A stretch of DNA of 64,000 nt, taken from assembly GCF_037482165.1 (NCBI RefSeq), contig NZ_CP148048.1, positions 124,001 to 188,000 of the forward strand. Reading direction: 5' to 3'. The translations under genes and the position numbers were made by a program. This stretch comes from Parvimonas micra. GTDB taxonomy: Bacteria > Bacillota > Clostridia > Tissierellales > Peptoniphilaceae. Positions 1 to 64,000 of the stretch are shown piece by piece (position 1 is the first letter of the stretch; every line of letters begins with the position of its first letter). The notes beneath the pieces are model-generated. The model saw only the letters and a list, made by a program, of their open reading frames with translations. It did not search any database and had not been told where the DNA came from.

Positions 1-1
1 A

Positions 2-478
2 AGACAATGTAGAAAGTACAATCCTGAAACTACTATAGAACTTTTGATTCCAGATATGTCAGGAAGAAAAGAATTAATGGATATAATCTATGAAACAAAG
101 CCTGATGTGTTAAACCATAACGTTGAAACAATTCCTGCATTTTATCCAAAAGTTAGACCTGCTGCAAACTTCCAAAGAAGTTTAGAGGTATTAAGATATG
201 CAAAGGAATGTGGACTTAAAACAAAATCAGGACTTATGGTAGGCTTTGGAGAAACTGAAGAACAAGTTGTTGAAGTTTTCAAAGCACTCAGAGATGTTGG
301 ATGCGATATGGTAACTGTGGGACAATATTTGCAACCTACAAAGTTCCATATTGCTGTTAAAGAATATGTACATCCTCAACAATTTGATAGATATAGAGAT
401 ATAGCTTTTGACATGGGCTTTTTAAGAGTAAACTCAGGTCCGTTGGTAAGAAGTTCATATCATGCAGAATCACTTTAA
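2..478 (+). CDS. lipA: Lipoyl synthase, C-terminal part (5' end outside window)
   Basis: Radical-SAM enzyme that inserts two sulfurs into protein-bound octanoyl groups to make lipoyl cofactor in the cytoplasm. The reading frame is open from base 2, so the gene enters from outside the window and the CxxxCxxC cluster site is not visible. What is seen matches the LipA C-terminal half: IPDMSGR, the DVLNHNVET segment, KSGLMVGFGE and the closing RSSYHAE, whose RSSY arginine-serine motif binds the auxiliary cluster in known LipA structures. A possible TTG at 44 lies inside this conserved stretch and is not the start. Lipoylated GcvH is a client of this pathway, and gcvT/gcvPA/gcvPB lie in the same window, although gcvH does not. 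Confidence 0.95.
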   Translation, partial: RQCRKYNPETTIELLIPDMSGRKELMDIIYETKPDVLNHNVETIPAFYPKVRPAANFQRSLEVLRYAKECGLKTKSGLMVGFGETEEQVVEVFKALRDVGCDMVTVGQYLQPTKFHIAVKEYVHPQQFDRYRDIAFDMGFLRVNSGPLVRSSYHAESL

Positions 479-483
479 TTTTT

Positions 484-519
484 AAACTCATTTTTACATT
501 TGTAGAAATGAGTTTTTTT
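484..519 (+). terminator. Rho-independent terminator after lipA
   Basis: Ten-base-pair stem (484-493 with 506-515) followed by a T run, six bases after the lipA stop codon. Confidence 0.85.
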
Positions 520-580
520 AACTATATTTATTTAGCAATTTGTGGTAAAATAAATATATATTGTGATTACGGGGTGTTTT

Positions 581-1510
581 ATGAAAGAATTTTATATATA
601 TTCAAGTCTTGACAATAAAAAATTATGCTGCATCGACTTTTCTGAAAATTTAAAAAATCCGAAAATAGTTCTGCAAATTTGTCACGGAATGGCTGAACAT
701 ATAAGAAGGTATAAAGACTTTGCTCTGTTCTTGGAAAAACATGGAATCAGAGTTTTTGGAATGGATAATAGAGGACATGGAAAAACTTGTGAAGACGAAG
801 AAGAGAAAGGTCATATTGCTGATAAGGAAGGTAATATAAAACTTGTCGAAGATGTTTACGACCTTAATAAATATATAAAAGGGCAATTTCCTAATAAAAA
901 AGTTGTAATATTTGGACATAGTATGGGCTCAGTTATAGTTAGAAATTTTTTAAATAAATATTCTGACTCGGTTGACGGAGCAATAATTTGTGGAACGACT
1001 GAACAATATGGAATGAAACACAGATTTGCAATGTTATTAGCTAGAATTTTATCGAGAAAAAATGGAACTAAAAAAAGTGAATTTGTAAATAGACTGGGCT
1101 TTAAAGGATATAATTCTAGAATTAAAAATAAAAATACAGATTTTGATTGGCTGACAAGAGATGAAAAAGTTGTTGATAACTATATTTTAGATAAAGATTG
1201 TGGTTTTCTTTGTACAAATACTTTTTTTCTAGATTTGTTGACTTTAATAAAAGAAGCATCTAATAAAAATAATATTGAAAAAATAAATAAAAAATTACCG
1301 ATTTTGTTTATTTCAGGTAAAGCTGATCCTGTTGGTGGTTATGGAAAAGGAGTTTTAAAGGGCTATAGAAAATATAAAAAAGTCAGATTAAAAAATATAA
1401 AAATAAAACTTTATGCACAAATGCGTCATGAAGTTTTAAATGAAATTGATAAAGATAAAGTTTATCTTGATATCTATAAATTTTTAGAAAATATATATGA
1501 AAATAACTAA
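581..1510 (+). CDS. Alpha/beta hydrolase, monoacylglycerol-lipase/lysophospholipase-like
   Basis: Predicted cytoplasmic serine hydrolase of about 309 residues, without signal peptide. Visible parts of the fold are an HGMAEH oxyanion-hole motif at residues 35-40, the nucleophile elbow GHSMG with Ser114, the acid in SGKADP (Asp249) and the late histidine in MRHE (His283), which together make a full catalytic triad. HGMAEH plus GHSMG is typical of the Hydrolase_4/PldB-YtpA family acting on lysophospholipids or monoglycerides; the substrate here is not determined. I chose ATG 581 because GGGGTG sits just upstream; an in-frame GTG at 563 has no ribosome-binding site. TGGTAAAAT at 543-551 is a possible extended -10. 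Confidence 0.85.
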   Translation: MKEFYIYSSLDNKKLCCIDFSENLKNPKIVLQICHGMAEHIRRYKDFALFLEKHGIRVFGMDNRGHGKTCEDEEEKGHIADKEGNIKLVEDVYDLNKYIKGQFPNKKVVIFGHSMGSVIVRNFLNKYSDSVDGAIICGTTEQYGMKHRFAMLLARILSRKNGTKKSEFVNRLGFKGYNSRIKNKNTDFDWLTRDEKVVDNYILDKDCGFLCTNTFFLDLLTLIKEASNKNNIEKINKKLPILFISGKADPVGGYGKGVLKGYRKYKKVRLKNIKIKLYAQMRHEVLNEIDKDKVYLDIYKFLENIYENN

Positions 1511-1545
1511 GAGAGAATAAAGATGATTTTTAAGGAGGAAAAACA

Positions 1546-2160
1546 TTGACAAAAAGACCGGAGTTTCAAGAAATTAAAACGTTTGAAGAATTTTGTAAAT
1601 ATTATTGGTATCGTGAAGAACTTTCTCAAATATGTAAATTACTAGGTTTAGAATATAGAGGGACAAAACAAGAACTTAATTGTACTATTGAGGAGTATTT
1701 TAAAGGAAATATCATTAAAAAGACTGTAATAAAAAAAGAAAAGAAGAAAGTGGAAAATATTACTTTAGATACGCCATTACTTGAGTGTGGTTTTTCCTTT
1801 AATGCAAAGTTTAGAGAATACTTTTCTAATTTAACAGGAATTTCACCATTTAAATTTAATGCTGATATGGCGACATCTTGGAGAAAAGTAAAAAAAGACA
1901 AAGATTTGAATTTTACAATTCAGGATATGCTAAATGTGTATTATGGAAAATCGGATTATGCAAAGTATGATAATTCAGTATGTGAATGGAATCAATTTTT
2001 AAAAGATTTTTGCTCTGATGAATCTAGTTTAGACTATTCAAATAAGTTAAAAGTTGCTTCTATTCTTTGGAAAGAGGTTAGAGATTCAAAAAACGAAAAA
2101 AAATATTCGAGAAAATTGTTAGATAAGTATTCTCGTAAAGTAAAGGAATATCGAAAATAA
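1546..2160 (+). CDS. SAP-domain protein (DUF6434-like), function unknown
   Basis: 204-residue soluble protein starting at TTG 1546, seven bases after a strong AAGGAGG; no ATG fits that site. Residues about 9-50 look like a SAP-type helix-turn-helix (YREELSQICKLLGLEYRGTK), a fold that often binds DNA. The middle part (CGFSF...KFREYF...GISPFKFN) resembles the DUF6434 domain that accompanies SAP domains in Firmicutes; this is from memory. The C-terminus is lysine/arginine-rich (KKYSRKLLDKYSRKVKEYRK). It follows the hydrolase by 35 bases without a terminator, so co-transcription is likely. A nucleic-acid-binding role is inference. Confidence 0.7.
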   Translation: MTKRPEFQEIKTFEEFCKYYWYREELSQICKLLGLEYRGTKQELNCTIEEYFKGNIIKKTVIKKEKKKVENITLDTPLLECGFSFNAKFREYFSNLTGISPFKFNADMATSWRKVKKDKDLNFTIQDMLNVYYGKSDYAKYDNSVCEWNQFLKDFCSDESSLDYSNKLKVASILWKEVRDSKNEKKYSRKLLDKYSRKVKEYRK

Positions 2161-2257
2161 ATCCCTGTTAATCAGACTAATAAAGGAATATTAAATCATA
2201 AAGAATTATTATTCCTTTTTTAAAATTAAATTGAGAATATTAGCTAATAAATAGATA

Positions 2258-2286
2258 TTGACAAAAGATTTATTTGCTGTTATTAT
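2258..2286 (+). promoter_or_regulatory. Sigma-A promoter of the riboswitch/purine permease transcript
   Basis: TTGACA (2258-2263), 17-base spacer, TATTAT (2281-2286). Initiation would fall near 2293, just before the riboswitch aptamer. Confidence 0.85.
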
Positions 2287-2296
2287 ATTGATGTGA

Positions 2297-2400
2297 TATT
2301 GATAACTCAAAGAGAAAGTGCACATAGGGTTCCGAAGATTTTTCTTGCAGGTCCAAGCTGTGCAGGTGCTATGCACTACACCTAAGGGAGAAAAGCCCAG
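2297..2400 (+). promoter_or_regulatory. ykkC-family riboswitch, probably PRPP-sensing type
   Basis: The leader has the signature blocks of ykkC-class aptamers in order: GAAAGTG followed by TAGGGTTCCG (near 2310-2334), AGGTCC (near 2349), and the 3' block ACACC-TAAGGGAGAAAAGCCC (ending 2398). The 5' block and the purine-permease target fit the PRPP subtype, which commonly controls purine genes in Firmicutes; guanidine-I and (p)ppGpp subtypes share most of this scaffold. The terminal GCCC of the aptamer is also the first strand of the terminator at 2395-2446, so ligand-stabilised folding should block termination, giving an ON switch. Subtype is inferred from consensus memory and gene context. 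Confidence 0.75.
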
Positions 2401-2446
2401 AAGGTAGGTTTCGCTTGAAGCCTACTTTTTGGGCGTTTATTTTTTA
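2395..2446 (+). terminator. Riboswitch-controlled terminator
   Basis: GCCCAGAA (2395-2402) pairs with TTTTTGGGC (ending 2434) and an inner GTAGG/CCTAC stem, followed by a T-rich run. The first strand overlaps the conserved 3' end of the aptamer. Confidence 0.8.
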
Positions 2447-2505
2447 GCTGTTATTTTTTAAGAGTTATTTTTGTTTTTTGCAAAAAAATTTTTTTAGGAG
2501 GAATT

Positions 2506-3816
2506 ATGAGCACGTTTTTTGAAAATTTTTTCAAACTCAAGGAACACAAAACAACTGTTAGAACAGAGATTTTAGCAGGTATTACCACATTTATGACTAT
2601 GGCGTACATATTAGTTGTAAATCCTACAATTTTATCCGAGGCAGGAATGGATAAAGGAGCAGTATTTACAACAACAGCAATCGCATCATTCATAGGAACA
2701 GTTATAATGGCACTACTTGCAAATTATCCTTTTGCATTAGCTCCAGGTATGGGCTTAAATGCTTACTTTGCTTATACTATAGTAATTGGTAAAGGATACA
2801 GTTGGCAATTTGCTTTAACTGCTGTTTTATTAGAGGGGATTGTATTTTTAATTTTAACTTTTACAAAAGTTAGAGAAATGATTGTAAATGCTATGCCATA
2901 TTCACTTAAACAAGCAGTAAGCGCAGGAATTGGTATTTTTATAGCATTTTTAGGATTGTATCAAGCTGGACTTGTTAAACAAGGAAAGGGAATACCTCTT
3001 GACTTAGGAACAATTACAAGTACTACTTCATTAATTACAATTTTTGGTATTTTATTTACTATTTTCTTACTTGTAAAAAAAGTTCCAGGTGCAATTCTAT
3101 TTGGGATGTTAGCCACTACAGCAGTGTCAATAATTTGTGGAGTTTCTGAACTTCCAAAGGCAATTATAGGTAAGCCATCAAGCATAGCTCCTATATTTAT
3201 GAAATTTGATTTTAGCAAAGTTTTATCAACTGAAATGTTTGTAGCTCTTTTTGCTTTTTTATTTGTTGACTTATTCGACACAGTAGGAACTTTAGTAGGG
3301 GTTGCATCAAAAGCTGATATGTTAGACAAAGATGGAAATTTACCAAAAGCAAGACAAGCTCTTTTTGCAGATGCTATAGGAACAACTGCTGGAGCAATGT
3401 TAGGAACTTCAACGGTAACTACATTTGTTGAAAGTGCAGCGGGAGTTGCAGAAGGCGGAAGGACAGGACTTACTTCAATAGTTACAGCTATTCTTTTCTT
3501 ATTGGCTTTGATTTTCCAACCTATTTTTGCAGTAATTCCTACTTATGCAACATCTTCTGCATTAATTGTAGTTGGATTATTTATGATTACTGGAATAAAG
3601 AAAATTGATTTTGAGGATTATACAGAAGCATTGCCTGCATTTTTAACTATTATTATGATGCCTCTATCATATTCAATAGCAAATGGAATTGTTTTTGGTA
3701 TAGTTTCTTATGCTGTATTAAAATTAATCTCAGGTAGAGGAAAGGAAGTTTCCCCGGTAGTATATATTTTAGCTTTACTATTCATATTAAAATTTGTAGC
3801 AGAAGCATTTATGTAA
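2506..3816 (+). CDS. NCS2-family purine permease (AzgA/PbuG type)
   Basis: 436-residue polytopic membrane protein with roughly 12-14 hydrophobic segments. Hallmarks of the AzgA/PbuG hypoxanthine-guanine-adenine branch are visible: the N-terminal RTEILAGITTFMTMAYI, the GMGLNAYFA motif near residue 84, FVDLFDTVGTLVG near 253 and GTSTVTTFVES near 300. It probably imports nucleobases by proton symport. ATG 2506 follows AGGAGG at the usual distance. The upstream ykkC-class riboswitch suggests uptake is tuned to purine-nucleotide precursor status, which supports a purine rather than xanthine/uracil substrate. A monocistronic unit, closed by a terminator. Confidence 0.92.
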   Translation: MSTFFENFFKLKEHKTTVRTEILAGITTFMTMAYILVVNPTILSEAGMDKGAVFTTTAIASFIGTVIMALLANYPFALAPGMGLNAYFAYTIVIGKGYSWQFALTAVLLEGIVFLILTFTKVREMIVNAMPYSLKQAVSAGIGIFIAFLGLYQAGLVKQGKGIPLDLGTITSTTSLITIFGILFTIFLLVKKVPGAILFGMLATTAVSIICGVSELPKAIIGKPSSIAPIFMKFDFSKVLSTEMFVALFAFLFVDLFDTVGTLVGVASKADMLDKDGNLPKARQALFADAIGTTAGAMLGTSTVTTFVESAAGVAEGGRTGLTSIVTAILFLLALIFQPIFAVIPTYATSSALIVVGLFMITGIKKIDFEDYTEALPAFLTIIMMPLSYSIANGIVFGIVSYAVLKLISGRGKEVSPVVYILALLFILKFVAEAFM

Positions 3817-3835
3817 TAAAAAAATATTATTATTT

Positions 3836-3866
3836 AAAAATGGGTCTTTAAGGCTCATTTTTTAGT
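3836..3866 (+). terminator. Terminator after purine permease
   Basis: Stem of about 11 pairs (two G-T wobbles) around AAATGGG...CTCATTT followed by T residues. Confidence 0.7.
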
Positions 3867-3894
3867 TGATTATTTAAACAAAATATAGTATAAT
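3866..3894 (+). promoter_or_regulatory. Promoter of the ABC-F gene
   Basis: TTGATT (3866-3871), 17-base spacer, TATAAT (3889-3894); coding start 48 bases downstream. Confidence 0.8.
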
Positions 3895-3942
3895 CTAACT
3901 TATGTTTAATTGAATTAAGTAATATTATTATGAGGTGAGAAA

Positions 3943-5535
3943 ATGATTAGTGTAATAGATTTAAGTTTGAGTTTTCAAGGGCAAAAACTTTTTGATGATG
4001 TAAATTTATCTTTTACTCCGGGAAATTGTTATGGAGTAATTGGTGCAAATGGAGCAGGAAAGTCAACTTTTCTTAAGATTTTAGAGGGAAGACTTGAACC
4101 TGATACTGGAAGTGTTTCTATTAAGCCAAATACTCGTATGAGCTTTTTGGAACAAGATCACTTTAAGTTTGAAGATGAAAAAGTAATTGATGTTGTAATT
4201 ATGGGAAATGCTCGTTTAATGGAAATCATTAGAGAAAAAGAAGCCATTTATGCAAAGGAAGATTTTTCGGATGAAGATGGAATTTTAGCTTCTGAACTTG
4301 AAGCGGAATTTGCCGATATGGACGGCTGGAGCGCAGAGGCAAATGCTTCTTCTCTTTTACAAGGTCTCGGTATTGGAACTGAATTACATGAGAAAAAGAT
4401 GAGTGAACTTTCAGGTAAGGAAAAAGTTAAAGTTTTACTTGCAAAGGCGCTTTTTGGAAATCCTGAAATTTTAATCCTTGACGAACCTACAAATGACTTG
4501 GATATCAAGAGTATTTTATGGCTTGAAAATTTCCTTATGGACTATGAGGGAACTGTAATTGTAGTTAGCCACGATAGATATTTTTTAAATAATATTTGTA
4601 CTCATATGGTAGATATTGACTTTAAAAAGATTAAGATTTTTGTTGGTAACTATGATTTCTGGTATGAGTCAAGTCAACTTGCAGCACAGATGTTAAAAGA
4701 CCAAAACAAGAAAAAAGAAGATAAAATTAAAGAATTACAAAACTTTATCGCAAGATTCTCTGCAAATAAGAGTAAGTCAAAACAAGCTACAAGCCGTAAG
4801 AAATTACTTGATAAAATTCAAATTGAAGATATTCAACCTTCAACAAGACGTTATCCTTTTGTTGGTTTTGAAATGGAAAGAGAAGTTGGAAATCAAATTT
4901 TAGAAGTTAATGAAATTTCAAAGACAGTTGAGGGAAGATTAGTTTTAGACAAAGTTTCATTTATGGTAAATAAAAATGATAAAATTGGTTTTATCGGAGA
5001 TGAACTTGCAATTACAACTCTTTTTAAAATTTTAGCAGGAGAGATGGAAGCTGACAGCGGAAGTTTTAAATGGGGAGTTACAACTTCAAAATCTTATTTT
5101 CCAAAGGACAATACAGAATTTTTCAAAGACACTCCATATAATTTGATTGACTGGTTAAGACAGTATTCAACAGAGCAATCTGAAATTTATATCAGAGGAT
5201 TTTTGGGAAGAATGTTGTTCTCGGGAGATGAAGCATTAAAACCTGCTCAAAAACTTTCTGGGGGAGAAAAAGTTAGAATGATGTTATCATATATGATGCT
5301 TAAAAATTCTAATGTTTTAATCCTTGATCAACCAACAAATCATTTGGATCTTGAAAGTATAATCAGTTTGAATAACGGACTTAAGGCATTTAAGGGAAAT
5401 ATTTTATTTGCAAGTCATGATACTGAATTTATGAATACAATCGCAAATAGAATTATTCATATTGAAGAAAATGTATTTGAAGATAGACTTATGACTTATC
5501 AAGAATATATTGACAGATTTGTTGAAGGTCAATAA
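3943..5535 (+). CDS. ABC-F ATPase, YkpA/YbiT-like
   Basis: 530-residue soluble protein with two ABC nucleotide-binding domains and no membrane segments, as in ABC-F ribosome-associated factors. Domain 1: Walker A GANGAGKST (residues 34-42), signature LSGKEK near 158, LDEPTNDLD near 183. A charged helical linker follows (about residues 245-290, many K/E). Domain 2: signature LSGGEKV near 438 and LDQPTNHLD near 460, but its Walker A is replaced by IGDELAITT near 345, lacking the glycine-rich loop and the GK pair. The N-terminal sequence recalls B. subtilis YkpA. ABC-F proteins act at the ribosomal E site; this one's job and any antibiotic protection are not deducible. ATG 3943 follows GAGGTGAG. 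Single-gene unit with its own promoter and terminator. Confidence 0.9.
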   Translation: MISVIDLSLSFQGQKLFDDVNLSFTPGNCYGVIGANGAGKSTFLKILEGRLEPDTGSVSIKPNTRMSFLEQDHFKFEDEKVIDVVIMGNARLMEIIREKEAIYAKEDFSDEDGILASELEAEFADMDGWSAEANASSLLQGLGIGTELHEKKMSELSGKEKVKVLLAKALFGNPEILILDEPTNDLDIKSILWLENFLMDYEGTVIVVSHDRYFLNNICTHMVDIDFKKIKIFVGNYDFWYESSQLAAQMLKDQNKKKEDKIKELQNFIARFSANKSKSKQATSRKKLLDKIQIEDIQPSTRRYPFVGFEMEREVGNQILEVNEISKTVEGRLVLDKVSFMVNKNDKIGFIGDELAITTLFKILAGEMEADSGSFKWGVTTSKSYFPKDNTEFFKDTPYNLIDWLRQYSTEQSEIYIRGFLGRMLFSGDEALKPAQKLSGGEKVRMMLSYMMLKNSNVLILDQPTNHLDLESIISLNNGLKAFKGNILFASHDTEFMNTIANRIIHIEENVFEDRLMTYQEYIDRFVEGQ

Positions 5536-5555
5536 TAAAATAAATCAATTTAATG

Positions 5556-5586
5556 AAAAATCCGAGTATATGCTCGGATTTTTTTG
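5556..5586 (+). terminator. Terminator after ABC-F gene
   Basis: Stem AATCCGAG/CTCGGATT with six-base loop and T7 run. Confidence 0.9.
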
Positions 5587-5643
5587 ATATTAATACATAA
5601 TTGTAACATTTTACAAAAATATGATAATATTTTATAGAAATAT

Positions 5644-5672
5644 TTGTAATAATATTTCTAAAGTGCTATACT
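5644..5672 (+). promoter_or_regulatory. Promoter of the small membrane protein gene
   Basis: TTGTAA (5644-5649), 17-base spacer, TATACT (5667-5672), about 115 bases before the start codon. Confidence 0.6.
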
Positions 5673-5787
5673 ATAGGTCATTTAAATTAGAGTTTTATTT
5701 AATATGAGCATTAAAAAACTACTCAAAATTTTGTTTCATTACTAACAATGTAATCCAATTAAAACTATTATTTAAGGAGGAGATAGA

Positions 5788-6126
5788 ATGTCTACAGAAA
5801 ATATTATAAATGAAAATAAAGTAGAGAATGAAGAAGATAAAACTAGTCAAAATAACGAAGTGGGAACTAAATCTAATAATAAATCTACTTTTTTAAAAAC
5901 TTTAGGTTATATTTTTTTATTTATAGTTTGGTCAATATTTTGTCTTTTTTTACGAGCATGGAGTGTTGTAGCCGGATTGCCTTATGATTCAATTGAATTT
6001 CGTGAAAAAGCACCTGTTTTATTAGCAGTTACAACTTTTGTATACTATGCAACTCCAATAATATGGATTGCTGTTCCACTTATAGTTATACTTTATATAA
6101 TTGTAAAAACACCTGATAAAAAGTAG
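5788..6126 (+). CDS. Small two-helix membrane protein, unknown
   Basis: 112 residues. The first 35 are hydrophilic, rich in N, E and K, with no signal sequence. They are followed by a hydrophobic helix (about 37-62) and a second one (about 78-107), with a short loop containing YDSIEF and ending in the charged tail KTPDKK. AAGGAGGAG lies ahead of ATG 5788. It has its own promoter and terminator and shares no obvious operon. I recognise no family. Confidence 0.7.
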   Translation: MSTENIINENKVENEEDKTSQNNEVGTKSNNKSTFLKTLGYIFLFIVWSIFCLFLRAWSVVAGLPYDSIEFREKAPVLLAVTTFVYYATPIIWIAVPLIVILYIIVKTPDKK

Positions 6127-6143
6127 AAAATTTTTATAGAATG

Positions 6144-6178
6144 AAAAAATCCGAGTATGAAAACTCGGATTTTTTTTT
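6144..6178 (+). terminator. Bidirectional terminator between convergent genes
   Basis: Stem AATCCGAG/CTCGGATT, the same stem as the one at 5556, flanked by A and T runs so it can serve both the small membrane protein and the convergent symporter gene. Confidence 0.85.
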
Positions 6179-6196
6179 AATAAATTTTATAGAAGG

Positions 6197-7570
6197 CTAT
6201 CTTGCCTTATCTTTTAAGTAAAATTCTCCTTCAGTATGGAAAAATTCATCTTTAGCTTTTTTAATCTTTCCACTCATAAAGATTAGTCCTATCATATTAG
6301 GAATAACTACAAGGCCTAATGTTAAGTCTAGGAATACTCCAGCATGTTTAAATGAAAGTTTAGCAGCTACAACTATCATAATAGTTGCAACAAATCTCAT
6401 AATTTTACCAACTTTTGTTCCAAATAGATATTCTGCAAGTTTTTCTACATAGAATACTATTACGATTATTGTAGAAAGAACAAATAAGAATAATGAAATT
6501 GAAACAACTATACTACCAATATTTCCAAAAATTGAATTAAATGCTCTTTCAACAGCGATTGATTGGTATTCAGGATTTTTCCATATTCCTGTTGTTAAAA
6601 CTATAAGTGCAGACATTGTACAAACAATTATTGTATCAACAAATACTTCAAAAACTCCCCACATACCTTGTCTTGCAGGATGATCTGTAATAGCAGTTGA
6701 ATGTGCATAAGGTGCAGAACCCATTCCTGATTCATTAGAGTAAACACCACGTGCAACTCCGTTAGTTATTGCTTTTTTTACAGCCCAACCTGCAGCACCA
6801 CCAGCAATTGCTTTAGGATTAAAAGCACCAACAAAAATCATCTTAAAGGCTTCAGGAACTTTATCTATATTAATAGCAAGAACTATAAATCCGAAGATTA
6901 AGTAAATTAATGCCATAAATGGAACTAACATTTCAGTTACTTGACCAATTCTTTTAATTCCACCATAAACTACCAATATTACTAAAAGGAATACAAGTCC
7001 TATAGCAATATATCTATGAACTCCTAATTGTTCCAAAGGACCTGTTGCAGCAAGAGTTTGAACAGTAATTGAAGGTAAAATTTCAATCATAAAGAAAAAT
7101 GCTACAAGTGAACCTAAAATTTTCCCTGCTTTTCCACCGATACCATGTTGTAAGTAGTAACAAGCTCCACCAACATACTCGCCTTCTTCATTTTTTTGTC
7201 TATAAAGAATACCGAGTACAATTTCACCAAATTTTGTTGCTTGACCTACTATGGCAGTAATCCACATCCAAAGTATAGAACCTGGACCTGCTATAAAAAT
7301 AATTGAAGGTACAACCACTATATTTGCAGCACCGATAGATGATGCAAGGGCTGCAGTTGCTGCTTGGAAAGGTGAAACAGTTCCTTCTCCGGATTTGTTT
7401 TTACTAAACATTTTTCCGAAAGTTTGTTTCATTATATAAGGGAAATATCGAATTTGAAAAAATCCTAACCTTATAGTTAAAAAAATCCCGCCACCCACTA
7501 ACAAAATCAAAAGTGGTGGTCCCCAAAGCCAGTCTGCAAACTTGGACAATACTGAAATTAATGAATCCAT
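6197..7570 (-). CDS. AGCS-family sodium:amino-acid symporter (alanine/glycine type)
   Basis: 457-residue inner-membrane protein with around 10-11 hydrophobic segments. Family features: the N-terminal WGPPLLILLVGGGIFLTIRL, FQIRYFPY, SPFQAATAALASSIGAANI, WMWITAIVGQATKFGE, VGGACYYLQHG and the YSNESGMGSAPYAH segment. It most likely carries alanine or a similar small amino acid with Na+. The first conserved helix reads SIGAANIVVVP where well-studied AGCS members carry VGTGNIAGV, so it belongs to a divergent subgroup and the substrate is uncertain. I start at ATG 7570 because AAGGAGG lies just upstream; an ATG at 7606 in frame would place that Shine-Dalgarno inside the gene. Confidence 0.88.
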   Translation of the reverse strand: MDSLISVLSKFADWLWGPPLLILLVGGGIFLTIRLGFFQIRYFPYIMKQTFGKMFSKNKSGEGTVSPFQAATAALASSIGAANIVVVPSIIFIAGPGSILWMWITAIVGQATKFGEIVLGILYRQKNEEGEYVGGACYYLQHGIGGKAGKILGSLVAFFFMIEILPSITVQTLAATGPLEQLGVHRYIAIGLVFLLVILVVYGGIKRIGQVTEMLVPFMALIYLIFGFIVLAINIDKVPEAFKMIFVGAFNPKAIAGGAAGWAVKKAITNGVARGVYSNESGMGSAPYAHSTAITDHPARQGMWGVFEVFVDTIIVCTMSALIVLTTGIWKNPEYQSIAVERAFNSIFGNIGSIVVSISLFLFVLSTIIVIVFYVEKLAEYLFGTKVGKIMRFVATIMIVVAAKLSFKHAGVFLDLTLGLVVIPNMIGLIFMSGKIKKAKDEFFHTEGEFYLKDKAR

Positions 7571-7927
7571 AAAAAATTCCTCCTTATTCAATTTTTTGAA
7601 AAACATTTTCTATAATAATGTTTTCCTTAAGAATATTATACAACTTTAATAATTAAAAATAGGGACATAAAGATAGTATTATTTTGTAAAATTTGACAAA
7701 TTAAATTAGTAAATTTTAATGAAAAGTCTAAAAATTTTAAAAAAAAATCAATTAATTATCTTGAATATTTGAGTTGATTTTACACTAAAAATATATAATA
7801 ATTTCCTTTATCAAAAATAGAAGCTATATATTTTATACTTAAGATATAAGTTAATAGCAGATATTGAATACAATTAGGGTGTATAGTATAATAGTGTATA
7901 GATTAAAGAATTAAGGGGACTTTTATT
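7571..7927. other. Intergenic region between divergent genes
   Basis: About 350 bases of very AT-rich sequence between the divergent symporter and membrane-protein genes. Apart from the ribosome-binding sites and the promoter at 7864-7892, I see no conserved RNA, gene or repeat. Confidence 0.6.
7864..7892 (+). promoter_or_regulatory. Promoter of the three-gene membrane-protein operon
   Basis: TTGAAT (7864-7869), 17-base spacer, TATAAT (7887-7892), 35 bases ahead of the start codon. Confidence 0.75.
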
Positions 7928-8362
7928 ATGACTGATTTTTTTAGATATTATTTGATAGGATTTGAAACTATGTGGCAACATAGTATTACAAGAAATGCTA
8001 TGATATTTCTTTTTATTGCTTTTTTGATTATAATATTTCGTAGAATTTCAATAGCACTTCGAAGTGGAGGAAGTGTTTTTAGACCTTATCATATTTCAAA
8101 TGGAAATTTTTATATACACAATGCTTTCTATTTTTTAAATAGAGTTATACCTTTAAAAAAGATAAGATCAATTGAAGTTGATAGAATTAGGTCTGTAAGA
8201 CTAAATGGAAGCAGATATATGCTAACTATTGAACTTAAAAATGGAAAGAGGACAGCCTTTTTTTTCGGTAGAGATAAAGCAAGTGATGAATTGGTAAGAA
8301 ACTTAAAACAGGATACTAAAAGGTATAATATTAAAATTCATACTATTAATTTTGATAAGTAA
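7928..8362 (+). CDS. Membrane-anchored protein with possible PH-like domain, unknown
   Basis: 144 residues. A hydrophobic helix at about 24-42 is followed by a cytosolic-looking part with alternating hydrophobic strands (FRPYHISNGNFYIHN, MLTIELKNGKRTAFFF), a pattern like bacterial PH-like (bPH) domains. AAGGGGAC precedes ATG 7928. It is the first gene of a tight run with two larger membrane proteins (gaps of 14 and 15 bases). I do not recognise a named family; the fold call is inference from strand pattern. Confidence 0.65.
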   Translation: MTDFFRYYLIGFETMWQHSITRNAMIFLFIAFLIIIFRRISIALRSGGSVFRPYHISNGNFYIHNAFYFLNRVIPLKKIRSIEVDRIRSVRLNGSRYMLTIELKNGKRTAFFFGRDKASDELVRNLKQDTKRYNIKIHTINFDK

Positions 8363-8376
8363 AGATAGGAGATAAT

Positions 8377-9075
8377 ATGAAAAAGATAAAATTTCATAGT
8401 ATTTATTATAGATTTATATTATTTATACTTACTTTTGCAATTCTTATTATAAATATGATAATAGCTGATAAAAATGCAATAATACAATTCTATAATTTTA
8501 ATATAAAATTATTGAAATTAAATTATATTTTCATTGGAATTTTTATTGCTATTACATTAATTTTTTCTTTTATTGGTTGGAAATTTTATGTCTGTAAAGA
8601 AGGAATATACTTAAGAAAAATAGATTTATTCATTCCTTGGGAAGATGTTGATGCTATAAGTCATGTTTGGATTAATGAATTGAGTATAAGACCTAACGGG
8701 AAACAATATTTGTATAATAGAAAATCTTTAGTAATCTACAGAAAAGATAATAAACCTATTTGCATTTATAATATTTCTTTATTAGCTTTATACACAATAA
8801 AAATATTTAAACCTAGCATTAAAACCAATGTTATTATTGCTACATTGACTACTATTTTTAATGTTGCAGTTAATTTTGGAATACTTTATTATATTTTTTA
8901 TAGAAAATTGGAATTTATAGATATAAAAGTATTTTTAATTTTTATTAGTATTTATGCTATTAAGAGCTTAATAGTACCATTAATAATGGTAATGTACGAA
9001 AATAAAATACATGGACAATACTTATTTCACGATAATGCATATAACAAAAATTCCTCAAAAGTAATTCAATTGTAA
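8377..9075 (+). CDS. Membrane protein, paralogue 1 of a tandem pair
   Basis: 232 residues with two hydrophobic segments near the N-terminus (about 11-29 and 47-70), a central soluble stretch of about 70 residues (VCKEGIYLRKIDLFIPWEDV...ISHVW) and two C-terminal hydrophobic segments (about 160-180 and 188-210). The central part has the look of a small bPH-like domain between membrane helices. It shares its first 15 residues and most of the central domain with the next gene. Start supported by TAGGAG. Function unknown. Confidence 0.7.
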   Translation: MKKIKFHSIYYRFILFILTFAILIINMIIADKNAIIQFYNFNIKLLKLNYIFIGIFIAITLIFSFIGWKFYVCKEGIYLRKIDLFIPWEDVDAISHVWINELSIRPNGKQYLYNRKSLVIYRKDNKPICIYNISLLALYTIKIFKPSIKTNVIIATLTTIFNVAVNFGILYYIFYRKLEFIDIKVFLIFISIYAIKSLIVPLIMVMYENKIHGQYLFHDNAYNKNSSKVIQL

Positions 9076-9090
9076 GTAATAAGGAGAGTT

Positions 9091-9777
9091 ATGAAAAAGA
9101 TAAAATTTCATAGTATTTATTATAGATTTATTTTGTTTATTTTTGCTATTTTTTTAACTAGTATAAATTCAATAGATAGAGTTAATAAAGTTACATTTGA
9201 TTTTAAAGGGTTAAAAGTAGAATATTTAAATATTTGTTTTTTCGTTATTTCAATTGTTCTTATATGGTATTTTGAATTTTTTACTTGGAAATTATATATT
9301 TGTAAGGAAGGAATATATCTTAAAAAAATAGATTTATTTGTTCCATTTGAAGAGATAAATTCTGTGAGTCACGTTTGGTTTAGTTCATTAGGAAGTGTTA
9401 AAGACCGTTCAAGTTATAGTAGAAAATCATTGGTGATTTACAGAAAAAATGACAAGCCCATTGTCGTTTACAATATTTCTTTATTAGCATTATATTTTAT
9501 AAAAAAATACAATTCAAAAGTTGAAATAAATATTATGTCTGCAACTTTAGCAACACTATTTAATGTTTTAGTTAATACATGGTTTCTTTATAGAACATTT
9601 ACAGATTTTAATGGTATGATTAATTATACAGAATTATTTATCTATATCATTATATTTATAATAAAGTTATTAATACCATTTATAATGATTAGAATTCAAA
9701 ATAAAATACATGGAGATTACCTAGAACATGATGTCCCATGGTATGGTTGGGGAAATGACAAGGTTATTAAGTTGTAG
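9091..9777 (+). CDS. Membrane protein, paralogue 2 of a tandem pair
   Basis: 228 residues, clearly homologous over its full length to the preceding gene: identical MKKIKFHSIYYRFILF start, then CKEGIYLKKIDLF, SHVW, SRKSLVIYRK and NISLLALY in the same order, with matching membrane segments. The variable parts are the first periplasmic/extracytoplasmic loop and the C-terminal helices. AAGGAGAG precedes ATG 9091. The pair is a recent-looking local duplication; no recognised function. The gene is followed by two GC-rich repeats and a terminator. Confidence 0.7.
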   Translation: MKKIKFHSIYYRFILFIFAIFLTSINSIDRVNKVTFDFKGLKVEYLNICFFVISIVLIWYFEFFTWKLYICKEGIYLKKIDLFVPFEEINSVSHVWFSSLGSVKDRSSYSRKSLVIYRKNDKPIVVYNISLLALYFIKKYNSKVEINIMSATLATLFNVLVNTWFLYRTFTDFNGMINYTELFIYIIIFIIKLLIPFIMIRIQNKIHGDYLEHDVPWYGWGNDKVIKL

Positions 9778-9798
9778 TTATGAAAAAGGTCAATTATT

Positions 9799-9932
9799 AA
9801 TAAGAACCCCACCCTTCCACGATGCTTCGCATCGGGTGGGGAACCCGGGAACCTTGTTACTTCGTAATAAGAACCCCACCCTTCCACGATGCTTTGCATC
9901 GGGTGGGAACCTGGGAACCTTGTTGTTTCACA
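9799..9932 (+). repeat. Two tandem copies of a 67-bp GC-rich palindromic repeat
   Basis: Copies at 9799-9865 and 9866-9932 differ at only a few bases. Each begins AATAAGAACCCCACCC, contains a hairpin core GATGCTTCGCATC (GATGCTTTGCATC in copy 2) flanked by CCACCC/GGGTGG, and ends GGGAACCTTGTT. A third copy lies inverted at 20468-20529. The GC content is far above the surroundings. No gene is present; open frames across it are by-products. Confidence 0.85.
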
Positions 9933-9935
9933 ATA

Positions 9936-9968
9936 TAAAAAAGTAGCTTATTACAAGCTACCTTTTTA
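9936..9968. terminator. Bidirectional terminator between convergent genes
   Basis: Stem GTAGCTT/AAGCTAC with A run on the left and T run on the right, ending where the minus-strand oxidoreductase stop begins. Confidence 0.8.
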
Positions 9969-10988
9969 TTAAAATTTTATTGCAGAGTATGAATATAGAG
10001 GATAATCTATTTCTTTTCCTTCATTAAAATATGCTCCAGCACCATAAACCCAGTTTGGATTTTTAAGTAATGTTCTTCCTTGGTAAATCATATCACATGC
10101 ATCACTTTGAAGCAAATATTCACATAATCCATAGTCTTCTAAAAGACCAACAGCAGAAACTGTAAGGCCTGCTTTTTTTATTTCTCTACTTAATTCCGCT
10201 TGGTATCCCGGATAAACTAGTGGACTTTTTGGTACAATTCCACCACTTGAAATACTATTGAAAACAACTCCGTCTTCTTTTGCAAGTTTTAGAATCTTTA
10301 TAATGTCTTCTAAAGAATTACCTTTTTCATCATATTCATTAGCAGAAACTCTAATATGAACATCTATGTCAATATTTTTAATTGCTTTTAAAATATCTCC
10401 TAAAAATTTATATCTTTTTTCTAAACTACCACCGTATTCATCATTTCTTTGATTTGATAGGGGAGATAAAAATTGATTAATCAAATATCCATGTGCAGAG
10501 TGGATTTCTACAAAGTCAAAACCCGCTTGTTTTGCAAGTTTTACAGAATTTATAAAATCATCTTGTAAAGAAATAATTTCTTCTTTAGTCAATTCTCTTG
10601 GTGCTTTTTCATCTGCAAATGGAATTGCACTTGGTGCTACAATATCATCATAGGAAGCATCTGCTTTTCTTCCTGCATGACTTAATTGAATTCCAATTTT
10701 GCAATCATAATTATGAACTCTATCTACAAGCTCTTTAAAAGCTTTCATTTGAATTTCATTGTATAATCCTAAATCTACTTTTCTAATTCCACCAGTAGGA
10801 TTAACCATAGTTGCTTCTATAATTATTCCTGCAACACCGCCTAAAGCTCTTGCCACATAGTGATCAAAATGCTCTTTAGTTAAAACTCCATCTACAGTTT
10901 TTGAATGGAACATACACATTGGTGCCATAACAACTCTATTTTTAAATCTATTTCTACCTATTTCCATAGGGCTTAAAAGTTTACTCAT
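9969..10988 (-). CDS. Old yellow enzyme-family NADH:flavin oxidoreductase (NamA/YqjM-like)
   Basis: 339-residue cytoplasmic FMN enzyme with a single TIM-barrel domain, lacking the C-terminal FeS/FAD extension of 2,4-dienoyl-CoA reductases. Seen: NRVVMAPMCM near residue 18, the substrate-binding H-x-x-H region (HSAHGYLINQFLSP, near 165-178), NQRNDEYGGS, and the late GRTLLKNPNWV. Such enzymes reduce activated C=C bonds of alpha,beta-unsaturated carbonyls, often in detoxification. AGGAGG precedes ATG at 10988. It stands alone, reading toward the GC-rich repeats. Physiological substrate unknown. Confidence 0.88.
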   Translation of the reverse strand: MSKLLSPMEIGRNRFKNRVVMAPMCMFHSKTVDGVLTKEHFDHYVARALGGVAGIIIEATMVNPTGGIRKVDLGLYNEIQMKAFKELVDRVHNYDCKIGIQLSHAGRKADASYDDIVAPSAIPFADEKAPRELTKEEIISLQDDFINSVKLAKQAGFDFVEIHSAHGYLINQFLSPLSNQRNDEYGGSLEKRYKFLGDILKAIKNIDIDVHIRVSANEYDEKGNSLEDIIKILKLAKEDGVVFNSISSGGIVPKSPLVYPGYQAELSREIKKAGLTVSAVGLLEDYGLCEYLLQSDACDMIYQGRTLLKNPNWVYGAGAYFNEGKEIDYPLYSYSAIKF

Positions 10989-11090
10989 AAAAAACCTCCT
11001 ATATTTTTCTGACTAATTTATACCCTAATTTTTTTAGATAATGATTATTTATTAAAATATTTTCTAAAAAACAGTTTAAAAATAGGTAAC

Positions 11091-11122
11091 AAAAAAGCTG
11101 TTACTTTCATAACAGCTTTTTA
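11091..11122 (-). terminator. Terminator after the gcv operon
   Basis: Stem AAAGCTGTTA/TAACAGCTTT with T-rich ends on both strands, just beyond the gcvPB stop codon. Confidence 0.85.
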
Positions 11123-11132
11123 AAAATTTATA

Positions 11133-12581
11133 CTATTTTGTATATTTTAAGATTAATTCTTTTGCAGCTAATGTTTCATCAGGACGTTTAATTTCTGTAT
11201 CATGAGGTGCTGCATGAACTATTTCAGGATTTGTTTCAGCTTCTTTAGCAATCTTAATTAGAGATTCTGCAAATCCGTCAAGAGTTTCTTTTGATTCACT
11301 TTCAGTAGGTTCAATCATCATTGCTTCATGAACAATCAATGGGAAGTATACAGTTGGTGGATGATATCCCATATCCATCAATCTCTTAGCTACGTCAAGA
11401 GTTACTAATCCGTTAGGATTCTTTAATCCACCGAGTACAAATTCATGTTTGAACTTAACATTTTCAGGAAGATTGTAGTAACCTCTTAATTTATTTGCTA
11501 AGTAATTAGAATTTAATACTGCATAATCACTTGATTTCTTAAGTCCATCAGCGCCTAAAGCTAAGATATAAGCATAAGCTCTAACTAATACACCAAAGTG
11601 TCCATAGAAATCTTTCATCTTACCTAATGTTTTTGGAACATCATAAGATAAGCTGTATTTTTCACCATTTTTAACTACAATAGGAACTGGTAAGAAGTCT
11701 TTTAAGAAATCTTTACATCCAACATAACCTGCACCAGGACCTCCACCACCGTGAGGAGTAGAGAATGTCTTATGAAGATTGTAATGAATTGCATCAAATC
11801 CCATATCTCCAGGTCTAACATGTCCTAAAATTGCATTGGCATTTGCTCCATCATAATATACTAAACCGCCAGCATCGTGTACGATTTTTGTAATTTCTTG
11901 AATTTCTTTTTCGAATAATCCTAATGTATTAGGGTTAGTAAGCATAAGTCCTGCAGTATCATCGCCAACAGCTGCTTTTAATGCTTCAATATCAACTAAT
12001 CCGCTTTCACAAGATTTAATTTCGATAATTTTATAACCTGCCATTGTAGCTGTTGCAGGGTTAGTTCCGTGAGCTGAGTCAGGAATTATAATCTTATCTC
12101 TTTGGAAATCTTTGTTGTTTTCATGATATGCTTTAAATAACATAATACCTGTTATTTCACCATGAGCTCCGGCAGCAGGTTGTAATGTGCAAGCATCCAT
12201 ACCTGAAGTTTCATTTAAAGCTTCTCCAAGTTCATACATTAATTGCAAAGCACCTTGAGCTCCACATTCAGGAATATTTGGATGAAGTGTTGCAAAACCT
12301 GGAAGAGCACACATAGCTTCGTTGATTTTTGGATTGTATTTCATTGTACAAGATCCTAGTGGATAAAATCCTGTATCAACACCAAAGTTTTTATTTGAAA
12401 GATTTACAAAATGTCTAACAACTTCTGGTTCAGAAACTTCCGGTAAATCAATTTCGCCATCATTTAATAGTTCAGCAGGAATTAGCTCTTTAATACATAC
12501 ATCTTCAACATCCAATTCTGGTAATTTATGACCAATTTTACCAGGTTTTGATAGTTCAAATATTAATTTATCGTATTTCAT
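11133..12581 (-). CDS. gcvPB: Glycine dehydrogenase (decarboxylating) subunit 2
   Basis: 482-residue PLP enzyme, the catalytic half of the split P-protein of the glycine cleavage system, which decarboxylates glycine and transfers aminomethyl to lipoyl-GcvH. The PLP lysine is in [16 protein letters not shown] (Lys271). Other family segments are [13 protein letters not shown] near 78 and [12 protein letters not shown] near 167. Its start lies one base after the stop of gcvPA, so the subunits are translated in tandem. Order on the minus strand is gcvT, gcvPA, gcvPB; gcvH and lpd are not adjacent. In a fermentative anaerobe the system may run in the direction of glycine synthesis or feed one-carbon units; direction is not deducible here. 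Confidence 0.97.
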
Positions 12582-12582
12582 A

Positions 12583-13926
12583 TTATGCTTCCTCCAATAC
12601 CTTACATAGTTTGTCTATTTCTTCCTTAGTACGTTTTTCAGTAACTGCAAACATAATAACATTTTCTAATTCAGGATAATACTTTCCAAGATCGAAACCG
12701 CCGATTATACCATTTTCAAATAATTTCTTATTTAATTCACAAACCGGTTTTTTAGCTTTTAATGCAAATTCTTTATAGAAAGGTGCATCAAAAACTTTTT
12801 CGAATTTACCTGTTTCTAAAAGTTTCTTATAAAGATAATGAGATTTCTTTATACATTGTTTTGAAAGTTCTTTAAGACCTTCTTTACCCAAAAGATCCAT
12901 ATAAATTGCTGCAGTCAAAACATTGATACCTTGGTTAGAACAGATATTTGAAGTAGCTTTATCTCTCTTAATATGTTGTTCTCTGGCTGATAGAGTAAGA
13001 ACCCAACATCTCTTTCCATCTCTGTCAACAGTTTGTCCAACTATTCTTCCTGGAATCTTTCTTAAAAATTCTTTATTAACAGCCATAAATCCTAAGTATG
13101 GTCCACCATATGAAATAGGAATACCTAGTGATTGAGCTTCACCAACAACTACATCAACATTACAATCAGATGGTTTCTTTAAAGTTCCTAAAGAAGAAGG
13201 GTCAACAGAAACTACTGAGTAACATTTTTTATATTCATGTGCTAGTTCAGAAACCTTAGTTACATCTTCAATATTACCGAAGAAGTTTGGATTTTGAACT
13301 AAAACAGCTCCAACTTCATCATTTAATTTTGCTTTTAAATCATCAATACAAGTTACACCGTTACAAGTTTTAACAACTTCCATTTCAATATGTTGAGCAT
13401 GAAGGTAAGTTTTTAAAACTTCTCTTGACCAAGGTGCAATAGCTTCAGAAACTAAAACTTTTTTCTTCTTAGCATGATGTGCAGTCATAATTGCTGCTTC
13501 AGCTAAACTTGTTCCTTGATCATAAAGTGATGCATTCGCATATTCCATACCAGTAAGATTAGAAATCATTGTTTGGAATTCAAATATATATTGTAAAGTA
13601 CCTTGACTGATTTCTGGTTGATATGGAGTGTATGAAGTTAAAAATTCACTTCTACTGATTATTGTTGGAATAACAGCAGGAATATAATGATCATAAGCTC
13701 CAGCACCTAAAAATGTTGTATATTCACTTGAAGATGCATTTTTACTTGCTAACTTAGTTAGATAGTTATATACTTCCAACTCACTCTTTGCTTTTGGAAT
13801 ATTTAATTCTCTCTTTAATTTTAATTCTTCAGGAATATCTGAGAATAAATCTTCAACAGAATTAACACCAAGGCTATCTAACATATCTTTAACATCTTGT
13901 TCTGTTAGAGAAATATAAGGATACAT
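12583..13926 (-). CDS. gcvPA: Glycine dehydrogenase (decarboxylating) subunit 1
   Basis: 447 residues, the N-terminal-half homologue of P-protein and partner of GcvPB. Seen: the N-terminal [31 protein letters not shown] near 73, [13 protein letters not shown] near 99, and GREQH-like [20 protein letters not shown] near 313. The PLP lysine belongs to GcvPB, as is normal for this split form. ATG 13926 is preceded by GGAGG within 12 bases. It is 26 bases downstream of gcvT, with no terminator between. Confidence 0.97.
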
Positions 13927-13952
13927 ATAGAATTTACCTCCTAATAATTTAA

Positions 13953-15056
13953 TTATTTTTTAAGAAATTTCTTGCTTATTAATACAGCAGGAACCTTTTT
14001 ATTTCTAATTTCAACTTGAACTTCATTTCCTACTTCAGCTTGATCAGCATCAACAATTACATTTGCAATAGTTTTGCCTAATGTAGGTGACATATAACCA
14101 GTTGTAACAAATCCGATTTCTTTATCACCTTTAAATACTTTTGCTCCATGTCTTGCAATACCTTTACCAGTCAATTCAAGACCGATTAATTTTCTAGGAA
14201 CACCAGCTTCTTTAAGTTTAGTTAAAGCAGCCTTACCAATGAAATCAGCTTCTTGTTTTAATTTTACAAAATATCCAAGTCCAGCTTCAAGCGGAGTGAT
14301 TACATCATCCATTTCATTTCCGTAAAGAGGAAGAGCAGCTTCGAATCTTAAAGTATCTCTACAACCTAAACCGCAAGGCATAACTCCATCTTCTTTACCA
14401 ATTTTTAGAATTTCATCCCATAATTTATTCATATTTTCAGCTGAACCATAAATTTCGAATCCGTCTTCACCTGTATAACCAGTACGAGAAACTAAGAATT
14501 TTCCACAATCTCCAAGTTCAACATTTTCTTTAAAAGTAAAGAATTTTATATCATTTGCTAAATCAACATTTTTAGCTAATTTTTGTAAAACTTTTTCAGC
14601 CTTAGGGCCTTGTAATGCAATTTGTGCAGTTTCTGATGAAATATTTTTTATTTCTACATCATAGTTTCCTTTTTGTTTTAAGAACCAAGCAAAGTCTTTG
14701 TCAGTATTTGCAGCATTAACTACAATATACATATCATCTTTACCTTTTCTGTAAACTAGTAAATCATCAACAACTCCACCGTTTTCATTACATAATAAAG
14801 AGTAAATAACTTGTCCATCACCAATAGTTGTCAAATCATTAGTGATTAAATGATTAACATAGTCAAAAGCGTCTTTTCCTTTAACAGTAACTTCTCCCAT
14901 ATGTGAAACGTCGAATAATCCAGCATTATTTCTTACTGCATTATGTTCAGCAGCCAATCCTTCATATTTAACAGGTAATAACCAACCTGCGTAATCTACA
15001 ACTTCTCCTCCATATGAAATGTGTTTTTCGTACAATGGTGTTTTTTGTGCAGCCAT
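13953..15056 (-). CDS. gcvT: Aminomethyltransferase, T-protein of glycine cleavage
   Basis: 367-residue cytoplasmic tetrahydrofolate-dependent enzyme that takes the aminomethyl group from lipoyl-GcvH, releasing ammonia and forming methylene-THF. Family features: N-terminal TPLYEKHISYGGEVVDYAGWLLP, GLFDVSHMGEV near 46, the folate-binding region SRTGYTGEDGFE near 190 and the C-terminal GYMSPTLGKTIA. ATG 15056 follows AAGGAGG. It is the first gene of the operon; a promoter is seen at 15127-15155 and I find no glycine riboswitch in the short leader. Confidence 0.97.
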   Translation of the reverse strand: MAAQKTPLYEKHISYGGEVVDYAGWLLPVKYEGLAAEHNAVRNNAGLFDVSHMGEVTVKGKDAFDYVNHLITNDLTTIGDGQVIYSLLCNENGGVVDDLLVYRKGKDDMYIVVNAANTDKDFAWFLKQKGNYDVEIKNISSETAQIALQGPKAEKVLQKLAKNVDLANDIKFFTFKENVELGDCGKFLVSRTGYTGEDGFEIYGSAENMNKLWDEILKIGKEDGVMPCGLGCRDTLRFEAALPLYGNEMDDVITPLEAGLGYFVKLKQEADFIGKAALTKLKEAGVPRKLIGLELTGKGIARHGAKVFKGDKEIGFVTTGYMSPTLGKTIANVIVDADQAEVGNEVQVEIRNKKVPAVLISKKFLKK

Positions 15057-15126
15057 ATCAAATTCCTCCTTAAATTTTAATAGAAATCAATTACCTCTCA
15101 TAAGATAACCCTTTTTCCTTAATGTA

Positions 15127-15155
15127 ATTATAGTATAAAAAAATAAAAAATACAA
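15127..15155 (-). promoter_or_regulatory. Promoter of the gcvT-gcvPA-gcvPB operon
   Basis: On the minus strand, TTGTAT (15150-15155), 17-base spacer, TATAAT (15127-15132). The leader to gcvT is about 65 bases. Confidence 0.75.
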
Positions 15156-15643
15156 TAGTCTTTTTACAAAAACATAAAAAGTTTTTTATCAAACTAAAAT
15201 AATTATTTATATAATTAACAAAATAGATTAATAGGAAAACAAAAACGTTTTTATTTTAACTTATAGATTAGTAATATATAAAAAATATACCCTTAATATT
15301 AAAAAAATTATAAAAAAATAGAGAAGTTTTTTATAATTTTATTAAAAAACTTTATCTACAGAAATATAATTGGTAAGAAATCTTATAACTATTAGTAAAA
15401 AAATAAAAAACATTAATTTTTTAAAAAGTTTTTCAAAAAATCAAAAAAATTTTTAATATTTTTATAAAATTTTTTTAATTTTACATAAAATATGTTACAA
15501 AAGTTAAAATAATCAAAAAATGATGACTATTTGTCAAAAAAATTTTTATTTTTTTATATTATTTTCTTAATGAAAAAATTTAAGATATATATCCTATACA
15601 CTAAAATTATTTATTAAAAAAATAGAAACGTTATTCAAAAATA

Positions 15644-15672
15644 TTGATTTATTATTTTATACTTGATATTAT
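15644..15672 (+). promoter_or_regulatory. Promoter of the ATP-NAD kinase-like gene
   Basis: TTGATT (15644-15649), 17-base spacer, TATTAT (15667-15672), 67 bases before the start codon. Confidence 0.6.
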
Positions 15673-15739
15673 TAGGGTATAAAACTTTTATAAAATATTA
15701 ATTCAAAAACAATTTAGTATTCAAATAGAGGAGGACATT

Positions 15740-16855
15740 ATGAAAAAAATTGGACTTTTGGTAAATCCCATTGCTGGAATGGGTGGTAGAGTTGGACTTA
15801 AAGGAACTGACGGAGCAGATATTTTAGAAAAAGCAATTTCGCTTGGTGCTGTTCAAGAAGCTCCTGAAAAGGCAAAGAAAGCTTTAGCTAAAGTTGTTGA
15901 ATTAAAAGATAAGTTTAAAATTTATACTGCAAGTGGTCTAATGGGTGAAGAAGAATGTAAAGAGCTTGGACTAAATTATGAAGTTGTCTATAATTCAGCT
16001 GAAAAATCTTCAGTTACAGATTCAAAAGAACTTTTGAAATACTTTTTAGAAAATGGTATTGAATTGATTTTCTTTGTCGGTGGAGATGGAACAGCTAGAG
16101 ATGTTTATTCTGTTATCGAAGATAAAATAGCTGTAATCGGAGTTCCTGCAGGAGTAAAAATCCATTCACCTGTTTATGGAAATACTCCTGAACAAGCTGG
16201 AAGTTTGCTTTTTGAAGTTATAAATGGAGTTGAGCTTCCGGTAATTGAAAAAGATGTTGTGGATATTGACGAAGATGCCTTTAGAGATGATAGAGTGGAA
16301 GTTAGACTTTACGGTTATTTAAAAGTACCTTATGATCAAAGGTATTTACAAAACAAAAAATCACAAACTCCTCAATCAGATAGTGATGCTCAAGTTTCAA
16401 TTGCATGCGATATAATTGATGATATGAAAGATGATATCTTTTATATAATTGGATCAGGAACAACTCCTATGTACATTATGAAAGAATTGGACTTGCCATA
16501 TACTGTACTCGGTGTTGATATAATAAAAAATAAAAAACTTGTAAAAAAAGATTGTAGTGAAAAAGACATACTTGAAGTAATCGGAGATGAAAGAGCTATT
16601 TTGGTTGTGACTCCAATGGGGGGTCAAGGTTATGTTTTTGGTCGTGGAAATCAACAACTAAGCGCAAATGTTTTAAGAAAAATTGATAAAAAAGATATCA
16701 TAATAATTGCTACAAATGGAAAGTTGGAGAGTATAACATCAGGACATCTTGTAGCTTATACAATGGACGAAGAAATAGATAAAAAATTAAAGGGCTATTA
16801 TAGAGTTAAAATTGGATATGAAAGAGAAAAAATGATGTTAGTTGATAATGAATAA
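15740..16855 (+). CDS. ATP-NAD/AcoX kinase family protein
   Basis: 371-residue soluble protein. The start IGLLVNPIAGMGGRVGLKGTDG, the FFVGGDGTARDVY motif near residue 113 and GVPAGVKIHSPVYGNTP near 134 are those of the COG3199 branch of the NAD kinase/diacylglycerol kinase superfamily, where GGDGT binds the phosphate donor. AcoX-type members are found next to acetoin dehydrogenase genes, but there is no such context here. It is longer than housekeeping NAD kinases (about 270-300 residues) because of a C-terminal region with a second nucleotide-like fold (IIGSGTTPMYIMKEL, IVVTPMGGQGYVFGRG). Whether it makes NADP is unproven. GAGGAGG precedes ATG 15740. Confidence 0.82.
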   Translation: MKKIGLLVNPIAGMGGRVGLKGTDGADILEKAISLGAVQEAPEKAKKALAKVVELKDKFKIYTASGLMGEEECKELGLNYEVVYNSAEKSSVTDSKELLKYFLENGIELIFFVGGDGTARDVYSVIEDKIAVIGVPAGVKIHSPVYGNTPEQAGSLLFEVINGVELPVIEKDVVDIDEDAFRDDRVEVRLYGYLKVPYDQRYLQNKKSQTPQSDSDAQVSIACDIIDDMKDDIFYIIGSGTTPMYIMKELDLPYTVLGVDIIKNKKLVKKDCSEKDILEVIGDERAILVVTPMGGQGYVFGRGNQQLSANVLRKIDKKDIIIIATNGKLESITSGHLVAYTMDEEIDKKLKGYYRVKIGYEREKMMLVDNE

Positions 16856-16862
16856 AAAATTA

Positions 16863-16888
16863 GGCGATAGAAATATCGTCTTTTTTTG
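16863..16888 (+). terminator. Terminator after the NAD-kinase-like gene
   Basis: Stem GGCGATA/TATCGTC and T7 run. Confidence 0.8.
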
Positions 16889-17002
16889 TCTAGTATTTGA
16901 ATTATAATTTTTTTAACTTAAATATATGTGAATATTCTATCATTAATTTTGTATAAAAATTTTATACATTTTTATTTAGTACTACCTTTTTGAGCTAAAG
17001 TG

Positions 17003-17011
17003 TGTTATAAT
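17003..17011 (+). promoter_or_regulatory. Extended -10 promoter of 6S RNA
   Basis: TGT-TATAAT at 17003-17011 with no good -35 at the expected position. It ends seven bases before the first base of the closing stem of 6S RNA. Confidence 0.65.
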
Positions 17012-17017
17012 AATATT

Positions 17018-17172
17018 GTCTAAGGTTCCTGTCTGATTATGCCTACAGAATTAATAAGGGATTACGGAGTTCTTACTTTGATGGCAGCTCCATTGTGGAG
17101 AAACCGTGAGATTTAAGACAGTTTGCCCACCTTCAAATGCGAAGGTTTATATAATGGCAGGAGCCAAAAGAC
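17018..17172 (+). ncRNA. ssrS: 6S RNA
   Basis: About 155 nt regulatory RNA that mimics an open promoter and binds sigma-A RNA polymerase. The ends pair: GTCT (17018-17021) with AGAC (17169-17172) and GGTTCCTG with CAGGAGCC. The 3' arm holds the conserved CCCACCTTC...GAAGGTTTATA hairpin and then GGCAGG, as in Firmicutes 6S RNAs, and a mostly unpaired bubble lies in the middle (around AAGGGATTACGG and AAACCGTGAGAT). A -10 element sits at the right distance upstream. I see no terminator hairpin between its 3' end and the ytxH start 36 bases downstream, so it may be processed from a ytxH transcript. Identification is from structure and consensus memory. Confidence 0.85.
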
Positions 17173-17208
17173 ATTTTTAATAAAATAATAAATAATTAGG
17201 AGGTTTTT

Positions 17209-17577
17209 ATGAGCTTATCAAAGTATATTGAACAAAGACGTTTAGAAAGAGAAAGAGAAGTTAGAAGAAAAATAAGAAAAGAAAAAGCAGTTAGTGCTGC
17301 AAAAATTGCTGCAGGAGTTGCTGTTGGTGCAGGAGTAGGAATCTTATTTGCTCCTAAATCAGGTAAAGAAACTAGAGAAGATATCGTTAGAGTGACTAAA
17401 GACGGTGTTGAATATGTAAGCGAAAATGTAAATAGTGCAGTTAAAGTGGTTGCTGAAAAAGCTAAAGAAGTTAAAGAAGCTGTTGGAGAAAAATATGACG
17501 ATTTCGCAAATAGAAATATGACAGAAATTTCTCCAGAAGTTGAAGAAATGGATATAAAAGAAGAAATAGAAGAATAG
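17209..17577 (+). CDS. YtxH-domain protein
   Basis: 122 residues. A basic N-terminal stretch rich in R, E and K (residues 8-28) is followed by a glycine/alanine-rich helix (AAKIAAGVAVGAGVGILFAPKSGKETRED), the defining YtxH/GvpP motif, then an amphipathic acidic helical tail. YtxH proteins are stress-related, small membrane-associated proteins of unclear mechanism. AGGAGG precedes ATG 17209. It lies directly after 6S RNA, and the next gene starts 10 bases after its stop, so the pair forms one operon. Confidence 0.85.
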   Translation: MSLSKYIEQRRLEREREVRRKIRKEKAVSAAKIAAGVAVGAGVGILFAPKSGKETREDIVRVTKDGVEYVSENVNSAVKVVAEKAKEVKEAVGEKYDDFANRNMTEISPEVEEMDIKEEIEE

Positions 17578-17587
17578 TGAGGAAAAA

Positions 17588-18058
17588 ATGGTAACAATTG
17601 ATTTAGATTTAACTTTAAGAGTTATTCTTTATTTAGTGGCTATAGTTTGTTTGCTAGCTTGTATTTGTTTCTTTACTAAGTTGATAAAAGTTTTTAGTAG
17701 AATCAACAAAATTTTAGAAAAGAGCGAAGAAAGTTTGGTTGCAAGTGCTGAAAAATTACCAAGTTTGGTTGAAAATGCTGATAAAGCTATTGCAAATTCA
17801 AACAAAATTCTTGAAAAGACAGATGAAATTCTAGCCGATACAAAAGAAGATATAACTGATAGTGTAGAAAATGTGAGTTTGACACTTGAAAATGTAAGAG
17901 AAATTACAGATGATATTACAACATCTACAAGATTTGTTGCAGAACAAGTTGTTGATACTACAATGGATATTAGAGAAAATGTAGATAGTGTGGTTGATAA
18001 AGTAGATATGATTATGAATATCATAGAAACAATTAAATCTTATTTTAAGAAAAAATAA
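17588..18058 (+). CDS. DUF948-like membrane-anchored coiled-coil protein
   Basis: 156 residues: one hydrophobic helix (about 9-32) followed by a long alpha-helical region (35-150) with heptad-like repeats such as NADKAIANSNKILEKTDEILADTKEDITDSVENV. It ends KSYFKKK. This is the architecture of DUF948/YtxG proteins, which accompany YtxH in Firmicutes stress operons. The residue pattern also resembles methyl-accepting coiled coils, but no signalling motif is seen. Start supported by GAGGAAAA eight bases upstream and by operon spacing. Confidence 0.75.
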   Translation: MVTIDLDLTLRVILYLVAIVCLLACICFFTKLIKVFSRINKILEKSEESLVASAEKLPSLVENADKAIANSNKILEKTDEILADTKEDITDSVENVSLTLENVREITDDITTSTRFVAEQVVDTTMDIRENVDSVVDKVDMIMNIIETIKSYFKKK

Positions 18059-18116
18059 TTTTATTATAACCAACTTTTTAAAAATTTCTATTTTTTAAAA
18101 AAGATAGGAGGACATT

Positions 18117-18869
18117 ATGGGAGTTATAGGGAAATCAGAATTATTAGAATCGTTGTATAAAATCGGAGAGGGAAAGGCAAATTATAAATTAAATAAAATG
18201 CTAATTTTAGCGTTTTTAGCGGGGTTATTTATTGCGTTGAGTGGACTATCTTATGTAGTCGTAAATACAGGAATGGCAAGTTTAAATCCAACTTATGGAA
18301 AATTTATTTCAGGAGTTTGTTTCTCATTTGGACTTTTTGCTGTTGTTGTTGCTGGTGCTGATTTATTTACAGGGAATGTTTTGATGGTAGCTCCTGCATT
18401 GGGAAAGAGAATTACATTTCCAAAAATGTTTAGAAATTGGGTATTTGTTTACCTATTTAACTTTGTCGGTTCTGTTTTTGTAGCGTTAGTTGTTTATTTT
18501 GCAAGTGTTATGACACCGGATATGCTTGCATTTTTACATAAAATTACTCTTGCAAAAACTACAGAAAGTTTTACAGTTCTTTTATTTAAGGGAATAGGTT
18601 GTAATATTTTCGTCTGTTTAGGAGTTTGGATGTCCTATGCGTGTAAAGATGGAGTTTCAAAATTCTGTGCATGTGCAATTTCTGTTATATTGTTTTTAAT
18701 TTGTGGATTTGAGCATAGTGTTGCAAATATGTTTTATCTTTCATATTCTTTTATAATATCAGACATAGGTGCTGGTGCAGTTATATATGATTTAATTCCT
18801 GTTACATTAGGAAATATAATAGGGGGAAGTATAGTAGCTGTTTGCTATTACTTTGCTTATAAAGATTAG
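18117..18869 (+). CDS. Formate/nitrite transporter family channel
   Basis: 250-residue FNT-family membrane channel with six hydrophobic helices. Seen: the first-helix segment FLAGLFIALSGLSYVV, the conserved GADLFTGN near residue 81 and GIGCNIFVCLGVWM near 161 with NMFYLSYSF near 204, corresponding to the pore-lining motifs. It probably exports or imports formate, nitrite or a similar monovalent acid such as lactate; which one cannot be told. GGAGG precedes ATG 18117. The ModE-like regulator gene follows after 11 bases, hinting at co-regulation with molybdate- or formate-linked metabolism. Confidence 0.88.
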   Translation: MGVIGKSELLESLYKIGEGKANYKLNKMLILAFLAGLFIALSGLSYVVVNTGMASLNPTYGKFISGVCFSFGLFAVVVAGADLFTGNVLMVAPALGKRITFPKMFRNWVFVYLFNFVGSVFVALVVYFASVMTPDMLAFLHKITLAKTTESFTVLLFKGIGCNIFVCLGVWMSYACKDGVSKFCACAISVILFLICGFEHSVANMFYLSYSFIISDIGAGAVIYDLIPVTLGNIIGGSIVAVCYYFAYKD

Positions 18870-18880
18870 GAGTTGTAATT

Positions 18881-19243
18881 ATGTTGGAGTTTCCAAGAAA
18901 TTTTAATATCAAAATAACTTTATATAATGAAGATTATTCATTTGGAAATGGATTATATCGATTGCTTTTATTGATTGATGAATATAAATCAATTAACAGA
19001 GCATGTAAAGAAATGAGAATGGCTTACTCAAAAGCCTATAAAATGATAATTCGCTCCGAAAAAGATTTGAACTGCAAACTTCTTGTAGGAAAAATTGGGG
19101 GAAAAGGCGGCGGTGGATCAACACTAACACCTGAGGCTAAAGAATTAATAACTTTTTATGAAAAAATAAATTCAAAAACAATGGAATTTGTAGAAAAAGA
19201 AATTTTAAACTTTAAAAAAGAAATTACTAAAACGGAGAATTAA
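18881..19243 (+). CDS. ModE-type winged-helix regulator (N-terminal domain only)
   Basis: 120 residues, resembling the DNA-binding half of ModE (COG2005): LLLLIDEYKSINRACKEMRMAYSKAYKMI is the helix-turn-helix, and LVGKIGGKGGGGSTLTPEAKELI is the glycine-rich wing. It has no molybdate-binding TOBE/Mop domain, so it may act constitutively or sense something else. It is translated right after the FNT channel. Its terminator overlaps the last codons. Target genes unknown; autoregulation of the pair is an inference. Confidence 0.85.
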   Translation: MLEFPRNFNIKITLYNEDYSFGNGLYRLLLLIDEYKSINRACKEMRMAYSKAYKMIIRSEKDLNCKLLVGKIGGKGGGGSTLTPEAKELITFYEKINSKTMEFVEKEILNFKKEITKTEN

Positions 19244-19260
19244 AAATTCTTCGTTTTTTT
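19230..19260 (+). terminator. Terminator overlapping the regulator stop codon
   Basis: Stem AACGGAGAATT/AATTCTTCGTT with T7; the left strand lies within the last codons of the ModE-like gene. Confidence 0.85.
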
Positions 19261-19369
19261 ATAAAATTTTTTAATAATATTCATAGAAAATTATTATAAT
19301 TGATAAGTATTATACTTAAATAAAGATGGGTATGTAATATTATATAATAATAAAAGGAGGTCTTTTAAA

Positions 19370-19705
19370 ATGGATCATGTAAAAGGATTACAAAATGTTG
19401 TAGAAAACTCAAAAAATTTAGGAGCTGCTATTCCTAATGAAATGAAAGCTTTTAGCAATCTTTTCGGAGAAGTTATGAAAGAAGGAGCATTAACTGTAAA
19501 AGAAAAAGAATGTATTGCTCTTGGTATTGCAGTAGCTGTTCGTTGCGAAGGCTGTATTGAAGCTCATGTAAGAAATATCATTAATTTGGAAGTTTCAAGA
19601 GATGAAGTAGCAGAAATAGTTTCCGTTGCTGTTCTTATGGGTGGTGGACCTTCAACAGTTTATGGAGCAAAGGCTTTAGAAGCATTTGACCAACTATCTA
19701 AGTAA
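19370..19705 (+). CDS. Carboxymuconolactone decarboxylase/AhpD-like protein
   Basis: 111-residue all-helical protein. The AhpD-type redox motif CxxCxxxH is present as RCEGCIEAH near residue 64, preceded by LTVKEKECIALGIAVAV and followed by the glycine-rich VLMGGGPSTVYGAKALEAF. Family members act as thiol peroxidase-linked disulfide reductases or decarboxylases; this short single-domain form most likely has redox activity. AAGGAGG lies before ATG 19370. Monocistronic. Confidence 0.88.
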   Translation: MDHVKGLQNVVENSKNLGAAIPNEMKAFSNLFGEVMKEGALTVKEKECIALGIAVAVRCEGCIEAHVRNIINLEVSRDEVAEIVSVAVLMGGGPSTVYGAKALEAFDQLSK

Positions 19706-19710
19706 AAAAC

Positions 19711-19738
19711 AAAAAGTGGTGTTTTCACCACTTTTTTT
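19711..19738 (+). terminator. Terminator after the AhpD-like gene
   Basis: Stem AAAGTGGTG/CACCACTTT with TTTT loop side and T7 run. Confidence 0.9.
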
Positions 19739-19769
19739 GTTGAAAATAAACGGCAGGGTTTAATTGTTA

Positions 19770-19798
19770 TTGAAAAAAAAATATTTTTATGTTAAAAT
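19770..19798 (+). promoter_or_regulatory. Promoter of queT
   Basis: TTGAAA (19770-19775), 17-base spacer, TAAAAT (19793-19798); the preQ1 aptamer begins about 30 bases after the predicted start of transcription. Confidence 0.7.
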
Positions 19799-19835
19799 TA
19801 TACGGTAATTTTTATATAAATTAAATTTAGAAAAA

Positions 19836-19874
19836 TAGTGTTTTGCTTGGCACCCACTTTAAAAATCAAGTGCT
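19836..19874 (+). promoter_or_regulatory. preQ1-I riboswitch
   Basis: H-type pseudoknot layout matching class I preQ1 aptamers: P1 AGTG (19837-19840) with CACT (near 19855), a T-rich L1, P2 GCTTG with CAAGT (19867-19871), GCACC in the second loop holding the ligand-reading C, and an A-rich L3 (TTAAAAAT). A terminator follows at once. The downstream gene, queT, is the expected target, so identification rests on both fold and context. Ligand binding should favour termination by locking P2 and freeing the terminator. Confidence 0.75.
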
Positions 19875-19897
19875 GGGGCACATTTGCCCTTTTTTTG
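19875..19897 (+). terminator. Riboswitch terminator ahead of queT
   Basis: GGGGCA/TGCCC hairpin with T7 run directly after the aptamer. An alternative pairing of AGTGCT (19869-19874) with AGCACT (near 19906) would mask the aptamer and could act as an antiterminator. Confidence 0.75.
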
Positions 19898-19927
19898 TTG
19901 AACAAAGCACTCCAAAAAGGAGGAAAT

Positions 19928-20425
19928 ATGAACGTAAAAAAAATTACAAGACAGGGAATGGTTGCAGCTATTTATGTTGTATTGACAATTCTTTCAGAAT
20001 CTTTTGGATTGGGATATGGAAGTTTACAATTTAGACTTTCAGAAACTTTAGCAATTTTACCGTTTTTTAACCCAGAATACACAATTGGTGTAACATTAGG
20101 TTGCTTTTTAGCAAATATTGCTAGTACAGTAGGAATTGTCGATATGGTAGTTGGGACTTTGGCAACATTTGTGGTTGCATTGATTATGACTAAAATGAAA
20201 AACTTTTATTTGGCTTGTTTAGTTCCTGTAGTTGTTGGTATGGTTCCAATAGCATTGGAAATATATTTATTGATGCCAAATCCTGTTGGTTTTTGGGGCA
20301 TTTTAGGAGAACTAGTTCTTTCTGAAGCTTTAGTTATCTATGCAGTAGGAGTTCCTGTTTTTTATATTTTATGTAAAAACAAAGCTTTTACAAAAGCTCT
20401 TGAGTTTAAAAGAGATATAAAATAA
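19928..20425 (+). CDS. queT: Queuosine precursor transporter
   Basis: 165-residue QueT-family membrane protein, the substrate-binding component of an ECF-type importer for queuosine precursors such as preQ1. Seen: N-terminal ITRQGMVAAIYVVLTI, the YGSLQFRLSETL motif near residue 31, ANIASTVGIVDMVVGT near 64 and a total of about five hydrophobic segments. ATG 19928 follows AAGGAGG; an upstream in-frame start would run through the riboswitch and terminator, so it is rejected. The energy-coupling components are not in the window. Confidence 0.93.
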   Translation: MNVKKITRQGMVAAIYVVLTILSESFGLGYGSLQFRLSETLAILPFFNPEYTIGVTLGCFLANIASTVGIVDMVVGTLATFVVALIMTKMKNFYLACLVPVVVGMVPIALEIYLLMPNPVGFWGILGELVLSEALVIYAVGVPVFYILCKNKAFTKALEFKRDIK

Positions 20426-20430
20426 ATGTA

Positions 20431-20464
20431 AAAATTGGTGTGGTTATTCATACCAATTTTTTTT
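20431..20464 (+). terminator. Terminator after queT
   Basis: Stem AAATTGGTGTG/CATACCAATTT with T-rich 3' run. Confidence 0.85.
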
Positions 20465-20467
20465 ATT

Positions 20468-20529
20468 GTGAAGCAACAAGATTCTAGAAATCCACCCGAT
20501 GCGAAGCATCGTGGAATTGTAGGGTTCTT
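20468..20529 (-). repeat. Third copy of the 67-bp GC-rich repeat, inverted
   Basis: Reads on the minus strand as AAGAACCCT...TTCCACGATGCTTCGCATCGGGTGG...CTTGTTGCTT in segments, matching the two copies at 9799-9932 in core and ends, with more divergence in the flanks. It lies just after the queT terminator. Confidence 0.8.
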
Positions 20530-20611
20530 CTCCTAAAATTTAATAAAAAGTATATATTTTTTAATGTTTTTTAAATATTAATATTTTATTTTTATTAACT
20601 ACAATTTTTTA

Positions 20612-20643
20612 TAAAAAAAGCTGAAGAGTTTTTATCTTCAACC
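20612..20643 (-). terminator. Terminator after the flavodoxin-like gene
   Basis: On the minus strand, GGTTGAAGA/TCTTCAGC stem followed by a run of T residues. Confidence 0.7.
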
Positions 20644-20662
20644 TTATTTTGTAAAATAAATT

Positions 20663-21301
20663 TTATAAGCTCAGCTCTTTTCCAATATTAAGAGCGTTAT
20701 GTAAGTCTATTGGAAAGTTTTCTAGATTAGATTTTTTCTTTTTTTCTTTATCAAAACTTGTCATATCATATCTATCGTAATCCTTTACTTGAAGTGTATT
20801 ATAACTAGGATATAATATTACTTTTCCATTAAGCGAATTCCATTCTTTAGCATAATTTTCAAACTTTTCTTTATACATTTTTTCATAAAAATGTAAGGTT
20901 GCATTCATAGTTACAAAAAAAGCTACATTTACTTTTTTAGTAAAATAATTGCTATAGTCGTCGTATGAAAGTGAGCAAAAATGTAATCTTTCCATAAGTG
21001 CAAAATAGTGACTTGTAGGTCTTCCTAAATAAATTGGAGTTCCTATAAAAAGAGTATCAGAGTTAAAAATTTTATCAATTATTGGAGATAAGTCGTCTTT
21101 CCAGTAGCATTTACATTTTTCTACATTTTTTCTTTTGCATAGCATACAACTCCTACAACCAGTAAATTTTAAATCATATAAATCAATATATTCAACTTCT
21201 GCACCTACAGATTTTGCACCCTCTACTGCAGATTTTAGTAATTTTGCTGTATTCCAATTTTTTCTTGGACTCATATTTATTGCTATTACTTTTTTACTCA
21301 T
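20663..21301 (-). CDS. Flavodoxin-family NAD(P)H-dependent FMN reductase
   Basis: 212-residue soluble flavoprotein. MSPRKNWNTAKLL (residues 10-22) is the phosphate-binding loop of the NADPH-dependent FMN reductase/IsaA-type flavodoxins. A cysteine cluster CRSCMLCKRKNVEKCKCYW near 49-67 could hold an Fe-S cluster or take part in disulfide chemistry, as in iron-sulfur flavoproteins. GTPIYLGRPTSHYFALMERL near 90 contacts the flavin. AAAGGAG precedes ATG 21301. Monocistronic. The electron partner is unknown. Confidence 0.8.
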   Translation of the reverse strand: MSKKVIAINMSPRKNWNTAKLLKSAVEGAKSVGAEVEYIDLYDLKFTGCRSCMLCKRKNVEKCKCYWKDDLSPIIDKIFNSDTLFIGTPIYLGRPTSHYFALMERLHFCSLSYDDYSNYFTKKVNVAFFVTMNATLHFYEKMYKEKFENYAKEWNSLNGKVILYPSYNTLQVKDYDRYDMTSFDKEKKKKSNLENFPIDLHNALNIGKELSL

Positions 21302-21432
21302 ATAATCACTCCTTTTTAATAAGTATCTTTTCTTTAAATACCCTTTTAGTAAATAAAATATTTACACCCCTTTTCAAATTTATCAAAATGTGGTAAACTT
21401 TGACTATATATTTAATATTAAGGAGAGTTATT

Positions 21433-22254
21433 ATGTGGTTATTAGACATAATCAAAGTTATTATTTTAGGTATTGTTGAAGGAATTACTGAATGGTTGCC
21501 TGTAAGTAGTACTGGTCATATGATTTTGGTCGATGAATTTTTACAATTAAATCAATCAGCTGAATTTAAAGAGATGTTTTTAGTTGTTATTCAGCTTGGA
21601 GCGATTCTTGCGGTTGTAATTATGTATTTTAATAAGTTGAATCCTTTTTCTAAAAAGAAAACTAAGGAGCAACAAAAAGATACAATTAATATGTGGTTAA
21701 AGGTTATTGTAGGGGTCATTCCTGCAGGAGTTTTGGGAGTGCTTTTTGATAAAACTTTGGAAAAATATTTTTATAATTTCCCAACAGTTGCATTTACTTT
21801 AGTCTTATACGGTATTTTATTTATAGTTGTTGAAAACAATCCGAAATTTAAGAAACAAAATATAAAAAGATTTGAAGATTTAAGCTATTCATTAGCTTTT
21901 TATGTAGGATGTTTTCAAGTTTTAAGTTTAATTCCTGGAACTTCAAGATCAGGAGCTACAATTATTGGAGCATTAATCCTTGGACTTTCAAGAAGCTTAG
22001 CTGCAGAATTTTCATTCTTTATGTCAATTCCTGTTATGTTTGGAGCAAGTTTATTAAAACTTAGAAAATTTGGCTTTGCTTTTAGCTTTTTCCAATTTTT
22101 TATCTTAATACTTGGGATGTTTGTAGCATTTGTAGTTTCCGTTATGGCAATCAAAATGTTGATGAGATATATTAAAAAACATGACTTCAAAGTTTTCGGA
22201 TATTATAGAATAGTACTTGGTGTAATTTTAATTTTATATTATATTATCCGTTAA
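21433..22254 (+). CDS. uppP: Undecaprenyl-diphosphatase (BacA type)
   Basis: 273-residue membrane protein with about eight helices that dephosphorylates undecaprenyl diphosphate to recycle the lipid carrier for cell-wall synthesis; overproduction in other bacteria gives bacitracin tolerance. Seen: [18 protein letters not shown] (residues about 13-30) and [12 protein letters not shown] near 170, the two active-site motifs, with the conserved Glu and Arg. ATG 21433 follows AAGGAGAG; an upstream in-frame ATG at 21400 lacks a ribosome-binding site and would add a non-homologous leader. Followed by a terminator. Confidence 0.96.
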
Positions 22255-22274
22255 TATAACTTAAATATTTATAT

Positions 22275-22312
22275 AAAAAGTTAAATAGATTAGCTCTATT
22301 TGACTTTTTTTG
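22275..22312 (+). terminator. Terminator after uppP
   Basis: Stem AAAAAGTTAAATAG/CTATTTGACTTTTT with T-rich tail. Confidence 0.85.
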
Positions 22313-22357
22313 TTATATTTGGTAAACTGAGTTAACATTATAAAGGAGGGAAAATCT

Positions 22358-22954
22358 ATGAAAAAAAGATTTCTGATTACTGCTTTAATAATTTGTTTTT
22401 GCGGAGCTCTTGTTTCTTGTAAATCAAAGGAACAAACTGAAGAAAAACCAAAAGAAAATAATCAAGTAACTGTTAAAGAAAAACAAGTTAAAGAGAACAT
22501 TAAAGAAGAAGACGAAAAGAATAAGGAAGAAGAGAAAGAAGAAAAGGAAAAAGAAGAAAAACCAACTGAAGAAAAGAAAGATGAAAAAGGATTGAACTTC
22601 GTTGTTAAAAACTTAGGAAATAATGATGTGAAAAAAGTTGCAGAAAAAAATGATAAAATGTCTTTTGATATCTATACAGTTGGAATGAATTTTACTGTAA
22701 AAGTAGATGAAAAAGAATATTCTTTAAAAGATGCCATTTCAAATGGAATTTTAGATGAGGATAAGTTTATTGAAAAAATTGAACAAGATAAGAAAGATAA
22801 TAAATGTACAAGTGAATTATCAAAAGATGGAAGTACATTAATATACAAATATAAAGATTATTCTATAGTTAAATATAATGCAGAAGATGAAGATATGTAT
22901 ATTACTAAAGAACAAGATTTAGACTCTTTAGAAAAAATATTGAATAAAAACTAG
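22358..22954 (+). CDS. Putative lipoprotein with Glu/Lys-rich linker
   Basis: 198 residues. A lipoprotein signal (MKKRFLITALIICFCGALVSC, lipobox LVSC with Cys21) is followed by an extremely charged E/K-rich linker to about residue 78, then a compact C-terminal domain of about 115 residues (VKNLGNNDVKKVAEKNDKMS ... SIVKYNAEDEDMYI). The linker probably crosses the cell wall and the domain is exposed outside. I recognise no family. GGAGGG precedes ATG 22358. Monocistronic, with terminator. Confidence 0.75.
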   Translation: MKKRFLITALIICFCGALVSCKSKEQTEEKPKENNQVTVKEKQVKENIKEEDEKNKEEEKEEKEKEEKPTEEKKDEKGLNFVVKNLGNNDVKKVAEKNDKMSFDIYTVGMNFTVKVDEKEYSLKDAISNGILDEDKFIEKIEQDKKDNKCTSELSKDGSTLIYKYKDYSIVKYNAEDEDMYITKEQDLDSLEKILNKN

Positions 22955-22957
22955 GTG

Positions 22958-22992
22958 AAAAAGGTCAACAACTGAGAATTGTTGACTTTTTT
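22958..22992 (+). terminator. Terminator after the lipoprotein gene
   Basis: Stem AAGTCAACAA-type: GGTCAACAA/TTGTTGACT with T6 run. Confidence 0.85.
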
Positions 22993-23067
22993 AATATCAA
23001 AATTAAAAATAATCATAATTTAACTTTTATTAAACTATGATTTTTATAAATGAAAGGATGTGTTTTT

Positions 23068-23511
23068 ATGTGTAAAGAATGTTATGTAAATGAAAGTAGG
23101 ATTACTCCGCTATTAAATCCTATAGATTGTTTGGAGAACCATATTCAGTATATTTGTGGTACTTGTGGAAGGTGTATTTGTATTGATCACGATCCCGTAA
23201 GAGATTTGCAACGTTGGAATTTCCCTTTTAAGTCTTTAGAGATTGCAAAATTATATTTGCGAACTGCAGATTACACAATGAAAAAACCTTGTGGAATTTA
23301 TGAGATAAAAAGTGAAAATGGAAGACTTTCTTATAAGATTTTTGAAGGGGAAGAAAGTTTAAAGACATATTTAAAAAGAAATAAGGGAAAAACTTGTGAA
23401 ACTATGAAACCTGCTTTTATAGTTGATGAATACCGTGAATATGAAAATACAGAGGTTAGAAAATTAACTTCTGAAGAGGTGAAGAAATATATGTCAGAGA
23501 GGAAAAAGTAA
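23068..23511 (+). CDS. Zinc-ribbon-like small protein, unknown
   Basis: 147 residues. Cysteine pairs at the start (MCKECY) and at residues 35-44 (CGTCGRCICIDHD) look like metal-binding knuckles, and the rest is a soluble alpha/beta part (YEIKSENGRLSYKIFEG...). I choose ATG 23068, nine bases after AAAGGA; the in-frame ATG at 23050 has no ribosome-binding site. No close family recognised; a role in nucleic-acid or metal binding is a guess. Followed by a copy of the intergenic repeat family. Confidence 0.6.
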   Translation: MCKECYVNESRITPLLNPIDCLENHIQYICGTCGRCICIDHDPVRDLQRWNFPFKSLEIAKLYLRTADYTMKKPCGIYEIKSENGRLSYKIFEGEESLKTYLKRNKGKTCETMKPAFIVDEYREYENTEVRKLTSEEVKKYMSERKK

Positions 23512-23545
23512 AATTCATCCTTAAAGAAGCTTTAAGTGAATTTCA

Positions 23546-23808
23546 ATGTATCTTTGATACATTCACTTTTGTTTTCAACAAAAGTGTGAGATCTTTCGAC
23601 TCCGTTACACTCTGCTCAAGATGACGTATAAGGAATAATGCTTCGTTTAATAGCTTGACGTTAAATGTAAATAATCTTAAAAATTAAAAAATTGCCAAGG
23701 AAATAAAAAGTTTTACGTCATAGCAACTAGTATAGCAATGATCCCAACACGTCATTTCGACCGAAACGAAGCTTTGCTGAGTGTAGTGGAGAAATCTCCT
23801 AAAGTCCC
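23546..23808. repeat. MITE-like intergenic element, copy A
   Basis: Roughly 263 bases. Order: palindrome ATGTATCTTTGATACAT (23547-23563), hairpin CACTTTTGTT/AACAAAAGTG, then an imperfect terminal inverted repeat beginning GAGATCTTTCGAC (23588) and ending ATGACGT near 23627, an AT-rich core containing GCTTGACGTTA and ACGTCATAGCAACT, and the second terminal repeat from ACGTCATTTCGACC (near 23752) to GGAGAAATCTCC (23807). No coding capacity. It fills the gap between the convergent zinc-ribbon and hpf genes. The same unit is found at 39134-39368 (inverted), 55392-55767 and 61856-62230. Confidence 0.85.
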
Positions 23809-23862
23809 TAGAATATCAAAAAGTTCTGTATTGAAAAATACTTTTTAAGAATGAAAATTCCA

Positions 23863-23896
23863 CAAAAAAATCGCAGACCTTTCGTCTGCGATTTTC
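23863..23896 (-). terminator. Terminator after hpf
   Basis: Stem AATCGCAGAC/GTCTGCGATT, five-base loop, T run on the minus strand (A7 on the plus strand). Confidence 0.9.
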
Positions 23897-23918
23897 ATTT
23901 AAAATATTATTTTATTAC

Positions 23919-24443
23919 TTAATCAGCTATTATTAAACCATAATTTCCATCTTTTCTCTTATAAAGAACATTTGTTTTTGAATCTTTTGCGTTTTTGAAA
24001 ATGAAAAAGTCATGATTTAAAAGTTCTATTTGTAAAATGGCTTCTTCTTCAGACATTGTAGCTACATCAAAGTTTTTAACTCTTACAATCTTTGATTCTT
24101 CTTCTTCCAAAGGTTCAGCTATTTTTTCAAATCTTATAGTTTCTAATGCTTGATATTTCTTTTGTAACTTTGTTTTGTTTTTTCTGATTTGTCTTTCAAG
24201 ATTATCTAAAACTATATCTATTGAAGTATACATATCATTTGTACTTTCTTCTGCTCTAAGTATTGTACTGTTTGGTAAATAAATTGTAGCTTCAAAAATT
24301 TTATCATTTTTAACTGCACTGTAAGTAACTTTACCTTCGATATCCTTAGAGAAAAATTTATCCAATTTCTCGAACTTCTTTGCAGTAATTTCTTTTAAAG
24401 CATCTGTAATTTCAATGTTTTTACCTATAAATTGTAATTTCAT
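23919..24443 (-). CDS. hpf: Ribosome hibernation promoting factor, long form
   Basis: 174 residues, the length of long HPF that drives 100S ribosome dimers in Firmicutes. The N-terminal domain (1-100) begins KLQFIGKNIEITDALKE and includes KFEKLDKFF, and the C-terminal dimerisation domain carries RVKNFDVATMSEEEAILQIELLNHDFFIFKNA. GGGAGG precedes ATG 24443. The gene has an extended -10 (TGGTATAAT on the minus strand) and its own terminator; in other bacteria such genes respond to stationary phase or sigma-B/H, which cannot be read here. Confidence 0.95.
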   Translation of the reverse strand: MKLQFIGKNIEITDALKEITAKKFEKLDKFFSKDIEGKVTYSAVKNDKIFEATIYLPNSTILRAEESTNDMYTSIDIVLDNLERQIRKNKTKLQKKYQALETIRFEKIAEPLEEEESKIVRVKNFDVATMSEEEAILQIELLNHDFFIFKNAKDSKTNVLYKRKDGNYGLIIAD

Positions 24444-24502
24444 ACCAATACCTCCCTAACATTTTTTATAATTACATAAAATGTAAATATAATGTTACTT
24501 AT

Positions 24503-24511
24503 ATTATACCA
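24503..24511 (-). promoter_or_regulatory. Extended -10 promoter of hpf
   Basis: TGGTATAAT on the minus strand, about 60 bases before the hpf start, with no clear -35. Confidence 0.6.
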
Positions 24512-24568
24512 TATTTTACCATTAAATAACTAAACTGAACCTTAAAATTTTCGTTTTATATTTTTTTG

Positions 24569-24577
24569 TGGTATACT
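24569..24577 (+). promoter_or_regulatory. Extended -10 promoter of the SDR gene
   Basis: TGGTATACT at 24569-24577, 30 bases before the start codon; no good -35. Confidence 0.5.
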
Positions 24578-24607
24578 TAATTAGTATTTATTTTAAAAGG
24601 AGATATT

Positions 24608-25345
24608 ATGAAAAGAGATACTGTACTTATAACTGGCTCATCAAGGGGAATTGGCTCTGCGATTGCAAAGACTTTGGCAAAAGAAAATTATAATATAGTT
24701 ATAAATTATAAAGAAAATGAAACAGAGGCAAAAAAAGTTTTTGAAGAGATAAAAACATATAATCCAAATGTCTTGATGATAAGAGCTGATATAAGAAAAA
24801 CTAATGAAGTTGAAAATATGTTTAATGAAATAGAAAAAGTATTCGGAAATGTTGATATTCTAATAAATAATGCTGGAATTGCTAGTGTAAGATTTTTTCA
24901 AGATATTACAGAAGAGGAATGGGAAGATATTTTTAATGTAAATGTTCATGGTTCATATCGTTGCATAAAGAGAGCTATTCCTTCAATGATAAATAATAAA
25001 TATGGGAAAATAATCGGAATTAGTTCAATATGGGGAGTTACAGGAGGATCACTTGAGGCTCATTATTCAGCTACAAAAGGGGCGATTATTTCTATGAATA
25101 AGGCTCTTGCAAAGGAACTTGGATATTCTGGAATAACTGTAAATACAGTTGCGCCGGGAGGAGTGGATACTGATATGTTGAAAGATTTACCAAATGAGAG
25201 CATTGACGAGTACTGCTCAGAATTTCCTCTACAAAGACTTGCTAAGCCAGAAGAAATTGCAAATGCTGTAAAATTTTTAATTTCAAAAGAAGCTTCTTAT
25301 ATAACAGGACATGTTTTAAATGTAAATGGGGGAGCTTTTATTTAA
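24608..25345 (+). CDS. Short-chain dehydrogenase/reductase, FabG/YmfI-like
   Basis: 245-residue cytoplasmic NAD(P)H enzyme with the classical SDR plan: TGSSRGIG cofactor loop (9-16), NNAG near 88, the catalytic Ser in ISSIWG (near 140) and YSATK (Tyr and Lys near 154-158), and the VAPGGVDTDM segment. The SSIWG..G and YSATKGAI combination recalls YmfI, the reductase that trims 5-aminopentanone on EF-P, more than housekeeping FabG, which normally sits among fatty-acid genes absent here. That specific assignment is tentative. AAGGAG precedes ATG 24608. Confidence 0.85.
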   Translation: MKRDTVLITGSSRGIGSAIAKTLAKENYNIVINYKENETEAKKVFEEIKTYNPNVLMIRADIRKTNEVENMFNEIEKVFGNVDILINNAGIASVRFFQDITEEEWEDIFNVNVHGSYRCIKRAIPSMINNKYGKIIGISSIWGVTGGSLEAHYSATKGAIISMNKALAKELGYSGITVNTVAPGGVDTDMLKDLPNESIDEYCSEFPLQRLAKPEEIANAVKFLISKEASYITGHVLNVNGGAFI

Positions 25346-25374
25346 AAAATATTGAAAAAAACATAAAAAAGCTA

Positions 25375-25403
25375 TTTACAAAAGATAAAAAAAGTTGTAT
25401 AAT
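25375..25403 (+). promoter_or_regulatory. Promoter of rpsD
   Basis: TTTACA (25375-25380), 17-base spacer, TATAAT (25398-25403). Confidence 0.8.
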
Positions 25404-25409
25404 CTAAAC

Positions 25410-25447
25410 GTGGCTATAAATTATCGCGGCAAATAATTTATGGGGAG
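25410..25447 (+). promoter_or_regulatory. Leader hairpin abutting the rpsD ribosome-binding site
   Basis: Perfect nine-pair stem, ATAAATTAT (25416-25424) with ATAATTTAT (25433-25441), eight-base loop CGCGGCAA, directly followed by the Shine-Dalgarno GGGGAG. S4 controls its own synthesis through leader structures in several bacteria; a similar role here is inference. Confidence 0.5.
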
Positions 25448-25456
25448 TATGAAAAT

Positions 25457-26056
25457 ATGGCAAAAATGATGGGACCTAGATTTAAACAATCAAGAAGACT
25501 AGGCTTAAATGTATGCGGACACCCAAAAGCTAACAAAAGAATGGGTAAAGGTCTTGCAAGAAACGACAAAAAATTAACAGAATATGGTTTACAATTACTT
25601 GAAAAACAAAGATTAAGAGCTTACTATGGAGTTATGGAAAAACAATTCAGAACTTATGTAGAAAAGGCACTTAGACAAAAAGAACGTATAACAGGGGATG
25701 CTCTTGTTATGATGTTAGAAACAAGATTAGATAACCTTGTTTACAGAATGGGTTTTGCTTCTTCAATTAGACAAGCAAGACAAATGGTAGTTCATGGACA
25801 TATGCTTGTTAATGGAAAGAAAGTTGATATACCTTCATACGCAGTACAAGTTGGAGATGAAATCACTTTAAGAGAAAAATCACAAAAAGTTGAAATGTTC
25901 AAAGAAAACTTTGAATCTACATTCTTAGGAGTTGTTCCTTACATCGAAAAGAAAGAAGGATTAAAAGCAACTTTAACAAGAATGCCTGAAAGAGACGAAG
26001 TTCCAATTGAAATTCAAGACTCATTAGTAGTAGAATTCTACTCAAGATTAATTTAA
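25457..26056 (+). CDS. rpsD: 30S ribosomal protein S4
   Basis: 199 residues, the normal length for Firmicutes S4, which nucleates 16S rRNA folding and can act as a translational repressor. Seen: start [39 protein letters not shown] near 52-67 and the S4 RNA-binding domain [38 protein letters not shown] in parts (93-130). The usual four-cysteine zinc ribbon is absent; a lone Cys remains in VCGHP, so this is the zinc-free C-minus type. Here rpsD is monocistronic, as in Bacillus, with its own promoter, leader hairpin and terminator. Confidence 0.98.
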
Positions 26057-26061
26057 CAAAA

Positions 26062-26088
26062 CAAAGCACGAATTATCGTGCTTTTTTG
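26062..26088 (+). terminator. Terminator after rpsD
   Basis: Stem AAGCACGA/TCGTGCTT and T6 run. Confidence 0.9.
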
Positions 26089-26095
26089 TTTGTAA

Positions 26096-26128
26096 AAAAA
26101 GGTGATATTATAATATAATATCACCTTT
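26096..26128 (-). terminator. Terminator after brnQ (works in both directions)
   Basis: Stem AAGGTGATATTAT/ATAATATCACCTT with A and T runs at the two ends. Confidence 0.85.
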
Positions 26129-26151
26129 TGTCTTAAATTACTATTTTTTTA

Positions 26152-27432
26152 TTATTTCTTTTTAAGAAATAATGCTATTACAAATGCTATAAAACTTGGA
26201 ATTATCCAGTTAAAACCTACATTGCTCAATGGCAAAATAGTTATAAATTTAAAAAGTCCTGTTTGTTCATAAAACACTTGAATAAAACTAATTGTAACAG
26301 CTGTAAATGTAGGTAGTTTAAAGATTAAATCATTTTTAATTCTATCTTTAAAAAATGCAAGTATAATTAAAACAATTGTTGGCGGATATACTACAGCAAG
26401 TATTGGAGCACCTATTTTTACAATTCCGTTAACTCCAATTATAGCTGTTACTGCACCAAAAATGCAAATACAAAGTACAAAAGTAGAATACTTTACTTTT
26501 CCTTTTGTAATATTTACTAAATATTCTCCAGATGCAGAAGTAAGCCCGATTGCTGTTGTCAGACAAGCAAGGAATGAAGCCAAACCTAATGCAACTTTTC
26601 CTGCATTTCCTAAAAGATTTTGTGTTACATTTACGATAATTTGTGATTGCTCAATATTAAGTCCATATTCTGCAGAAACAGTTGCTCCTAAATATGTAAG
26701 TCCACCATAAATTAATCCTAAAGTAGTACAAGCAATAATCCCTGATTTAAATAACATCTTAACCTGTTGTTTAGGTTCGTTATAACCTTTATTTTTTAAT
26801 GTTAATAATAAAACTGATCCTACTGCTAAAGATACGAAACAGTCCATTGTTTGATAGCCGTCAATTAATCCTTTTCCTAATACACTATCTATTTTAGCAG
26901 TTTCTGCTGGAACACCAAGTGGGGAAATAATTCCCTTAACGATAATTACAACAAGTGCAAGAATTAAAAAAGGAGTTAAAAATTTTCCAATAATATCAAC
27001 AACCTTTGACGGTCTTACTGTTAAAAAGTAAGTTAAAGCATAAAAAATAATTGCTACTATAGATATTGTAAAGATATTATGGAAACCTAATATTGGCTTA
27101 ATTCCCATTTCATATGCAGTCGCACCTGTTCTTGGAATTACAAGAAGTGGCCCAACACACATAATAACCATAAAACTTAAAACTAAAGCAGGTTTCTTTC
27201 CAATTGGACTAAAAAATCTCATTATATCACATTCATAATATGTAACGGCCATTAAAGCTACAAGAGCAAGACCAACAGCAGTAACTGTAAAACCTAAAAA
27301 TGTGATAAACCAAGAGCTACCTGAAAGAACTCCCAAATATGGGGGAAAAATCAAATTTCCTGCTCCAAAAAACATTGCAAAAAGCGCAAAACCAAACGTT
27401 AACATATCAACTATGCTATTCTTTTTGTTCAT
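26152..27432 (-). CDS. brnQ: Branched-chain amino acid transport system II carrier
   Basis: 427-residue LIVCS-family Na+-coupled carrier for Leu/Ile/Val with about 12 helices. Seen: FGFALFAMFFGAGNLIFPP near residue 12, VIPRTGATAYEMG near 105, GYQTMDCFVSLAVG near 197 and LTTAIGLTSASGEY near 300. ATG 27432 follows AAGGAGAG; a longer in-frame reading from 27483 would include the ribosome-binding site and is rejected. It stands alone with its own terminator; no T-box or other leader RNA was found. Confidence 0.95.
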   Translation of the reverse strand: MNKKNSIVDMLTFGFALFAMFFGAGNLIFPPYLGVLSGSSWFITFLGFTVTAVGLALVALMAVTYYECDIMRFFSPIGKKPALVLSFMVIMCVGPLLVIPRTGATAYEMGIKPILGFHNIFTISIVAIIFYALTYFLTVRPSKVVDIIGKFLTPFLILALVVIIVKGIISPLGVPAETAKIDSVLGKGLIDGYQTMDCFVSLAVGSVLLLTLKNKGYNEPKQQVKMLFKSGIIACTTLGLIYGGLTYLGATVSAEYGLNIEQSQIIVNVTQNLLGNAGKVALGLASFLACLTTAIGLTSASGEYLVNITKGKVKYSTFVLCICIFGAVTAIIGVNGIVKIGAPILAVVYPPTIVLIILAFFKDRIKNDLIFKLPTFTAVTISFIQVFYEQTGLFKFITILPLSNVGFNWIIPSFIAFVIALFLKKK

Positions 27433-27632
27433 TACATTCTCTCTCCTTAAAAATAAAAAAACTAAAATAACAAAAAAATACAAAACTTCGTATTTTGTCT
27501 AAACATATTTTACAAGAAATTAAGAAAAAACTCAATAGGAAAAACGGTTTTTTATAAAGATTTTTTGTGATTATTCTTAAATTTAAAGAAATTTATTATA
27601 TTTTTTAACATATCAATTTAATTCAATATTAC

Positions 27633-27662
27633 TTGAAAATAGAAAATGTTATATGGTATAAT
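27633..27662 (+). promoter_or_regulatory. Promoter of the secreted-protein gene
   Basis: TTGAAA (27633-27638), 18-base spacer, and extended -10 TGGTATAAT (27654-27662). Confidence 0.75.
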
Positions 27663-27712
27663 TTAATTAGGATGGAATGTTTTAGTATTTGATTGATTGT
27701 AGGAGGATTTTT

Positions 27713-28369
27713 ATGAAAATAAAAAGAATTATAATATTTAGCTTTTTCTCCATATTGGTATTATGGTCTTTTAGTACAAATAAATCCATAGCTAAAGATG
27801 TTCAAGATGAAATTCAGGATAAAGACAAGGCATTGTCAAAAGAAGTAGATTTTGCTTCTGATGCCATTGCAAAATTTTATAACAATAGAGATTTGGGTGA
27901 AAAAAATAATTTAGAGCTCTATTTTTCAAAGGATGTCCTAAAACTTATGAATTATAAAATTAAGTATAATAATTTAAAGAGTAAAGAATTTAATAATTAT
28001 TACTATAGATATGAAGTTACGGTAAAACCTGTAGATGTTGAAAAGTGGAAGCAAGACGGAAATTCTTTTAACTTTAATTTGCAGGTTATAACTGAATTTG
28101 CTTATTCTAAATCTGATGAAATTAGTGGTAATTCTTTAGTTTTAGAATTTACTGTTACTAAAGATAAAGAAGGTAATTTAAAGATTACAAGATGTTACCA
28201 AAGTGTTCATTCTGAAGTTGATGAAGCAAAATTCTATGATATGCTTTCTAAAAACGAAGATGTAGATAAATGGTTAAATGAAAATTTTGAAGAAGCAAAA
28301 AAAGGTTTGGAAAAATCAAAGGATTATTTTGGATTGGATTATTATAGGATTATCGCTGTTTGTTATTGA
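27713..28369 (+). CDS. Secreted protein, unknown
   Basis: 218 residues. A signal peptide (MKIKRIIIFSFFSILVLWSF..., likely cut near the SIAKD region at about 27-28) is followed by a soluble domain rich in K, E, N and Y. Its first part (EVDFASDAIAKFYNNRDLG) and later beta-rich stretch (YRYEVTVKPVDVEKW, LVLEFTVTKDKEGNLKITR) recall small extracellular helix-plus-sheet folds such as NTF2-like domains, but I do not recognise a family. ATG 27713 follows AGGAGG; an upstream TTG at 27689 lacks one. Own promoter and terminator. Confidence 0.7.
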   Translation: MKIKRIIIFSFFSILVLWSFSTNKSIAKDVQDEIQDKDKALSKEVDFASDAIAKFYNNRDLGEKNNLELYFSKDVLKLMNYKIKYNNLKSKEFNNYYYRYEVTVKPVDVEKWKQDGNSFNFNLQVITEFAYSKSDEISGNSLVLEFTVTKDKEGNLKITRCYQSVHSEVDEAKFYDMLSKNEDVDKWLNENFEEAKKGLEKSKDYFGLDYYRIIAVCY

Positions 28370-28388
28370 TAAAGCGAAAATTTCTATT

Positions 28389-28428
28389 AAAATCGAGATT
28401 ATTATTTATATTTTAATCTCGATTTTTT
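28389..28428 (+). terminator. Terminator after the secreted-protein gene
   Basis: Stem AAAATCGAGATTA/TAATCTCGATTTT with T-rich tail. Confidence 0.9.
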
Positions 28429-28481
28429 GTTAAATATTATTAAATATTTTATAATAAACTAATGAAAAAACTTTTTAAATA

Positions 28482-28490
28482 TGGTAGAAT
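28482..28490 (+). promoter_or_regulatory. Candidate extended -10 promoter of pepF
   Basis: TGGTAGAAT, 36 bases before the pepF start; a near match to the recurrent TGGTATAAT. Confidence 0.4.
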
Positions 28491-28526
28491 AGATATTGTG
28501 GAAGAAAACATTTTTGGAGGTATGAT

Positions 28527-30320
28527 ATGAAAAGAAATGAAGTAGATAAAAGTTTAACTTGGGATTTGACTGATCTTTTTAAAACAGAAGAAGATTATAA
28601 AAAAGCCCTTAAAGAAATAGTAGATAAAACAGATGAACTTGTAAAGATTTATGAGGGGAAACTTGACTGTTATTGTACTATTAATAGTTGTTTGGAAGAT
28701 TTAAAACCTATTTATGTATTGTTTGATTTAACTGCAAATTATGCAAGTTTGGACTATGAAACAGATTTAGGTGGAAAAGAACAATTTGAAAGAATGGTTG
28801 ATTTTGAAAATACTATTGCTCCAGTTTATGCCAAACTTAGCTTTGTAGAAACTGAAATTTTAGCAAACGACAAGAGAATTATAGAAAAGGCTATGAAAGA
28901 AAATTCTGAAAATAGAAGATTTTTAGAAAAACTTTTAGACAGAAAAGATCATACTTTATCAAAAGAAGTTGAAAGTACACTTTCAGCTTTGTCAGGAAGT
29001 TTTGAAACTCCTTATAGAGTTTATCAACAATCTAAAATGCAAGACTTATCTTTTGAAGATGTTGAAGTAAATGGTGTAAAAACTCCAATGACTTACAATG
29101 TTTTTGAAGGAAGTTTTGAAGTTGATTCAAATACTGAATTTAGAAGAGATGCTTTTAAGAAATTCTACAAGACTTTAGCAAAATATGAAAATACATTTGC
29201 AAGTGCATATTATAGCAATGTTCAACAAGACAAGGCAATGTCTAAAGTTAGAAAATACGACAGTGTTTTTGATTATCTTTTGTCTTCACAAGAAGTTACA
29301 ATGGATATGTATAATAGACAATGTGATGTTATTATGGAAAAACTTGCACCACATATTAGAAAATATGCAAGACTTCTAAAGAGAGTAAATAAATTAGATA
29401 AGATGACTTTTTCAGATATGAAAATGCCTTTAGATTCTGAATTCCAAAAAGTTTATAGTGTTGATGAATGTAAAAATATGGTTATAGAAGGTTTGTCTGT
29501 TTTAGGAAATGATTATAAAGCATATTTGGAAAGAGCTTTTGATAATAGATATATTGACTATGTGGATAATGAAGGAAAAGCATCAGGGGCTTTCTGTGCA
29601 AGTCCATACAAAGTGCATCCTTATGTACTTTTAACTTGGTCAGGAAATATGTCTGACATTCTTACTATTGCTCATGAACTTGGACATGGTGGTCATTTCT
29701 CACTTTGCCACCAAAATCAAAATATTTTAAATGTTGATTGTTCAACTTATTTTGTAGAAGCACCTTCAACAACAAATGAATTGATTATGGCTCATTATCT
29801 TCTTGAAAAAGCAAAGACTGATAGAGAAAGAAGATGGATTCTTTCTGAAATCATTTCAAAAACATATTATCATAATTTCGTAACACATTTCTTAGAAGCA
29901 TATTATCAAAGGGAAGTTTATAAAATTATAGATAAAGGTGGAGCTGTTGATGCCGAAACTTTAAATACTATTTTCAAAGAAACTATGGAAAAATTCTTTG
30001 GTGAAGATGTTGAACTTGTAGATGGAGTTGAAAGAACATGGATGAGACAACCTCATTACTACATGGGACTTTATTCATACACTTACAGCGCTGGTTTAAC
30101 AATCGGAACACAAATGTGTCTAAATATTTTAAAAGATAATTCAAAGGCAAAACAATGGATTGAAGTACTTAAAGCTGGAGGAAGCAAAAATCCAGTTAAT
30201 CTTGCAAAAATGGCAGATGTTGACATTACAACAGATAAGCCACTTCTTAATACAATAGAGTATATTGGAAGTCTAATTGACGAAATGGAAAGATTAACTG
30301 ATAAGATAGAACAAGAATAA
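28527..30320 (+). CDS. pepF: Oligoendopeptidase F
   Basis: 597-residue cytoplasmic M3B zinc metallopeptidase that degrades short peptides. The HExxH site is HELGHGGH (His383, Glu384, His387), with the third ligand expected in FVEAPSTTNE about 25 residues on. N-terminal segment LTWDLTDLFKTEEDYKKAL and LSGSFETPYRVYQ near 155 are family hallmarks. GGAGG precedes ATG 28527. Followed by two terminators facing each other. Important for peptide use in an amino-acid-fermenting anaerobe, which is inference. Confidence 0.96.
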   Translation: MKRNEVDKSLTWDLTDLFKTEEDYKKALKEIVDKTDELVKIYEGKLDCYCTINSCLEDLKPIYVLFDLTANYASLDYETDLGGKEQFERMVDFENTIAPVYAKLSFVETEILANDKRIIEKAMKENSENRRFLEKLLDRKDHTLSKEVESTLSALSGSFETPYRVYQQSKMQDLSFEDVEVNGVKTPMTYNVFEGSFEVDSNTEFRRDAFKKFYKTLAKYENTFASAYYSNVQQDKAMSKVRKYDSVFDYLLSSQEVTMDMYNRQCDVIMEKLAPHIRKYARLLKRVNKLDKMTFSDMKMPLDSEFQKVYSVDECKNMVIEGLSVLGNDYKAYLERAFDNRYIDYVDNEGKASGAFCASPYKVHPYVLLTWSGNMSDILTIAHELGHGGHFSLCHQNQNILNVDCSTYFVEAPSTTNELIMAHYLLEKAKTDRERRWILSEIISKTYYHNFVTHFLEAYYQREVYKIIDKGGAVDAETLNTIFKETMEKFFGEDVELVDGVERTWMRQPHYYMGLYSYTYSAGLTIGTQMCLNILKDNSKAKQWIEVLKAGGSKNPVNLAKMADVDITTDKPLLNTIEYIGSLIDEMERLTDKIEQE

Positions 30321-30324
30321 TTTA

Positions 30325-30357
30325 CAAAAGATACTGATTAAATCAGTATCTTTTTTT
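30325..30357 (+). terminator. Terminator after pepF
   Basis: Stem AAGATACTGATT/AATCAGTATCTT with T7. Confidence 0.9.
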
Positions 30358-30363
30358 GCATGA

Positions 30364-30393
30364 AAAAAGGAGCTTTGAGCTCCTTGTTTTTTT
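30364..30393 (-). terminator. Terminator after azlD
   Basis: Minus-strand stem GGAGCTCAAAGCTCC with T6; it overlaps the azlD stop codon. Confidence 0.75.
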
Positions 30394-30709
30394 AAATAAA
30401 TAAATTCATATAAAGAAATGTTGTAAGTATTGATGCAAATACAGTCAGTACCATATTTCTAGTTATATATGAAACTACTGAAGCAACCCCAATTGTAACT
30501 ACATACATTAATTTATTAGCTGATTCTGCAACTAAGACTTCTCTTAAAATTAGTACAGACATTGAAGTATAAGGTACAATTTTAAAGAAAGTCATTAATT
30601 TTTTATTAAAAGTTTTTCCCTTAAGAAAGAATAATGGAAGAACTTTTGGAATTATAGTTACAGCAGCGGCAATTAATGTACCAACTATATAATAGTAATA
30701 TTTATCCAT
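30392..30709 (-). CDS. azlD: AzlD-family branched-chain amino acid exporter, small subunit
   Basis: 105-residue membrane protein with about four helices. VGTLIAAAVTIIPKVLPLFFL near residue 9 and FFKIVPYTSMSVLILREVL near 42 match AzlD. It forms a two-component exporter with AzlC, encoded 20 bases upstream. Together such pairs export branched-chain amino acids and analogues such as 4-azaleucine in B. subtilis; BrnQ in this window would be the opposite, importing system. Confidence 0.88.
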   Translation of the reverse strand: MDKYYYYIVGTLIAAAVTIIPKVLPLFFLKGKTFNKKLMTFFKIVPYTSMSVLILREVLVAESANKLMYVVTIGVASVVSYITRNMVLTVFASILTTFLYMNLFI

Positions 30710-30729
30710 AATTTCTTATTATTCTCTCC

Positions 30730-31446
30730 TTATTCTTTTATTTCTTCTTCATCTTCTAAAGTTTCATCGCCGATTAAGAATATACCTACTATTGAAGAAA
30801 GTATTATTGAAAAAACTATATCCCAGCCAAGTGGAAATAATTTTGTATAATAGATAATAGCATATATTATTGCTGTTACAATGACAACTCTTACTGTTAC
30901 TAGATGTTTCTTTACATTTGGAACAAGAAGTGCTACGAAAAGTCCAAGGAGACCAACACTAAAAGCCACTTTTATATTCTGTGGTAAAAAGTCTCCCAAA
31001 AAGTAACCTACTATCGTGAAAATTCCCCAGATAAAATATGGAGGAATTTGTACTCCAAGTGTAAAAGGTGTATTTACTTTTTCTTTATTAAATGAAAGTA
31101 TAGAAAAACTTTCATCTGTTAATAACCATCCTACGATAGGGAATGCTTTGTGATTTACCTTATCTACAGTCGCTCCAAGTGTAGCAGACATAAGGAAAAG
31201 TCTTGTATTCAATAAAAAAACGGAAACTGCAATTCCAAAAAGAGGAACACTTGATGTTAAAAAACCTACCAACATAAATTGAGCAGCTCCTGAATATAAA
31301 ACAAAAGAACTTAAGAAAGCATGCAATAAACCTAGCGAATTAGTATTGCAAAGAATACCAAAAGTTATCGCTGACGGAATATAACCTATCCATATAGGAA
31401 TTGAATGACGAACTCCTGATAAAAAGTTATTATTTGTCGATTTCAT
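30730..31446 (-). CDS. azlC: AzlC-family branched-chain amino acid exporter, large subunit
   Basis: 238-residue membrane protein with about seven helices. Seen: SGVRHSIPIWIGYIPSAITFGIL near the start, SSFVLYSGAAQFMLVGFL near 53 and LLTDESFSILSFN near 107, typical of AzlC. I choose ATG 31446, just after GGGGGAA; two in-frame ATGs slightly upstream (31464, 31458) have no site at the right distance. A strongly acidic tail (DETLEDEEEIKE) ends the protein. It lies eight bases downstream of recR in the original order, so may share its transcript. Confidence 0.9.
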   Translation of the reverse strand: MKSTNNNFLSGVRHSIPIWIGYIPSAITFGILCNTNSLGLLHAFLSSFVLYSGAAQFMLVGFLTSSVPLFGIAVSVFLLNTRLFLMSATLGATVDKVNHKAFPIVGWLLTDESFSILSFNKEKVNTPFTLGVQIPPYFIWGIFTIVGYFLGDFLPQNIKVAFSVGLLGLFVALLVPNVKKHLVTVRVVIVTAIIYAIIYYTKLFPLGWDIVFSIILSSIVGIFLIGDETLEDEEEIKE

Positions 31447-31471
31447 ATTTTCCCCCATAAACATTAGAAAC

Positions 31472-32080
31472 CTAATATTCTATCTCTCTTCTATCTTCTA
31501 ATGCCTTTAAAAATGTTAATTCATCATAATTATCTACACTTCTACCTATCGGAATTCCATTTGCAATTTTTGAAATTTTAAGATTTTTGAATTTCTTTAG
31601 CAAATCGACAATATAAAGCTCAGTCAATTCGCCGTCAATTGTTTGACTAATAGCGAAAATAACTTCTTTTACATTATCTTTTTCAATTCTATCTAAAAGT
31701 GAATTTACATTTAAGTCATCCAAAGTTATGCCCTCTCTTGGAGTAACAAGACCATTTAAAATATGATAAGTTCCTTTATAAGCCTTAGTTTTTTCCAAAC
31801 TAATAACGCCTTGCATATCTTCTACAACAGTAATAATTGACTTATCTCTTTTTTCATCAGCACAAATACTACAGATTTCATCTTCTGTTAAATTTCCACA
31901 AATTTTACAATGATGAGTATTCTTTTTCATATTTATAAGACTTTTTGCAAATTCAATTGTGTAATCATCATCCATTTCTAAAATCTTTAAAGCCATTTTA
32001 GTTGCGGATTTTCTTCCGATAGTTGGAAGTTTTGACAAATAATGAATAACTTCATCTATAGATTTAGTATAATTGTTCAT
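31472..32080 (-). CDS. recR: Recombination mediator RecR
   Basis: 202 residues. The helix-hairpin-helix (LSKLPTIGRKSATKMALKIL, 15-34), the four-cysteine zinc finger (CKICGNLTEDEICSIC, 57-72) and the Toprim domain starting with VVEDMQGV (near 84) are all present. RecR loads RecA at gaps with RecF/RecO. Its start is two bases after the stop of ybaB, the usual arrangement. Confidence 0.97.
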   Translation of the reverse strand: MNNYTKSIDEVIHYLSKLPTIGRKSATKMALKILEMDDDYTIEFAKSLINMKKNTHHCKICGNLTEDEICSICADEKRDKSIITVVEDMQGVISLEKTKAYKGTYHILNGLVTPREGITLDDLNVNSLLDRIEKDNVKEVIFAISQTIDGELTELYIVDLLKKFKNLKISKIANGIPIGRSVDNYDELTFLKALEDRREIEY

Positions 32081-32082
32081 TT

Positions 32083-32424
32083 TTATAATCCTGGAATATT
32101 AATTCCGCCTGTTATTTTATTGATTTCTGAATCGTGTTTTTCTTGAGCTTTTCTATTAGCTTCATTTATAGCTGTCATAATTAAATCTTGTAACATTTCA
32201 ATGTCATCTGGATCAACAACTTCAGGATCAAGTTTAATGCTTAAAACTTCTTTTTTTCCATTGACAGTTACTTCAACTGCTCCACCACCTGAAGTAGCAG
32301 AAACTTCTTCTTCATCTAACATTTTTTGAGTGTTTTCAAGTTCTCTTTGCATTTTTTGCATTTGTTTCATCATATTACCCATATTCATACCGCCACCGTA
32401 TTTAGGGAAACCACCTTTAGCCAT
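32083..32424 (-). CDS. YbaB/EbfC nucleoid-associated protein
   Basis: 113 residues. [22 protein letters not shown] near the start, then [29 protein letters not shown] near 43 and a C-terminal helix ending [11 protein letters not shown] define the family. These dimers bind DNA. AGGAGG precedes ATG 32424. In most Firmicutes this gene follows dnaX directly; here it is separated from dnaX by two serpin genes of over 2 kb. Confidence 0.96.
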
Positions 32425-32611
32425 AAACTACCTCCTAAAAATAACTTAATTATTCTAAACTAGTTTTACATTGTTATTGAAATTTTTTTGTTAATCAAAT
32501 AACATAAAACTTTAAAAATTATACTTTATAATAGCATTTTTTTGAGTAGAAATCAATAATTTACAATAACAAGATAAAGTAAATTCAACAAATTTAGATA
32601 TAAAAAAAGCA

Positions 32612-32640
32612 ATATCGAATAAGAAATCCGATACTGCCTT
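32612..32640 (-). terminator. Terminator after the serpin genes
   Basis: Minus-strand stem GCAGTATCGGA/TTCGATATTGC (with wobble pairs) followed by a T7 run. It would separate the serpin transcript from ybaB-recR. Confidence 0.75.
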
Positions 32641-32660
32641 TAACCGACTTTGAATTATAT

Positions 32661-33818
32661 TTATTTTTTACTTGGATCTACAATATAAGCAGAAAAAGTT
32701 ATCAATTCAGTCTTACTATTTTCATCATAATCTTCAATGAATATATAGAAAGGTCTATCCATTTTAATATCAATATTTTTATTTTTTACTGGCATACTTG
32801 TTTCTTTAACATCTACTTTTGTTACTGCTTTAGCTTTTGCACCTTTTTCATCCATTTTTAGTGTAGAAGTTTGTTTAGCCTTACTAACCTTAACATTCAT
32901 ATCTGGCAATAATCTTTCTATTTTGAATTCATTTAATAATTTTCCAAGTCCAATCTTTGGAAATAGATTCATAAAATCAACCTGTGATTTAATATCTATC
33001 TTTGGCAAATAGAAATTTACATCATATCTTTCCTTACTTTCTTTAAAAGTATTTATAAGATTATATAATTGTTCTGCAGAAAAATTTTGTTCTTCTTTAG
33101 GCTTTATAAAATAAATATTTGAATCATTTGACCTAATAGAAAATATTTCCATTACATCATTAGATATAGCTGTTACATTTTCAAAATGATTATACATTGT
33201 ATCAACTTGTATTTTTGCACCGTCAGATTTTGTAAAATCTCTTTTTTCAGTCTTTTTTTCATCAAATGGTTGTTTCCATTTTACCTCGTAATTAATTGTG
33301 TCGATAAAACTTGCTACAACATCATCAGATATTTTTTCCTTATCCAAAACTTCATCTAAGTTGGATTTTTGAAATTTTTGATAAACTTTAGTTCCTTCTT
33401 CTGCTGATTTAACTGTTTTAATATTGCCATAATTAATATTTTTCGTTTCGCCTTTGATATTTTGTAAGTTTATCAAAATTAAATTCGCCAACTTTGTGTT
33501 TTTAAATTTTAAATTTTGAAGGTGAGCTTCGTCATAAAATTTAAAAAGTTGTAAATTTTCTCTATCATCAGTACAAAGAGAAATTAAATCCAAACATCTT
33601 TGGATAGAAAGAGGGGATAAAACTAAATTATCATCAGTTTTTTTGTTTTTTAATAAAGCTGTAAAAATATCCATATTTACTTTATTTATCTGCTTTGCCT
33701 GTGATGCATCAAATACCAGTTTGTCTCTGTTTTCTGGAAATAATTTCTCCGTCTTATTGCAAGATACTAAAGATACTAAAATGAACATTAAAAAAATTGT
33801 TTTTAATAGTTTTTTCAT
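32661..33818 (-). CDS. Lipoprotein serpin 2 (downstream copy)
   Basis: 385-residue serine-protease-inhibitor-fold protein anchored outside the cell by a lipobox (LVSC, Cys20). Serpin features in order: NLVLSPLSIQRCLDL near residue 64 (helix B motif), a WKQPFDEKKTEKRDF strand near 196, MNLFPKIGLGKLL near 288, a reactive-centre hinge GAKAKAVTKV near 335 and the C-terminal RPFYIFIEDYDENSK...ITFSAYIVDP. By position the scissile bond would be near the KETSMP segment, so the target protease is not obvious. The P13 and P11 lysines in the hinge are unusual for inhibitory serpins, which prefer small residues there. Secreted or surface serpins from other gut and oral bacteria block host proteases; this role is inference. 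Confidence 0.88.
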   Translation of the reverse strand: MKKLLKTIFLMFILVSLVSCNKTEKLFPENRDKLVFDASQAKQINKVNMDIFTALLKNKKTDDNLVLSPLSIQRCLDLISLCTDDRENLQLFKFYDEAHLQNLKFKNTKLANLILINLQNIKGETKNINYGNIKTVKSAEEGTKVYQKFQKSNLDEVLDKEKISDDVVASFIDTINYEVKWKQPFDEKKTEKRDFTKSDGAKIQVDTMYNHFENVTAISNDVMEIFSIRSNDSNIYFIKPKEEQNFSAEQLYNLINTFKESKERYDVNFYLPKIDIKSQVDFMNLFPKIGLGKLLNEFKIERLLPDMNVKVSKAKQTSTLKMDEKGAKAKAVTKVDVKETSMPVKNKNIDIKMDRPFYIFIEDYDENSKTELITFSAYIVDPSKK

Positions 33819-33825
33819 AGCATAC

Positions 33826-33880
33826 CTCCGTTCTTAATACTACGATAACTTAAAAATCAACATTCTAACCGATAAAATTT
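33826..33880 (-). repeat. Duplicated leader carrying a remnant of the dnaX 3' end (copy 2)
   Basis: About 55 bases matching 35033-35087 at all but two or three positions, including the ribosome-binding site ACGGAGG and a TTTTATNGGTTAG block. In copy 1 this block is the end and stop codon of dnaX; here it is only non-coding sequence, so the unit of duplication was dnaX tail plus serpin. Confidence 0.8.
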
Positions 33881-35029
33881 TTAATTACTTGGATCTGTTA
33901 TAAAGGCTGAAAAAGTTATTAGATTTGATTTACTTTTTTCATCATGGTCTACTATGATAATATAAAAAGGACTATCCATCTTTATAGTTATCTCTTTTTT
34001 ACTAGGAATAGCTGTGGCCTTATTAGTTATTTTTGTAACAGCCTTAGCTTTTGCACCATTCTCATCAATCTTTAGAATTGAATTTTGCTTTGCATCTGTT
34101 ACTTTAACTCCAACATTTTTTAATAATTTTTCTAATTTATAACCGTTTAACATCTTCTCAAGCCCAAGCTCAGAAAATAATGATTTAAAATCAACTTCTG
34201 ATTTTGTTTCTATCTTTGGCAAGAAGAAGTTTACATCAGCTTTTTCGCTATTATCATTAAAAGCCTTTATACATTCCATCAATTTTTTAGAAGAAAAATA
34301 ATTTTTAGTTTTAGGCTTAATAAAATAAACTTTTGATTCGTTTGCACTTAGTACAAAAGCTTCTTTTTCATTATCTGATATGGCTAAACTATCCTTAAAT
34401 TGATTATACATTGTATTGACGTTAATTACAGAATCATCTAATTTTGTGAATTCCTTCATTTTTGTATTTTTTTCATCGAACTTTTTATCCCACTTTGCAT
34501 CATAATTCACAGCATCAATAAAAAATATAATGAAGTCGTTCTTGAATTCTTCTTTATCTAGAACTTCTTTCAAATTCTTTTTTTGAAAATCTTGATATAC
34601 TTTAGTAGCATCTTTTCCGTTTTTAACAGTTTTAATATTATCATAGTTTAAATTTTTTGTATCTCCAGTAAAAATTTTAGTATTTATTAAAATTAAATTT
34701 GCTAAATTAGAATTTTTTAATTTTAAGTTTTGAAGATGAGCATCATCATAATTCTTTAAGAACTCTAAATTTTCTCTATCCTCCGTGCAAAAAGAAATCA
34801 AATCCAAACATCTCTGAATTGAAAGGGGAGATAAAACAAAATTTTTCCCCTCATTAGATTCTAATAGCTTAGTAAAAATCTCTAAATTTAATTTGTTTAT
34901 GGAATCTGTCTTGTCGATGTTAAATGCAAGTTGTTCTCTATTTTCTGGAAATGGCTTCTCAGTTCTTAAACAAGAAGTAAGTGAAATAGAAACAAAAAGC
35001 AATAAAATAACTTTAAATAGTCTTTTCAT
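33881..35029 (-). CDS. Lipoprotein serpin 1 (next to dnaX)
   Basis: 382-residue paralogue of the following gene, with lipobox LTSC (Cys20) and the same order of serpin motifs: NFVLSPLSIQRCLDL, WDKKFDEKNTKMKEF, FSELGLEKMLNGYK, hinge GAKAKAVTKI and C-terminal FYIIIVDHDEKSKS...ITFSAFITDP. The hinge is nearly identical to that of the paralogue, but the predicted cleavage segment differs (NKATAIP against KETSMP), so the two may have different protease targets. It starts 46 bases after the dnaX stop codon with ACGGAGG, thus probably sharing the dnaX transcript or having a local promoter. Domestication for inhibition is plausible; no protease target is identifiable from sequence. Confidence 0.88.
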   Translation of the reverse strand: MKRLFKVILLLFVSISLTSCLRTEKPFPENREQLAFNIDKTDSINKLNLEIFTKLLESNEGKNFVLSPLSIQRCLDLISFCTEDRENLEFLKNYDDAHLQNLKLKNSNLANLILINTKIFTGDTKNLNYDNIKTVKNGKDATKVYQDFQKKNLKEVLDKEEFKNDFIIFFIDAVNYDAKWDKKFDEKNTKMKEFTKLDDSVINVNTMYNQFKDSLAISDNEKEAFVLSANESKVYFIKPKTKNYFSSKKLMECIKAFNDNSEKADVNFFLPKIETKSEVDFKSLFSELGLEKMLNGYKLEKLLKNVGVKVTDAKQNSILKIDENGAKAKAVTKITNKATAIPSKKEITIKMDSPFYIIIVDHDEKSKSNLITFSAFITDPSN

Positions 35030-35032
35030 AAG

Positions 35033-35087
35033 ATACCTCCGTTCTTAATACTACGATAGCTTAAAAATCAACATTCTAACCAATAAA
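35033..35087 (-). repeat. Duplicated leader including the dnaX stop region (copy 1)
   Basis: Same 55-base segment as at 33826-33880; here it covers the last codons and stop of dnaX and the serpin 1 leader. Confidence 0.8.
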
Positions 35088-36737
35088 ATTTGCATAAATT
35101 GTCAATGAGTTTTGAACAGGCATATTAACCTTTGTAAAAAATTCATTCAAAACAGCTGTTTCTTTTAAAACAAAACAATTATTTTCATCTAATTTATAAC
35201 TTCCAAACTTAAATAAATATTCTTTACAATCAATATGTAAGAAATTTTCTTTTGGAAAATAGTAAATCTCTTTAACGCTTTCATCAAAGAGTTTAGAAAC
35301 AGTTTTTCTGAAAATAGTTTCTTTTAAAACATCCTTAAAAGAAGTTAATTCAATTTTTTCGTGAATCTCATTATTTTCTTCTATAGGTTGTTCAACATCT
35401 TCTATATTTTCTTCTTGTTCTGTTTCTTCGATATTTTTTATATCATCTGTATTTTCTGTATTTTCAGTATTTTCTATATCTTCTATAATTTCCGTATTTT
35501 CTATATCTTCTATAATTTCCGTATTTTGAACAGATTCAATATTGTTTTCTGCTACTTCATTTGAAATATCTTCTCTTTCTACTAAATCAACTTTTACATT
35601 TCCACTTTTAATAATTGTTTCAAGGGTTTCAAGTCTCTTTTCAATTTCAGATTTTTCTTTCTTAAATGAACAGATTTTTATAATTAAAAGTTCAGCTAGA
35701 GCATTTTGCATATCACTTTTTTTCATCTTATCTTCAACATCTAAAAGATTTTCTAAAATGAAAATAAGTTCATCCATTTCAAATTTATTTGAATGTTCTA
35801 AATATCTCTTATACTCAACATCATTTAAAGTTGTAAGCTCTTTTTTTATACTCTTTACTAAAATTATATTTCTAAAATGTTTGATTAAATCAATGATTAT
35901 ATTATGTGGAGTCTTTCCATTTTTTACCAAATTTCTAAAAGTTTCAATAGTTTCGTTTTTAGATGAATTTAAAATTGACTTTGAAAGCTCAAACAACATA
36001 TTTAAGTTCACAAGTCCTAAACATTCATTAATATCATCAATAGTAATTTTTTCTTTTCCGGTTGCAACAACCTGATCCAAAAGACTTAAAGCATCTCTCA
36101 TTGCACCTGAAGAAAGCTCAGAAATTAAATTAATTCCATCTTCTTCTATCTCTACATTTAGATTATTTAAAACATAGTTTATATTTTCAACAATGTCTGA
36201 ATTATTAATCCTTTTAAATTCAAACCTTTGACATCTTGAAATAATTGTATCAGGAAGTTTGTCAATTTCTGTTGTCGCAAGAATGAAAATTAAATGCTTA
36301 GGGGGTTCTTCTAAAATCTTTAAAAGAGCATTAAAGCCTTCATTTGTAATCATATGGGCTTCATCGATTATATAAACTTTGTATTTTACAATTTGTGGGG
36401 GATAGATTACTTTTTCCTTTAATTCCCTTATATCGTCAATACGTCTGTTACTTGCAGCATCCATCTCCACAACTTCAAGAGCCTTGTCTTCTAAAATCAT
36501 TTTACAATTTTCGCATTCGTTGCAAGGATTCCCATCAATAGGATTTAAGCAATTTACCGCACGAGCGAAAATTTTAGCACAACTTGTCTTTCCTGTTCCT
36601 CTTATCCCTGAAAAAAGATAGGCATGTCCTAAATTTCCAGTTCTTATTTGATTTTTTAAAATTTCAACAATATGAGCTTGACCAACAACTCTTGTAAAAT
36701 CTTTTGGCCTAAACTCTCTATAAATAGCTTGTTTCAA
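35076..36737 (-). CDS. dnaX: DNA polymerase III subunit gamma/tau
   Basis: 553-residue clamp-loader ATPase. Seen: Walker A GIRGTGKTS (near 44-52), a four-cysteine zinc module CLN...NPCNECENC (near 64-80), Walker B-type YKVYIIDEAHMI (near 119), sensor ILATTEIDKLP and the SRCQRFEF arginine finger. Domain III follows to about 370, then an acidic linker (400-470) with near-perfect nine-residue repeats EIIEDIENT, then a short C-terminal domain. AGAGGTG lies before ATG 36737. It is followed by serpins rather than by ybaB, which is unusual for this gene order. No SRP RNA gene is seen upstream. Confidence 0.97.
   Translation of the reverse strand: MKQAIYREFRPKDFTRVVGQAHIVEILKNQIRTGNLGHAYLFSGIRGTGKTSCAKIFARAVNCLNPIDGNPCNECENCKMILEDKALEVVEMDAASNRRIDDIRELKEKVIYPPQIVKYKVYIIDEAHMITNEGFNALLKILEEPPKHLIFILATTEIDKLPDTIISRCQRFEFKRINNSDIVENINYVLNNLNVEIEEDGINLISELSSGAMRDALSLLDQVVATGKEKITIDDINECLGLVNLNMLFELSKSILNSSKNETIETFRNLVKNGKTPHNIIIDLIKHFRNIILVKSIKKELTTLNDVEYKRYLEHSNKFEMDELIFILENLLDVEDKMKKSDMQNALAELLIIKICSFKKEKSEIEKRLETLETIIKSGNVKVDLVEREDISNEVAENNIESVQNTEIIEDIENTEIIEDIENTENTENTDDIKNIEETEQEENIEDVEQPIEENNEIHEKIELTSFKDVLKETIFRKTVSKLFDESVKEIYYFPKENFLHIDCKEYLFKFGSYKLDENNCFVLKETAVLNEFFTKVNMPVQNSLTIYANFIG
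35472..35525 (-). repeat. Two 27-bp tandem repeats inside dnaX
   Basis: Two identical 27-base units (35472-35498 and 35499-35525) coding for the nine-residue EIIEDIENT-type repeat of the acidic linker. Copy-number changes would keep the reading frame. Confidence 0.75.
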
Positions 36738-36907
36738 AATTGCACCTCTAATATTTTAATTAATGTACTATATATATATATATTATATCATAAAAACAAT
36801 TTATTATCATAAATAAAAAAGAGATATTAAAAAACAAGTTTTTTAAACTGTAAAAATCTAATATTTATAAAAATTAACAAAGTCCTTTATAAATCCATTT
36901 TTAAACA

Positions 36908-36936
36908 TTGACAACTATTTCTATTTTTTATAAAAT
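36908..36936 (+). promoter_or_regulatory. Promoter of the YitT/YczE-like gene
   Basis: TTGACA (36908-36913), 17-base spacer, TAAAAT (36931-36936). Confidence 0.75.
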
Positions 36937-36958
36937 AATCGGGTAGGAGAGAGAAAAA

Positions 36959-37639
36959 ATGAAGAAAGATAAATTATTTATTAGAATTGCCATGTCAATA
37001 ATCGGAATGATTATTTTGGGGATAGGTGTATTTTTTACAATTAAAGTAAATTTGGGAGTTGACCCTGCAAGCACAGTTGACCTTGGAATGTCTAAACAAT
37101 TAGGACTAAGTTATGGAAATTGTGCAGTAATTTTTAATATAGTATTTTTAAGTGCAATATTTCTTATTGATAGAAAATATATAAATATATCATCAATTTT
37201 AGCTATTTTTGTAATAGGTTATACAGTTGAAGCTATGAATGTTCTTTTTGGTTGGCTTAATTTACAAGATTTAGAAATGATTTACAGAATTATAATTTGT
37301 TTCATTGGAACATTTATTATAGCTAATGGTGTTACAATTTATATTTTTACAGATTTAGGAGTTGGTGCAACTGACGGAATTTCTGAATTAATAAGTGATA
37401 AGACAAAATTTTCCTATAGAACTGTAAGGGTTATTTCTGATCTTGTGCTTGTTATTATAGGATATTTGATGGGTGGAGTTGTCGGAATTGGAACTTTGAT
37501 AATAACATTCTTTGCAGGACCTTTTATTCAATTCACAAGAAAATTGCTTGCTCCTTCTCTTAAAAAAATATTGGGAGAAGAGTTAGTTGAGTCTGTTAAT
37601 AAAGACGAAGAAAAATTTGAAAAAGAAGTTATTGCTTAA
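36959..37639 (+). CDS. YczE/YitT-like integral membrane protein
   Basis: 226 residues, about six hydrophobic segments. The start IRIAMSIIGMIILGIGVFFTIKVNLGVDPAS and the mid-protein IYIFTDLGVGATDGISELI pattern, an internal two-fold repeat around LGV(D/G)P/A, fits the YczE/YyaS membrane-protein family, whose transported substrate is unknown. A charged tail (NKDEEKFEKEVIA) ends it. GGAGAGAG precedes ATG 36959. The M20 peptidase gene follows 87 bases later with its own -10. Confidence 0.78.
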   Translation: MKKDKLFIRIAMSIIGMIILGIGVFFTIKVNLGVDPASTVDLGMSKQLGLSYGNCAVIFNIVFLSAIFLIDRKYINISSILAIFVIGYTVEAMNVLFGWLNLQDLEMIYRIIICFIGTFIIANGVTIYIFTDLGVGATDGISELISDKTKFSYRTVRVISDLVLVIIGYLMGGVVGIGTLIITFFAGPFIQFTRKLLAPSLKKILGEELVESVNKDEEKFEKEVIA

Positions 37640-37680
37640 ATTAAATAGGGGGGAACCCTATTTTTTTTTATTGCAAAAAG

Positions 37681-37689
37681 TGGTATTAT
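37681..37689 (+). promoter_or_regulatory. Candidate extended -10 promoter of the M20 amidohydrolase gene
   Basis: TGGTATTAT at 37681-37689, 37 bases before the start codon. Confidence 0.45.
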
Positions 37690-37726
37690 ATTTCTATATT
37701 ATTCTATTAAAAACAAGGAGGTTTTT

Positions 37727-38905
37727 ATGGATATTTTAAAATTAGTAAAAGAAAAAGAAGAAAAAGTTATAAAGATTAGACGAGATTTACATCAAATTCC
37801 AGAGCTAGAATTGGAACTTCCAAAAACTATGGAATATATTTCAAAAGTTTTAGATGAAATAGGAGTAAATTATAAAAAACTATTAAATGGGAATGCAATT
37901 GTGGTTCAAATCGACGGAGAACAAAAAGGTAAATGTATTGCAATAAGAGCTGACAGCGATGCACTTCCTGTCGTTGAAGAAACCGGACTTCCTTTTGCAT
38001 CTACAAATGGAAATATGCATGCTTGCGGACATGATGGACATACTGCAATGGCACTTGGAGCTTGTATGATATTAAATGAAAATAGAGATAAACTTAAGGG
38101 AACTGTAAAAATATTTTTCCAACCTGGAGAGGAAACACCGGGAGGAGCTTTACCTATGATTGAAGAAGGCTGTATGGAAAATCCAAAAGTCGATGCAGTA
38201 ATTGGACTCCATGAAGGTTGTTTGATTCCTATTGAATATGGAAAGATAGGAGTAAAAGCAGGAGCTATAATGGCATCAGCAGATATTTTTGAAATAAATG
38301 TAAAAGGAAAATCCTCACATGCCGCAACACCTCATCTTTCTGCTGATCCAATTGTAGTTTCATCAGAAATTGTTCTTGGACTTCAAAAGATAATTTCAAG
38401 AGAAATAAATCCTATTTCAAATGCAGTTTTGACTATTGGAATAATTAGAGGAGGAACTGCTCATAATGTAATTCCTGAATCTGTTTACATCAAAGGAACA
38501 GTTAGAACTTTAGACGAAAAAGTAAGAGAATTTATCGCAAAGCGAATTGAAGAAATTGCAGATGGAATCGCAAAAGCCTACAATTGTGAAGCTGAAACAA
38601 TTTATCACTTTATGTATCCTGTAGTTATGAATGATGAAAAATTTACTGAATTTTTTATAGAAAATACAAAAGAAGTTTTAGGAGAGGATTCAGTTGAAAT
38701 TATAAAAAATCCGAGCATGGGTGGAGAAGATGTTGCTTATTTCCTACAAAGAGCAAAAGGAACTTACTTTATGCTTTCAAATCCGAAAATTTATGATGGA
38801 GATAAAATATATCCTCATCATCATAGTAAATTCGATGTTGAAGAAAGTTTATTTTACAAAGGAATGTGTGCAGTTCTGGGAACTGTTTTTAAATATTTAA
38901 GCTAG
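37727..38905 (+). CDS. M20-family amidohydrolase (N-acyl-amino-acid hydrolase type)
   Basis: 392-residue cytoplasmic di-metal hydrolase. Metal-binding motifs are seen: RADSDALP near residue 84, MHACGHDGHTAM near 103 (H-x-C-G-H-D), PGEETPGGA near 138, GKSSHAATPHLSADP near 195, and the late GGEDVAYFL near 332. This is the amidohydrolase group that removes acyl, aminobenzoyl or indole-acetyl groups from amino acids. Substrate unassigned. AAGGAGG precedes ATG 37727. Ends with its own terminator and is followed by MITE-like copy B. Confidence 0.92.
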   Translation: MDILKLVKEKEEKVIKIRRDLHQIPELELELPKTMEYISKVLDEIGVNYKKLLNGNAIVVQIDGEQKGKCIAIRADSDALPVVEETGLPFASTNGNMHACGHDGHTAMALGACMILNENRDKLKGTVKIFFQPGEETPGGALPMIEEGCMENPKVDAVIGLHEGCLIPIEYGKIGVKAGAIMASADIFEINVKGKSSHAATPHLSADPIVVSSEIVLGLQKIISREINPISNAVLTIGIIRGGTAHNVIPESVYIKGTVRTLDEKVREFIAKRIEEIADGIAKAYNCEAETIYHFMYPVVMNDEKFTEFFIENTKEVLGEDSVEIIKNPSMGGEDVAYFLQRAKGTYFMLSNPKIYDGDKIYPHHHSKFDVEESLFYKGMCAVLGTVFKYLS

Positions 38906-38909
38906 AAAA

Positions 38910-38946
38910 ATGGATTGTCGATAAACGACAATCCATTTATTTTTTA
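38910..38946 (+). terminator. Terminator after the amidohydrolase gene
   Basis: Stem ATGGATTGTCG/CGACAATCCAT with T-rich tail. Confidence 0.9.
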
Positions 38947-38968
38947 TCTAACTAAAATATTTTTTGTA

Positions 38969-39098
38969 GATCATTTACTGTTTGCGTTAAGCTATTAAAC
39001 GAAGTATTATTACTTATACGTCATTTCGACTGTAGCGAAGCGAAATGGAGAAATCTCATACTTTTGCTTGAAAAGCAAAAATAAATGTATCGAAGATA
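38969..39098 (-). repeat. MITE-like element, partial copy B1
   Basis: About 130 bases matching the right-hand part of the family: ATTTACTG, GCGTTAAGCTATTAAACGAAG, TATACGTCATTTCGAC, GGAGAAATCTCAT, CTTTTGCTT hairpin and ATGTATCGAAGATAT. The left half (first terminal repeat and AT-rich core) is missing. It lies directly upstream of the full copy B2. Confidence 0.8.
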
Positions 39099-39133
39099 TA
39101 TAAGTTAGAAGAATTTCATCCTAAAGAAGCTTT

Positions 39134-39368
39134 AGGAGATCTTTCGACTCCGTTACACTCCGCTCAAGATGAGGTGTTGGGGGCATTACTTTACTAGTTG
39201 TTATGACGTAAAACTTTTTATTTTTTTGGAAATTTTTTATTTTTTAAGATTATTTACTGTTTACGTTAAGCTATTAAACGAAGTATTATTCCTTATACGT
39301 CATCTCGAGTGTAGTCGAGAGATCTCACACTTTTGTTGAAAACAAAAGTGAATGTATCGAAGATACAT
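39134..39368 (-). repeat. MITE-like element, full copy B2 (inverted relative to A)
   Basis: Starts GGAGATCTTTCGACTCC (39134), passes ATGAGGTGTTGGGGGCATTAC, TTGTTATGACGTAAAAC, an AT-rich core, the TTACGTTAAGCTATTAAACG segment, and ends with CGTCATCTCGAGTG, GAGAGATCTCACAC, the AACAAAAGTG hairpin and palindrome ATGTATCGAAGATACAT (39352-39368). It lies between two convergent genes, like copy A. Confidence 0.85.
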
Positions 39369-39383
39369 CCAAAAAATATAACC

Positions 39384-39412
39384 AAAAATCCCCAACATTG
39401 TTGAGGATTTAT
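39384..39412 (-). terminator. Terminator after the malic enzyme gene
   Basis: Minus-strand stem AATCCTCAACA/TGTTGGGGATT with T run. Confidence 0.75.
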
Positions 39413-39424
39413 TTTAAATATCTA

Positions 39425-40579
39425 CTATTTAACTTTTTCTGCAACTGCTTTCGCAACTGTATCAGCTACATTTTCTTCAAAAGCTGAAACAATAATATAA
39501 TCTTCTCTAATTTTGTCATCAGGAATCATACTTGCAAGTCCGTATGATGCAGCTAATTTCATTTCATCAGTAATTTTCTTAGCCTTTGCTTCTAAAGCAC
39601 CTTTGAAAATTCCAGGGAAAGCAACTACATTGTTAATTTGGTTAGGCATATCGGATCTTCCTGTTGCAGCAATTCTAGCTCCAGCTTCTTTTGCATCTGC
39701 ATAAAGAATTTCAGGTTGAGGATTTGCCATTGCAAATACAATCGCATCTTTATTCATTGAAGCGACCATTTCTTTAGTAACTAAATCTTTTTGACTTACA
39801 CCAATGAATACGTCAGCACCAACAAATGCTTCTTTCATAGTCATATCTTTTTGTTCTTTATTTGTAATTTCAGCTAATTCTTTCTTTACAAAATTATAAT
39901 TTTCTGAATGTTTTTTATTAATTGCGCCTTTTGAGTCGAATGCAATTACATTTTCAACACCTAACATCATAATTAATTTTATGATTGAATATCCAGCAGC
40001 GCCAGCTCCTGAAACAACAACTTTAATATCCTTAGCTTCTTTTTTAACTAATTTTAATGCATTGATTAATGCAGCTGTAACAACTATTGCAGTACCATGT
40101 TGGTCATCGTGGAATACTGGAATGTCAAGTTCATCTATTAATGTTCTTTCAATTTCAACACATCTTGGAGAAGAAATATCTTCAAGATTAATTCCACCAA
40201 ATGTAGGAGCAAGAGCTTTTACAATTGAAATAATTTCCTTTGGATCTTTTGTATCTAAAACTATAGGAACAGCATTAACTCCGCCGAATTTTTTAAATAA
40301 ACAGCATTTTCCTTCCATAACAGGCATTGCAGCTTCAGGACCTATATCCCCAAGACCTAAAACAGCAGTTCCGTCTGAAATAACAGCAATAGTATTAGCT
40401 TTACTTGTATATTTATAAGCTAAAGAAGGGTCTTTGCTTATTTCCATACAAGGTCTTGCAACACCTGGAGTATATGCATAAGTTAAATCCTCAGCATTTT
40501 CCAATTTTGCTTTTAATTCTGTTGATAATTTTCCTTGCCATTGTTCGTGAAGTAACAATGCTTTTTCGTAAACATCCAT
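39425..40579 (-). CDS. NAD(P)-dependent malic enzyme
   Basis: 384-residue cytoplasmic malate dehydrogenase (oxaloacetate-decarboxylating), which converts malate to pyruvate and CO2. Seen: ELKAKLENAEDLTYAYTPGVARPC near 20, DGTAVLGLGDIGP near 79, KKFGGVNAVPIVLD near 96, FHDDQHGTAIVV near 156 with metal ligands, and the Rossmann loop VSGAGAAGYSI near 187. Length corresponds to the short bacterial type without a phosphotransacetylase domain. GGAGAG precedes ATG 40579. Divergent from radA. Confidence 0.95.
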   Translation of the reverse strand: MDVYEKALLLHEQWQGKLSTELKAKLENAEDLTYAYTPGVARPCMEISKDPSLAYKYTSKANTIAVISDGTAVLGLGDIGPEAAMPVMEGKCCLFKKFGGVNAVPIVLDTKDPKEIISIVKALAPTFGGINLEDISSPRCVEIERTLIDELDIPVFHDDQHGTAIVVTAALINALKLVKKEAKDIKVVVSGAGAAGYSIIKLIMMLGVENVIAFDSKGAINKKHSENYNFVKKELAEITNKEQKDMTMKEAFVGADVFIGVSQKDLVTKEMVASMNKDAIVFAMANPQPEILYADAKEAGARIAATGRSDMPNQINNVVAFPGIFKGALEAKAKKITDEMKLAASYGLASMIPDDKIREDYIIVSAFEENVADTVAKAVAEKVK

Positions 40580-40751
40580 TTTTTTCTCTCCTTTATAATA
40601 AAATTATTCATTCGTTGTTAATATACTACAAAGATTTCTAAAAGTCAATACAAGCAAATAATTCAATTAATAATTTAACTTGCAAAAATTATTCAAATTT
40701 TGCCTATTGCTTTTTGAAATTTTTTACATTAAAATATAGTTGGTGATTAAA

Positions 40752-42119
40752 ATGAAAACAAAGAAAAAATATATATGTTCTAATTGCAAGAAAGAGTCAT
40801 TGGGCTGGCAAGGAAAATGTAGTTTTTGTGGTAGTTGGGGAACTATAGAAGAGATTGAAGTTTCCGACGTGAAGAGTTCAACTGACAAAATTGTTGCAAA
40901 GGGGAAAGTTGAAAAGCTAAAAAATGTAAATGTAAATGAAAATGATAGATTTATAACTGGAATTGATGAGTTAAATCGTGTTTTAGGTGGTGGAATTGTA
41001 AGAGACAGTGTTAATATTTTAACTGCAAGACCTGGTTGTGGTAAAAGTACATTGCTTTTACAACTTGCACTTGACTTTGCAAGTAAAAATGTAAAAACTA
41101 TCTATATTTCTGCAGAGGAAAGCTCATCTCAGATAAAGTCAAGAGCAAATAGAATTGTAAAAGAAATTCCAGAAAATATTTGGATACAATCTACACAAAG
41201 TATGGATGAGGCTTTGAATTCTATCGAAGAGGTTGATGCAGAAATTGTGATTTTAGATAGTATTCAAACTGTTATGTTAAGTTCAATTCCGTCAAGGGCT
41301 GGTTCTCCAACACAGACTGTTGAATGTATAAACGAATTAGTTAGAGTTGCAAAAAATCCTAAAAGGCCAAGAGCAATTTTTATAGTTTGTCATATGACAA
41401 AGCAAGATGAAATGGCAGGACTTAGGACTTTGGAACATATGGTGGATTCTGTTTTGCTTTTAGAGGGAGAGTCTGACGAAAGTTTAAGAACTCTTACAAG
41501 TACAAAAAACAGATTTGGAAGAACTGGAGAAATCGGACTTTTTAAAATGGAAGAGTATGGACTTTTAGAAATTAAAAATCCATCAGAATTTTTTGTAACT
41601 CAAAGAGAAAAAGATATTTGTGGAAGTGTACTATCTGTTGTAAAAGAGGGAAGCAGAATGTTAGTTGTTGAAGTTGAAAGTCTAGTTTCTCAATCTTTTA
41701 CAAGTTATCCCGCGAGAATTGGAGATAGCCTTAAAAAAGATCAATTAAATACATTGCTTTCTATTTTAGAAGAAAGAGCCGGATTTAATTTATACAATAA
41801 AAATGTAATTTTAAAGACTACGGGAGGACTTAAAATTTCAGAGCAATCTGTTAATCTAGCTGTAATTATTTCCGTTGCATCTTCAATTTTAAATAAATCA
41901 GTTCCAAGAGATAATGTATTTATCGCAGAGGTTGGACTTACCGGAGAACTTAAAAAAGTTCCTAATTTAAGCGAAAGACTAATGGAACTTGACAGAATGG
42001 GATACAAAAAGGTCTATATTTCAAATGAAGTTGTGGATATTAAAAATTTAAAAACATTAAAAGTCGAAAAATCTAAAACACTAAAAGAAGTTATTGATAA
42101 AGTTTTCAGAAATGTTTAA
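40752..42119 (+). CDS. radA: DNA repair protein RadA
   Basis: 455-residue RecA-like branch-migration factor. Features: zinc finger CSNCKKESLGWQGKCSFC (near 8-25), Walker A ARPGCGKST (near 93), Walker B VILDSIQT, the RadA-specific KNRFG (near 248) and the C-terminal Lon-like domain (GGLKISEQSVNLAVIISVAS, near 370). I take ATG 40752, six bases after GGTGAT; the TTG and GTG codons at 40740 and 40743 fall within that site. A TTGCTT/TAAAAT pair (40707-40735, 17-base spacer) could be its promoter, but leaves a leader of only about 10 bases. Confidence 0.96.
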   Translation: MKTKKKYICSNCKKESLGWQGKCSFCGSWGTIEEIEVSDVKSSTDKIVAKGKVEKLKNVNVNENDRFITGIDELNRVLGGGIVRDSVNILTARPGCGKSTLLLQLALDFASKNVKTIYISAEESSSQIKSRANRIVKEIPENIWIQSTQSMDEALNSIEEVDAEIVILDSIQTVMLSSIPSRAGSPTQTVECINELVRVAKNPKRPRAIFIVCHMTKQDEMAGLRTLEHMVDSVLLLEGESDESLRTLTSTKNRFGRTGEIGLFKMEEYGLLEIKNPSEFFVTQREKDICGSVLSVVKEGSRMLVVEVESLVSQSFTSYPARIGDSLKKDQLNTLLSILEERAGFNLYNKNVILKTTGGLKISEQSVNLAVIISVASSILNKSVPRDNVFIAEVGLTGELKKVPNLSERLMELDRMGYKKVYISNEVVDIKNLKTLKVEKSKTLKEVIDKVFRNV

Positions 42120-42129
42120 TATAAAAAAC

Positions 42130-42158
42130 AAGGTTGTGTAGCGCTACACAACCTTTTA
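42130..42158. terminator. Bidirectional terminator between radA and a convergent gene
   Basis: Perfect 26-base palindrome (42130-42155) with arms AAGGTTGTGTAGC and GCTACACAACCTT, flanked by A and T runs. Confidence 0.9.
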
Positions 42159-42701
42159 AATATTTGTATTAACATAGTCATTAATCTTTGAAATTCTAAT
42201 CTCATCAATAAATATATTCTTTTCTTTTAACTTCTGTAGAATTTCAACATTCATTGAATGAAAAATTGCAAATTCAACATCTTTAACGACAATTTCAAAA
42301 AGAGAATTGTTAAGTCTTTTTGAATTCATATCTATAAAATACGCTTCTGTAGTTTTTTCATCTAAGAAGTCAATCATCTTTAAAAGAAATTTATCTTTTT
42401 CCGCATAATAATTATTAGATTTCATAAGATTTTCATTATATTTTTTTTGCTTTTTTTTATTATTTGAATACAAAATTGATTTTTGTTTAAAAAATTTTGC
42501 TAAAATATTGTAATATTGATAATTATACATTCCTTCTTCCAGCGAAGATATATTTAAAAGTGGTTTCATATTTAAATTTTGTATCAATTCATAATTTTTT
42601 TCCAAAAAAGATATTTTATCAATTTTTCTTATCGAAAGTTCTAAAATCAAATCATTTCTCTTTTTGAAAAAAGTTTCAAGTTGTTTTGTTGGAATATTCA
42701 T
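42156..42701 (-). CDS. Conserved-looking hypothetical protein
   Basis: 181 residues, soluble, predicted largely alpha-helical and very rich in N, K and F. No signal peptide, membrane segment or catalytic motif was seen. The end (VVKDVEFAIFHSMNVEILQKLKEKNIFIDEIRISKINDYV) has strand-helix character. No strong ribosome-binding site precedes ATG 42701, but a terminator for the upstream P-loop gene lies immediately before it, so partial read-through is probable. No family recognised. Confidence 0.55.
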   Translation of the reverse strand: MNIPTKQLETFFKKRNDLILELSIRKIDKISFLEKNYELIQNLNMKPLLNISSLEEGMYNYQYYNILAKFFKQKSILYSNNKKKQKKYNENLMKSNNYYAEKDKFLLKMIDFLDEKTTEAYFIDMNSKRLNNSLFEIVVKDVEFAIFHSMNVEILQKLKEKNIFIDEIRISKINDYVNTNI

Positions 42702-42703
42702 AT

Positions 42704-42732
42704 CACAAAAAAAGCACCTTAACGATGCTTTT
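42704..42732 (-). terminator. Terminator (possible attenuator) between two minus-strand genes
   Basis: Minus-strand stem AAAAGCA/TGCTTTT and T7 run; the T run ends three bases before the next start codon. Confidence 0.7.
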
Positions 42733-42737
42733 TAAAT

Positions 42738-43163
42738 TTAGTCTAACTTTAGTTCGACACAAGTTGCTTGAGCTCCTTCGCAAAGTTCTTCTTTAGGAAT
42801 ATTAATTCCCATGAAAACTTCAAGATTGTGCTTTTCGCAAAATGTTTCGACATCCTTTTTAAATTTGCAAAGCATATCGCCATTCATTTCAATTATTGAA
42901 TATATACCGTCGATATAAATTTTTTCTACATCGTAGTCTCTTGAAACAATTCCGAAGATAAATCCGAATAATTTATCAAGATTTTCAATGCCGTATTCCT
43001 TAGCATTTGTCAATCTAACACTGTGGTCTAAGCTGAAAATATGAGAATCATCTGTGTCAATAAAAATTATATTTCCATTTCCCTTTCTCACTTCTTCATT
43101 TGCTTTATCTATCAACCATTTAGTTTTTCCAGATCCTGATGGACCAAGTACAAAATTTAACAT
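42738..43163 (-). CDS. Small P-loop ATPase-like protein, unknown
   Basis: 141 residues. Walker A GPSGSGKT lies at residues 7-14 and a Walker-B-like KIYIDGI near 80, but there are no family-specific motifs for kinases, ABC or AAA proteins. The fold resembles a minimal RecA-like core, as in phage-type or adenosylcobinamide-kinase-like proteins. An upstream extended -10 (TGGTATAAT on the minus strand at 43192-43200) is present. Co-oriented with the hypothetical protein 42156-42701. The function is not deducible. Confidence 0.7.
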   Translation of the reverse strand: MLNFVLGPSGSGKTKWLIDKANEEVRKGNGNIIFIDTDDSHIFSLDHSVRLTNAKEYGIENLDKLFGFIFGIVSRDYDVEKIYIDGIYSIIEMNGDMLCKFKKDVETFCEKHNLEVFMGINIPKEELCEGAQATCVELKLD

Positions 43164-43191
43164 TTAAACCACCCCTTAAACTCTTTTTCTC

Positions 43192-43200
43192 ATTATACCA
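43192..43200 (-). promoter_or_regulatory. Extended -10 promoter of the P-loop gene
   Basis: TGGTATAAT on the minus strand, about 29 bases ahead of the start codon. Confidence 0.6.
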
Positions 43201-43472
43201 TTTTGAAATAAATAAAACAAGTGTTTTTTTATAAAAAAGATTAATATAAACTATTGAAAAATAAATATTTTTTATTAAGTTTAACAAAAATTCTGCAAAC
43301 GATATTAAGATTGTATAAAATTAAAATCATAAAAAATAAAATTTTGATAGTTTATTTGAAAATATACTATTTTGCGACCTTGATTTTTTTTCGCTTTTGT
43401 GCTAAAGTACAATTAGATAATTATGTATAATTTTAATATTTGAATATAAAAATATATTAAATAGGAGGAATT
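43201..43472. other. AT-rich divergent intergenic region
   Basis: Between the P-loop gene and the ABC transporter operon. A possible promoter for the latter, TTGATT (43380-43385), 17-base spacer, TAAAGT (43403-43408), is the only feature seen. No operator-like palindrome or RNA was recognised. Confidence 0.5.
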
Positions 43473-44177
43473 ATGGCTTTTGTTGAATTTAAAAATGTTT
43501 ATAAAAAATATAATGAAGGAAAAAGTTCAGAGATCGTTGCAAATAGAGATGTTTCTTTTGAAATAGAACACGGAGAATTTTGTATTATCGTAGGTCCTTC
43601 AGGAGCTGGAAAATCTACAATCCTTAATATATTAGGTGGAATGGATGATGCAACAAGTGGTGAAATCTTTATAGATGGAAAAGATATTTGTAAATTTAAT
43701 AAAAGACAACTTAATGATTACAGAAGATTTGATGTAGGTTTTGTTTTTCAGTTTTACAATCTAATTCCAAATTTAACTGTTTTGGAAAATGTAGAACTTG
43801 CAGGGCAAATCGTAAAGGAAAGTTTAAATCCGGCAGGAGTTTTGGAATCTGTTGAATTGTCTCATAGACTTAAAAATTTTCCAAGTCAATTATCAGGGGG
43901 AGAACAACAAAGAGTTGCAATAGCGAGAGCTCTTTGTAAAAATCCTAAACTGCTTTTATGCGACGAACCTACAGGAGCTTTGGATTATCATACTGGAAAG
44001 AGAATTTTAGAGCTTTTACACCAAAGATGTAAAAGTACGAATACAACTGTAATTTTAATAACTCACAATCAAGCAATTACTCCAATGGCAGACAGAGTTA
44101 TTGAAATTAACGATAGTACTGTAAAAAAAGTGATATTAAATGATAGTCCTAAGAACATAAAGGAAATTGAGTGGTAG
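43473..44177 (+). CDS. ABC transporter ATP-binding protein (MacB/LolD type)
   Basis: 234-residue ATPase that energises the permease encoded next. Walker [10 protein letters not shown] (near 40-48), Q-loop [12 protein letters not shown] (near 92), signature LSGGEQQR (near 140), Walker [13 protein letters not shown] (near 160) and the H-loop (THNQ, near 196) are all intact. GGAGG precedes ATG 43473. Its stop lies two bases before the permease start. Such ATPases pair with FtsX-like permeases in peptide, lipid or macrolide export rather than import. Confidence 0.93.
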
Positions 44178-44178
44178 T

Positions 44179-47100
44179 ATGAAAAAATCATTGTTTAAAA
44201 ATTTTTACAGAACAATCTTTAGAACATTTCCGAAATTTATTTCCATTGTTTTTATGATTGCTCTTGGAGTAATGGTTTTTGTTGGACTTAAAATAACTCC
44301 ATACATTATGAGAAGAAGTGTCGATGAACGTGTAAAAGAAGGAAATTTATATGATTATAAAATTTATTCTAATTTTGGCTTGCAAAAAGAAGATGAGGAC
44401 ATAATTTCCAATTTAAAAAATCTAAAAGATGTAGAATATGGTTACAGTATAAATCTTAAAGACGAAGAACGAGAAGTTGACCTTACCATAGAAAGCAAGG
44501 CAGAAAAAATTAGTACTGTTCAAGTAATAGAAGGAAATGACATCGAGTCTGACTCTGATATTTTGTTGGATGAAAGACTAAAAGATAAATATAAAATTGG
44601 AGATGAAATAGACTTTAAAAATGTCAAAAAATTTGGAATTTTTAAAGATGAAGTAAAAAAATTAAAACAAAATAAATTTACAGTAAAAGGCTTTATTAAA
44701 AGTTCAGAAGTTTTAGCTACATTGCTAACAGGGACTACTGAAAATGGATATTTGGCAATAATATCAAAAAATGCTTTTGACTTTAGCTATTATTCTTATG
44801 CAAAAATTACTTTTTCTGACCTTAATGACTTGAATAGAAATAGTAAAGAATACAAAAAGCTATCAAACGAAAGAAAAACAGAGTTACAAGATTTGTTTAA
44901 AGGTAGAGCTGGAGAAGTTTACAATGTCATTTATTCTCAAAAGAGAGAAACTTTAGATGATAGTAAAGAAGAAGTTAATAAAAATAAATTTGACATTGAA
45001 GAAAGTGAAAGAAAATTACAACAAAATCTTGAAAAAGTTCAAAGTGGTCGAAAAGACTTAAGAAGAGCTTTTGCAGATTTAAATTACCAAAAAAATCAAT
45101 TTATTACTCAAATAACTAAAAATAAAGAAAAATTGACAACTGCTCTAAACAGTTTGAATTCAAAAAAGAGTGAAATAAATAAAAATAAGACAGAAATAGT
45201 TGAAAAAAATAAAACTTTAATAAAAAGTAAAGAAGATATAGAAAAAACAAAAGCACAAGTTGATGCTGGAATAAAAACAGTAAATGAAGAACTAAGATTG
45301 CTCGAAGAAAATTATCAATCAAAATTAATTGAGGAAAATGAATATAAGGTAAAGAAAGAAGAAATAAATAAAAAATTAGCGGAATTGAATTCATCTTTAC
45401 AAACAGTTCAAAAGAATTTAGATTCAGTTAATTCAAATCTTTCCAGTATTTCTGCTAAACTTACAGAATTATCAGGAGCCGAACAAAAACTAAATTCAGA
45501 AATAAAGACTTTAGAAAGTCAAATGTACCAATTGGAAAAACAAGCCAAACAAGGAATACTAAAATTTGATGAATACTATGCAAAATTAGTTCAAAAAAAA
45601 TCAGAAGTCGAAGAAAACAACTTAAAATTAAATAAAGGCAAGGGAGATTTAGAGGATGCTAAAGAAAAAGTCCTTGATGCAAATAGTAAAATTTCTGACG
45701 GTGACGAAGTCTTATCCAAATTGATAGAACCAAATTACAATATTGAAGAAGGATTTGTTTCATCAATGATGTCAAAAGTTTATTTTGCAGCTAATGGAAT
45801 CTATGGTGTTTCAAATGTATTCTCACTATTTTTCTATTTCATTGCCCTTTTGGTATCACTTACAACAATGACTAGAATGGTAGATGAAAATAGAATACAA
45901 ATAGGAACTTTAAAAGCTCTTGGTTATAGCAATATTGATATAGCAAAACAATACTTTTACTACGGACTTTTAGCAAGTATCATTGGAGGAATAATAGGAA
46001 CTATCCTAGGTTTTAAAGTGATTTCTCCACTTGTTTACAGATCCTACTTAAAAGCCTTTATATTTACAAAAGTTTTTGACAATTACTATCCACAAATAAT
46101 TATTGCAGGAATATTAATTGCAATTTTCTGCACAGCTTTTGTGTCCTATGTAACATGTATAAGAACTTTAAAAGAAAAAATTTCATCACTTATGAGAGCA
46201 AAGGCTCCAAAGTCAGGAAACTTTGTTTTTCTTGAAAAAATACCTTATATTTGGAAAGAACTTTCATTTTTGCAAAAAGCAACTCTAAGAAATGTCTTTA
46301 GATACAAACTAAGACTTACAATGACAATTATAGGTGTAATGGGTTGTATGGGACTTTTAGTGCTAGGATTTGGAATAAAAGACAGCTTAGACGGAGTTTC
46401 CGATTTACAATACTCAAAATATACAAAATATCATTCATCAGTTATCTACAATCCAATGTCATTGGAAAAAGATTTGGAAAAATTTAATGAAGATATAAAA
46501 GCAAATAAGGACATTAAAGAAAGTATTGATTTATCTTTAGTATCTGTAAATATAAAATCCAAAAAGAGCTTTGATGAAAAAATAGGTGTCTTTACAACTG
46601 ACAATTTGAGTGAGTTTTCTAAGTTCTTTGGACTATATAATGGAGACAAAAAAATTGACAAATTAGATGACGGAATTTATATAAATAGAAAATTAGCCGA
46701 AAAATTTTCACTTTCCGTTGGAGATGAAATAACCTTTATAAATAACAATAAAGAATATAAGGGAGTCGTTGCAGGAATCTTTGAAAATCATGTTGGCAAT
46801 TTCTTTATAATGAACGAAAAAACTTATGAACAAACTTTTTTCAGAAAACCTATAAAAAATACAAAGCTACTAATTTTAAATGATGGAAGCAAGAATAATA
46901 TCGAAAAAGTAATAAATGAATTAGAAAAAGATCCAGTTGCCGTAAAAGGCACAAACATACACTCATTGAAAAGGATAATTGATGACGCATCTTACAGCAT
47001 AAACTCAATTATTTTAGTAATCGTAATATGCTCAGGCTTTTTGTCAATCGTAGTTTTATACAACTTAAGTAATATAAACATCTCAGAAAGAAAAAGAGAA

Positions 47101-47400
47101 ATTGCAACACTTAAAGTTTTAGGATTTTATCCTTTAGAAATTGACAACTACATCTACAAAGAAACTGTAATACTAACAATAATAGGAATAGGGCTCGGAA
47201 TCTTTGTAGGTCACAGTCTGCACATAAATATAATGGAACAACTTGCTATGGACTCAATCAGATTTTTCAACAAAGTAAAACTTATAAGCTACATTTACTC
47301 AGCACTAGTAACACTATTTTTCACATTTATAGTTTACTTCGTAGTAAAAATAATGCTTAGCAAAGTTCCAATGATAGAATCATTAAAAGATGTTGAATAG
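44179..47400 (+). CDS. Large FtsX-like ABC permease with coiled-coil extracytoplasmic domain
   Basis: 1073 residues. An N-terminal membrane helix (about 16-36) is followed by a MacB-like extracytoplasmic part, then a coiled coil of about 240 residues (roughly 255-500, with KSEINKNKTEIVEKNK and similar heptads), a group of three FtsX-type helices (about 545-680), a second extracytoplasmic domain and a C-terminal triplet of helices (about 940-1065). ATG 44179 is preceded by GAGTGG, with the ATPase stop just upstream; a TTG at 44167 would overlap it. Two FtsX units in one chain are typical of bacitracin-type or large peptide-export permeases of Firmicutes. The long coiled coil could span the cell wall. 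Substrate not deducible. Confidence 0.9.
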   Translation: MKKSLFKNFYRTIFRTFPKFISIVFMIALGVMVFVGLKITPYIMRRSVDERVKEGNLYDYKIYSNFGLQKEDEDIISNLKNLKDVEYGYSINLKDEEREVDLTIESKAEKISTVQVIEGNDIESDSDILLDERLKDKYKIGDEIDFKNVKKFGIFKDEVKKLKQNKFTVKGFIKSSEVLATLLTGTTENGYLAIISKNAFDFSYYSYAKITFSDLNDLNRNSKEYKKLSNERKTELQDLFKGRAGEVYNVIYSQKRETLDDSKEEVNKNKFDIEESERKLQQNLEKVQSGRKDLRRAFADLNYQKNQFITQITKNKEKLTTALNSLNSKKSEINKNKTEIVEKNKTLIKSKEDIEKTKAQVDAGIKTVNEELRLLEENYQSKLIEENEYKVKKEEINKKLAELNSSLQTVQKNLDSVNSNLSSISAKLTELSGAEQKLNSEIKTLESQMYQLEKQAKQGILKFDEYYAKLVQKKSEVEENNLKLNKGKGDLEDAKEKVLDANSKISDGDEVLSKLIEPNYNIEEGFVSSMMSKVYFAANGIYGVSNVFSLFFYFIALLVSLTTMTRMVDENRIQIGTLKALGYSNIDIAKQYFYYGLLASIIGGIIGTILGFKVISPLVYRSYLKAFIFTKVFDNYYPQIIIAGILIAIFCTAFVSYVTCIRTLKEKISSLMRAKAPKSGNFVFLEKIPYIWKELSFLQKATLRNVFRYKLRLTMTIIGVMGCMGLLVLGFGIKDSLDGVSDLQYSKYTKYHSSVIYNPMSLEKDLEKFNEDIKANKDIKESIDLSLVSVNIKSKKSFDEKIGVFTTDNLSEFSKFFGLYNGDKKIDKLDDGIYINRKLAEKFSLSVGDEITFINNNKEYKGVVAGIFENHVGNFFIMNEKTYEQTFFRKPIKNTKLLILNDGSKNNIEKVINELEKDPVAVKGTNIHSLKRIIDDASYSINSIILVIVICSGFLSIVVLYNLSNINISERKREIATLKVLGFYPLEIDNYIYKETVILTIIGIGLGIFVGHSLHINIMEQLAMDSIRFFNKVKLISYIYSALVTLFFTFIVYFVVKIMLSKVPMIESLKDVE

Positions 47401-47421
47401 AAATAATCAGGAGTGATAATC

Positions 47422-47895
47422 TTGGAATATTTTTTTAATATAGAAACAAAAAGGTGTAGGATAAGACAATTTAAACAATCAGATGTAGATGACCTATATT
47501 TGATATTAAGTAACCCTAAAGTGATGGAGTACATTGAAGCACCTTTCACTTTGGAAAACACAAAAGAATTTTTAAACAAAAATGCTCTGTCTTATCCTCC
47601 ACGAGTTTTTGCTTTGGAATATAAAGAAAACAAAAAATTAATAGGACATATTATTTTTCACGAATACGACAAAGACAGTTACGAAATTGGCTTTATTTTA
47701 AGTCAAGACTATTGGTGATGTGGCATAGCAAACGAAATAACAAAATCACTCATTAACTATGCAAAAAATAAAAATATCCATTCACTCATTATCGAATGTG
47801 ATAAAAAACAATTAGCAACACAAAAAATCGCAACAAATAACAATTTTAAGCTAATAAGTAGCGAGGATTTGTTGGTTTATGAATTAATTTTATAA
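47422..47895 (+). pseudogene. GNAT acetyltransferase interrupted by a nonsense codon
   Basis: RimJ/RimL-type N-acetyltransferase of about 158 codons. The start TTG 47422 follows AGGAG. Residues 1-98 carry the family start (ETKRCRIRQFKQSDVDDLY) and IGFILSQDYW; then an in-frame TGA (47716-47718) interrupts the acetyl-CoA loop. Past the stop the same frame reads CGIANEITKSLINYAK...IIECDKKQLATQKIATNNNF and ends at TAA 47895. Intact relatives read YWG(K/C)GIA, so a single GGA-to-TGA change explains the break. Without it the gene would be complete. It follows the ABC permease by 20 bases and precedes hsdM by 46. A sequencing error or strain-specific mutation cannot be told apart here. Confidence 0.88.
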
Positions 47896-47941
47896 AATTG
47901 CAGTAAAATAAATAATTTAAAAATAAAGAGAGGGAGAGAAA

Positions 47942-49522
47942 ATGTCGGATTTTTCAAAAGAAAATAATGAAACTGCACAGAGAGCAGAGCTTCATAGAAA
48001 AATATGGGCTATTGCAGATGATGTTCGTGGAGCCGTAGATGGCTGGGATTTTAAACAATATATATTGGGAATTTTATTTTACAGATTTATTTCTGAAAAC
48101 TTAAGAGATTATTTTGATGAAAATGAACATTTAGCAGGAGACCCTGATTTTAAATATGCAGAAATTTCAGATGATGAAGCAAAAAGAGATTTTAAAAGTG
48201 GAACAATAGAAGAAAAGGGATTTTTCATTTTACCTAGTCAGCTTTTTCAAAATGTAGTAGCAAAAGCAAAAGATAATGAAAACTTAAATACTGAACTTGC
48301 TAATATTTTTTCTGACATTGAAAAAAGTGCTATCGGCTCAGAATCTGAGGACGACATAAAAGGACTTTTCGATGATATTGACACAACAAGCAATAGACTT
48401 GGTGGAACTGTTGCAGAAAAGAATAAGAGACTAAGAGATATCTTAACAGGAATAGCTCAAATTAATTTTGGAGATTTTAAAGATAATCATATTGATACTT
48501 TTGGGGATGCTTATGAATATCTAATTTCTAACTATGCAAGTAATGCTGGAAAATCCGGTGGGGAATTTTTTACTCCACAAACCGTATCAAAACTTTTAGC
48601 AAGAATTGTAATGGATGGAAAAGAAAAGATAAACAAAGTGTATGACCCAACTTGTGGAAGCGGAAGTTTACTTTTACAAATGAAAAAGCAATTTGATGAA
48701 CATATCATAGATGAGGGATTTTTTGGTCAAGAAATTAATATGACTAACTTTAACTTGGCTCGTATGAATATGTTTCTTCACAATGTAAATTACAATGCCT
48801 TTTCTATCAAAAGAGGGGACACATTACTTAATCCGCTACATAATGACGAAAAGCCTTTTGATGCAATTGTTTCAAATCCGCCATATTCAATTAAATGGAT
48901 AGGAGATGCAGACCCTACTTTGATTAATGATGTTCGTTTTGCTCCTGCTGGAAAATTAGCACCGAAATCTTATGCAGACTATGCTTTTATTATGCACTCA
49001 CTAAGCTATCTTTCAAGTAATGGTAGAGCTGCAATAGTATGCTTTCCGGGAATTTTCTATAGAAAAGGAGCAGAAAGAACAATACGTAAATATTTAATAG
49101 ATAATAACTTTATAGACTGTGTAATACAATTACCTGAAAATTTATTTTTTGGAACATCAATAGCAACTTGTGTCTTAGTTATGGCTAAAAACAAAACAGA
49201 AAACAAGGTGCTTTTTATTGATGCAAGTAAAGAATTTAAAAAAGAAACTAATAACAATATCTTGGAAGAAAAAAATATAAGTGCAATAGTAGAAGAATTT
49301 AGAAACAGAACAGACAAAGAATATTTTTCAAGATATGTAGATAGAACTGAAATCGAAGAAAATGACTATAACTTATCTGTTTCTACATATGTGGAAAAAG
49401 AAGATACAAGAGAAGTAATCGACATAAAAGTTCTAAACAAAGAAATTGAAGAAACAGTAAAGAAAATAGACGAATTAAGAAGCTCAATAAACGAAATTGT
49501 AAAGGAGCTTGAAGATGAGTAA
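47942..49522 (+). CDS. hsdM: Type I restriction-modification methyltransferase subunit
   Basis: 526-residue N6-adenine methyltransferase subunit. The N-terminal HsdM_N domain is followed by AdoMet motif [10 protein letters not shown] (about 238-247), the catalytic NPPY in [11 protein letters not shown] (near 316), [11 protein letters not shown] (near 207) and [11 protein letters not shown] (near 278). It works as an M2S methylase with HsdS and, with HsdR, as the restriction complex. GAGGGAGAG precedes ATG 47942. hsdS starts inside its last codons (overlap of 8 bases), showing tight translational coupling. Confidence 0.97.
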
Positions 49523-51461
49523 AATAGATGAATTACTAAAGAATGAAAAAGTTGAATGGAAAAAACTTGGAGAAATAGCAGAAATAACAGGAGCAGGAGT
49601 AGATAAGAAAAAAGTTTTGGGAGAGTTACCTATAAAACTTTTAAATTATATGGATGTATATAAAAATCAATATATTAATTCTAATATTCCTACGATGAAT
49701 GTTACGGCACCAGAGAATAAAATACAAAATTGTAATATTGAGTTTGGAGATATATTTGTTACTCCTAGTTCTGAGACCACAGACGATATTTTTAGGTCAG
49801 GGGTAGCAACTGAGGATATTTTTAATACTGTATATTCATACCATATAATGAGGGTTCGCTTAAAAAATAAATCTTTTATTACGTCTTGTTATTTAAATTA
49901 TTTATTTCAAAGTGAAAATTTTAGAGAAAAATTATATAAAAGAGTATTTGGAAATACTAGAAAGACAATTGCTAAAAGTGAAATAGAACAATTGCAAATA
50001 CCTATTCCATCAATAGAAACTCAAGAAAAAATTGTAAAAACACTTGACAAATTTACAAATTATGTTACTAAATTACAGTCTGAATTACAGTCTAGAACTA
50101 AACAGTATGAATATTATAGAGATATGCTTTTAAGCGAAGAATATTTGAATAAAATTTCTACTGAAATAATGAGTTCAGATAATAATAGAGAAATAACTTT
50201 TTGTAGAATTAAAGATGTTTGTAATAGACAAAAAGGGATAAATATAACAGCAGAAAAAATGAAAGAATTGAACAATGACGATTCACCAGTTAAAATATTT
50301 GCAGGAGGAAGTACAACTGCACATCTTGATGTTGATGTAGTTGGTAAAAAGAATGTTATTGAAATTCCAAGTGTAATTGTTAAATCTAGAGGAAATATTG
50401 ATTTTGAATATTATGATAAACCATTTAGTCACAAAAATGAAATGTGGTCATATTCAACTATAAATGATGAAGTTCTTAGTATAAAGTTTTTATTTTATTT
50501 ACTAAAAAATAATTTGAAATATTTTAAAGATAATTCAATATCAGGGAAATTGCCACAAATATCAACAGGAGTAACTGATAATTATAAAATTCCAATTATA
50601 CCAATTGTAATACAAAACAAAGTAGTTGAAATTCTTGATAAATTTCAATCTTTATTAGCTGATACAAAAGGTTTGTTACCACAAGAAATTGAACAAAGAC
50701 AAAAACAATATGAATATTATCGCGAAAAGCTCTTGACATTTGATGAAAATTCTGTTAAGAGAGAGAGAGAGAGAGAGAGAGCATATCTCTCTAATTCGTA
50801 TCTAAACTCTCTTAAAGAAGTTGGAGAAATTGTTAGTGTTAATATATTTGGTGTAGAACATAGATGTTTAGGAGAGATTGGTTCTTTTTTTGGAGGACTT
50901 TCTGGAAAAAGTAAAAAAGATTTTATAAATGGAAATTCAAAATTTATAACTTATAAAAATGTGTTTTCTAATTTATCAATAAATTTAGAGATTAAGGAAA
51001 CAGTTAATATAAATAATGGAGAACAACAAAGAACATTGCAAAGAGGTGATATTATTTTTACAGGGTCATCTGAAATATTGGATGAATGTGGTTTGAGTTC
51101 TGTTATAACTGAGTACGTAGATGAAGATTTATATTTAAATAGTTTTTGTTTCTTTCTAAGATTAAATGATTCAAATATTTTATTGCCAAGTTTTAGTAAA
51201 TATTTATTTCGTTCTGAATATGTTAGGAAGCAAATTATAAAAACCGCATCAGGAGTAACTAGGTTTAATGTTTCTAAAAAACTTATGGAAAAAGTTGATA
51301 TACTTATTCCATCTATCAAAGTTCAAGAGCATATTGTTTCTATTCTTGATAAATTTGATGATATTGTAAATAATATTTCTAAAGGCTTGCCTAAAGAAAT
51401 TGAATTAAGACAAAAACAATATGAATATTATAGAGAAAAGTTATTAAGTTTTAATAGATAA
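49515..51461 (+). CDS. hsdS: Type I specificity subunit with three recognition modules, phase-variable
   Basis: 648 residues, well above the usual 400 or so of HsdS. Module 1 (about 1-200) starts [12 protein letters not shown] and ends with a helical spacer containing [10 protein letters not shown]. Module 2 (about 210-410) ends with [19 protein letters not shown]. Module 3 (about 425-648) starts [16 protein letters not shown] and ends with [19 protein letters not shown]. Each spacer carries the VKTLDKF/VEILDKF/VSILDKF-type helix. Modules 2 and 3 are joined by an Arg-Glu run coded by a perfect (AG)12 tract (50758-50781). With 11 or 13 units the frame meets TAA within a few codons, giving a 425- or 430-residue two-module protein. 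ATG 49515, eight bases from AAAGGAG, overlaps the end of hsdM. Operates with HsdM and HsdR. Confidence 0.9.
50685..50741 (+). repeat. Direct repeat of the HsdS spacer, copy 1
   Basis: Segment coding for [19 protein letters not shown], about 80-85% identical to the segment at 51396-51452 coding for [19 protein letters not shown]. Recombination between the two would delete the (AG) tract and module 3 core. Confidence 0.75.
50758..50781 (+). repeat. (AG)12 simple-sequence repeat in hsdS
   Basis: Twelve perfect AG units inside the reading frame, translated as alternating Arg and Glu. Loss of one unit puts TAA four codons after the tract (reading Ser-Ile-Ser-Leu-stop); gain of one unit gives His-Ile-Ser-Leu-Ile-Arg-Ile-stop. 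Dinucleotide tracts of this length are prone to slipped-strand mispairing. Confidence 0.95.
51396..51452 (+). repeat. Direct repeat of the HsdS spacer, copy 2
   Basis: 3' copy of the segment at 50685-50741, at the very end of hsdS. Confidence 0.75.
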
Positions 51462-51477
51462 TTTAAAGTGAGGATAT

Positions 51478-52299
51478 ATGAATAATATTAGAGACAGGTT
51501 AAAGGGTTCGCTCTACGGATTTGCGATTGGAGATGCAATGGGAGCGACTACTGAATTTATGAGTGTGGCTGAGATAAAAAGTGATTATGGAAAGTTAATT
51601 GATATAGTAGGTGGAGGTTGGCTTGACTTAAAGGCTGGAGAAGTTACAGATGATACACAGATGTCAATTTGTGTTATGGAAGTTCTTATGAAAAATGATT
51701 TTAAGAATTTTAAGAAAGATGTAGCTGATAGTTTTGTGGCTTGGTATGATACAAAACCTAAAGACATTGGAAATCAATGTAGGAGAGCATTGGCTTTTTA
51801 TAAGGAGTCTGGAAATTATATTGCAGAGGATAATACTGCTTTGGGCAATGGAAGTCTTATGAGAGCTCTGCCTAGCGCACTATTAAATTCAGAGAAATCC
51901 ATAGAACTTAATTTTATTCAGGGAGATATTACTCATAATAATGATATTTGTAGAAATATTTTAAAGGAATATACAGAAATTATAAAAGCTCATATTTTAG
52001 AAAAGAGAATAAGTTTAAAAAGGAGAGTTCTTTTAGAACCTAAAGGATATATTGTCAATACTTTCAATAATGCTATTTATTGGAGTGAAAAGAAATCTTT
52101 TGAAGATTGTATCATTGGTGCTGTAAATCACGGCGGAGATGCAGATACAATTGCAGGGATTGCAGGAAGTATCGCTGGTGCAAAATTTGGATATGAAAGT
52201 ATTCCTAAAAGATGGGTTGAAAAATTGGATAAAGAAGTAGTGAAGAAATTGGAAGAATTTTTAGAATTTATTTCTAAAACTTATGGAGGGAGTATTTAG
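51478..52299 (+). CDS. ADP-ribosylglycohydrolase-family protein inside the type I operon
   Basis: 273 residues. The di-metal ADP-ribosylhydrolase signature is complete: GDAMGATTEF (18-27), VTDDTQMS (near 58-65), GNGSLMRALP (near 123) and the C-terminal HGGDADTIAGIAGSIAGA (near 220). These enzymes (DraG, ARH3 type) remove ADP-ribose from proteins or nucleic acids or hydrolyse O-acetyl-ADP-ribose. It lies 16 bases after hsdS, and hsdR starts directly after its stop codon, so it is translated as part of the operon. GTGAGG precedes ATG 51478. Whether it protects the host against a phage or toxin ADP-ribosyltransferase, or regulates the restriction complex, is speculation. Confidence 0.92.
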   Translation: MNNIRDRLKGSLYGFAIGDAMGATTEFMSVAEIKSDYGKLIDIVGGGWLDLKAGEVTDDTQMSICVMEVLMKNDFKNFKKDVADSFVAWYDTKPKDIGNQCRRALAFYKESGNYIAEDNTALGNGSLMRALPSALLNSEKSIELNFIQGDITHNNDICRNILKEYTEIIKAHILEKRISLKRRVLLEPKGYIVNTFNNAIYWSEKKSFEDCIIGAVNHGGDADTIAGIAGSIAGAKFGYESIPKRWVEKLDKEVVKKLEEFLEFISKTYGGSI

Positions 52300-55200
52300 A
52301 TGTCAGAGGAAGCGAGTAAATACAGTGTGTCAACTATTGCTGAGATGACAGGAGGAATTATCTTGGCACATTATGACAAAAATAATAGAGTTGGTGGAGG
52401 CTCATATCAAAGTGAAGCTGAGCTTGAAAGAGAGTTGATAGGTAATTTAGTTTCTCAAGGATATGAAAGAGTAAAATTTACAACAAGTGAAGAACTGTAT
52501 GGTAATTTAAAAGTTCAAATCGAAAGATTAAATAATGTATCATTTTCAAAATCTGAGTGGGAAAGATTTTTAACTGAGTATTTGGATTGTCCAAAGGATG
52601 GAATGGTTGAAAAGACAAGAAAAATACAAGAGGACTATATTTACGATTTTACTTTTGATGATGGGCATTTACAAAATATAAAGATTATTGACAAGAAAAA
52701 TATTCACAATAACTTTTTACAGGTTGTAAATCAAGTTACTGCTGGAGAAAAAAATCAAAATCGTTATGATGTAACTATTTTAGTAAATGGCTTGCCTTTA
52801 GTTCATATAGAGCTAAAGAAAAGAGGAGTAAATTTACATGAAGCATTTAATCAAATTCACAGATATAGTAAAGAGAGTTTTAATTTAGATTATTCTCTTT
52901 ATAAATTTGTGCAAATTTTTGTAATCTCCAACGGAACTTATACGAGATATTTTGCAAACACAACTGCAAAAAATAAAAATAATTATGAATTTACTTGTGA
53001 ATGGGCTGATGCTAAAAATAAGGTTATTCGTGATTTAGAAGATTTTACCAGAACATTTTTTGAAAAAAGAGTTCTTCTTGAAGTGCTTACAAAATATTGT
53101 GTTTTTGATGCAAGTAACACTCTGCTTATTATGAGACCTTATCAGATAGCAGCTACCGAAAGAATTTTATGGAAAATAAAGTCAAGCTATGAAAGTAAAA
53201 AAGCAGGAACTGCTGAAGCTGGTGGTTTTATTTGGCATACTACAGGTTCTGGTAAAACTTTAACTTCTTTTAAGACTGCAAGACTTGCGACAAGTCTTGA
53301 TTTTATTGATAAAGTATTTTTTGTAGTTGATAGAAAAGATTTAGACGATCAAACTATGAAAGAATATAAAAGATTTCAACCAGATAGTGTAAATGGAAGC
53401 AAGGATACTAAGGAGCTTAAAAAATCCATTGAGAAGGATGACAATAGAATTGTTGTTACTACAATTCAAAAGTTAAATGAATTTGTAAAGAAAAATCCTA
53501 ATCATCCAATTTATGATAAACATTGTGTTCTTATCTTTGATGAATGTCATCGTTCACAGTTTGGAGACGCACAAAAAAATATCAGAAAATCCTTTAAAAA
53601 ATATTATCAATTTGGATTTACTGGAACACCTATTTTTGCTGAAAATTCTCTAAAAGGAGATACTACTTCAGGAACATTCGGTGCTCAACTTCATTGTTAT
53701 GTAATTACAGATGCGATTAGAGATGGAAAAGTTTTAAAATTTAAGGTTGACTATAATAATATTACTCCTAAATTCAAGGAAATTGAAATGGAAACTGATG
53801 AGGAAAAGCTAAAGAAATTAGAGAAAAAAATGCTATTACATCCTGACCGTATAACTGAAATTACTAAATATATTTTAAAGGTTTTTGATACTAAGACACA
53901 TAGAAATGAGTTTTATGATTTAAAACATAGAAGATTAAATGGATTCAATGCGATGTTTGCTGTTCAGAGTGTAGAGGCTGCAAAATTGTATTATGAAGAA
54001 TTTCAAAAACAACAAGAGGCTCTACCTGAAGAAAGGAGATTAAAAGTCGCTACAATCTATAGCTTTTCTGCCAATGAAGAACCATCTGCTATTGGTGAAA
54101 TAGAGGATGAAAATTTTGAACCGTCAGCTATGGATTCTACTGCTAAAGAGTTCTTGAATAGGGCAATAAATGACTATAATAAACTTTTTAAAACAAATTT
54201 TTCAACTGAAGGAAAGGAATTTCAAAATTATTATTCTGATTTATCTAATAGAGTAAAGAATAAAGAAGTTGATTTGCTTATTGTAGTTGGAATGTTTTTA
54301 ACAGGTTTTGATGCACCTACATTAAATACTTTATTTGTAGATAAAAATTTAAGATATCACGGACTTATTCAAGCATTTTCAAGAACTAATCGTATCTTAA
54401 ATAAAGTAAAAACATTTGGAAACATTGTATGCTTTAGAAATTTGGAAAGGGCTACAGAAGATGCAATTAAAACTTTTGGAGATGAAAATAGTGTCAATGT
54501 AATTTTAGAAAAGAGCTACGATGAATATATCCATGGTTTTACAGATGAAGAAACAGGAAAGAAATTTAAAGGTTATAAGGATATATGTGAAGAAATAATT
54601 GCTAAATTTCCTGACCCAACTGAAATTGTACTTGAAGCTGATAAAAAAGAATTTGTACAGCTTTTTGGAGAGTTGTTAAAGGCTGAGAATATTCTTAGAA
54701 ATTTTGATGAGTTTGAAAGTTTTGAAAAAATTATTTCTGAAAGACTAATGCAAGATATGAAAAGTGTATATGTTGATATCAGAGAGAGTATTTTGAACGA
54801 AAGACGAAGCAAAGAAGCTGAAGAAGCACAAGTTGACTTTTCAGATGTTGAATTTCAAATTGATTTGCTAAAGACTGACGAAATTAATTTAGATTATATT
54901 TTAGCTTTGATTCTTGAAAAGGCAAGAGAAAATGACGATATCGAAAGCTTGAAAGCTGAAGTTCGTAGAGTAATCAGATCAAGTCTTGGAACAAGAGCAA
55001 AAGAAGATTTAATTATGGAATTTATAAGTAAGACAAGATTGTCAGAGTTGAAAAATACTGATGATATTATTGAAACTTTTTATGAATTTGCAAAAAAAGA
55101 AAAAGTAGTTAAAATTAATCAACTAATTGCTGAAGAAAATCTAAATGAAAAAGCCAACAGATTTATTGAAAAATCCATATCTAAAGGATATGTTGAATAT

Positions 55201-55323
55201 GCTGGAGATGAATTAGACGGCATAATTCCACCACTATCCAGAAGAGGCGGAGTAAGAGAAAAGAAAAAAGAAATAGTCTTAGAAAAAATCAGAAAAGTTG
55301 TCGAAGTTTTTGTTGGAATTTAG
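52300..55323 (+). CDS. hsdR: Type I restriction endonuclease subunit R
   Basis: 1007-residue motor/nuclease subunit. The N-terminal nuclease part has VNQVTAG...RYDVTILVNGLPLVHIELKKRG (near 142-180), holding the D...ExK site. The helicase has FIWHTTGSGKTLTSF (Walker A, near 308-322), FVVDRKDLDDQT (near 345), VLIFDECHRSQFG (DECH box, near 409), FTGTPIF, and VVGMFLTGFDAPTLNTLFVDK motifs near 664-683. The C-terminal helical region ends RRGGVREKKKEIV. ATG 52300 immediately follows the stop of the ADP-ribosylglycohydrolase gene, with GGAGGGAG upstream. Full length, no frameshifts. A terminator follows. Confidence 0.97.
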   Translation: MSEEASKYSVSTIAEMTGGIILAHYDKNNRVGGGSYQSEAELERELIGNLVSQGYERVKFTTSEELYGNLKVQIERLNNVSFSKSEWERFLTEYLDCPKDGMVEKTRKIQEDYIYDFTFDDGHLQNIKIIDKKNIHNNFLQVVNQVTAGEKNQNRYDVTILVNGLPLVHIELKKRGVNLHEAFNQIHRYSKESFNLDYSLYKFVQIFVISNGTYTRYFANTTAKNKNNYEFTCEWADAKNKVIRDLEDFTRTFFEKRVLLEVLTKYCVFDASNTLLIMRPYQIAATERILWKIKSSYESKKAGTAEAGGFIWHTTGSGKTLTSFKTARLATSLDFIDKVFFVVDRKDLDDQTMKEYKRFQPDSVNGSKDTKELKKSIEKDDNRIVVTTIQKLNEFVKKNPNHPIYDKHCVLIFDECHRSQFGDAQKNIRKSFKKYYQFGFTGTPIFAENSLKGDTTSGTFGAQLHCYVITDAIRDGKVLKFKVDYNNITPKFKEIEMETDEEKLKKLEKKMLLHPDRITEITKYILKVFDTKTHRNEFYDLKHRRLNGFNAMFAVQSVEAAKLYYEEFQKQQEALPEERRLKVATIYSFSANEEPSAIGEIEDENFEPSAMDSTAKEFLNRAINDYNKLFKTNFSTEGKEFQNYYSDLSNRVKNKEVDLLIVVGMFLTGFDAPTLNTLFVDKNLRYHGLIQAFSRTNRILNKVKTFGNIVCFRNLERATEDAIKTFGDENSVNVILEKSYDEYIHGFTDEETGKKFKGYKDICEEIIAKFPDPTEIVLEADKKEFVQLFGELLKAENILRNFDEFESFEKIISERLMQDMKSVYVDIRESILNERRSKEAEEAQVDFSDVEFQIDLLKTDEINLDYILALILEKARENDDIESLKAEVRRVIRSSLGTRAKEDLIMEFISKTRLSELKNTDDIIETFYEFAKKEKVVKINQLIAEENLNEKANRFIEKSISKGYVEYAGDELDGIIPPLSRRGGVREKKKEIVLEKIRKVVEVFVGI

Positions 55324-55338
55324 AATAGTTATAAATTA

Positions 55339-55362
55339 GACGGTAGAGATACCGTCTTTTTT
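55339..55362 (+). terminator. Terminator after hsdR
   Basis: Stem GACGGTA/TACCGTC with GAGA loop and T6. Confidence 0.9.
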
Positions 55363-55391
55363 GTTTGGGAGTAAAAGGATAATTCTTTTTT

Positions 55392-55767
55392 ATGTATCTA
55401 CGATACATTTAGTTTTGCTTGTTTACAAGCAAAACTATGAGATCTCCACAGTCGATTGTTACCAAATCAAAGATTTGGACAATCTTTGCGTCAGACCTAC
55501 TTTTGTTTACAAGTAAATAAAGTTAGGGCTAGATTCGCTCCAGTCGAGATGACGTATAAGGAGAAATCTTGGTTTAGTGGCTAGACGTTAGAAGTAAATA
55601 AACTTTAAAAATATAAAAAATACCAAGTGTTTGAAAAAATTTTTTAATTATTAAAAAAATTATATGAAACTAAATATTTCACGTCATAGCAACTTGCAAA
55701 GTAATGCTCCCAACACGTCATTTCGAGCGAAATGAAGCAAAGCTGAGTGCAGTCGAGAGATCTCCTA
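55392..55767 (+). repeat. MITE-like element, copy C (long subfamily)
   Basis: Same orientation as copy A. It begins with palindrome ATGTATCTACGATACAT (55392-55408) and the AGTTTTGCTT hairpin, then GAGATCTCCACAGTC, and holds an extra segment of about 95 bases (ATTTGGACAATCTTTGCG, CAGACCTACTTTTG, TAGGGCTAGATTC) not found in A or B. After this it continues CGAGATGACGTATAAGGAG, the AT-rich core with CACGTCATAGCAACTTG, and ACGTCATTTCGAGCG to GAGAGATCTCC (55766). The extra segment is shared with copy D. Confidence 0.85.
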
Positions 55768-55925
55768 ATGTCCTAACTTTGTTTGCAAATAATAGTAAGT
55801 CATGTAAATAACTTGAAAAATAAAATATTAATGTTAATGACTAAACAAAATATAGTATTTAGAAAGATTAAGGTAATTTTTTACAAAATTATAAGATGCT
55901 CTATTTTTAAACTATTGTTTATTAT

Positions 55926-55955
55926 TTGATTTTTTTATTTTGATTGTGGTATAAT
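55926..55955 (+). promoter_or_regulatory. Promoter of the RCC1-like lipoprotein gene
   Basis: TTGATT (55926-55931), 18-base spacer, and extended -10 TGGTATAAT (55947-55955). The leader to the gene is about 195 bases. Confidence 0.7.
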
Positions 55956-56073
55956 ATAGTTGGTTATATATCTCGCGAGTTAGCTTTATATCTTATTTTA
56001 AAGAGTTTTTCTTTATAAATATTGGAGTTAATATTTGTTAGGTAAAAACCATATAATTCTATATGTTTATAAG

Positions 56074-56121
56074 TTTAAGATTAAATGGATAGGAGTTACT
56101 AATGTAATTATTAATCTTAAA
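56074..56121 (+). promoter_or_regulatory. Long leader with an 11-bp stem of unknown role
   Basis: In the long leader, TTTAAGATTAA (56074-56084) can pair perfectly with TTAATCTTAAA (56111-56121). The loop holds AGGAG followed by a start-stop pair (ATGTAA, 56102-56107). No known riboswitch consensus is recognised. A short regulatory leader is possible, but AT-rich sequence makes such pairings common. Confidence 0.35.
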
Positions 56122-56158
56122 TACTATAAGCATAAAAGTAAAAGGGGAAGATGTTAAA

Positions 56159-57286
56159 ATGAAAAAAATGAAAAGTAGAATCATAGCTTTTGCTATGGCA
56201 TTGGTATGTTTGCTTGGTGTTGCTGGTTGTGGTAAATCAAGCGATAATTCAGATTCTGGTAAGACTTCTGAAAAGTCATCAGATAAGAAGGGTTCATCAG
56301 GCGGAGCTGAAGAAGTAGTAGAATATAGTATGGGTAGCAGTAGGAACGGCGCAAGAGTTATGGTGTTTACTAATAAGGGGAATGCATACTACATAGGTAA
56401 GGGCTCAACTGGAAGTACTAAAGGGGAAGCTGATGTTGATAAGCCAACTAAGTTTTTAGAAAATGTAAAACATCTTATTAGTAGTCATACATGGATTGAT
56501 AACAATGATGATTTATATATAGATGGTGTAGATGGCATTAATGGTGGTACTCATAAAGAACCACAAAAACTAGGCGGGAATATTGTAAATTCAACTAAAT
56601 ATGCTCTAGGAGTTATAGCAGTAGATAAAGATGGTAATTTATATGCTTATGGTAAAGAAAAATCTAATGGATTTGATAAAAAATATAAGGAATTAACTAA
56701 AATTGACGATTTAAAAGATGTAACAAAAGTTGGATCTAGTATTTCTAATGTATTTTTTCAAGCTCTTACTAAAGATGGTACAGTTTATCAAAAAAAGTCT
56801 GATGGTAAATTTGAAAAGGTAATAGATAATGCCAAAGATATTATAGGTGGACATTATATTATTACAAAAGATGATGAAGTTTACTTTTCCGGAAATGAAT
56901 TAACTAAAGTTGGAAAATCATTAAAGGTATGTGAAGGTGGCGATCCAAGAAATACAGTATTCGTTGAAAATAATACAATTGCTCGTATTTCATGGGATGG
57001 CGAACCATTAAGTGGAGATAAAATAGATAAATTACAAAAATATTATCCTACAGATATAAAAGAAGTAATCTATCATGATATTTATGAAGATAAGAAAGTA
57101 TCATATAAATATTATCTTACTATGGTATATGAAAATACAAATGGAGAAATAGTTTTATTAAGAGTAGATAATTGTTATGATCCTCAAGGAGAAGGCAAAA
57201 AAACCACTGACAAGGTAAGCAAGAGTGTTGATGACATTACAAAAATTTGGAATTTCATAAAAGAAGGACAAGAAAATAGATTGTAG
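56159..57286 (+). CDS. Lipoprotein with RCC1/beta-propeller-like repeats
   Basis: 375 residues. Lipobox GVAGC (Cys25) after a typical signal sequence, then a Ser/Lys/Gly-rich linker (26-55), then a domain made of repeated short strands with G-N-x-Y/L-Y-x-x-G motifs (NKGNAYYIGKG, NNDDLYIDGVDG, KDGNLYAYGKE, KDGTVYQKK, KDDEVYFSGNE). These resemble RCC1-type propeller blades or YD-like repeats. It is slightly richer in GC and glycine than neighbouring genes. ATG 56159 is eight bases after GGGGAAG. Surface-exposed binding or regulatory function is inference. Confidence 0.72.
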   Translation: MKKMKSRIIAFAMALVCLLGVAGCGKSSDNSDSGKTSEKSSDKKGSSGGAEEVVEYSMGSSRNGARVMVFTNKGNAYYIGKGSTGSTKGEADVDKPTKFLENVKHLISSHTWIDNNDDLYIDGVDGINGGTHKEPQKLGGNIVNSTKYALGVIAVDKDGNLYAYGKEKSNGFDKKYKELTKIDDLKDVTKVGSSISNVFFQALTKDGTVYQKKSDGKFEKVIDNAKDIIGGHYIITKDDEVYFSGNELTKVGKSLKVCEGGDPRNTVFVENNTIARISWDGEPLSGDKIDKLQKYYPTDIKEVIYHDIYEDKKVSYKYYLTMVYENTNGEIVLLRVDNCYDPQGEGKKTTDKVSKSVDDITKIWNFIKEGQENRL

Positions 57287-57290
57287 AGAT

Positions 57291-57316
57291 AAGAAGGTAG
57301 AGATACCTTCTTTTTT
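57291..57316 (+). terminator. Terminator after the RCC1-like lipoprotein gene
   Basis: Stem AGAAGGTA/TACCTTCT with GAGA loop and T6. Confidence 0.9.
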
Positions 57317-57438
57317 GTGCAAGTAAAATGAGATTTCTTAAGCACATTTATTAAGAGATTTATGAAATTGAGGTATTTACAATACCTATATATTCAAGTA
57401 ATATTATGAGTTTTTTATTACTAAATACACATTAAAAT

Positions 57439-57463
57439 AGGGACTGTTACCAGCCCCTTTTAG
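57439..57463 (-). terminator. Probable terminator after gadB
   Basis: Minus-strand stem GGGGCTG/CAGTCCC with short loop; the T-rich tail is weak. Confidence 0.5.
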
Positions 57464-57476
57464 TGTTTTAATTTAA

Positions 57477-58946
57477 TTATCTACCACTATGGTCAAATCC
57501 CTTATCAGGTTTTGCATTCTTTTCATTATCATGAAGAACAACTCTTGAACCGTTTAATATTTCAATTTGTTTTTTCATTTCGTTTATACAAAGAATTGCT
57601 AAAGGCATACCGAAGTCTTGACGAAGAACAAGTCTTTGTACATCTACATCTTTAATATTTTCAGGCATAGGATATGCAGGAATCATCCAACCATGCATAC
57701 GGAGTCTATCTTCAAGGTCATATAATGTCCATTGTACATTTGCATTTTCTTTTAGTCTCCAGCATACGATTGGGATTTGGTTTGCTTCTTCAAGCAGTTC
57801 AAATATTCCCATTTTTTTGATTTCATCTGCCATATATCTAGCCACATCTATTGTCCTTTGATGAATTTCTTTGTAACCTTTAAATCCGTTTCTCATAAGC
57901 ATATAGTATTGACCTACAATTTGAGATGCACTACGAGAGAAGTTGATTGCCATAGTAGCTTCTTCTCCTCCTAAGTAACTAACCCAGAAAATTAGTTCTT
58001 CCGGAAGAGCTTTTTTGCCACGCCAAATCACCCAGCCTACTCCCGGATATACAAGACCATATTTATGACCTGAAGTACTAATTGACCATACATTTTTTAA
58101 TCTGAAATCCCATTTTAATTCAGGTTCTATAAAAGGAGCAACCATACCTCCAGAAGCAGCATCAACGTGGATTCTAATAGGTAAATCAGGTTTCTTTTTA
58201 TTATATTGTTCAACTAGTTTGTCAAGAGCTTTTACATCATCATATTTTCCTGTATAAGTAATACCTAAAATAGCAACTATACCTATTGTGTAATCATCAA
58301 CATAATCCATTACTGTATCCATATTAAGGGATAAATGTTCCATATCTAGTGGAACAGTTCTCATTTCAATATCCCAGTAACGACAGAATTTTTCCCAACA
58401 TACTTGATATCCTGAAGAAATTACAAGATTAGGTCTTTTTTTGGTGAATCTATTAACTCCTGCTTTATCTGCAAGATGTTTCCATCTGAAAAGCATAGCT
58501 AGTCCACCTAGCATACAAGCTTCTGATGAACCGACAGTAGATGTTCCTATAGGTTCTTCTTTTGGATTCATATGCCATAAGTTTCCAATAATATCGACAC
58601 ATCTGTTTTCAAGGTCTGCAGTCATTGGATATTCATCTTTATCAATTGCATTTTTTTCAAAATTCTCTGCCATCAATGCTGTTGCAGTTGGTTCCATATA
58701 AGTTTGACAGAAAGTTGCAAGGTTTTGTGTTGCATTTCCTTCTGTTTTTAGATATTCTCTGATAATTTCTGCTGCAACTTGAGGAGAAACAGGATTTTCA
58801 TTTATTTTTTTGTTTGGCATTTCAATATCGCTAGCTTCTGTACCGAAAATTGGTGTAAGATATCTAGTTTCTTGATTCATTGATTCAAGAATATCACTGA
58901 TATGATTAGTGCTTTTTCTACTTGATTTTGATATTTTTTTACTCAT
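57477..58946 (-). CDS. gadB: Glutamate decarboxylase
   Basis: 489-residue PLP enzyme that converts glutamate plus H+ to GABA and CO2, consuming an intracellular proton. The PLP lysine is in STSGHKYGLVYPGVGW (Lys295), preceded by HVDAASGGMVAPF (near 262) and GTSTVGSSEACMLGG (near 138). Length is near the bacterial group (about 466-490). It is followed on the same strand by gadC upstream, separated by 63 bases, so the pair forms the glutamate-dependent acid resistance system. AAAGGAAG precedes ATG 58946. Confidence 0.97.
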   Translation of the reverse strand: MSKKISKSSRKSTNHISDILESMNQETRYLTPIFGTEASDIEMPNKKINENPVSPQVAAEIIREYLKTEGNATQNLATFCQTYMEPTATALMAENFEKNAIDKDEYPMTADLENRCVDIIGNLWHMNPKEEPIGTSTVGSSEACMLGGLAMLFRWKHLADKAGVNRFTKKRPNLVISSGYQVCWEKFCRYWDIEMRTVPLDMEHLSLNMDTVMDYVDDYTIGIVAILGITYTGKYDDVKALDKLVEQYNKKKPDLPIRIHVDAASGGMVAPFIEPELKWDFRLKNVWSISTSGHKYGLVYPGVGWVIWRGKKALPEELIFWVSYLGGEEATMAINFSRSASQIVGQYYMLMRNGFKGYKEIHQRTIDVARYMADEIKKMGIFELLEEANQIPIVCWRLKENANVQWTLYDLEDRLRMHGWMIPAYPMPENIKDVDVQRLVLRQDFGMPLAILCINEMKKQIEILNGSRVVLHDNEKNAKPDKGFDHSGR

Positions 58947-59009
58947 ATTAATCTTCCTTTCTTTAAATAAAATTTGAACTATATCAATGTATTTAATAAT
59001 TTATAATAA

Positions 59010-60494
59010 CTACTTACTTTTATCATCATATTTTGTTGCCCATCTATGTTTATTTGAATAAATAATTATAGGAACTATTAAGGAGATAATAAAGCATATA
59101 ATTAGCACAATTTGATATACTTGATTGTCTACAGTTGTTAATTTTGATGATGGGAAAAATGAAATAATTAAAGTTGCTATTGTAATAAGCAATCCTACTG
59201 TAGCAACAATTATTTTAAATACTTTTCCACCAGGAACTTGGAATGTACGTTTTAAATTAGATTTTTTCAATATTAAAACGAAATATCCTAAGAAGAATAA
59301 TATATATCCAACCAAATAGATTACAACTGTAAGTCCTATTGCTGTTAAATAACCAACTGATGAATCAGAACCTCCTGCCAATGCTATAGAACCACATAGA
59401 ACTGCATCCCAAATTGTTACTATAATTGCTTGAAGTATAACTGTTTTTACTGACACTCCATTTTTATTAGTTTTTGCAAAAGATGGAGGGAGAATCTTAT
59501 CATTTGCAGCTTCTAAAAGCGCTCTGGATGGGCCAACGATCCAAGAAGATATTTCTGCTAATACACCAAGAGCTAATAGTATTGCAACTATTAAAACAAG
59601 CCAATTATATTGTGAACCAAAATGTTCTGTAAAGATTGCTTCAAATGCCTCAATAACTCCATAAGATAGATTACCATTTAATATTTTGTCTGGAAGAGTT
59701 GTAGCTATAGCAAGTCCGCCAAGAGCATCAAGTACAATTGTAAGTATAGTTAAAACAATCATAACTGAAGGATATGTTCTTGTCGGATTCTTAAGTTCGT
59801 TAACGTGAGATGCTGATGCCTCTACGCCCATATAACCGAGAATAAAAGAAGCAAAAATTACAAGAGTTCCTGTTTCCTTGAAATTTGGAATTAGAGTTTC
59901 TGTAGTAATCTTAATTTGAGAAACACCACCAGTACTAAAGTATGCAATTAAGCCAATGAAAAGTATAATAACAGGAAGAACTATTCCTCCAAGAAAACCA
60001 ATCTTAGAAATTCTTTCTGTATATTTTGTTCCACCTAATTGTGTAAATGTTAGAACCCACACAATGATTGCAACTCCAAAAAACATAACCATTGGGTTAT
60101 TGTAAAGTGCATCAAATTTAAATACGTATGCCAATGCTGCAAGTATAAAAAATGACATGGTAACAAATCCTACTGTTATTTGAAACCATTGAAAGAATAA
60201 AGCTGAAAATCCCCATCGTTTACCTAGAGTATTTCCAACCCATGAATAAATACCTCCAGATTCCCATCCTTCTACTGTTGCCATTTCTGCAGAGCATAAT
60301 GCAACAGGCAAGAACCAAAAAAGTCCTCCGACAATTAGAAAGAATACAAGTTGAAAACCAGAACTAGCAAAAGACGGATATTCATATACCGTCATTACCA
60401 TAGATGCTGTTATAGCAAAAAAACCAAAAAATCCTAGCTTATGCGCTGATTTGTTATTTGATTTTACTGATGATGTTGTCTTATTATTAGTCAT
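59010..60494 (-). CDS. gadC: Glutamate:GABA antiporter
   Basis: 494-residue APC-superfamily transporter with about 12 helices that imports glutamate and exports GABA. Seen: LGFFGFFAITASMVMTVYEYPSFA near residue 22, ALCSAEMATVEGWESGGIYSWVG near 66 and FILGYMGVEASASHVNELKNPTRTYP near 218. The C-plug region is short, as in Gram-positive GadCs. I choose ATG 60494, after AAGGAGG; three upstream in-frame ATGs (60524, 60518, 60515) precede that site. Pairs with gadB. No gadR or other regulator is in the window. Confidence 0.95.
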   Translation of the reverse strand: MTNNKTTSSVKSNNKSAHKLGFFGFFAITASMVMTVYEYPSFASSGFQLVFFLIVGGLFWFLPVALCSAEMATVEGWESGGIYSWVGNTLGKRWGFSALFFQWFQITVGFVTMSFFILAALAYVFKFDALYNNPMVMFFGVAIIVWVLTFTQLGGTKYTERISKIGFLGGIVLPVIILFIGLIAYFSTGGVSQIKITTETLIPNFKETGTLVIFASFILGYMGVEASASHVNELKNPTRTYPSVMIVLTILTIVLDALGGLAIATTLPDKILNGNLSYGVIEAFEAIFTEHFGSQYNWLVLIVAILLALGVLAEISSWIVGPSRALLEAANDKILPPSFAKTNKNGVSVKTVILQAIIVTIWDAVLCGSIALAGGSDSSVGYLTAIGLTVVIYLVGYILFFLGYFVLILKKSNLKRTFQVPGGKVFKIIVATVGLLITIATLIISFFPSSKLTTVDNQVYQIVLIICFIISLIVPIIIYSNKHRWATKYDDKSK

Positions 60495-60876
60495 AAAATT
60501 CCTCCTTTCATTCATCATAATCAAAATATCTTTTTGGTGGTAATTTATACCATTGCTCTTTTTTTAAAAATATTAAAAGTATCAAAATTTAATTCAAAAA
60601 ATCGAAGTAAATTTATAAAACTTTTATGTAAATTATATATATGTAATATATTATGCAAAAAAACTACTTACATCATAGTGATACCCCTATGTATATTATT
60701 ATATCGATAATTTTAAAATTTATATTTTGTTTGATTTGATTGGTGAAATAATGTAAATCATAATTGAGTATATTTATTAAAATAAGTTATTATCAATGAT
60801 TTTATTTTTGTTAGCTAAATTTGGCAAAGGGTATATTTAAAATAATGTTACTAAAGTTGAAAAGAGGCGAACAGAT
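60495..60876. other. Divergent intergenic region upstream of gadC and the EFR1 gene
   Basis: About 380 bases of AT-rich DNA with ribosome-binding sites at the two ends. No convincing consensus promoter was found on either side; a regulated promoter for the gad genes would be expected here. No repeat copy or RNA was recognised. Confidence 0.5.
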
Positions 60877-61770
60877 ATGAGTAGTGCCATGGAATATAAG
60901 AGTCATCAAAATTTTGATTTTTCTTTAGATGATAATATTTTGGATGAGAGAGAATCTTTTTCTCCAAAAGTTAAGGTAATTTATTTTTCACCTACAGGAA
61001 CTACTAAAAAAATAATTAAGAATGTGATTAAAGGGATTGAGTCAAAGCAAGTAGAGTATGTTGATTTAACAAAGGATAATAGAATTTCAAAGAAAGAAAA
61101 AATTGACACTACTAAAGATGATTTAATTATTTTAGGGGCACCAGTTTATGGTGGATTTTTGTATAAAGAATTTAGAAATTATATAAAGAATATTGATTTT
61201 AATAATAAAGCTGTCGCTATAGTTTTACTATATGGGAATGCTGCAATTATGTTTTCAAAAAGAGAGATTGTTTCTATAGTAAAAAAGAATAATGGCAATG
61301 TTGTGGGTTATGGAGAGTTTGTTGGAGAACATTCTTTTTCAACAAAAGAACTACCTGTTGCTATAAATAGACCGAATGCAGAAGATATTAATATGGCAAT
61401 TTCATTTGGAAAGGCTATAAGAGAGGAATTAAAAAATAATATAGAAAAGAATAAAAGCTTAAGCTTATTTGATAGATTTATAGGCAAAGTTGCTGATATA
61501 AAACCTGTACACACTGGGAGAAGAATATTTACTATTCCTAAAACTGATTATGAGCTTTGTGATAATTGTGGGGTTTGTATAAAAAAATGTCCTAAAGCTT
61601 GTATTGATAATCACATTATAACGGATAAAAAAGCTTGTATTGTATGCATGGCTTGTGTAAAGGCTTGTCATAAGAATGCTCGTATAAGCAAGGCAAAAAA
61701 TCCATTGATAAAAATAGGATTGAAAAAAATTAATAGAAATAAAAATGAATCAAAGTTTGTTGTTTTTTAG
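60877..61770 (+). CDS. EFR1-family ferrodoxin: flavodoxin-like domain plus two 4Fe-4S clusters
   Basis: 297 residues, soluble. A flavodoxin-like domain (about 30-200) has FSPTGTTKKI at 43-52 as FMN phosphate loop and LGAPVYGGFLYKEF near 88. A bacterial ferredoxin domain near the C-terminus carries two CxxCxxCxxxC clusters: CDNCGVCIKKCPKAC (228-243) and CIVCMACVKAC (257-267). Such EFR1 proteins are electron carriers in anaerobes, with partners unknown. The first 25 residues are an unusual acidic extension. ATG 60877 follows AGAGGCG, a weak site. Terminator after the gene. Confidence 0.9.
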   Translation: MSSAMEYKSHQNFDFSLDDNILDERESFSPKVKVIYFSPTGTTKKIIKNVIKGIESKQVEYVDLTKDNRISKKEKIDTTKDDLIILGAPVYGGFLYKEFRNYIKNIDFNNKAVAIVLLYGNAAIMFSKREIVSIVKKNNGNVVGYGEFVGEHSFSTKELPVAINRPNAEDINMAISFGKAIREELKNNIEKNKSLSLFDRFIGKVADIKPVHTGRRIFTIPKTDYELCDNCGVCIKKCPKACIDNHIITDKKACIVCMACVKACHKNARISKAKNPLIKIGLKKINRNKNESKFVVF

Positions 61771-61805
61771 AATTAATAGATTGTGTGTTTTAATTAAAAG
61801 AAATA

Positions 61806-61830
61806 AGACGGTTGAGATGCCGTCTTTTTT
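61806..61830 (+). terminator. Terminator after the EFR1 gene
   Basis: Stem AAGACGG/CCGTCTT with T6 run. Confidence 0.85.
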
Positions 61831-61855
61831 GTTGTAAAAAATAAATTTATATTCT

Positions 61856-62230
61856 ATGTATCTTCGATACATTTACTTTTGCTAAAGCAAAAGTATGAGA
61901 TTTCCACAGTCGATTGTACTCAAATCAGAGATTTGAACAATCTTTGCGTCAGACCTACTTTTGTTTACAAGTAAACAAAGTTAGGGCTAGATTCACTACA
62001 CTCAGCTACGCTTCGCTTCGGACGAGATGACATATAAGGAGAAATCTTCATTTAATGGCAAGACGTCAAAAGTAAATAATCTTCAAAAATTCAAAAAGTA
62101 TACTAAGTGTTTGAAAAAAATTTATAATTATTAAAAAAATTATATGAAACTAAATATTTCACGTCATAGCAACTTGTAAAGTAATGCCCCCAACATGTCA
62201 TCTCGAGCGTAGTCGAGAGATCTCCTAAAG
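61856..62230 (+). repeat. MITE-like element, copy D (long subfamily)
   Basis: Very similar to copy C along the whole length, including the extra segment of about 95 bases. Begins ATGTATCTTCGATACAT (61856-61872) and a CTTTTGCTAAAGCAAAAG hairpin, then GAGATTTCCACAGTCG, CGAGATGACATATAAGGAG, the AT-rich core, CACGTCATAGCAACTTG and ATGTCATCTCGAGCG to GAGATCTCC (62225). It lies between two genes in the same orientation. Confidence 0.85.
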
Positions 62231-62296
62231 CTCCAATAAAGATTAATATACATTTTTGTATAAATTTTTCTAATTTGCAAGCAAAAAACTATTTGA

Positions 62297-62320
62297 GAGA
62301 GTGAGAAATCACTCTCTTTT
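62297..62320 (+). terminator. Isolated terminator-like hairpin
   Basis: Stem GAGAGTGA/TCACTCTC with GAAA loop and T4. It lies after copy D and before the hydrolase promoter, with no gene immediately upstream. Confidence 0.55.
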
Positions 62321-62351
62321 AAATTTATATATAGAATAGAATTGTAACAAG

Positions 62352-62360
62352 TGGTATAAT
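62352..62360 (+). promoter_or_regulatory. Extended -10 promoter of the second alpha/beta hydrolase operon
   Basis: TGGTATAAT, 50 bases before the start codon; no good -35. Confidence 0.65.
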
Positions 62361-62410
62361 AGAATTAAATTAAAAAGATTATTGATAATACGGAAATTAA
62401 GGAGCAAAAA

Positions 62411-63151
62411 ATGAATTTTGTTGATATTAATGAGGGTGGCGAAAAGGTAATATTACTTATTCATCCTATGTTATCTTCTGCTGAGGGAATGAAATTTTTA
62501 ATTGCTGACAATATATTAGGGGATTATAGATATATAATTCCGGACTTATCAGCACATGGAAAGTCAAGAGAAGTATATAAGTCAGCGGAAATGGAAGCTA
62601 ATAAAATAAAGAATTATTTAATTGAAAACGGAATAGATAAGATAAATTTAGCTTTTGGAGCCTCTTTAGGTGGAGTAGTATTGTTAAATTTATTAAATAG
62701 CAAGGATATAATTGTAGATAAATGTGTTTTTGAAGGAGCTAGTTTGTGGCAAAAAGCCTATTTTTTAGATTTTCTTTTTAAGAAAATTTTTTTGAGAAAA
62801 CATAAGAAAGCTCTTAAAGATAAGAATTTTGCTGTAAAAAAAATGACTACTCTATATGGAGCGGAATTTGGTAAAATAATGGCAGAGTCTTTTATAAGGA
62901 TGGATGATGAAAGTATTGTGAATATAATTCACGACTGTTCTTTTGTAAAAATTCCAGATTTATCTAAGGATGAGCAAGAAAAGCTGATTTTTTGTTATGG
63001 TTCTAAAGAGTTTGATTATAAAGAAGCGAAGAAGGTGATACCCAAAAAACTACCTTATGTTAAATTAAAAGTATGGGAAGGTTATGGGCATTGTGATAAA
63101 ATTACAGAAGATAATTTAGAATATTGTAAATTTTTAGAAAGTCAAATATAA
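62411..63151 (+). CDS. Alpha/beta hydrolase, substrate unknown
   Basis: 246-residue soluble serine hydrolase. LLIHPMLSSAEGMKFL (near 14-29) corresponds to the oxyanion turn, IPDLSAHGKS (near 45-54) is the usual strand-4 end, the nucleophile elbow is FGASLGG (Ser near 85), and the late HC in GYGHCDKI (near 228) is the histidine. HG is replaced by HPM at the oxyanion turn. Not closely related to the hydrolase at 581-1510. AAGGAG precedes ATG 62411. The DUF6176 gene and the methyltransferase follow on the same strand with short gaps and no terminator. Confidence 0.82.
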   Translation: MNFVDINEGGEKVILLIHPMLSSAEGMKFLIADNILGDYRYIIPDLSAHGKSREVYKSAEMEANKIKNYLIENGIDKINLAFGASLGGVVLLNLLNSKDIIVDKCVFEGASLWQKAYFLDFLFKKIFLRKHKKALKDKNFAVKKMTTLYGAEFGKIMAESFIRMDDESIVNIIHDCSFVKIPDLSKDEQEKLIFCYGSKEFDYKEAKKVIPKKLPYVKLKVWEGYGHCDKITEDNLEYCKFLESQI

Positions 63152-63179
63152 AAAAAAGTACTATTTTTTGGGGGAAAGT

Positions 63180-63539
63180 ATGAATATAGAATTATCACGA
63201 TTTCGTGTCAGAAAAGGCAAGTCGGAAGTAGTAGATAAGTGGATGAATTTTTTAAATGAAAATATGGAGGAAGTATTACTTACTTTAGACGGAGAGAAAA
63301 TGTATGTCGAAACTATTTTTAGAGAAAAATGTGATGATGAAGAGTATCTTTATTGGTATTCAATTCAGGGAGAAAACGGAATAAGAGTGGAAGAGTCTGA
63401 TTCATGGATAGATAAAAAGCATCTTGAGTATTGGGATGAATGTATAGATAAAAATTACTATGTTGAAATGTCAATGCAAGTTTCTATGATTCCTCATCAT
63501 ATAGCTAATTTGATGATGGATAATTCAATTGTTAGATAA
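63180..63539 (+). CDS. DUF6176-family protein
   Basis: 119 residues, soluble. The start LSRFRVRKGKSEVVDKWMNFL and the middle MYVETIFREK...YLYWYSIQGE fit DUF6176, small proteins of unknown function with a dimeric alpha-beta barrel look (my memory of the family). ATG 63180 follows GGGGGAAAG; an in-frame TTG at 63168 is inside that site. Second gene of an apparent three-gene operon. Confidence 0.72.
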   Translation: MNIELSRFRVRKGKSEVVDKWMNFLNENMEEVLLTLDGEKMYVETIFREKCDDEEYLYWYSIQGENGIRVEESDSWIDKKHLEYWDECIDKNYYVEMSMQVSMIPHHIANLMMDNSIVR

Positions 63540-63566
63540 ATAATATAGGAGTTTAAGGAGAAAAAT

Positions 63567-64000
63567 ATGGATAAAAAGGCACTTTTAAATGAATGGTTAC
63601 ATGAGCAGGAAATTGCTCATATTAAGGGCTGGGATTTTTCTCACATTAGAGAAAGATATAGAGAAGAAGATGATCTTCCATGGGATTTTGAGAGTATTAT
63701 AAAGTCTTATTTAAGAGAAAATGATTATTTGTTGGATATGGAAACTGGCGGTGGAGAATTTCTTTTATCTTTTATGATAAATCCCAAACATACCGCAGCA
63801 ATTGAAGGCTATAAGCCAAATATTAAGATATGTGAGGAAAGACTTATTCCTTTGGGAATAGATTTTAAACCAGCCGATGGTGGGGATGAACTTCCTTTTA
63901 AGGATAATTATTTTGATATTATTACCAATAGACATGGTAAATATAATATAGATGAGCTTAAAAGAGTTCTTAAAAGTGGAGGGTTATTTCTTACACAACA
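63567..64000 (+). CDS. Class I SAM-dependent methyltransferase, truncated by window end
   Basis: ATG 63567 follows AAGGAG and the frame stays open for 144 codons to the window end. The residues LLDMETGGGEFLLSF (near 53-67) are the AdoMet-binding motif I, ELPFKDNYFDIIT (near 112-124) motif II-III, and the visible end, RVLKSGGLFLTQ, is motif post-III. The N-terminal 50 residues (HIKGWDFSHIRERY) are typical of small-molecule methyltransferases. Substrate unknown. It closes the operon beginning at the hydrolase. Confidence 0.85.
   Translation, partial: MDKKALLNEWLHEQEIAHIKGWDFSHIRERYREEDDLPWDFESIIKSYLRENDYLLDMETGGGEFLLSFMINPKHTAAIEGYKPNIKICEERLIPLGIDFKPADGGDELPFKDNYFDIITNRHGKYNIDELKRVLKSGGLFLTQ

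Follow-up and report, generated by a model that had tools for sequence, protein, structure and literature searches.

A putative PRPP riboswitch in the leader of a purine permease gene of Parvimonas micra

The window analysed here is a stretch of 64,000 nucleotides from Parvimonas micra (NZ_CP148048.1, positions 124,001 to 188,000), and coordinates given without a contig are counted from its first letter. Positions 2258–2446 read as a complete transcriptional riboswitch leader ahead of a purine permease gene (2506–3816). Immediately upstream of the riboswitch, positions 1546–2160 encode a SAP_new25 domain protein (PF18953). The features of the leader and its gene are as follows.

2258–2286, + strand: promoter, with −35 element TTGACA (2258–2263), a 17-nt spacer and −10 element TATTAT (2281–2286); 11 of 12 positions match the consensus
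2307–2412, + strand: putative ykkC subtype 2b (PRPP-type) aptamer with P0, found with RF00442 and with models R1 and R2
2314–2317, + strand: 5′ strand of P0, GAAA, pairing with UUUC at 2409–2412; A5 is 2317 and G6 is 2318 in T. mathranii numbering
2319–2364, + strand: P1 (2319–2324 with 2359–2364), enclosing P1a and P1b; A46 at 2355, G48 and C49 at 2357–2358
2366–2376, + strand: P2 hairpin (2366–2369 with 2373–2376)
2378–2408, + strand: P3 and the binding pocket, placed by published positions; A74-C75-A76-C77-C78 at 2378–2382, GGG/CCC helix at 2386–2388/2396–2398
2399–2401 and 2406–2408, + strand: 3′ side of P3 and the pocket, with A95 at 2399, G96 at 2400, A97 at 2401 and A103-G104-G105 at 2406–2408
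2395–2445, + strand: intrinsic terminator, an 18-bp stem-loop (2395–2434) followed by a U-rich tract; the 3′ strands of P3 and P0 lie within the 5′ arm of the stem
2496–2501, + strand: Shine–Dalgarno element AGGAGG, read directly from the sequence
2506–3816, + strand: AzgA-type (NCS2) purine nucleobase permease of 436 aa, the putative regulated gene (PF00860, E = 2.6e-49)

Judging from the spacing of the promoter, transcription would start near 2293; the permease begins with the ATG at 2506. The leader (2302–2446) folds more stably than all of 200 dinucleotide shuffles (z = −3.9), and a terminator scan returned two sites in a region of 371 bases, compared with 0.1 expected in shuffles. The first-pass annotation had described promoter, aptamer blocks and terminator as all in place, and each of them was recovered. 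The GCCC that it had placed in both the aptamer 3′ end and the terminator lies at 2395–2398, and positions 2399–2412 are likewise common to both.

The target is a purine permease, as had been proposed, insofar as the first gene behind the switch encodes a PF00860 permease. The only relatives with solved structures found by sequence are AZG1 (E = 5e-75) and AZG2 (E = 6.6e-62), both adenine/guanine permeases, and a search of the 436-aa protein against NCBIfam returned no match. The genome contains one other strong RF00442 match, at C1:693917–694009 (55.8 bits), directly before purC-purE-purM; here purC and purE were assigned by NCBIfam (purC below cut-off), and purM was read from the sequence, where there is an AIRS_C match. 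A third match in the genome (L003, E = 9.6) was taken as chance. The aptamer in the window is 73% identical to the purC copy of its own genome, 80% to the permease copy of the sixth congener and 74.5% to the best match outside the genus, on a scale where self-comparison reads 95% because the lengths differ. An origin by duplication of the purC copy within the genus was considered; the terminator loop, which recurs in the purC-linked leaders there, is too small a feature to decide it.

At Rfam's own gathering thresholds, the whole window returned zero matches. Under an E-value threshold, the guanidine-I model RF00442 matches 2313–2405 (+) at 50.5 bits (E = 2.8e-8; gathering score 63), and the same 50.5 bits were obtained for this copy in a search of the whole genome. 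RF00442 matches every one of the six genomes of the genus and exceeds the cut-off in none, and a score below gathering is what would be expected of a ykkC RNA that is not of the guanidine class. The first-pass annotation had named a covariance score below threshold as grounds for giving up the ykkC assignment. Taken literally, that is the score obtained; but the only ykkC model to match is the one for guanidine-I, and a model of the subtype, introduced below, does separate the classes. Matches of the window to miRNA, plastid and sRNA families were sub-threshold hairpin matches and were discarded. A tandem guanine aptamer was also rejected, there being no gathering match in the window and RF00167 being confined, within the genus, to one of six genomes, where it belongs to a different permease locus.

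The architecture was followed in an alignment of 46 distinct aptamers from the family and genus, with 93 rows from the matches listed for the order forming a second set (family, order and class are the kinship ranks used here and may differ from those of NCBI). Standard pairs occupy 92.7% of cells in the 46-row alignment, and 20 of the 30 pairs change on both sides, which none of 500 shuffles equals; when the alignment is slid by 1–3 columns, pairing drops to 27–46%. The weakest helix, formed by the end of P1a and P1b (columns 26–32 with 40–48), has 78% of its cells paired. The P0 add-on, consisting of GAAAG (2314–2318) and AGGUUUC (2406–2412), is paired in 96.7% of cells of the 46 sequences, with two of its four pairs varying on both sides, and A5, G6, A103, G104 and G105 are invariant in 46/46 and 93/93 rows. 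The PRPP-type aptamer is single, not tandem.

According to the passages of PMC6031431 on ligand recognition, the PRPP aptamer has C49 where guanidine-I has A; G96 marks the PRPP class and is another base, or missing, in ppGpp aptamers; and G96A alone converts a PRPP aptamer to ppGpp, a switch of approximately 40,000-fold. Most of the conserved positions compared here are tied to ligand contact in the same passages. Numbering of the 3′ half was fixed by the T. mathranii primers printed in that paper, together with the pairing of P3. In this register the window has C49 (2358), the pocket bases C75, C77 and C78 (2379, 2381 and 2382) and G96 (2400). Positions 5, 6, 48, 74–78, 96 and 103–105 are identical in all 46 rows and in all 93 rows of the second set, and position 49 is C in 46/46 and 90/93, respectively. 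The key positions favour PRPP over ppGpp and guanidine as the likely ligand, in line with the earlier proposal of a ykkC-class RNA responding to PRPP or a nucleotide alarmone. A G-to-A difference in the window was considered as the G96A ppGpp switch and rejected, since the primer register of PMC6031431 places it at position 97.

The letter in column 96 was abandoned as a separator of ppGpp-like controls, and spacing was used instead: several of these controls also show G in that column, because their shorter stretch slips by one in automatic alignment. The distance from the CCC of P3 to A103 is eight bases in 37 of 46 rows and in 88 of 93 rows of the second set. It is seven bases in the remaining rows, all of which come from the window's genus, purC- and permease-linked alike, and six (read by eye) in ppGpp-like RNAs linked to acetolactate synthase. 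Between the same CCC and the GG that pairs with C77–C78 there are four letters in the window (AGAA) and in PRPP-type rows, compared with three (GGC) in the acetolactate-synthase-linked RNAs; the three-letter gap fits a missing position 96. As the four-letter gap is kept in the window, the base missing in the genus would be the one at about 100/101, described in PMC6031431 as a weakly conserved contact in the structure, and not the one at 96.

Two covariance models were built for the subtype. Model R1 was made from the 46 aptamers, the window's own sequence included, and its score of 100.7 bits for the window proves little because that sequence was in the training set. Model R2 left the genus out and drew on 44 matches from the family's other genera; these were aligned to the R1 structure, so that only the sequences are independent. 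R2 finds 2307–2412 at 96.3 bits (E = 2.9e-25), and it gives the purC copies of the genus 101–105 bits and the other permease copies 93–97 bits. Its controls, labelled from sequence and downstream genes and not from a database (some ppGpp-like loci having no recognisable downstream gene), were seven ppGpp-like RNAs, at 50.5–65.8 bits, and three guanidine-I RNAs of the family, at 32.1–42.2 bits; the NDP class (2c) and orphan 2d lie outside this comparison. We read the element as a ykkC subtype 2b PRPP riboswitch that would act as a transcriptional ON switch for the purine permease, with a probability of about 0.9; PRPP binding and regulation are predicted from the sequence features described above.

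PRPP and ppGpp aptamers are close enough for a single G96A to turn one into the other, and the 3′ strand, a base shorter in this genus than in other PRPP-type RNAs, comes nearer to the length of the ppGpp-like form. That the leader is instead a ppGpp riboswitch (subtype 2a), through which the starvation alarmone would turn on base import, is nevertheless highly unlikely. G96 is present in register, purC and permease copies do not differ in length within the genus, and the seven ppGpp-like RNAs reach 50–66 bits with R2 against 96 for the window. The ppGpp class has the same scaffold with P0, but is described as having no conserved G96 and as serving amino-acid biosynthesis genes. There is next to no chance that the element is a guanidine-I riboswitch with a mis-assigned target, even though the one matching Rfam ykkC model bears that name and the scaffold is the same. 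Apart from the score under gathering, the base at 49 is C and not A, the pocket has CC at 77–78 where guanidine-I has GG, and P0, which that class lacks, is present; guanidine-I RNAs also have other targets, and the three from the family, with 32–42 bits under R2, precede a different gene. NDP riboswitches (2c) are linked to NUDIX and HAD genes; the target here is a permease. With the PRPP riboswitch 2b (PMC5912903; structure by Knappenberger et al. 2018, PMC6031431), as described in passages of both papers, the window copy shares the fold with P0, the twelve positions, G96, C49, the overlap of the terminator with the aptamer 3′ end, the singlet form and the phylum. It differs in being one base shorter in the 3′ strand and in its target, a purine permease in place of the de novo purine enzymes reported in PMC5912903.

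Two pocket-side differences from the published aptamer, A46 (2355) and A97 (2401), hint at a PRPP-derived variant with a changed ligand, for example a nucleotide or nucleobase derivative. Both are found in the permease copies of five of the six genomes and are absent from the purC copies of those five. The permease copy of the sixth congener, however, has the usual G46 and G97, and A46, A97 or both are also present in purC-linked switches, such as L157. Across the 46 rows, A46 is found in 13 and A97 in 20, mostly linked to purC or purE, and the combinations at positions 46 and 97 are G/G (20), A/A (10), G/A (10), A/G (3) and T/G (3). Among the matches listed in the second set, A46 is the commoner base in rows without a permease (47 of 74). 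Altered specificity was dropped as the lead reading because both positions are also variable in switches linked to purC or purE, and neither change is present in the sixth congener's permease copy. A variant with a changed ligand is very improbable; judged from the aligned sequences, A46 and A97 are ordinary variation.

Published PRPP switches turn expression on by antitermination, according to the passages on gene control in PMC5912903, and the leader has the corresponding overlap of terminator and aptamer. The terminator stem alone has a free energy of −28.8 kcal/mol; the minimum for the leader, which is the terminator form, is −50.5 kcal/mol, and −31.5 kcal/mol is obtained when the aptamer pairs are imposed. 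Since the terminator form is the energy minimum, control would have to be kinetic and co-transcriptional. Folding of 95 bases from the P3 3′ strand was extended to 133 distinct aptamers (stretches with fewer than 60 remaining bases were left out, and the identical L002 stood in for the window's aptamer). In all 133 the P3 3′ strand is paired with an arm further downstream, and in 132 the ten bases that follow include five or more T. The thermodynamic dominance of the terminator form is also what an aptamer relic, or a constitutive leader with no regulatory function, might show. Such a leader is extremely improbable: pocket, P0, terminator and promoter are all intact, and the link to the permease is kept throughout the six genomes of the genus, even in the one that lacks PurC, PurM and PurL.

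For the PRPP riboswitch, the following cycle is proposed. Without PRPP, the nascent leader would form the terminator at 2395–2434, and RNA polymerase would stop before reaching the permease gene. A scarcity of purine bases would reduce the use of PRPP by salvage (and by PurF) and let it accumulate. Binding of PRPP to the folded aptamer would hold P3 and P0; as these contain the 5′ arm of the terminator, the terminator could not form and the permease would be made. Import would rise when purines run short, and hypoxanthine-guanine phosphoribosyltransferase would join the imported bases to PRPP, whereupon PRPP would fall and the loop would close. PRPP binding, antitermination, this physiological loop and the exact base imported are all deduced in this scheme.

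Each of the six genomes of the genus carries the permease-linked copy, and five carry the purC-linked one. In the family, 50 of 130 genomes contain RF00442 matches. Among 56 loci retrieved, fifty aptamers were recognised by letter pattern: 34 lie before purC, nine before purE (one assigned by eye), six before a permease and one before a transposase-like frame, and all six that are permease-linked belong to the window's genus. The six loci that did not match the pattern comprise one chance match, three guanidine-I RNAs and two aptamers later found by model. The transposase-like frame lies directly behind the PRPP-type switch L027 of one family member. In several genomes of the family (L157, L158, L159, L160 and L030), two PRPP-type aptamers stand about 840 bases apart, before purC and behind it in the pur cluster, as if segments were gated successively.

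In the order, R1 matches 131 of 249 genomes. Among the matches listed, 93 were aligned (five from the genus, 88 from the rest), and a permease relative comes first behind 19 of them, four in the genus and 15 outside it. In ten of these 15, also counted among the matches listed, the permease is followed by purC, purL or purE (purL being assigned by a loose letter pattern, with an NCBIfam check on three examples); the other five run into a different frame, a further permease or the end of the stretch. At the level of class, 35 of 391 genomes are matched, some of them again from the family and order, and L292 and L294, which lie outside the order and score 94–96 bits, precede permeases that appear AzgA-like by eye. 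The first-pass annotation had seen a single purine permease as an unusual target for such an RNA: the link to a permease stands, and the idea of a lone exception gives way to an arrangement that recurs across the order and outside it. The kind of riboswitch is already known, and the permease is a less familiar target found in many related bacteria.

One congener, G004 (99% complete, in 70 contigs), lacks PurC, which the five other congeners have, although an assembly gap is possible. Each of the others has three AIRS_C proteins but G004 a single one, and consequently neither PurM nor PurL, and it has one GARS_N protein compared with two in the others; several de novo purine genes are missing together. 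This genome keeps a PRPP-type switch (L008), with G46 and G97, on the permease only, and it has the same two HGPRTase proteins; hypoxanthine-guanine phosphoribosyltransferase scores above cut-off in every genome of the genus. Outside the pur operon, all six genomes encode a further GARS_N (PurD-like) protein (G000:C1:61285–61581), and this includes the genome without an operon copy. Alone in the genus, G004 also carries a guanine-class riboswitch (RF00167, 71.8 bits, C61:39790–39887, L312), which precedes another PF00860 permease and a phosphoribosyltransferase-like frame.

Control of purine import by PRPP is familiar from Bacillus subtilis, where, as passages of PMC8789054 set out, PurR responds to PRPP and the guanine/hypoxanthine permease genes pbuG and pbuO are induced by PRPP together with the pur operon. 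There, however, the regulator is a protein repressor acting at DNA, whereas here it is a putative RNA aptamer: PRPP control of import known through a protein is probably exerted by RNA in this genus. No PurR of the B. subtilis family scored above cut-off in the six genomes of the genus, and sub-threshold matches fall mainly on the phosphoribosyltransferase part.

In its passages on gene association, PMC5912903 (Sherlock et al. 2018) describes PRPP switches in singlet and in tandem form, linked to codA and to genes of de novo purine synthesis, and calls only purine-pathway genes commonly associated with the class. The word 'permease' is absent from its main text; an earlier listing in the supplementary alignments is possible. 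The relevant passages of PMC7266159 and PMC9481103 name no permease target for the PRPP class. Literature searches for PRPP riboswitches together with a purine permease found no paper, and among the papers listed for ykkC and permease none was recognisably on this link; in the literature searched, purine import seems not to have been described as a branch of the PRPP riboswitch regulon. With a single model and gathering score, Rfam conceals the ykkC classes that do not bind guanidine.

If the assignment is true, control by PRPP riboswitches extends from the synthesis of purines to their import, as control by the protein PurR does in Bacillus. The evidence leans slightly towards a broader proposal, in which a PRPP-sensing RNA serves across the Tissierellales as the main switch of the whole purine-acquisition regulon, import and synthesis together, in place of PurR. 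Where a lineage lacks the de novo genes tested, the switch would then be kept on the permease alone, as a sensor of purine hunger in a likely purine auxotroph. In G004, nature would provide a way of asking what PRPP signals to a cell that is probably limited to salvage.
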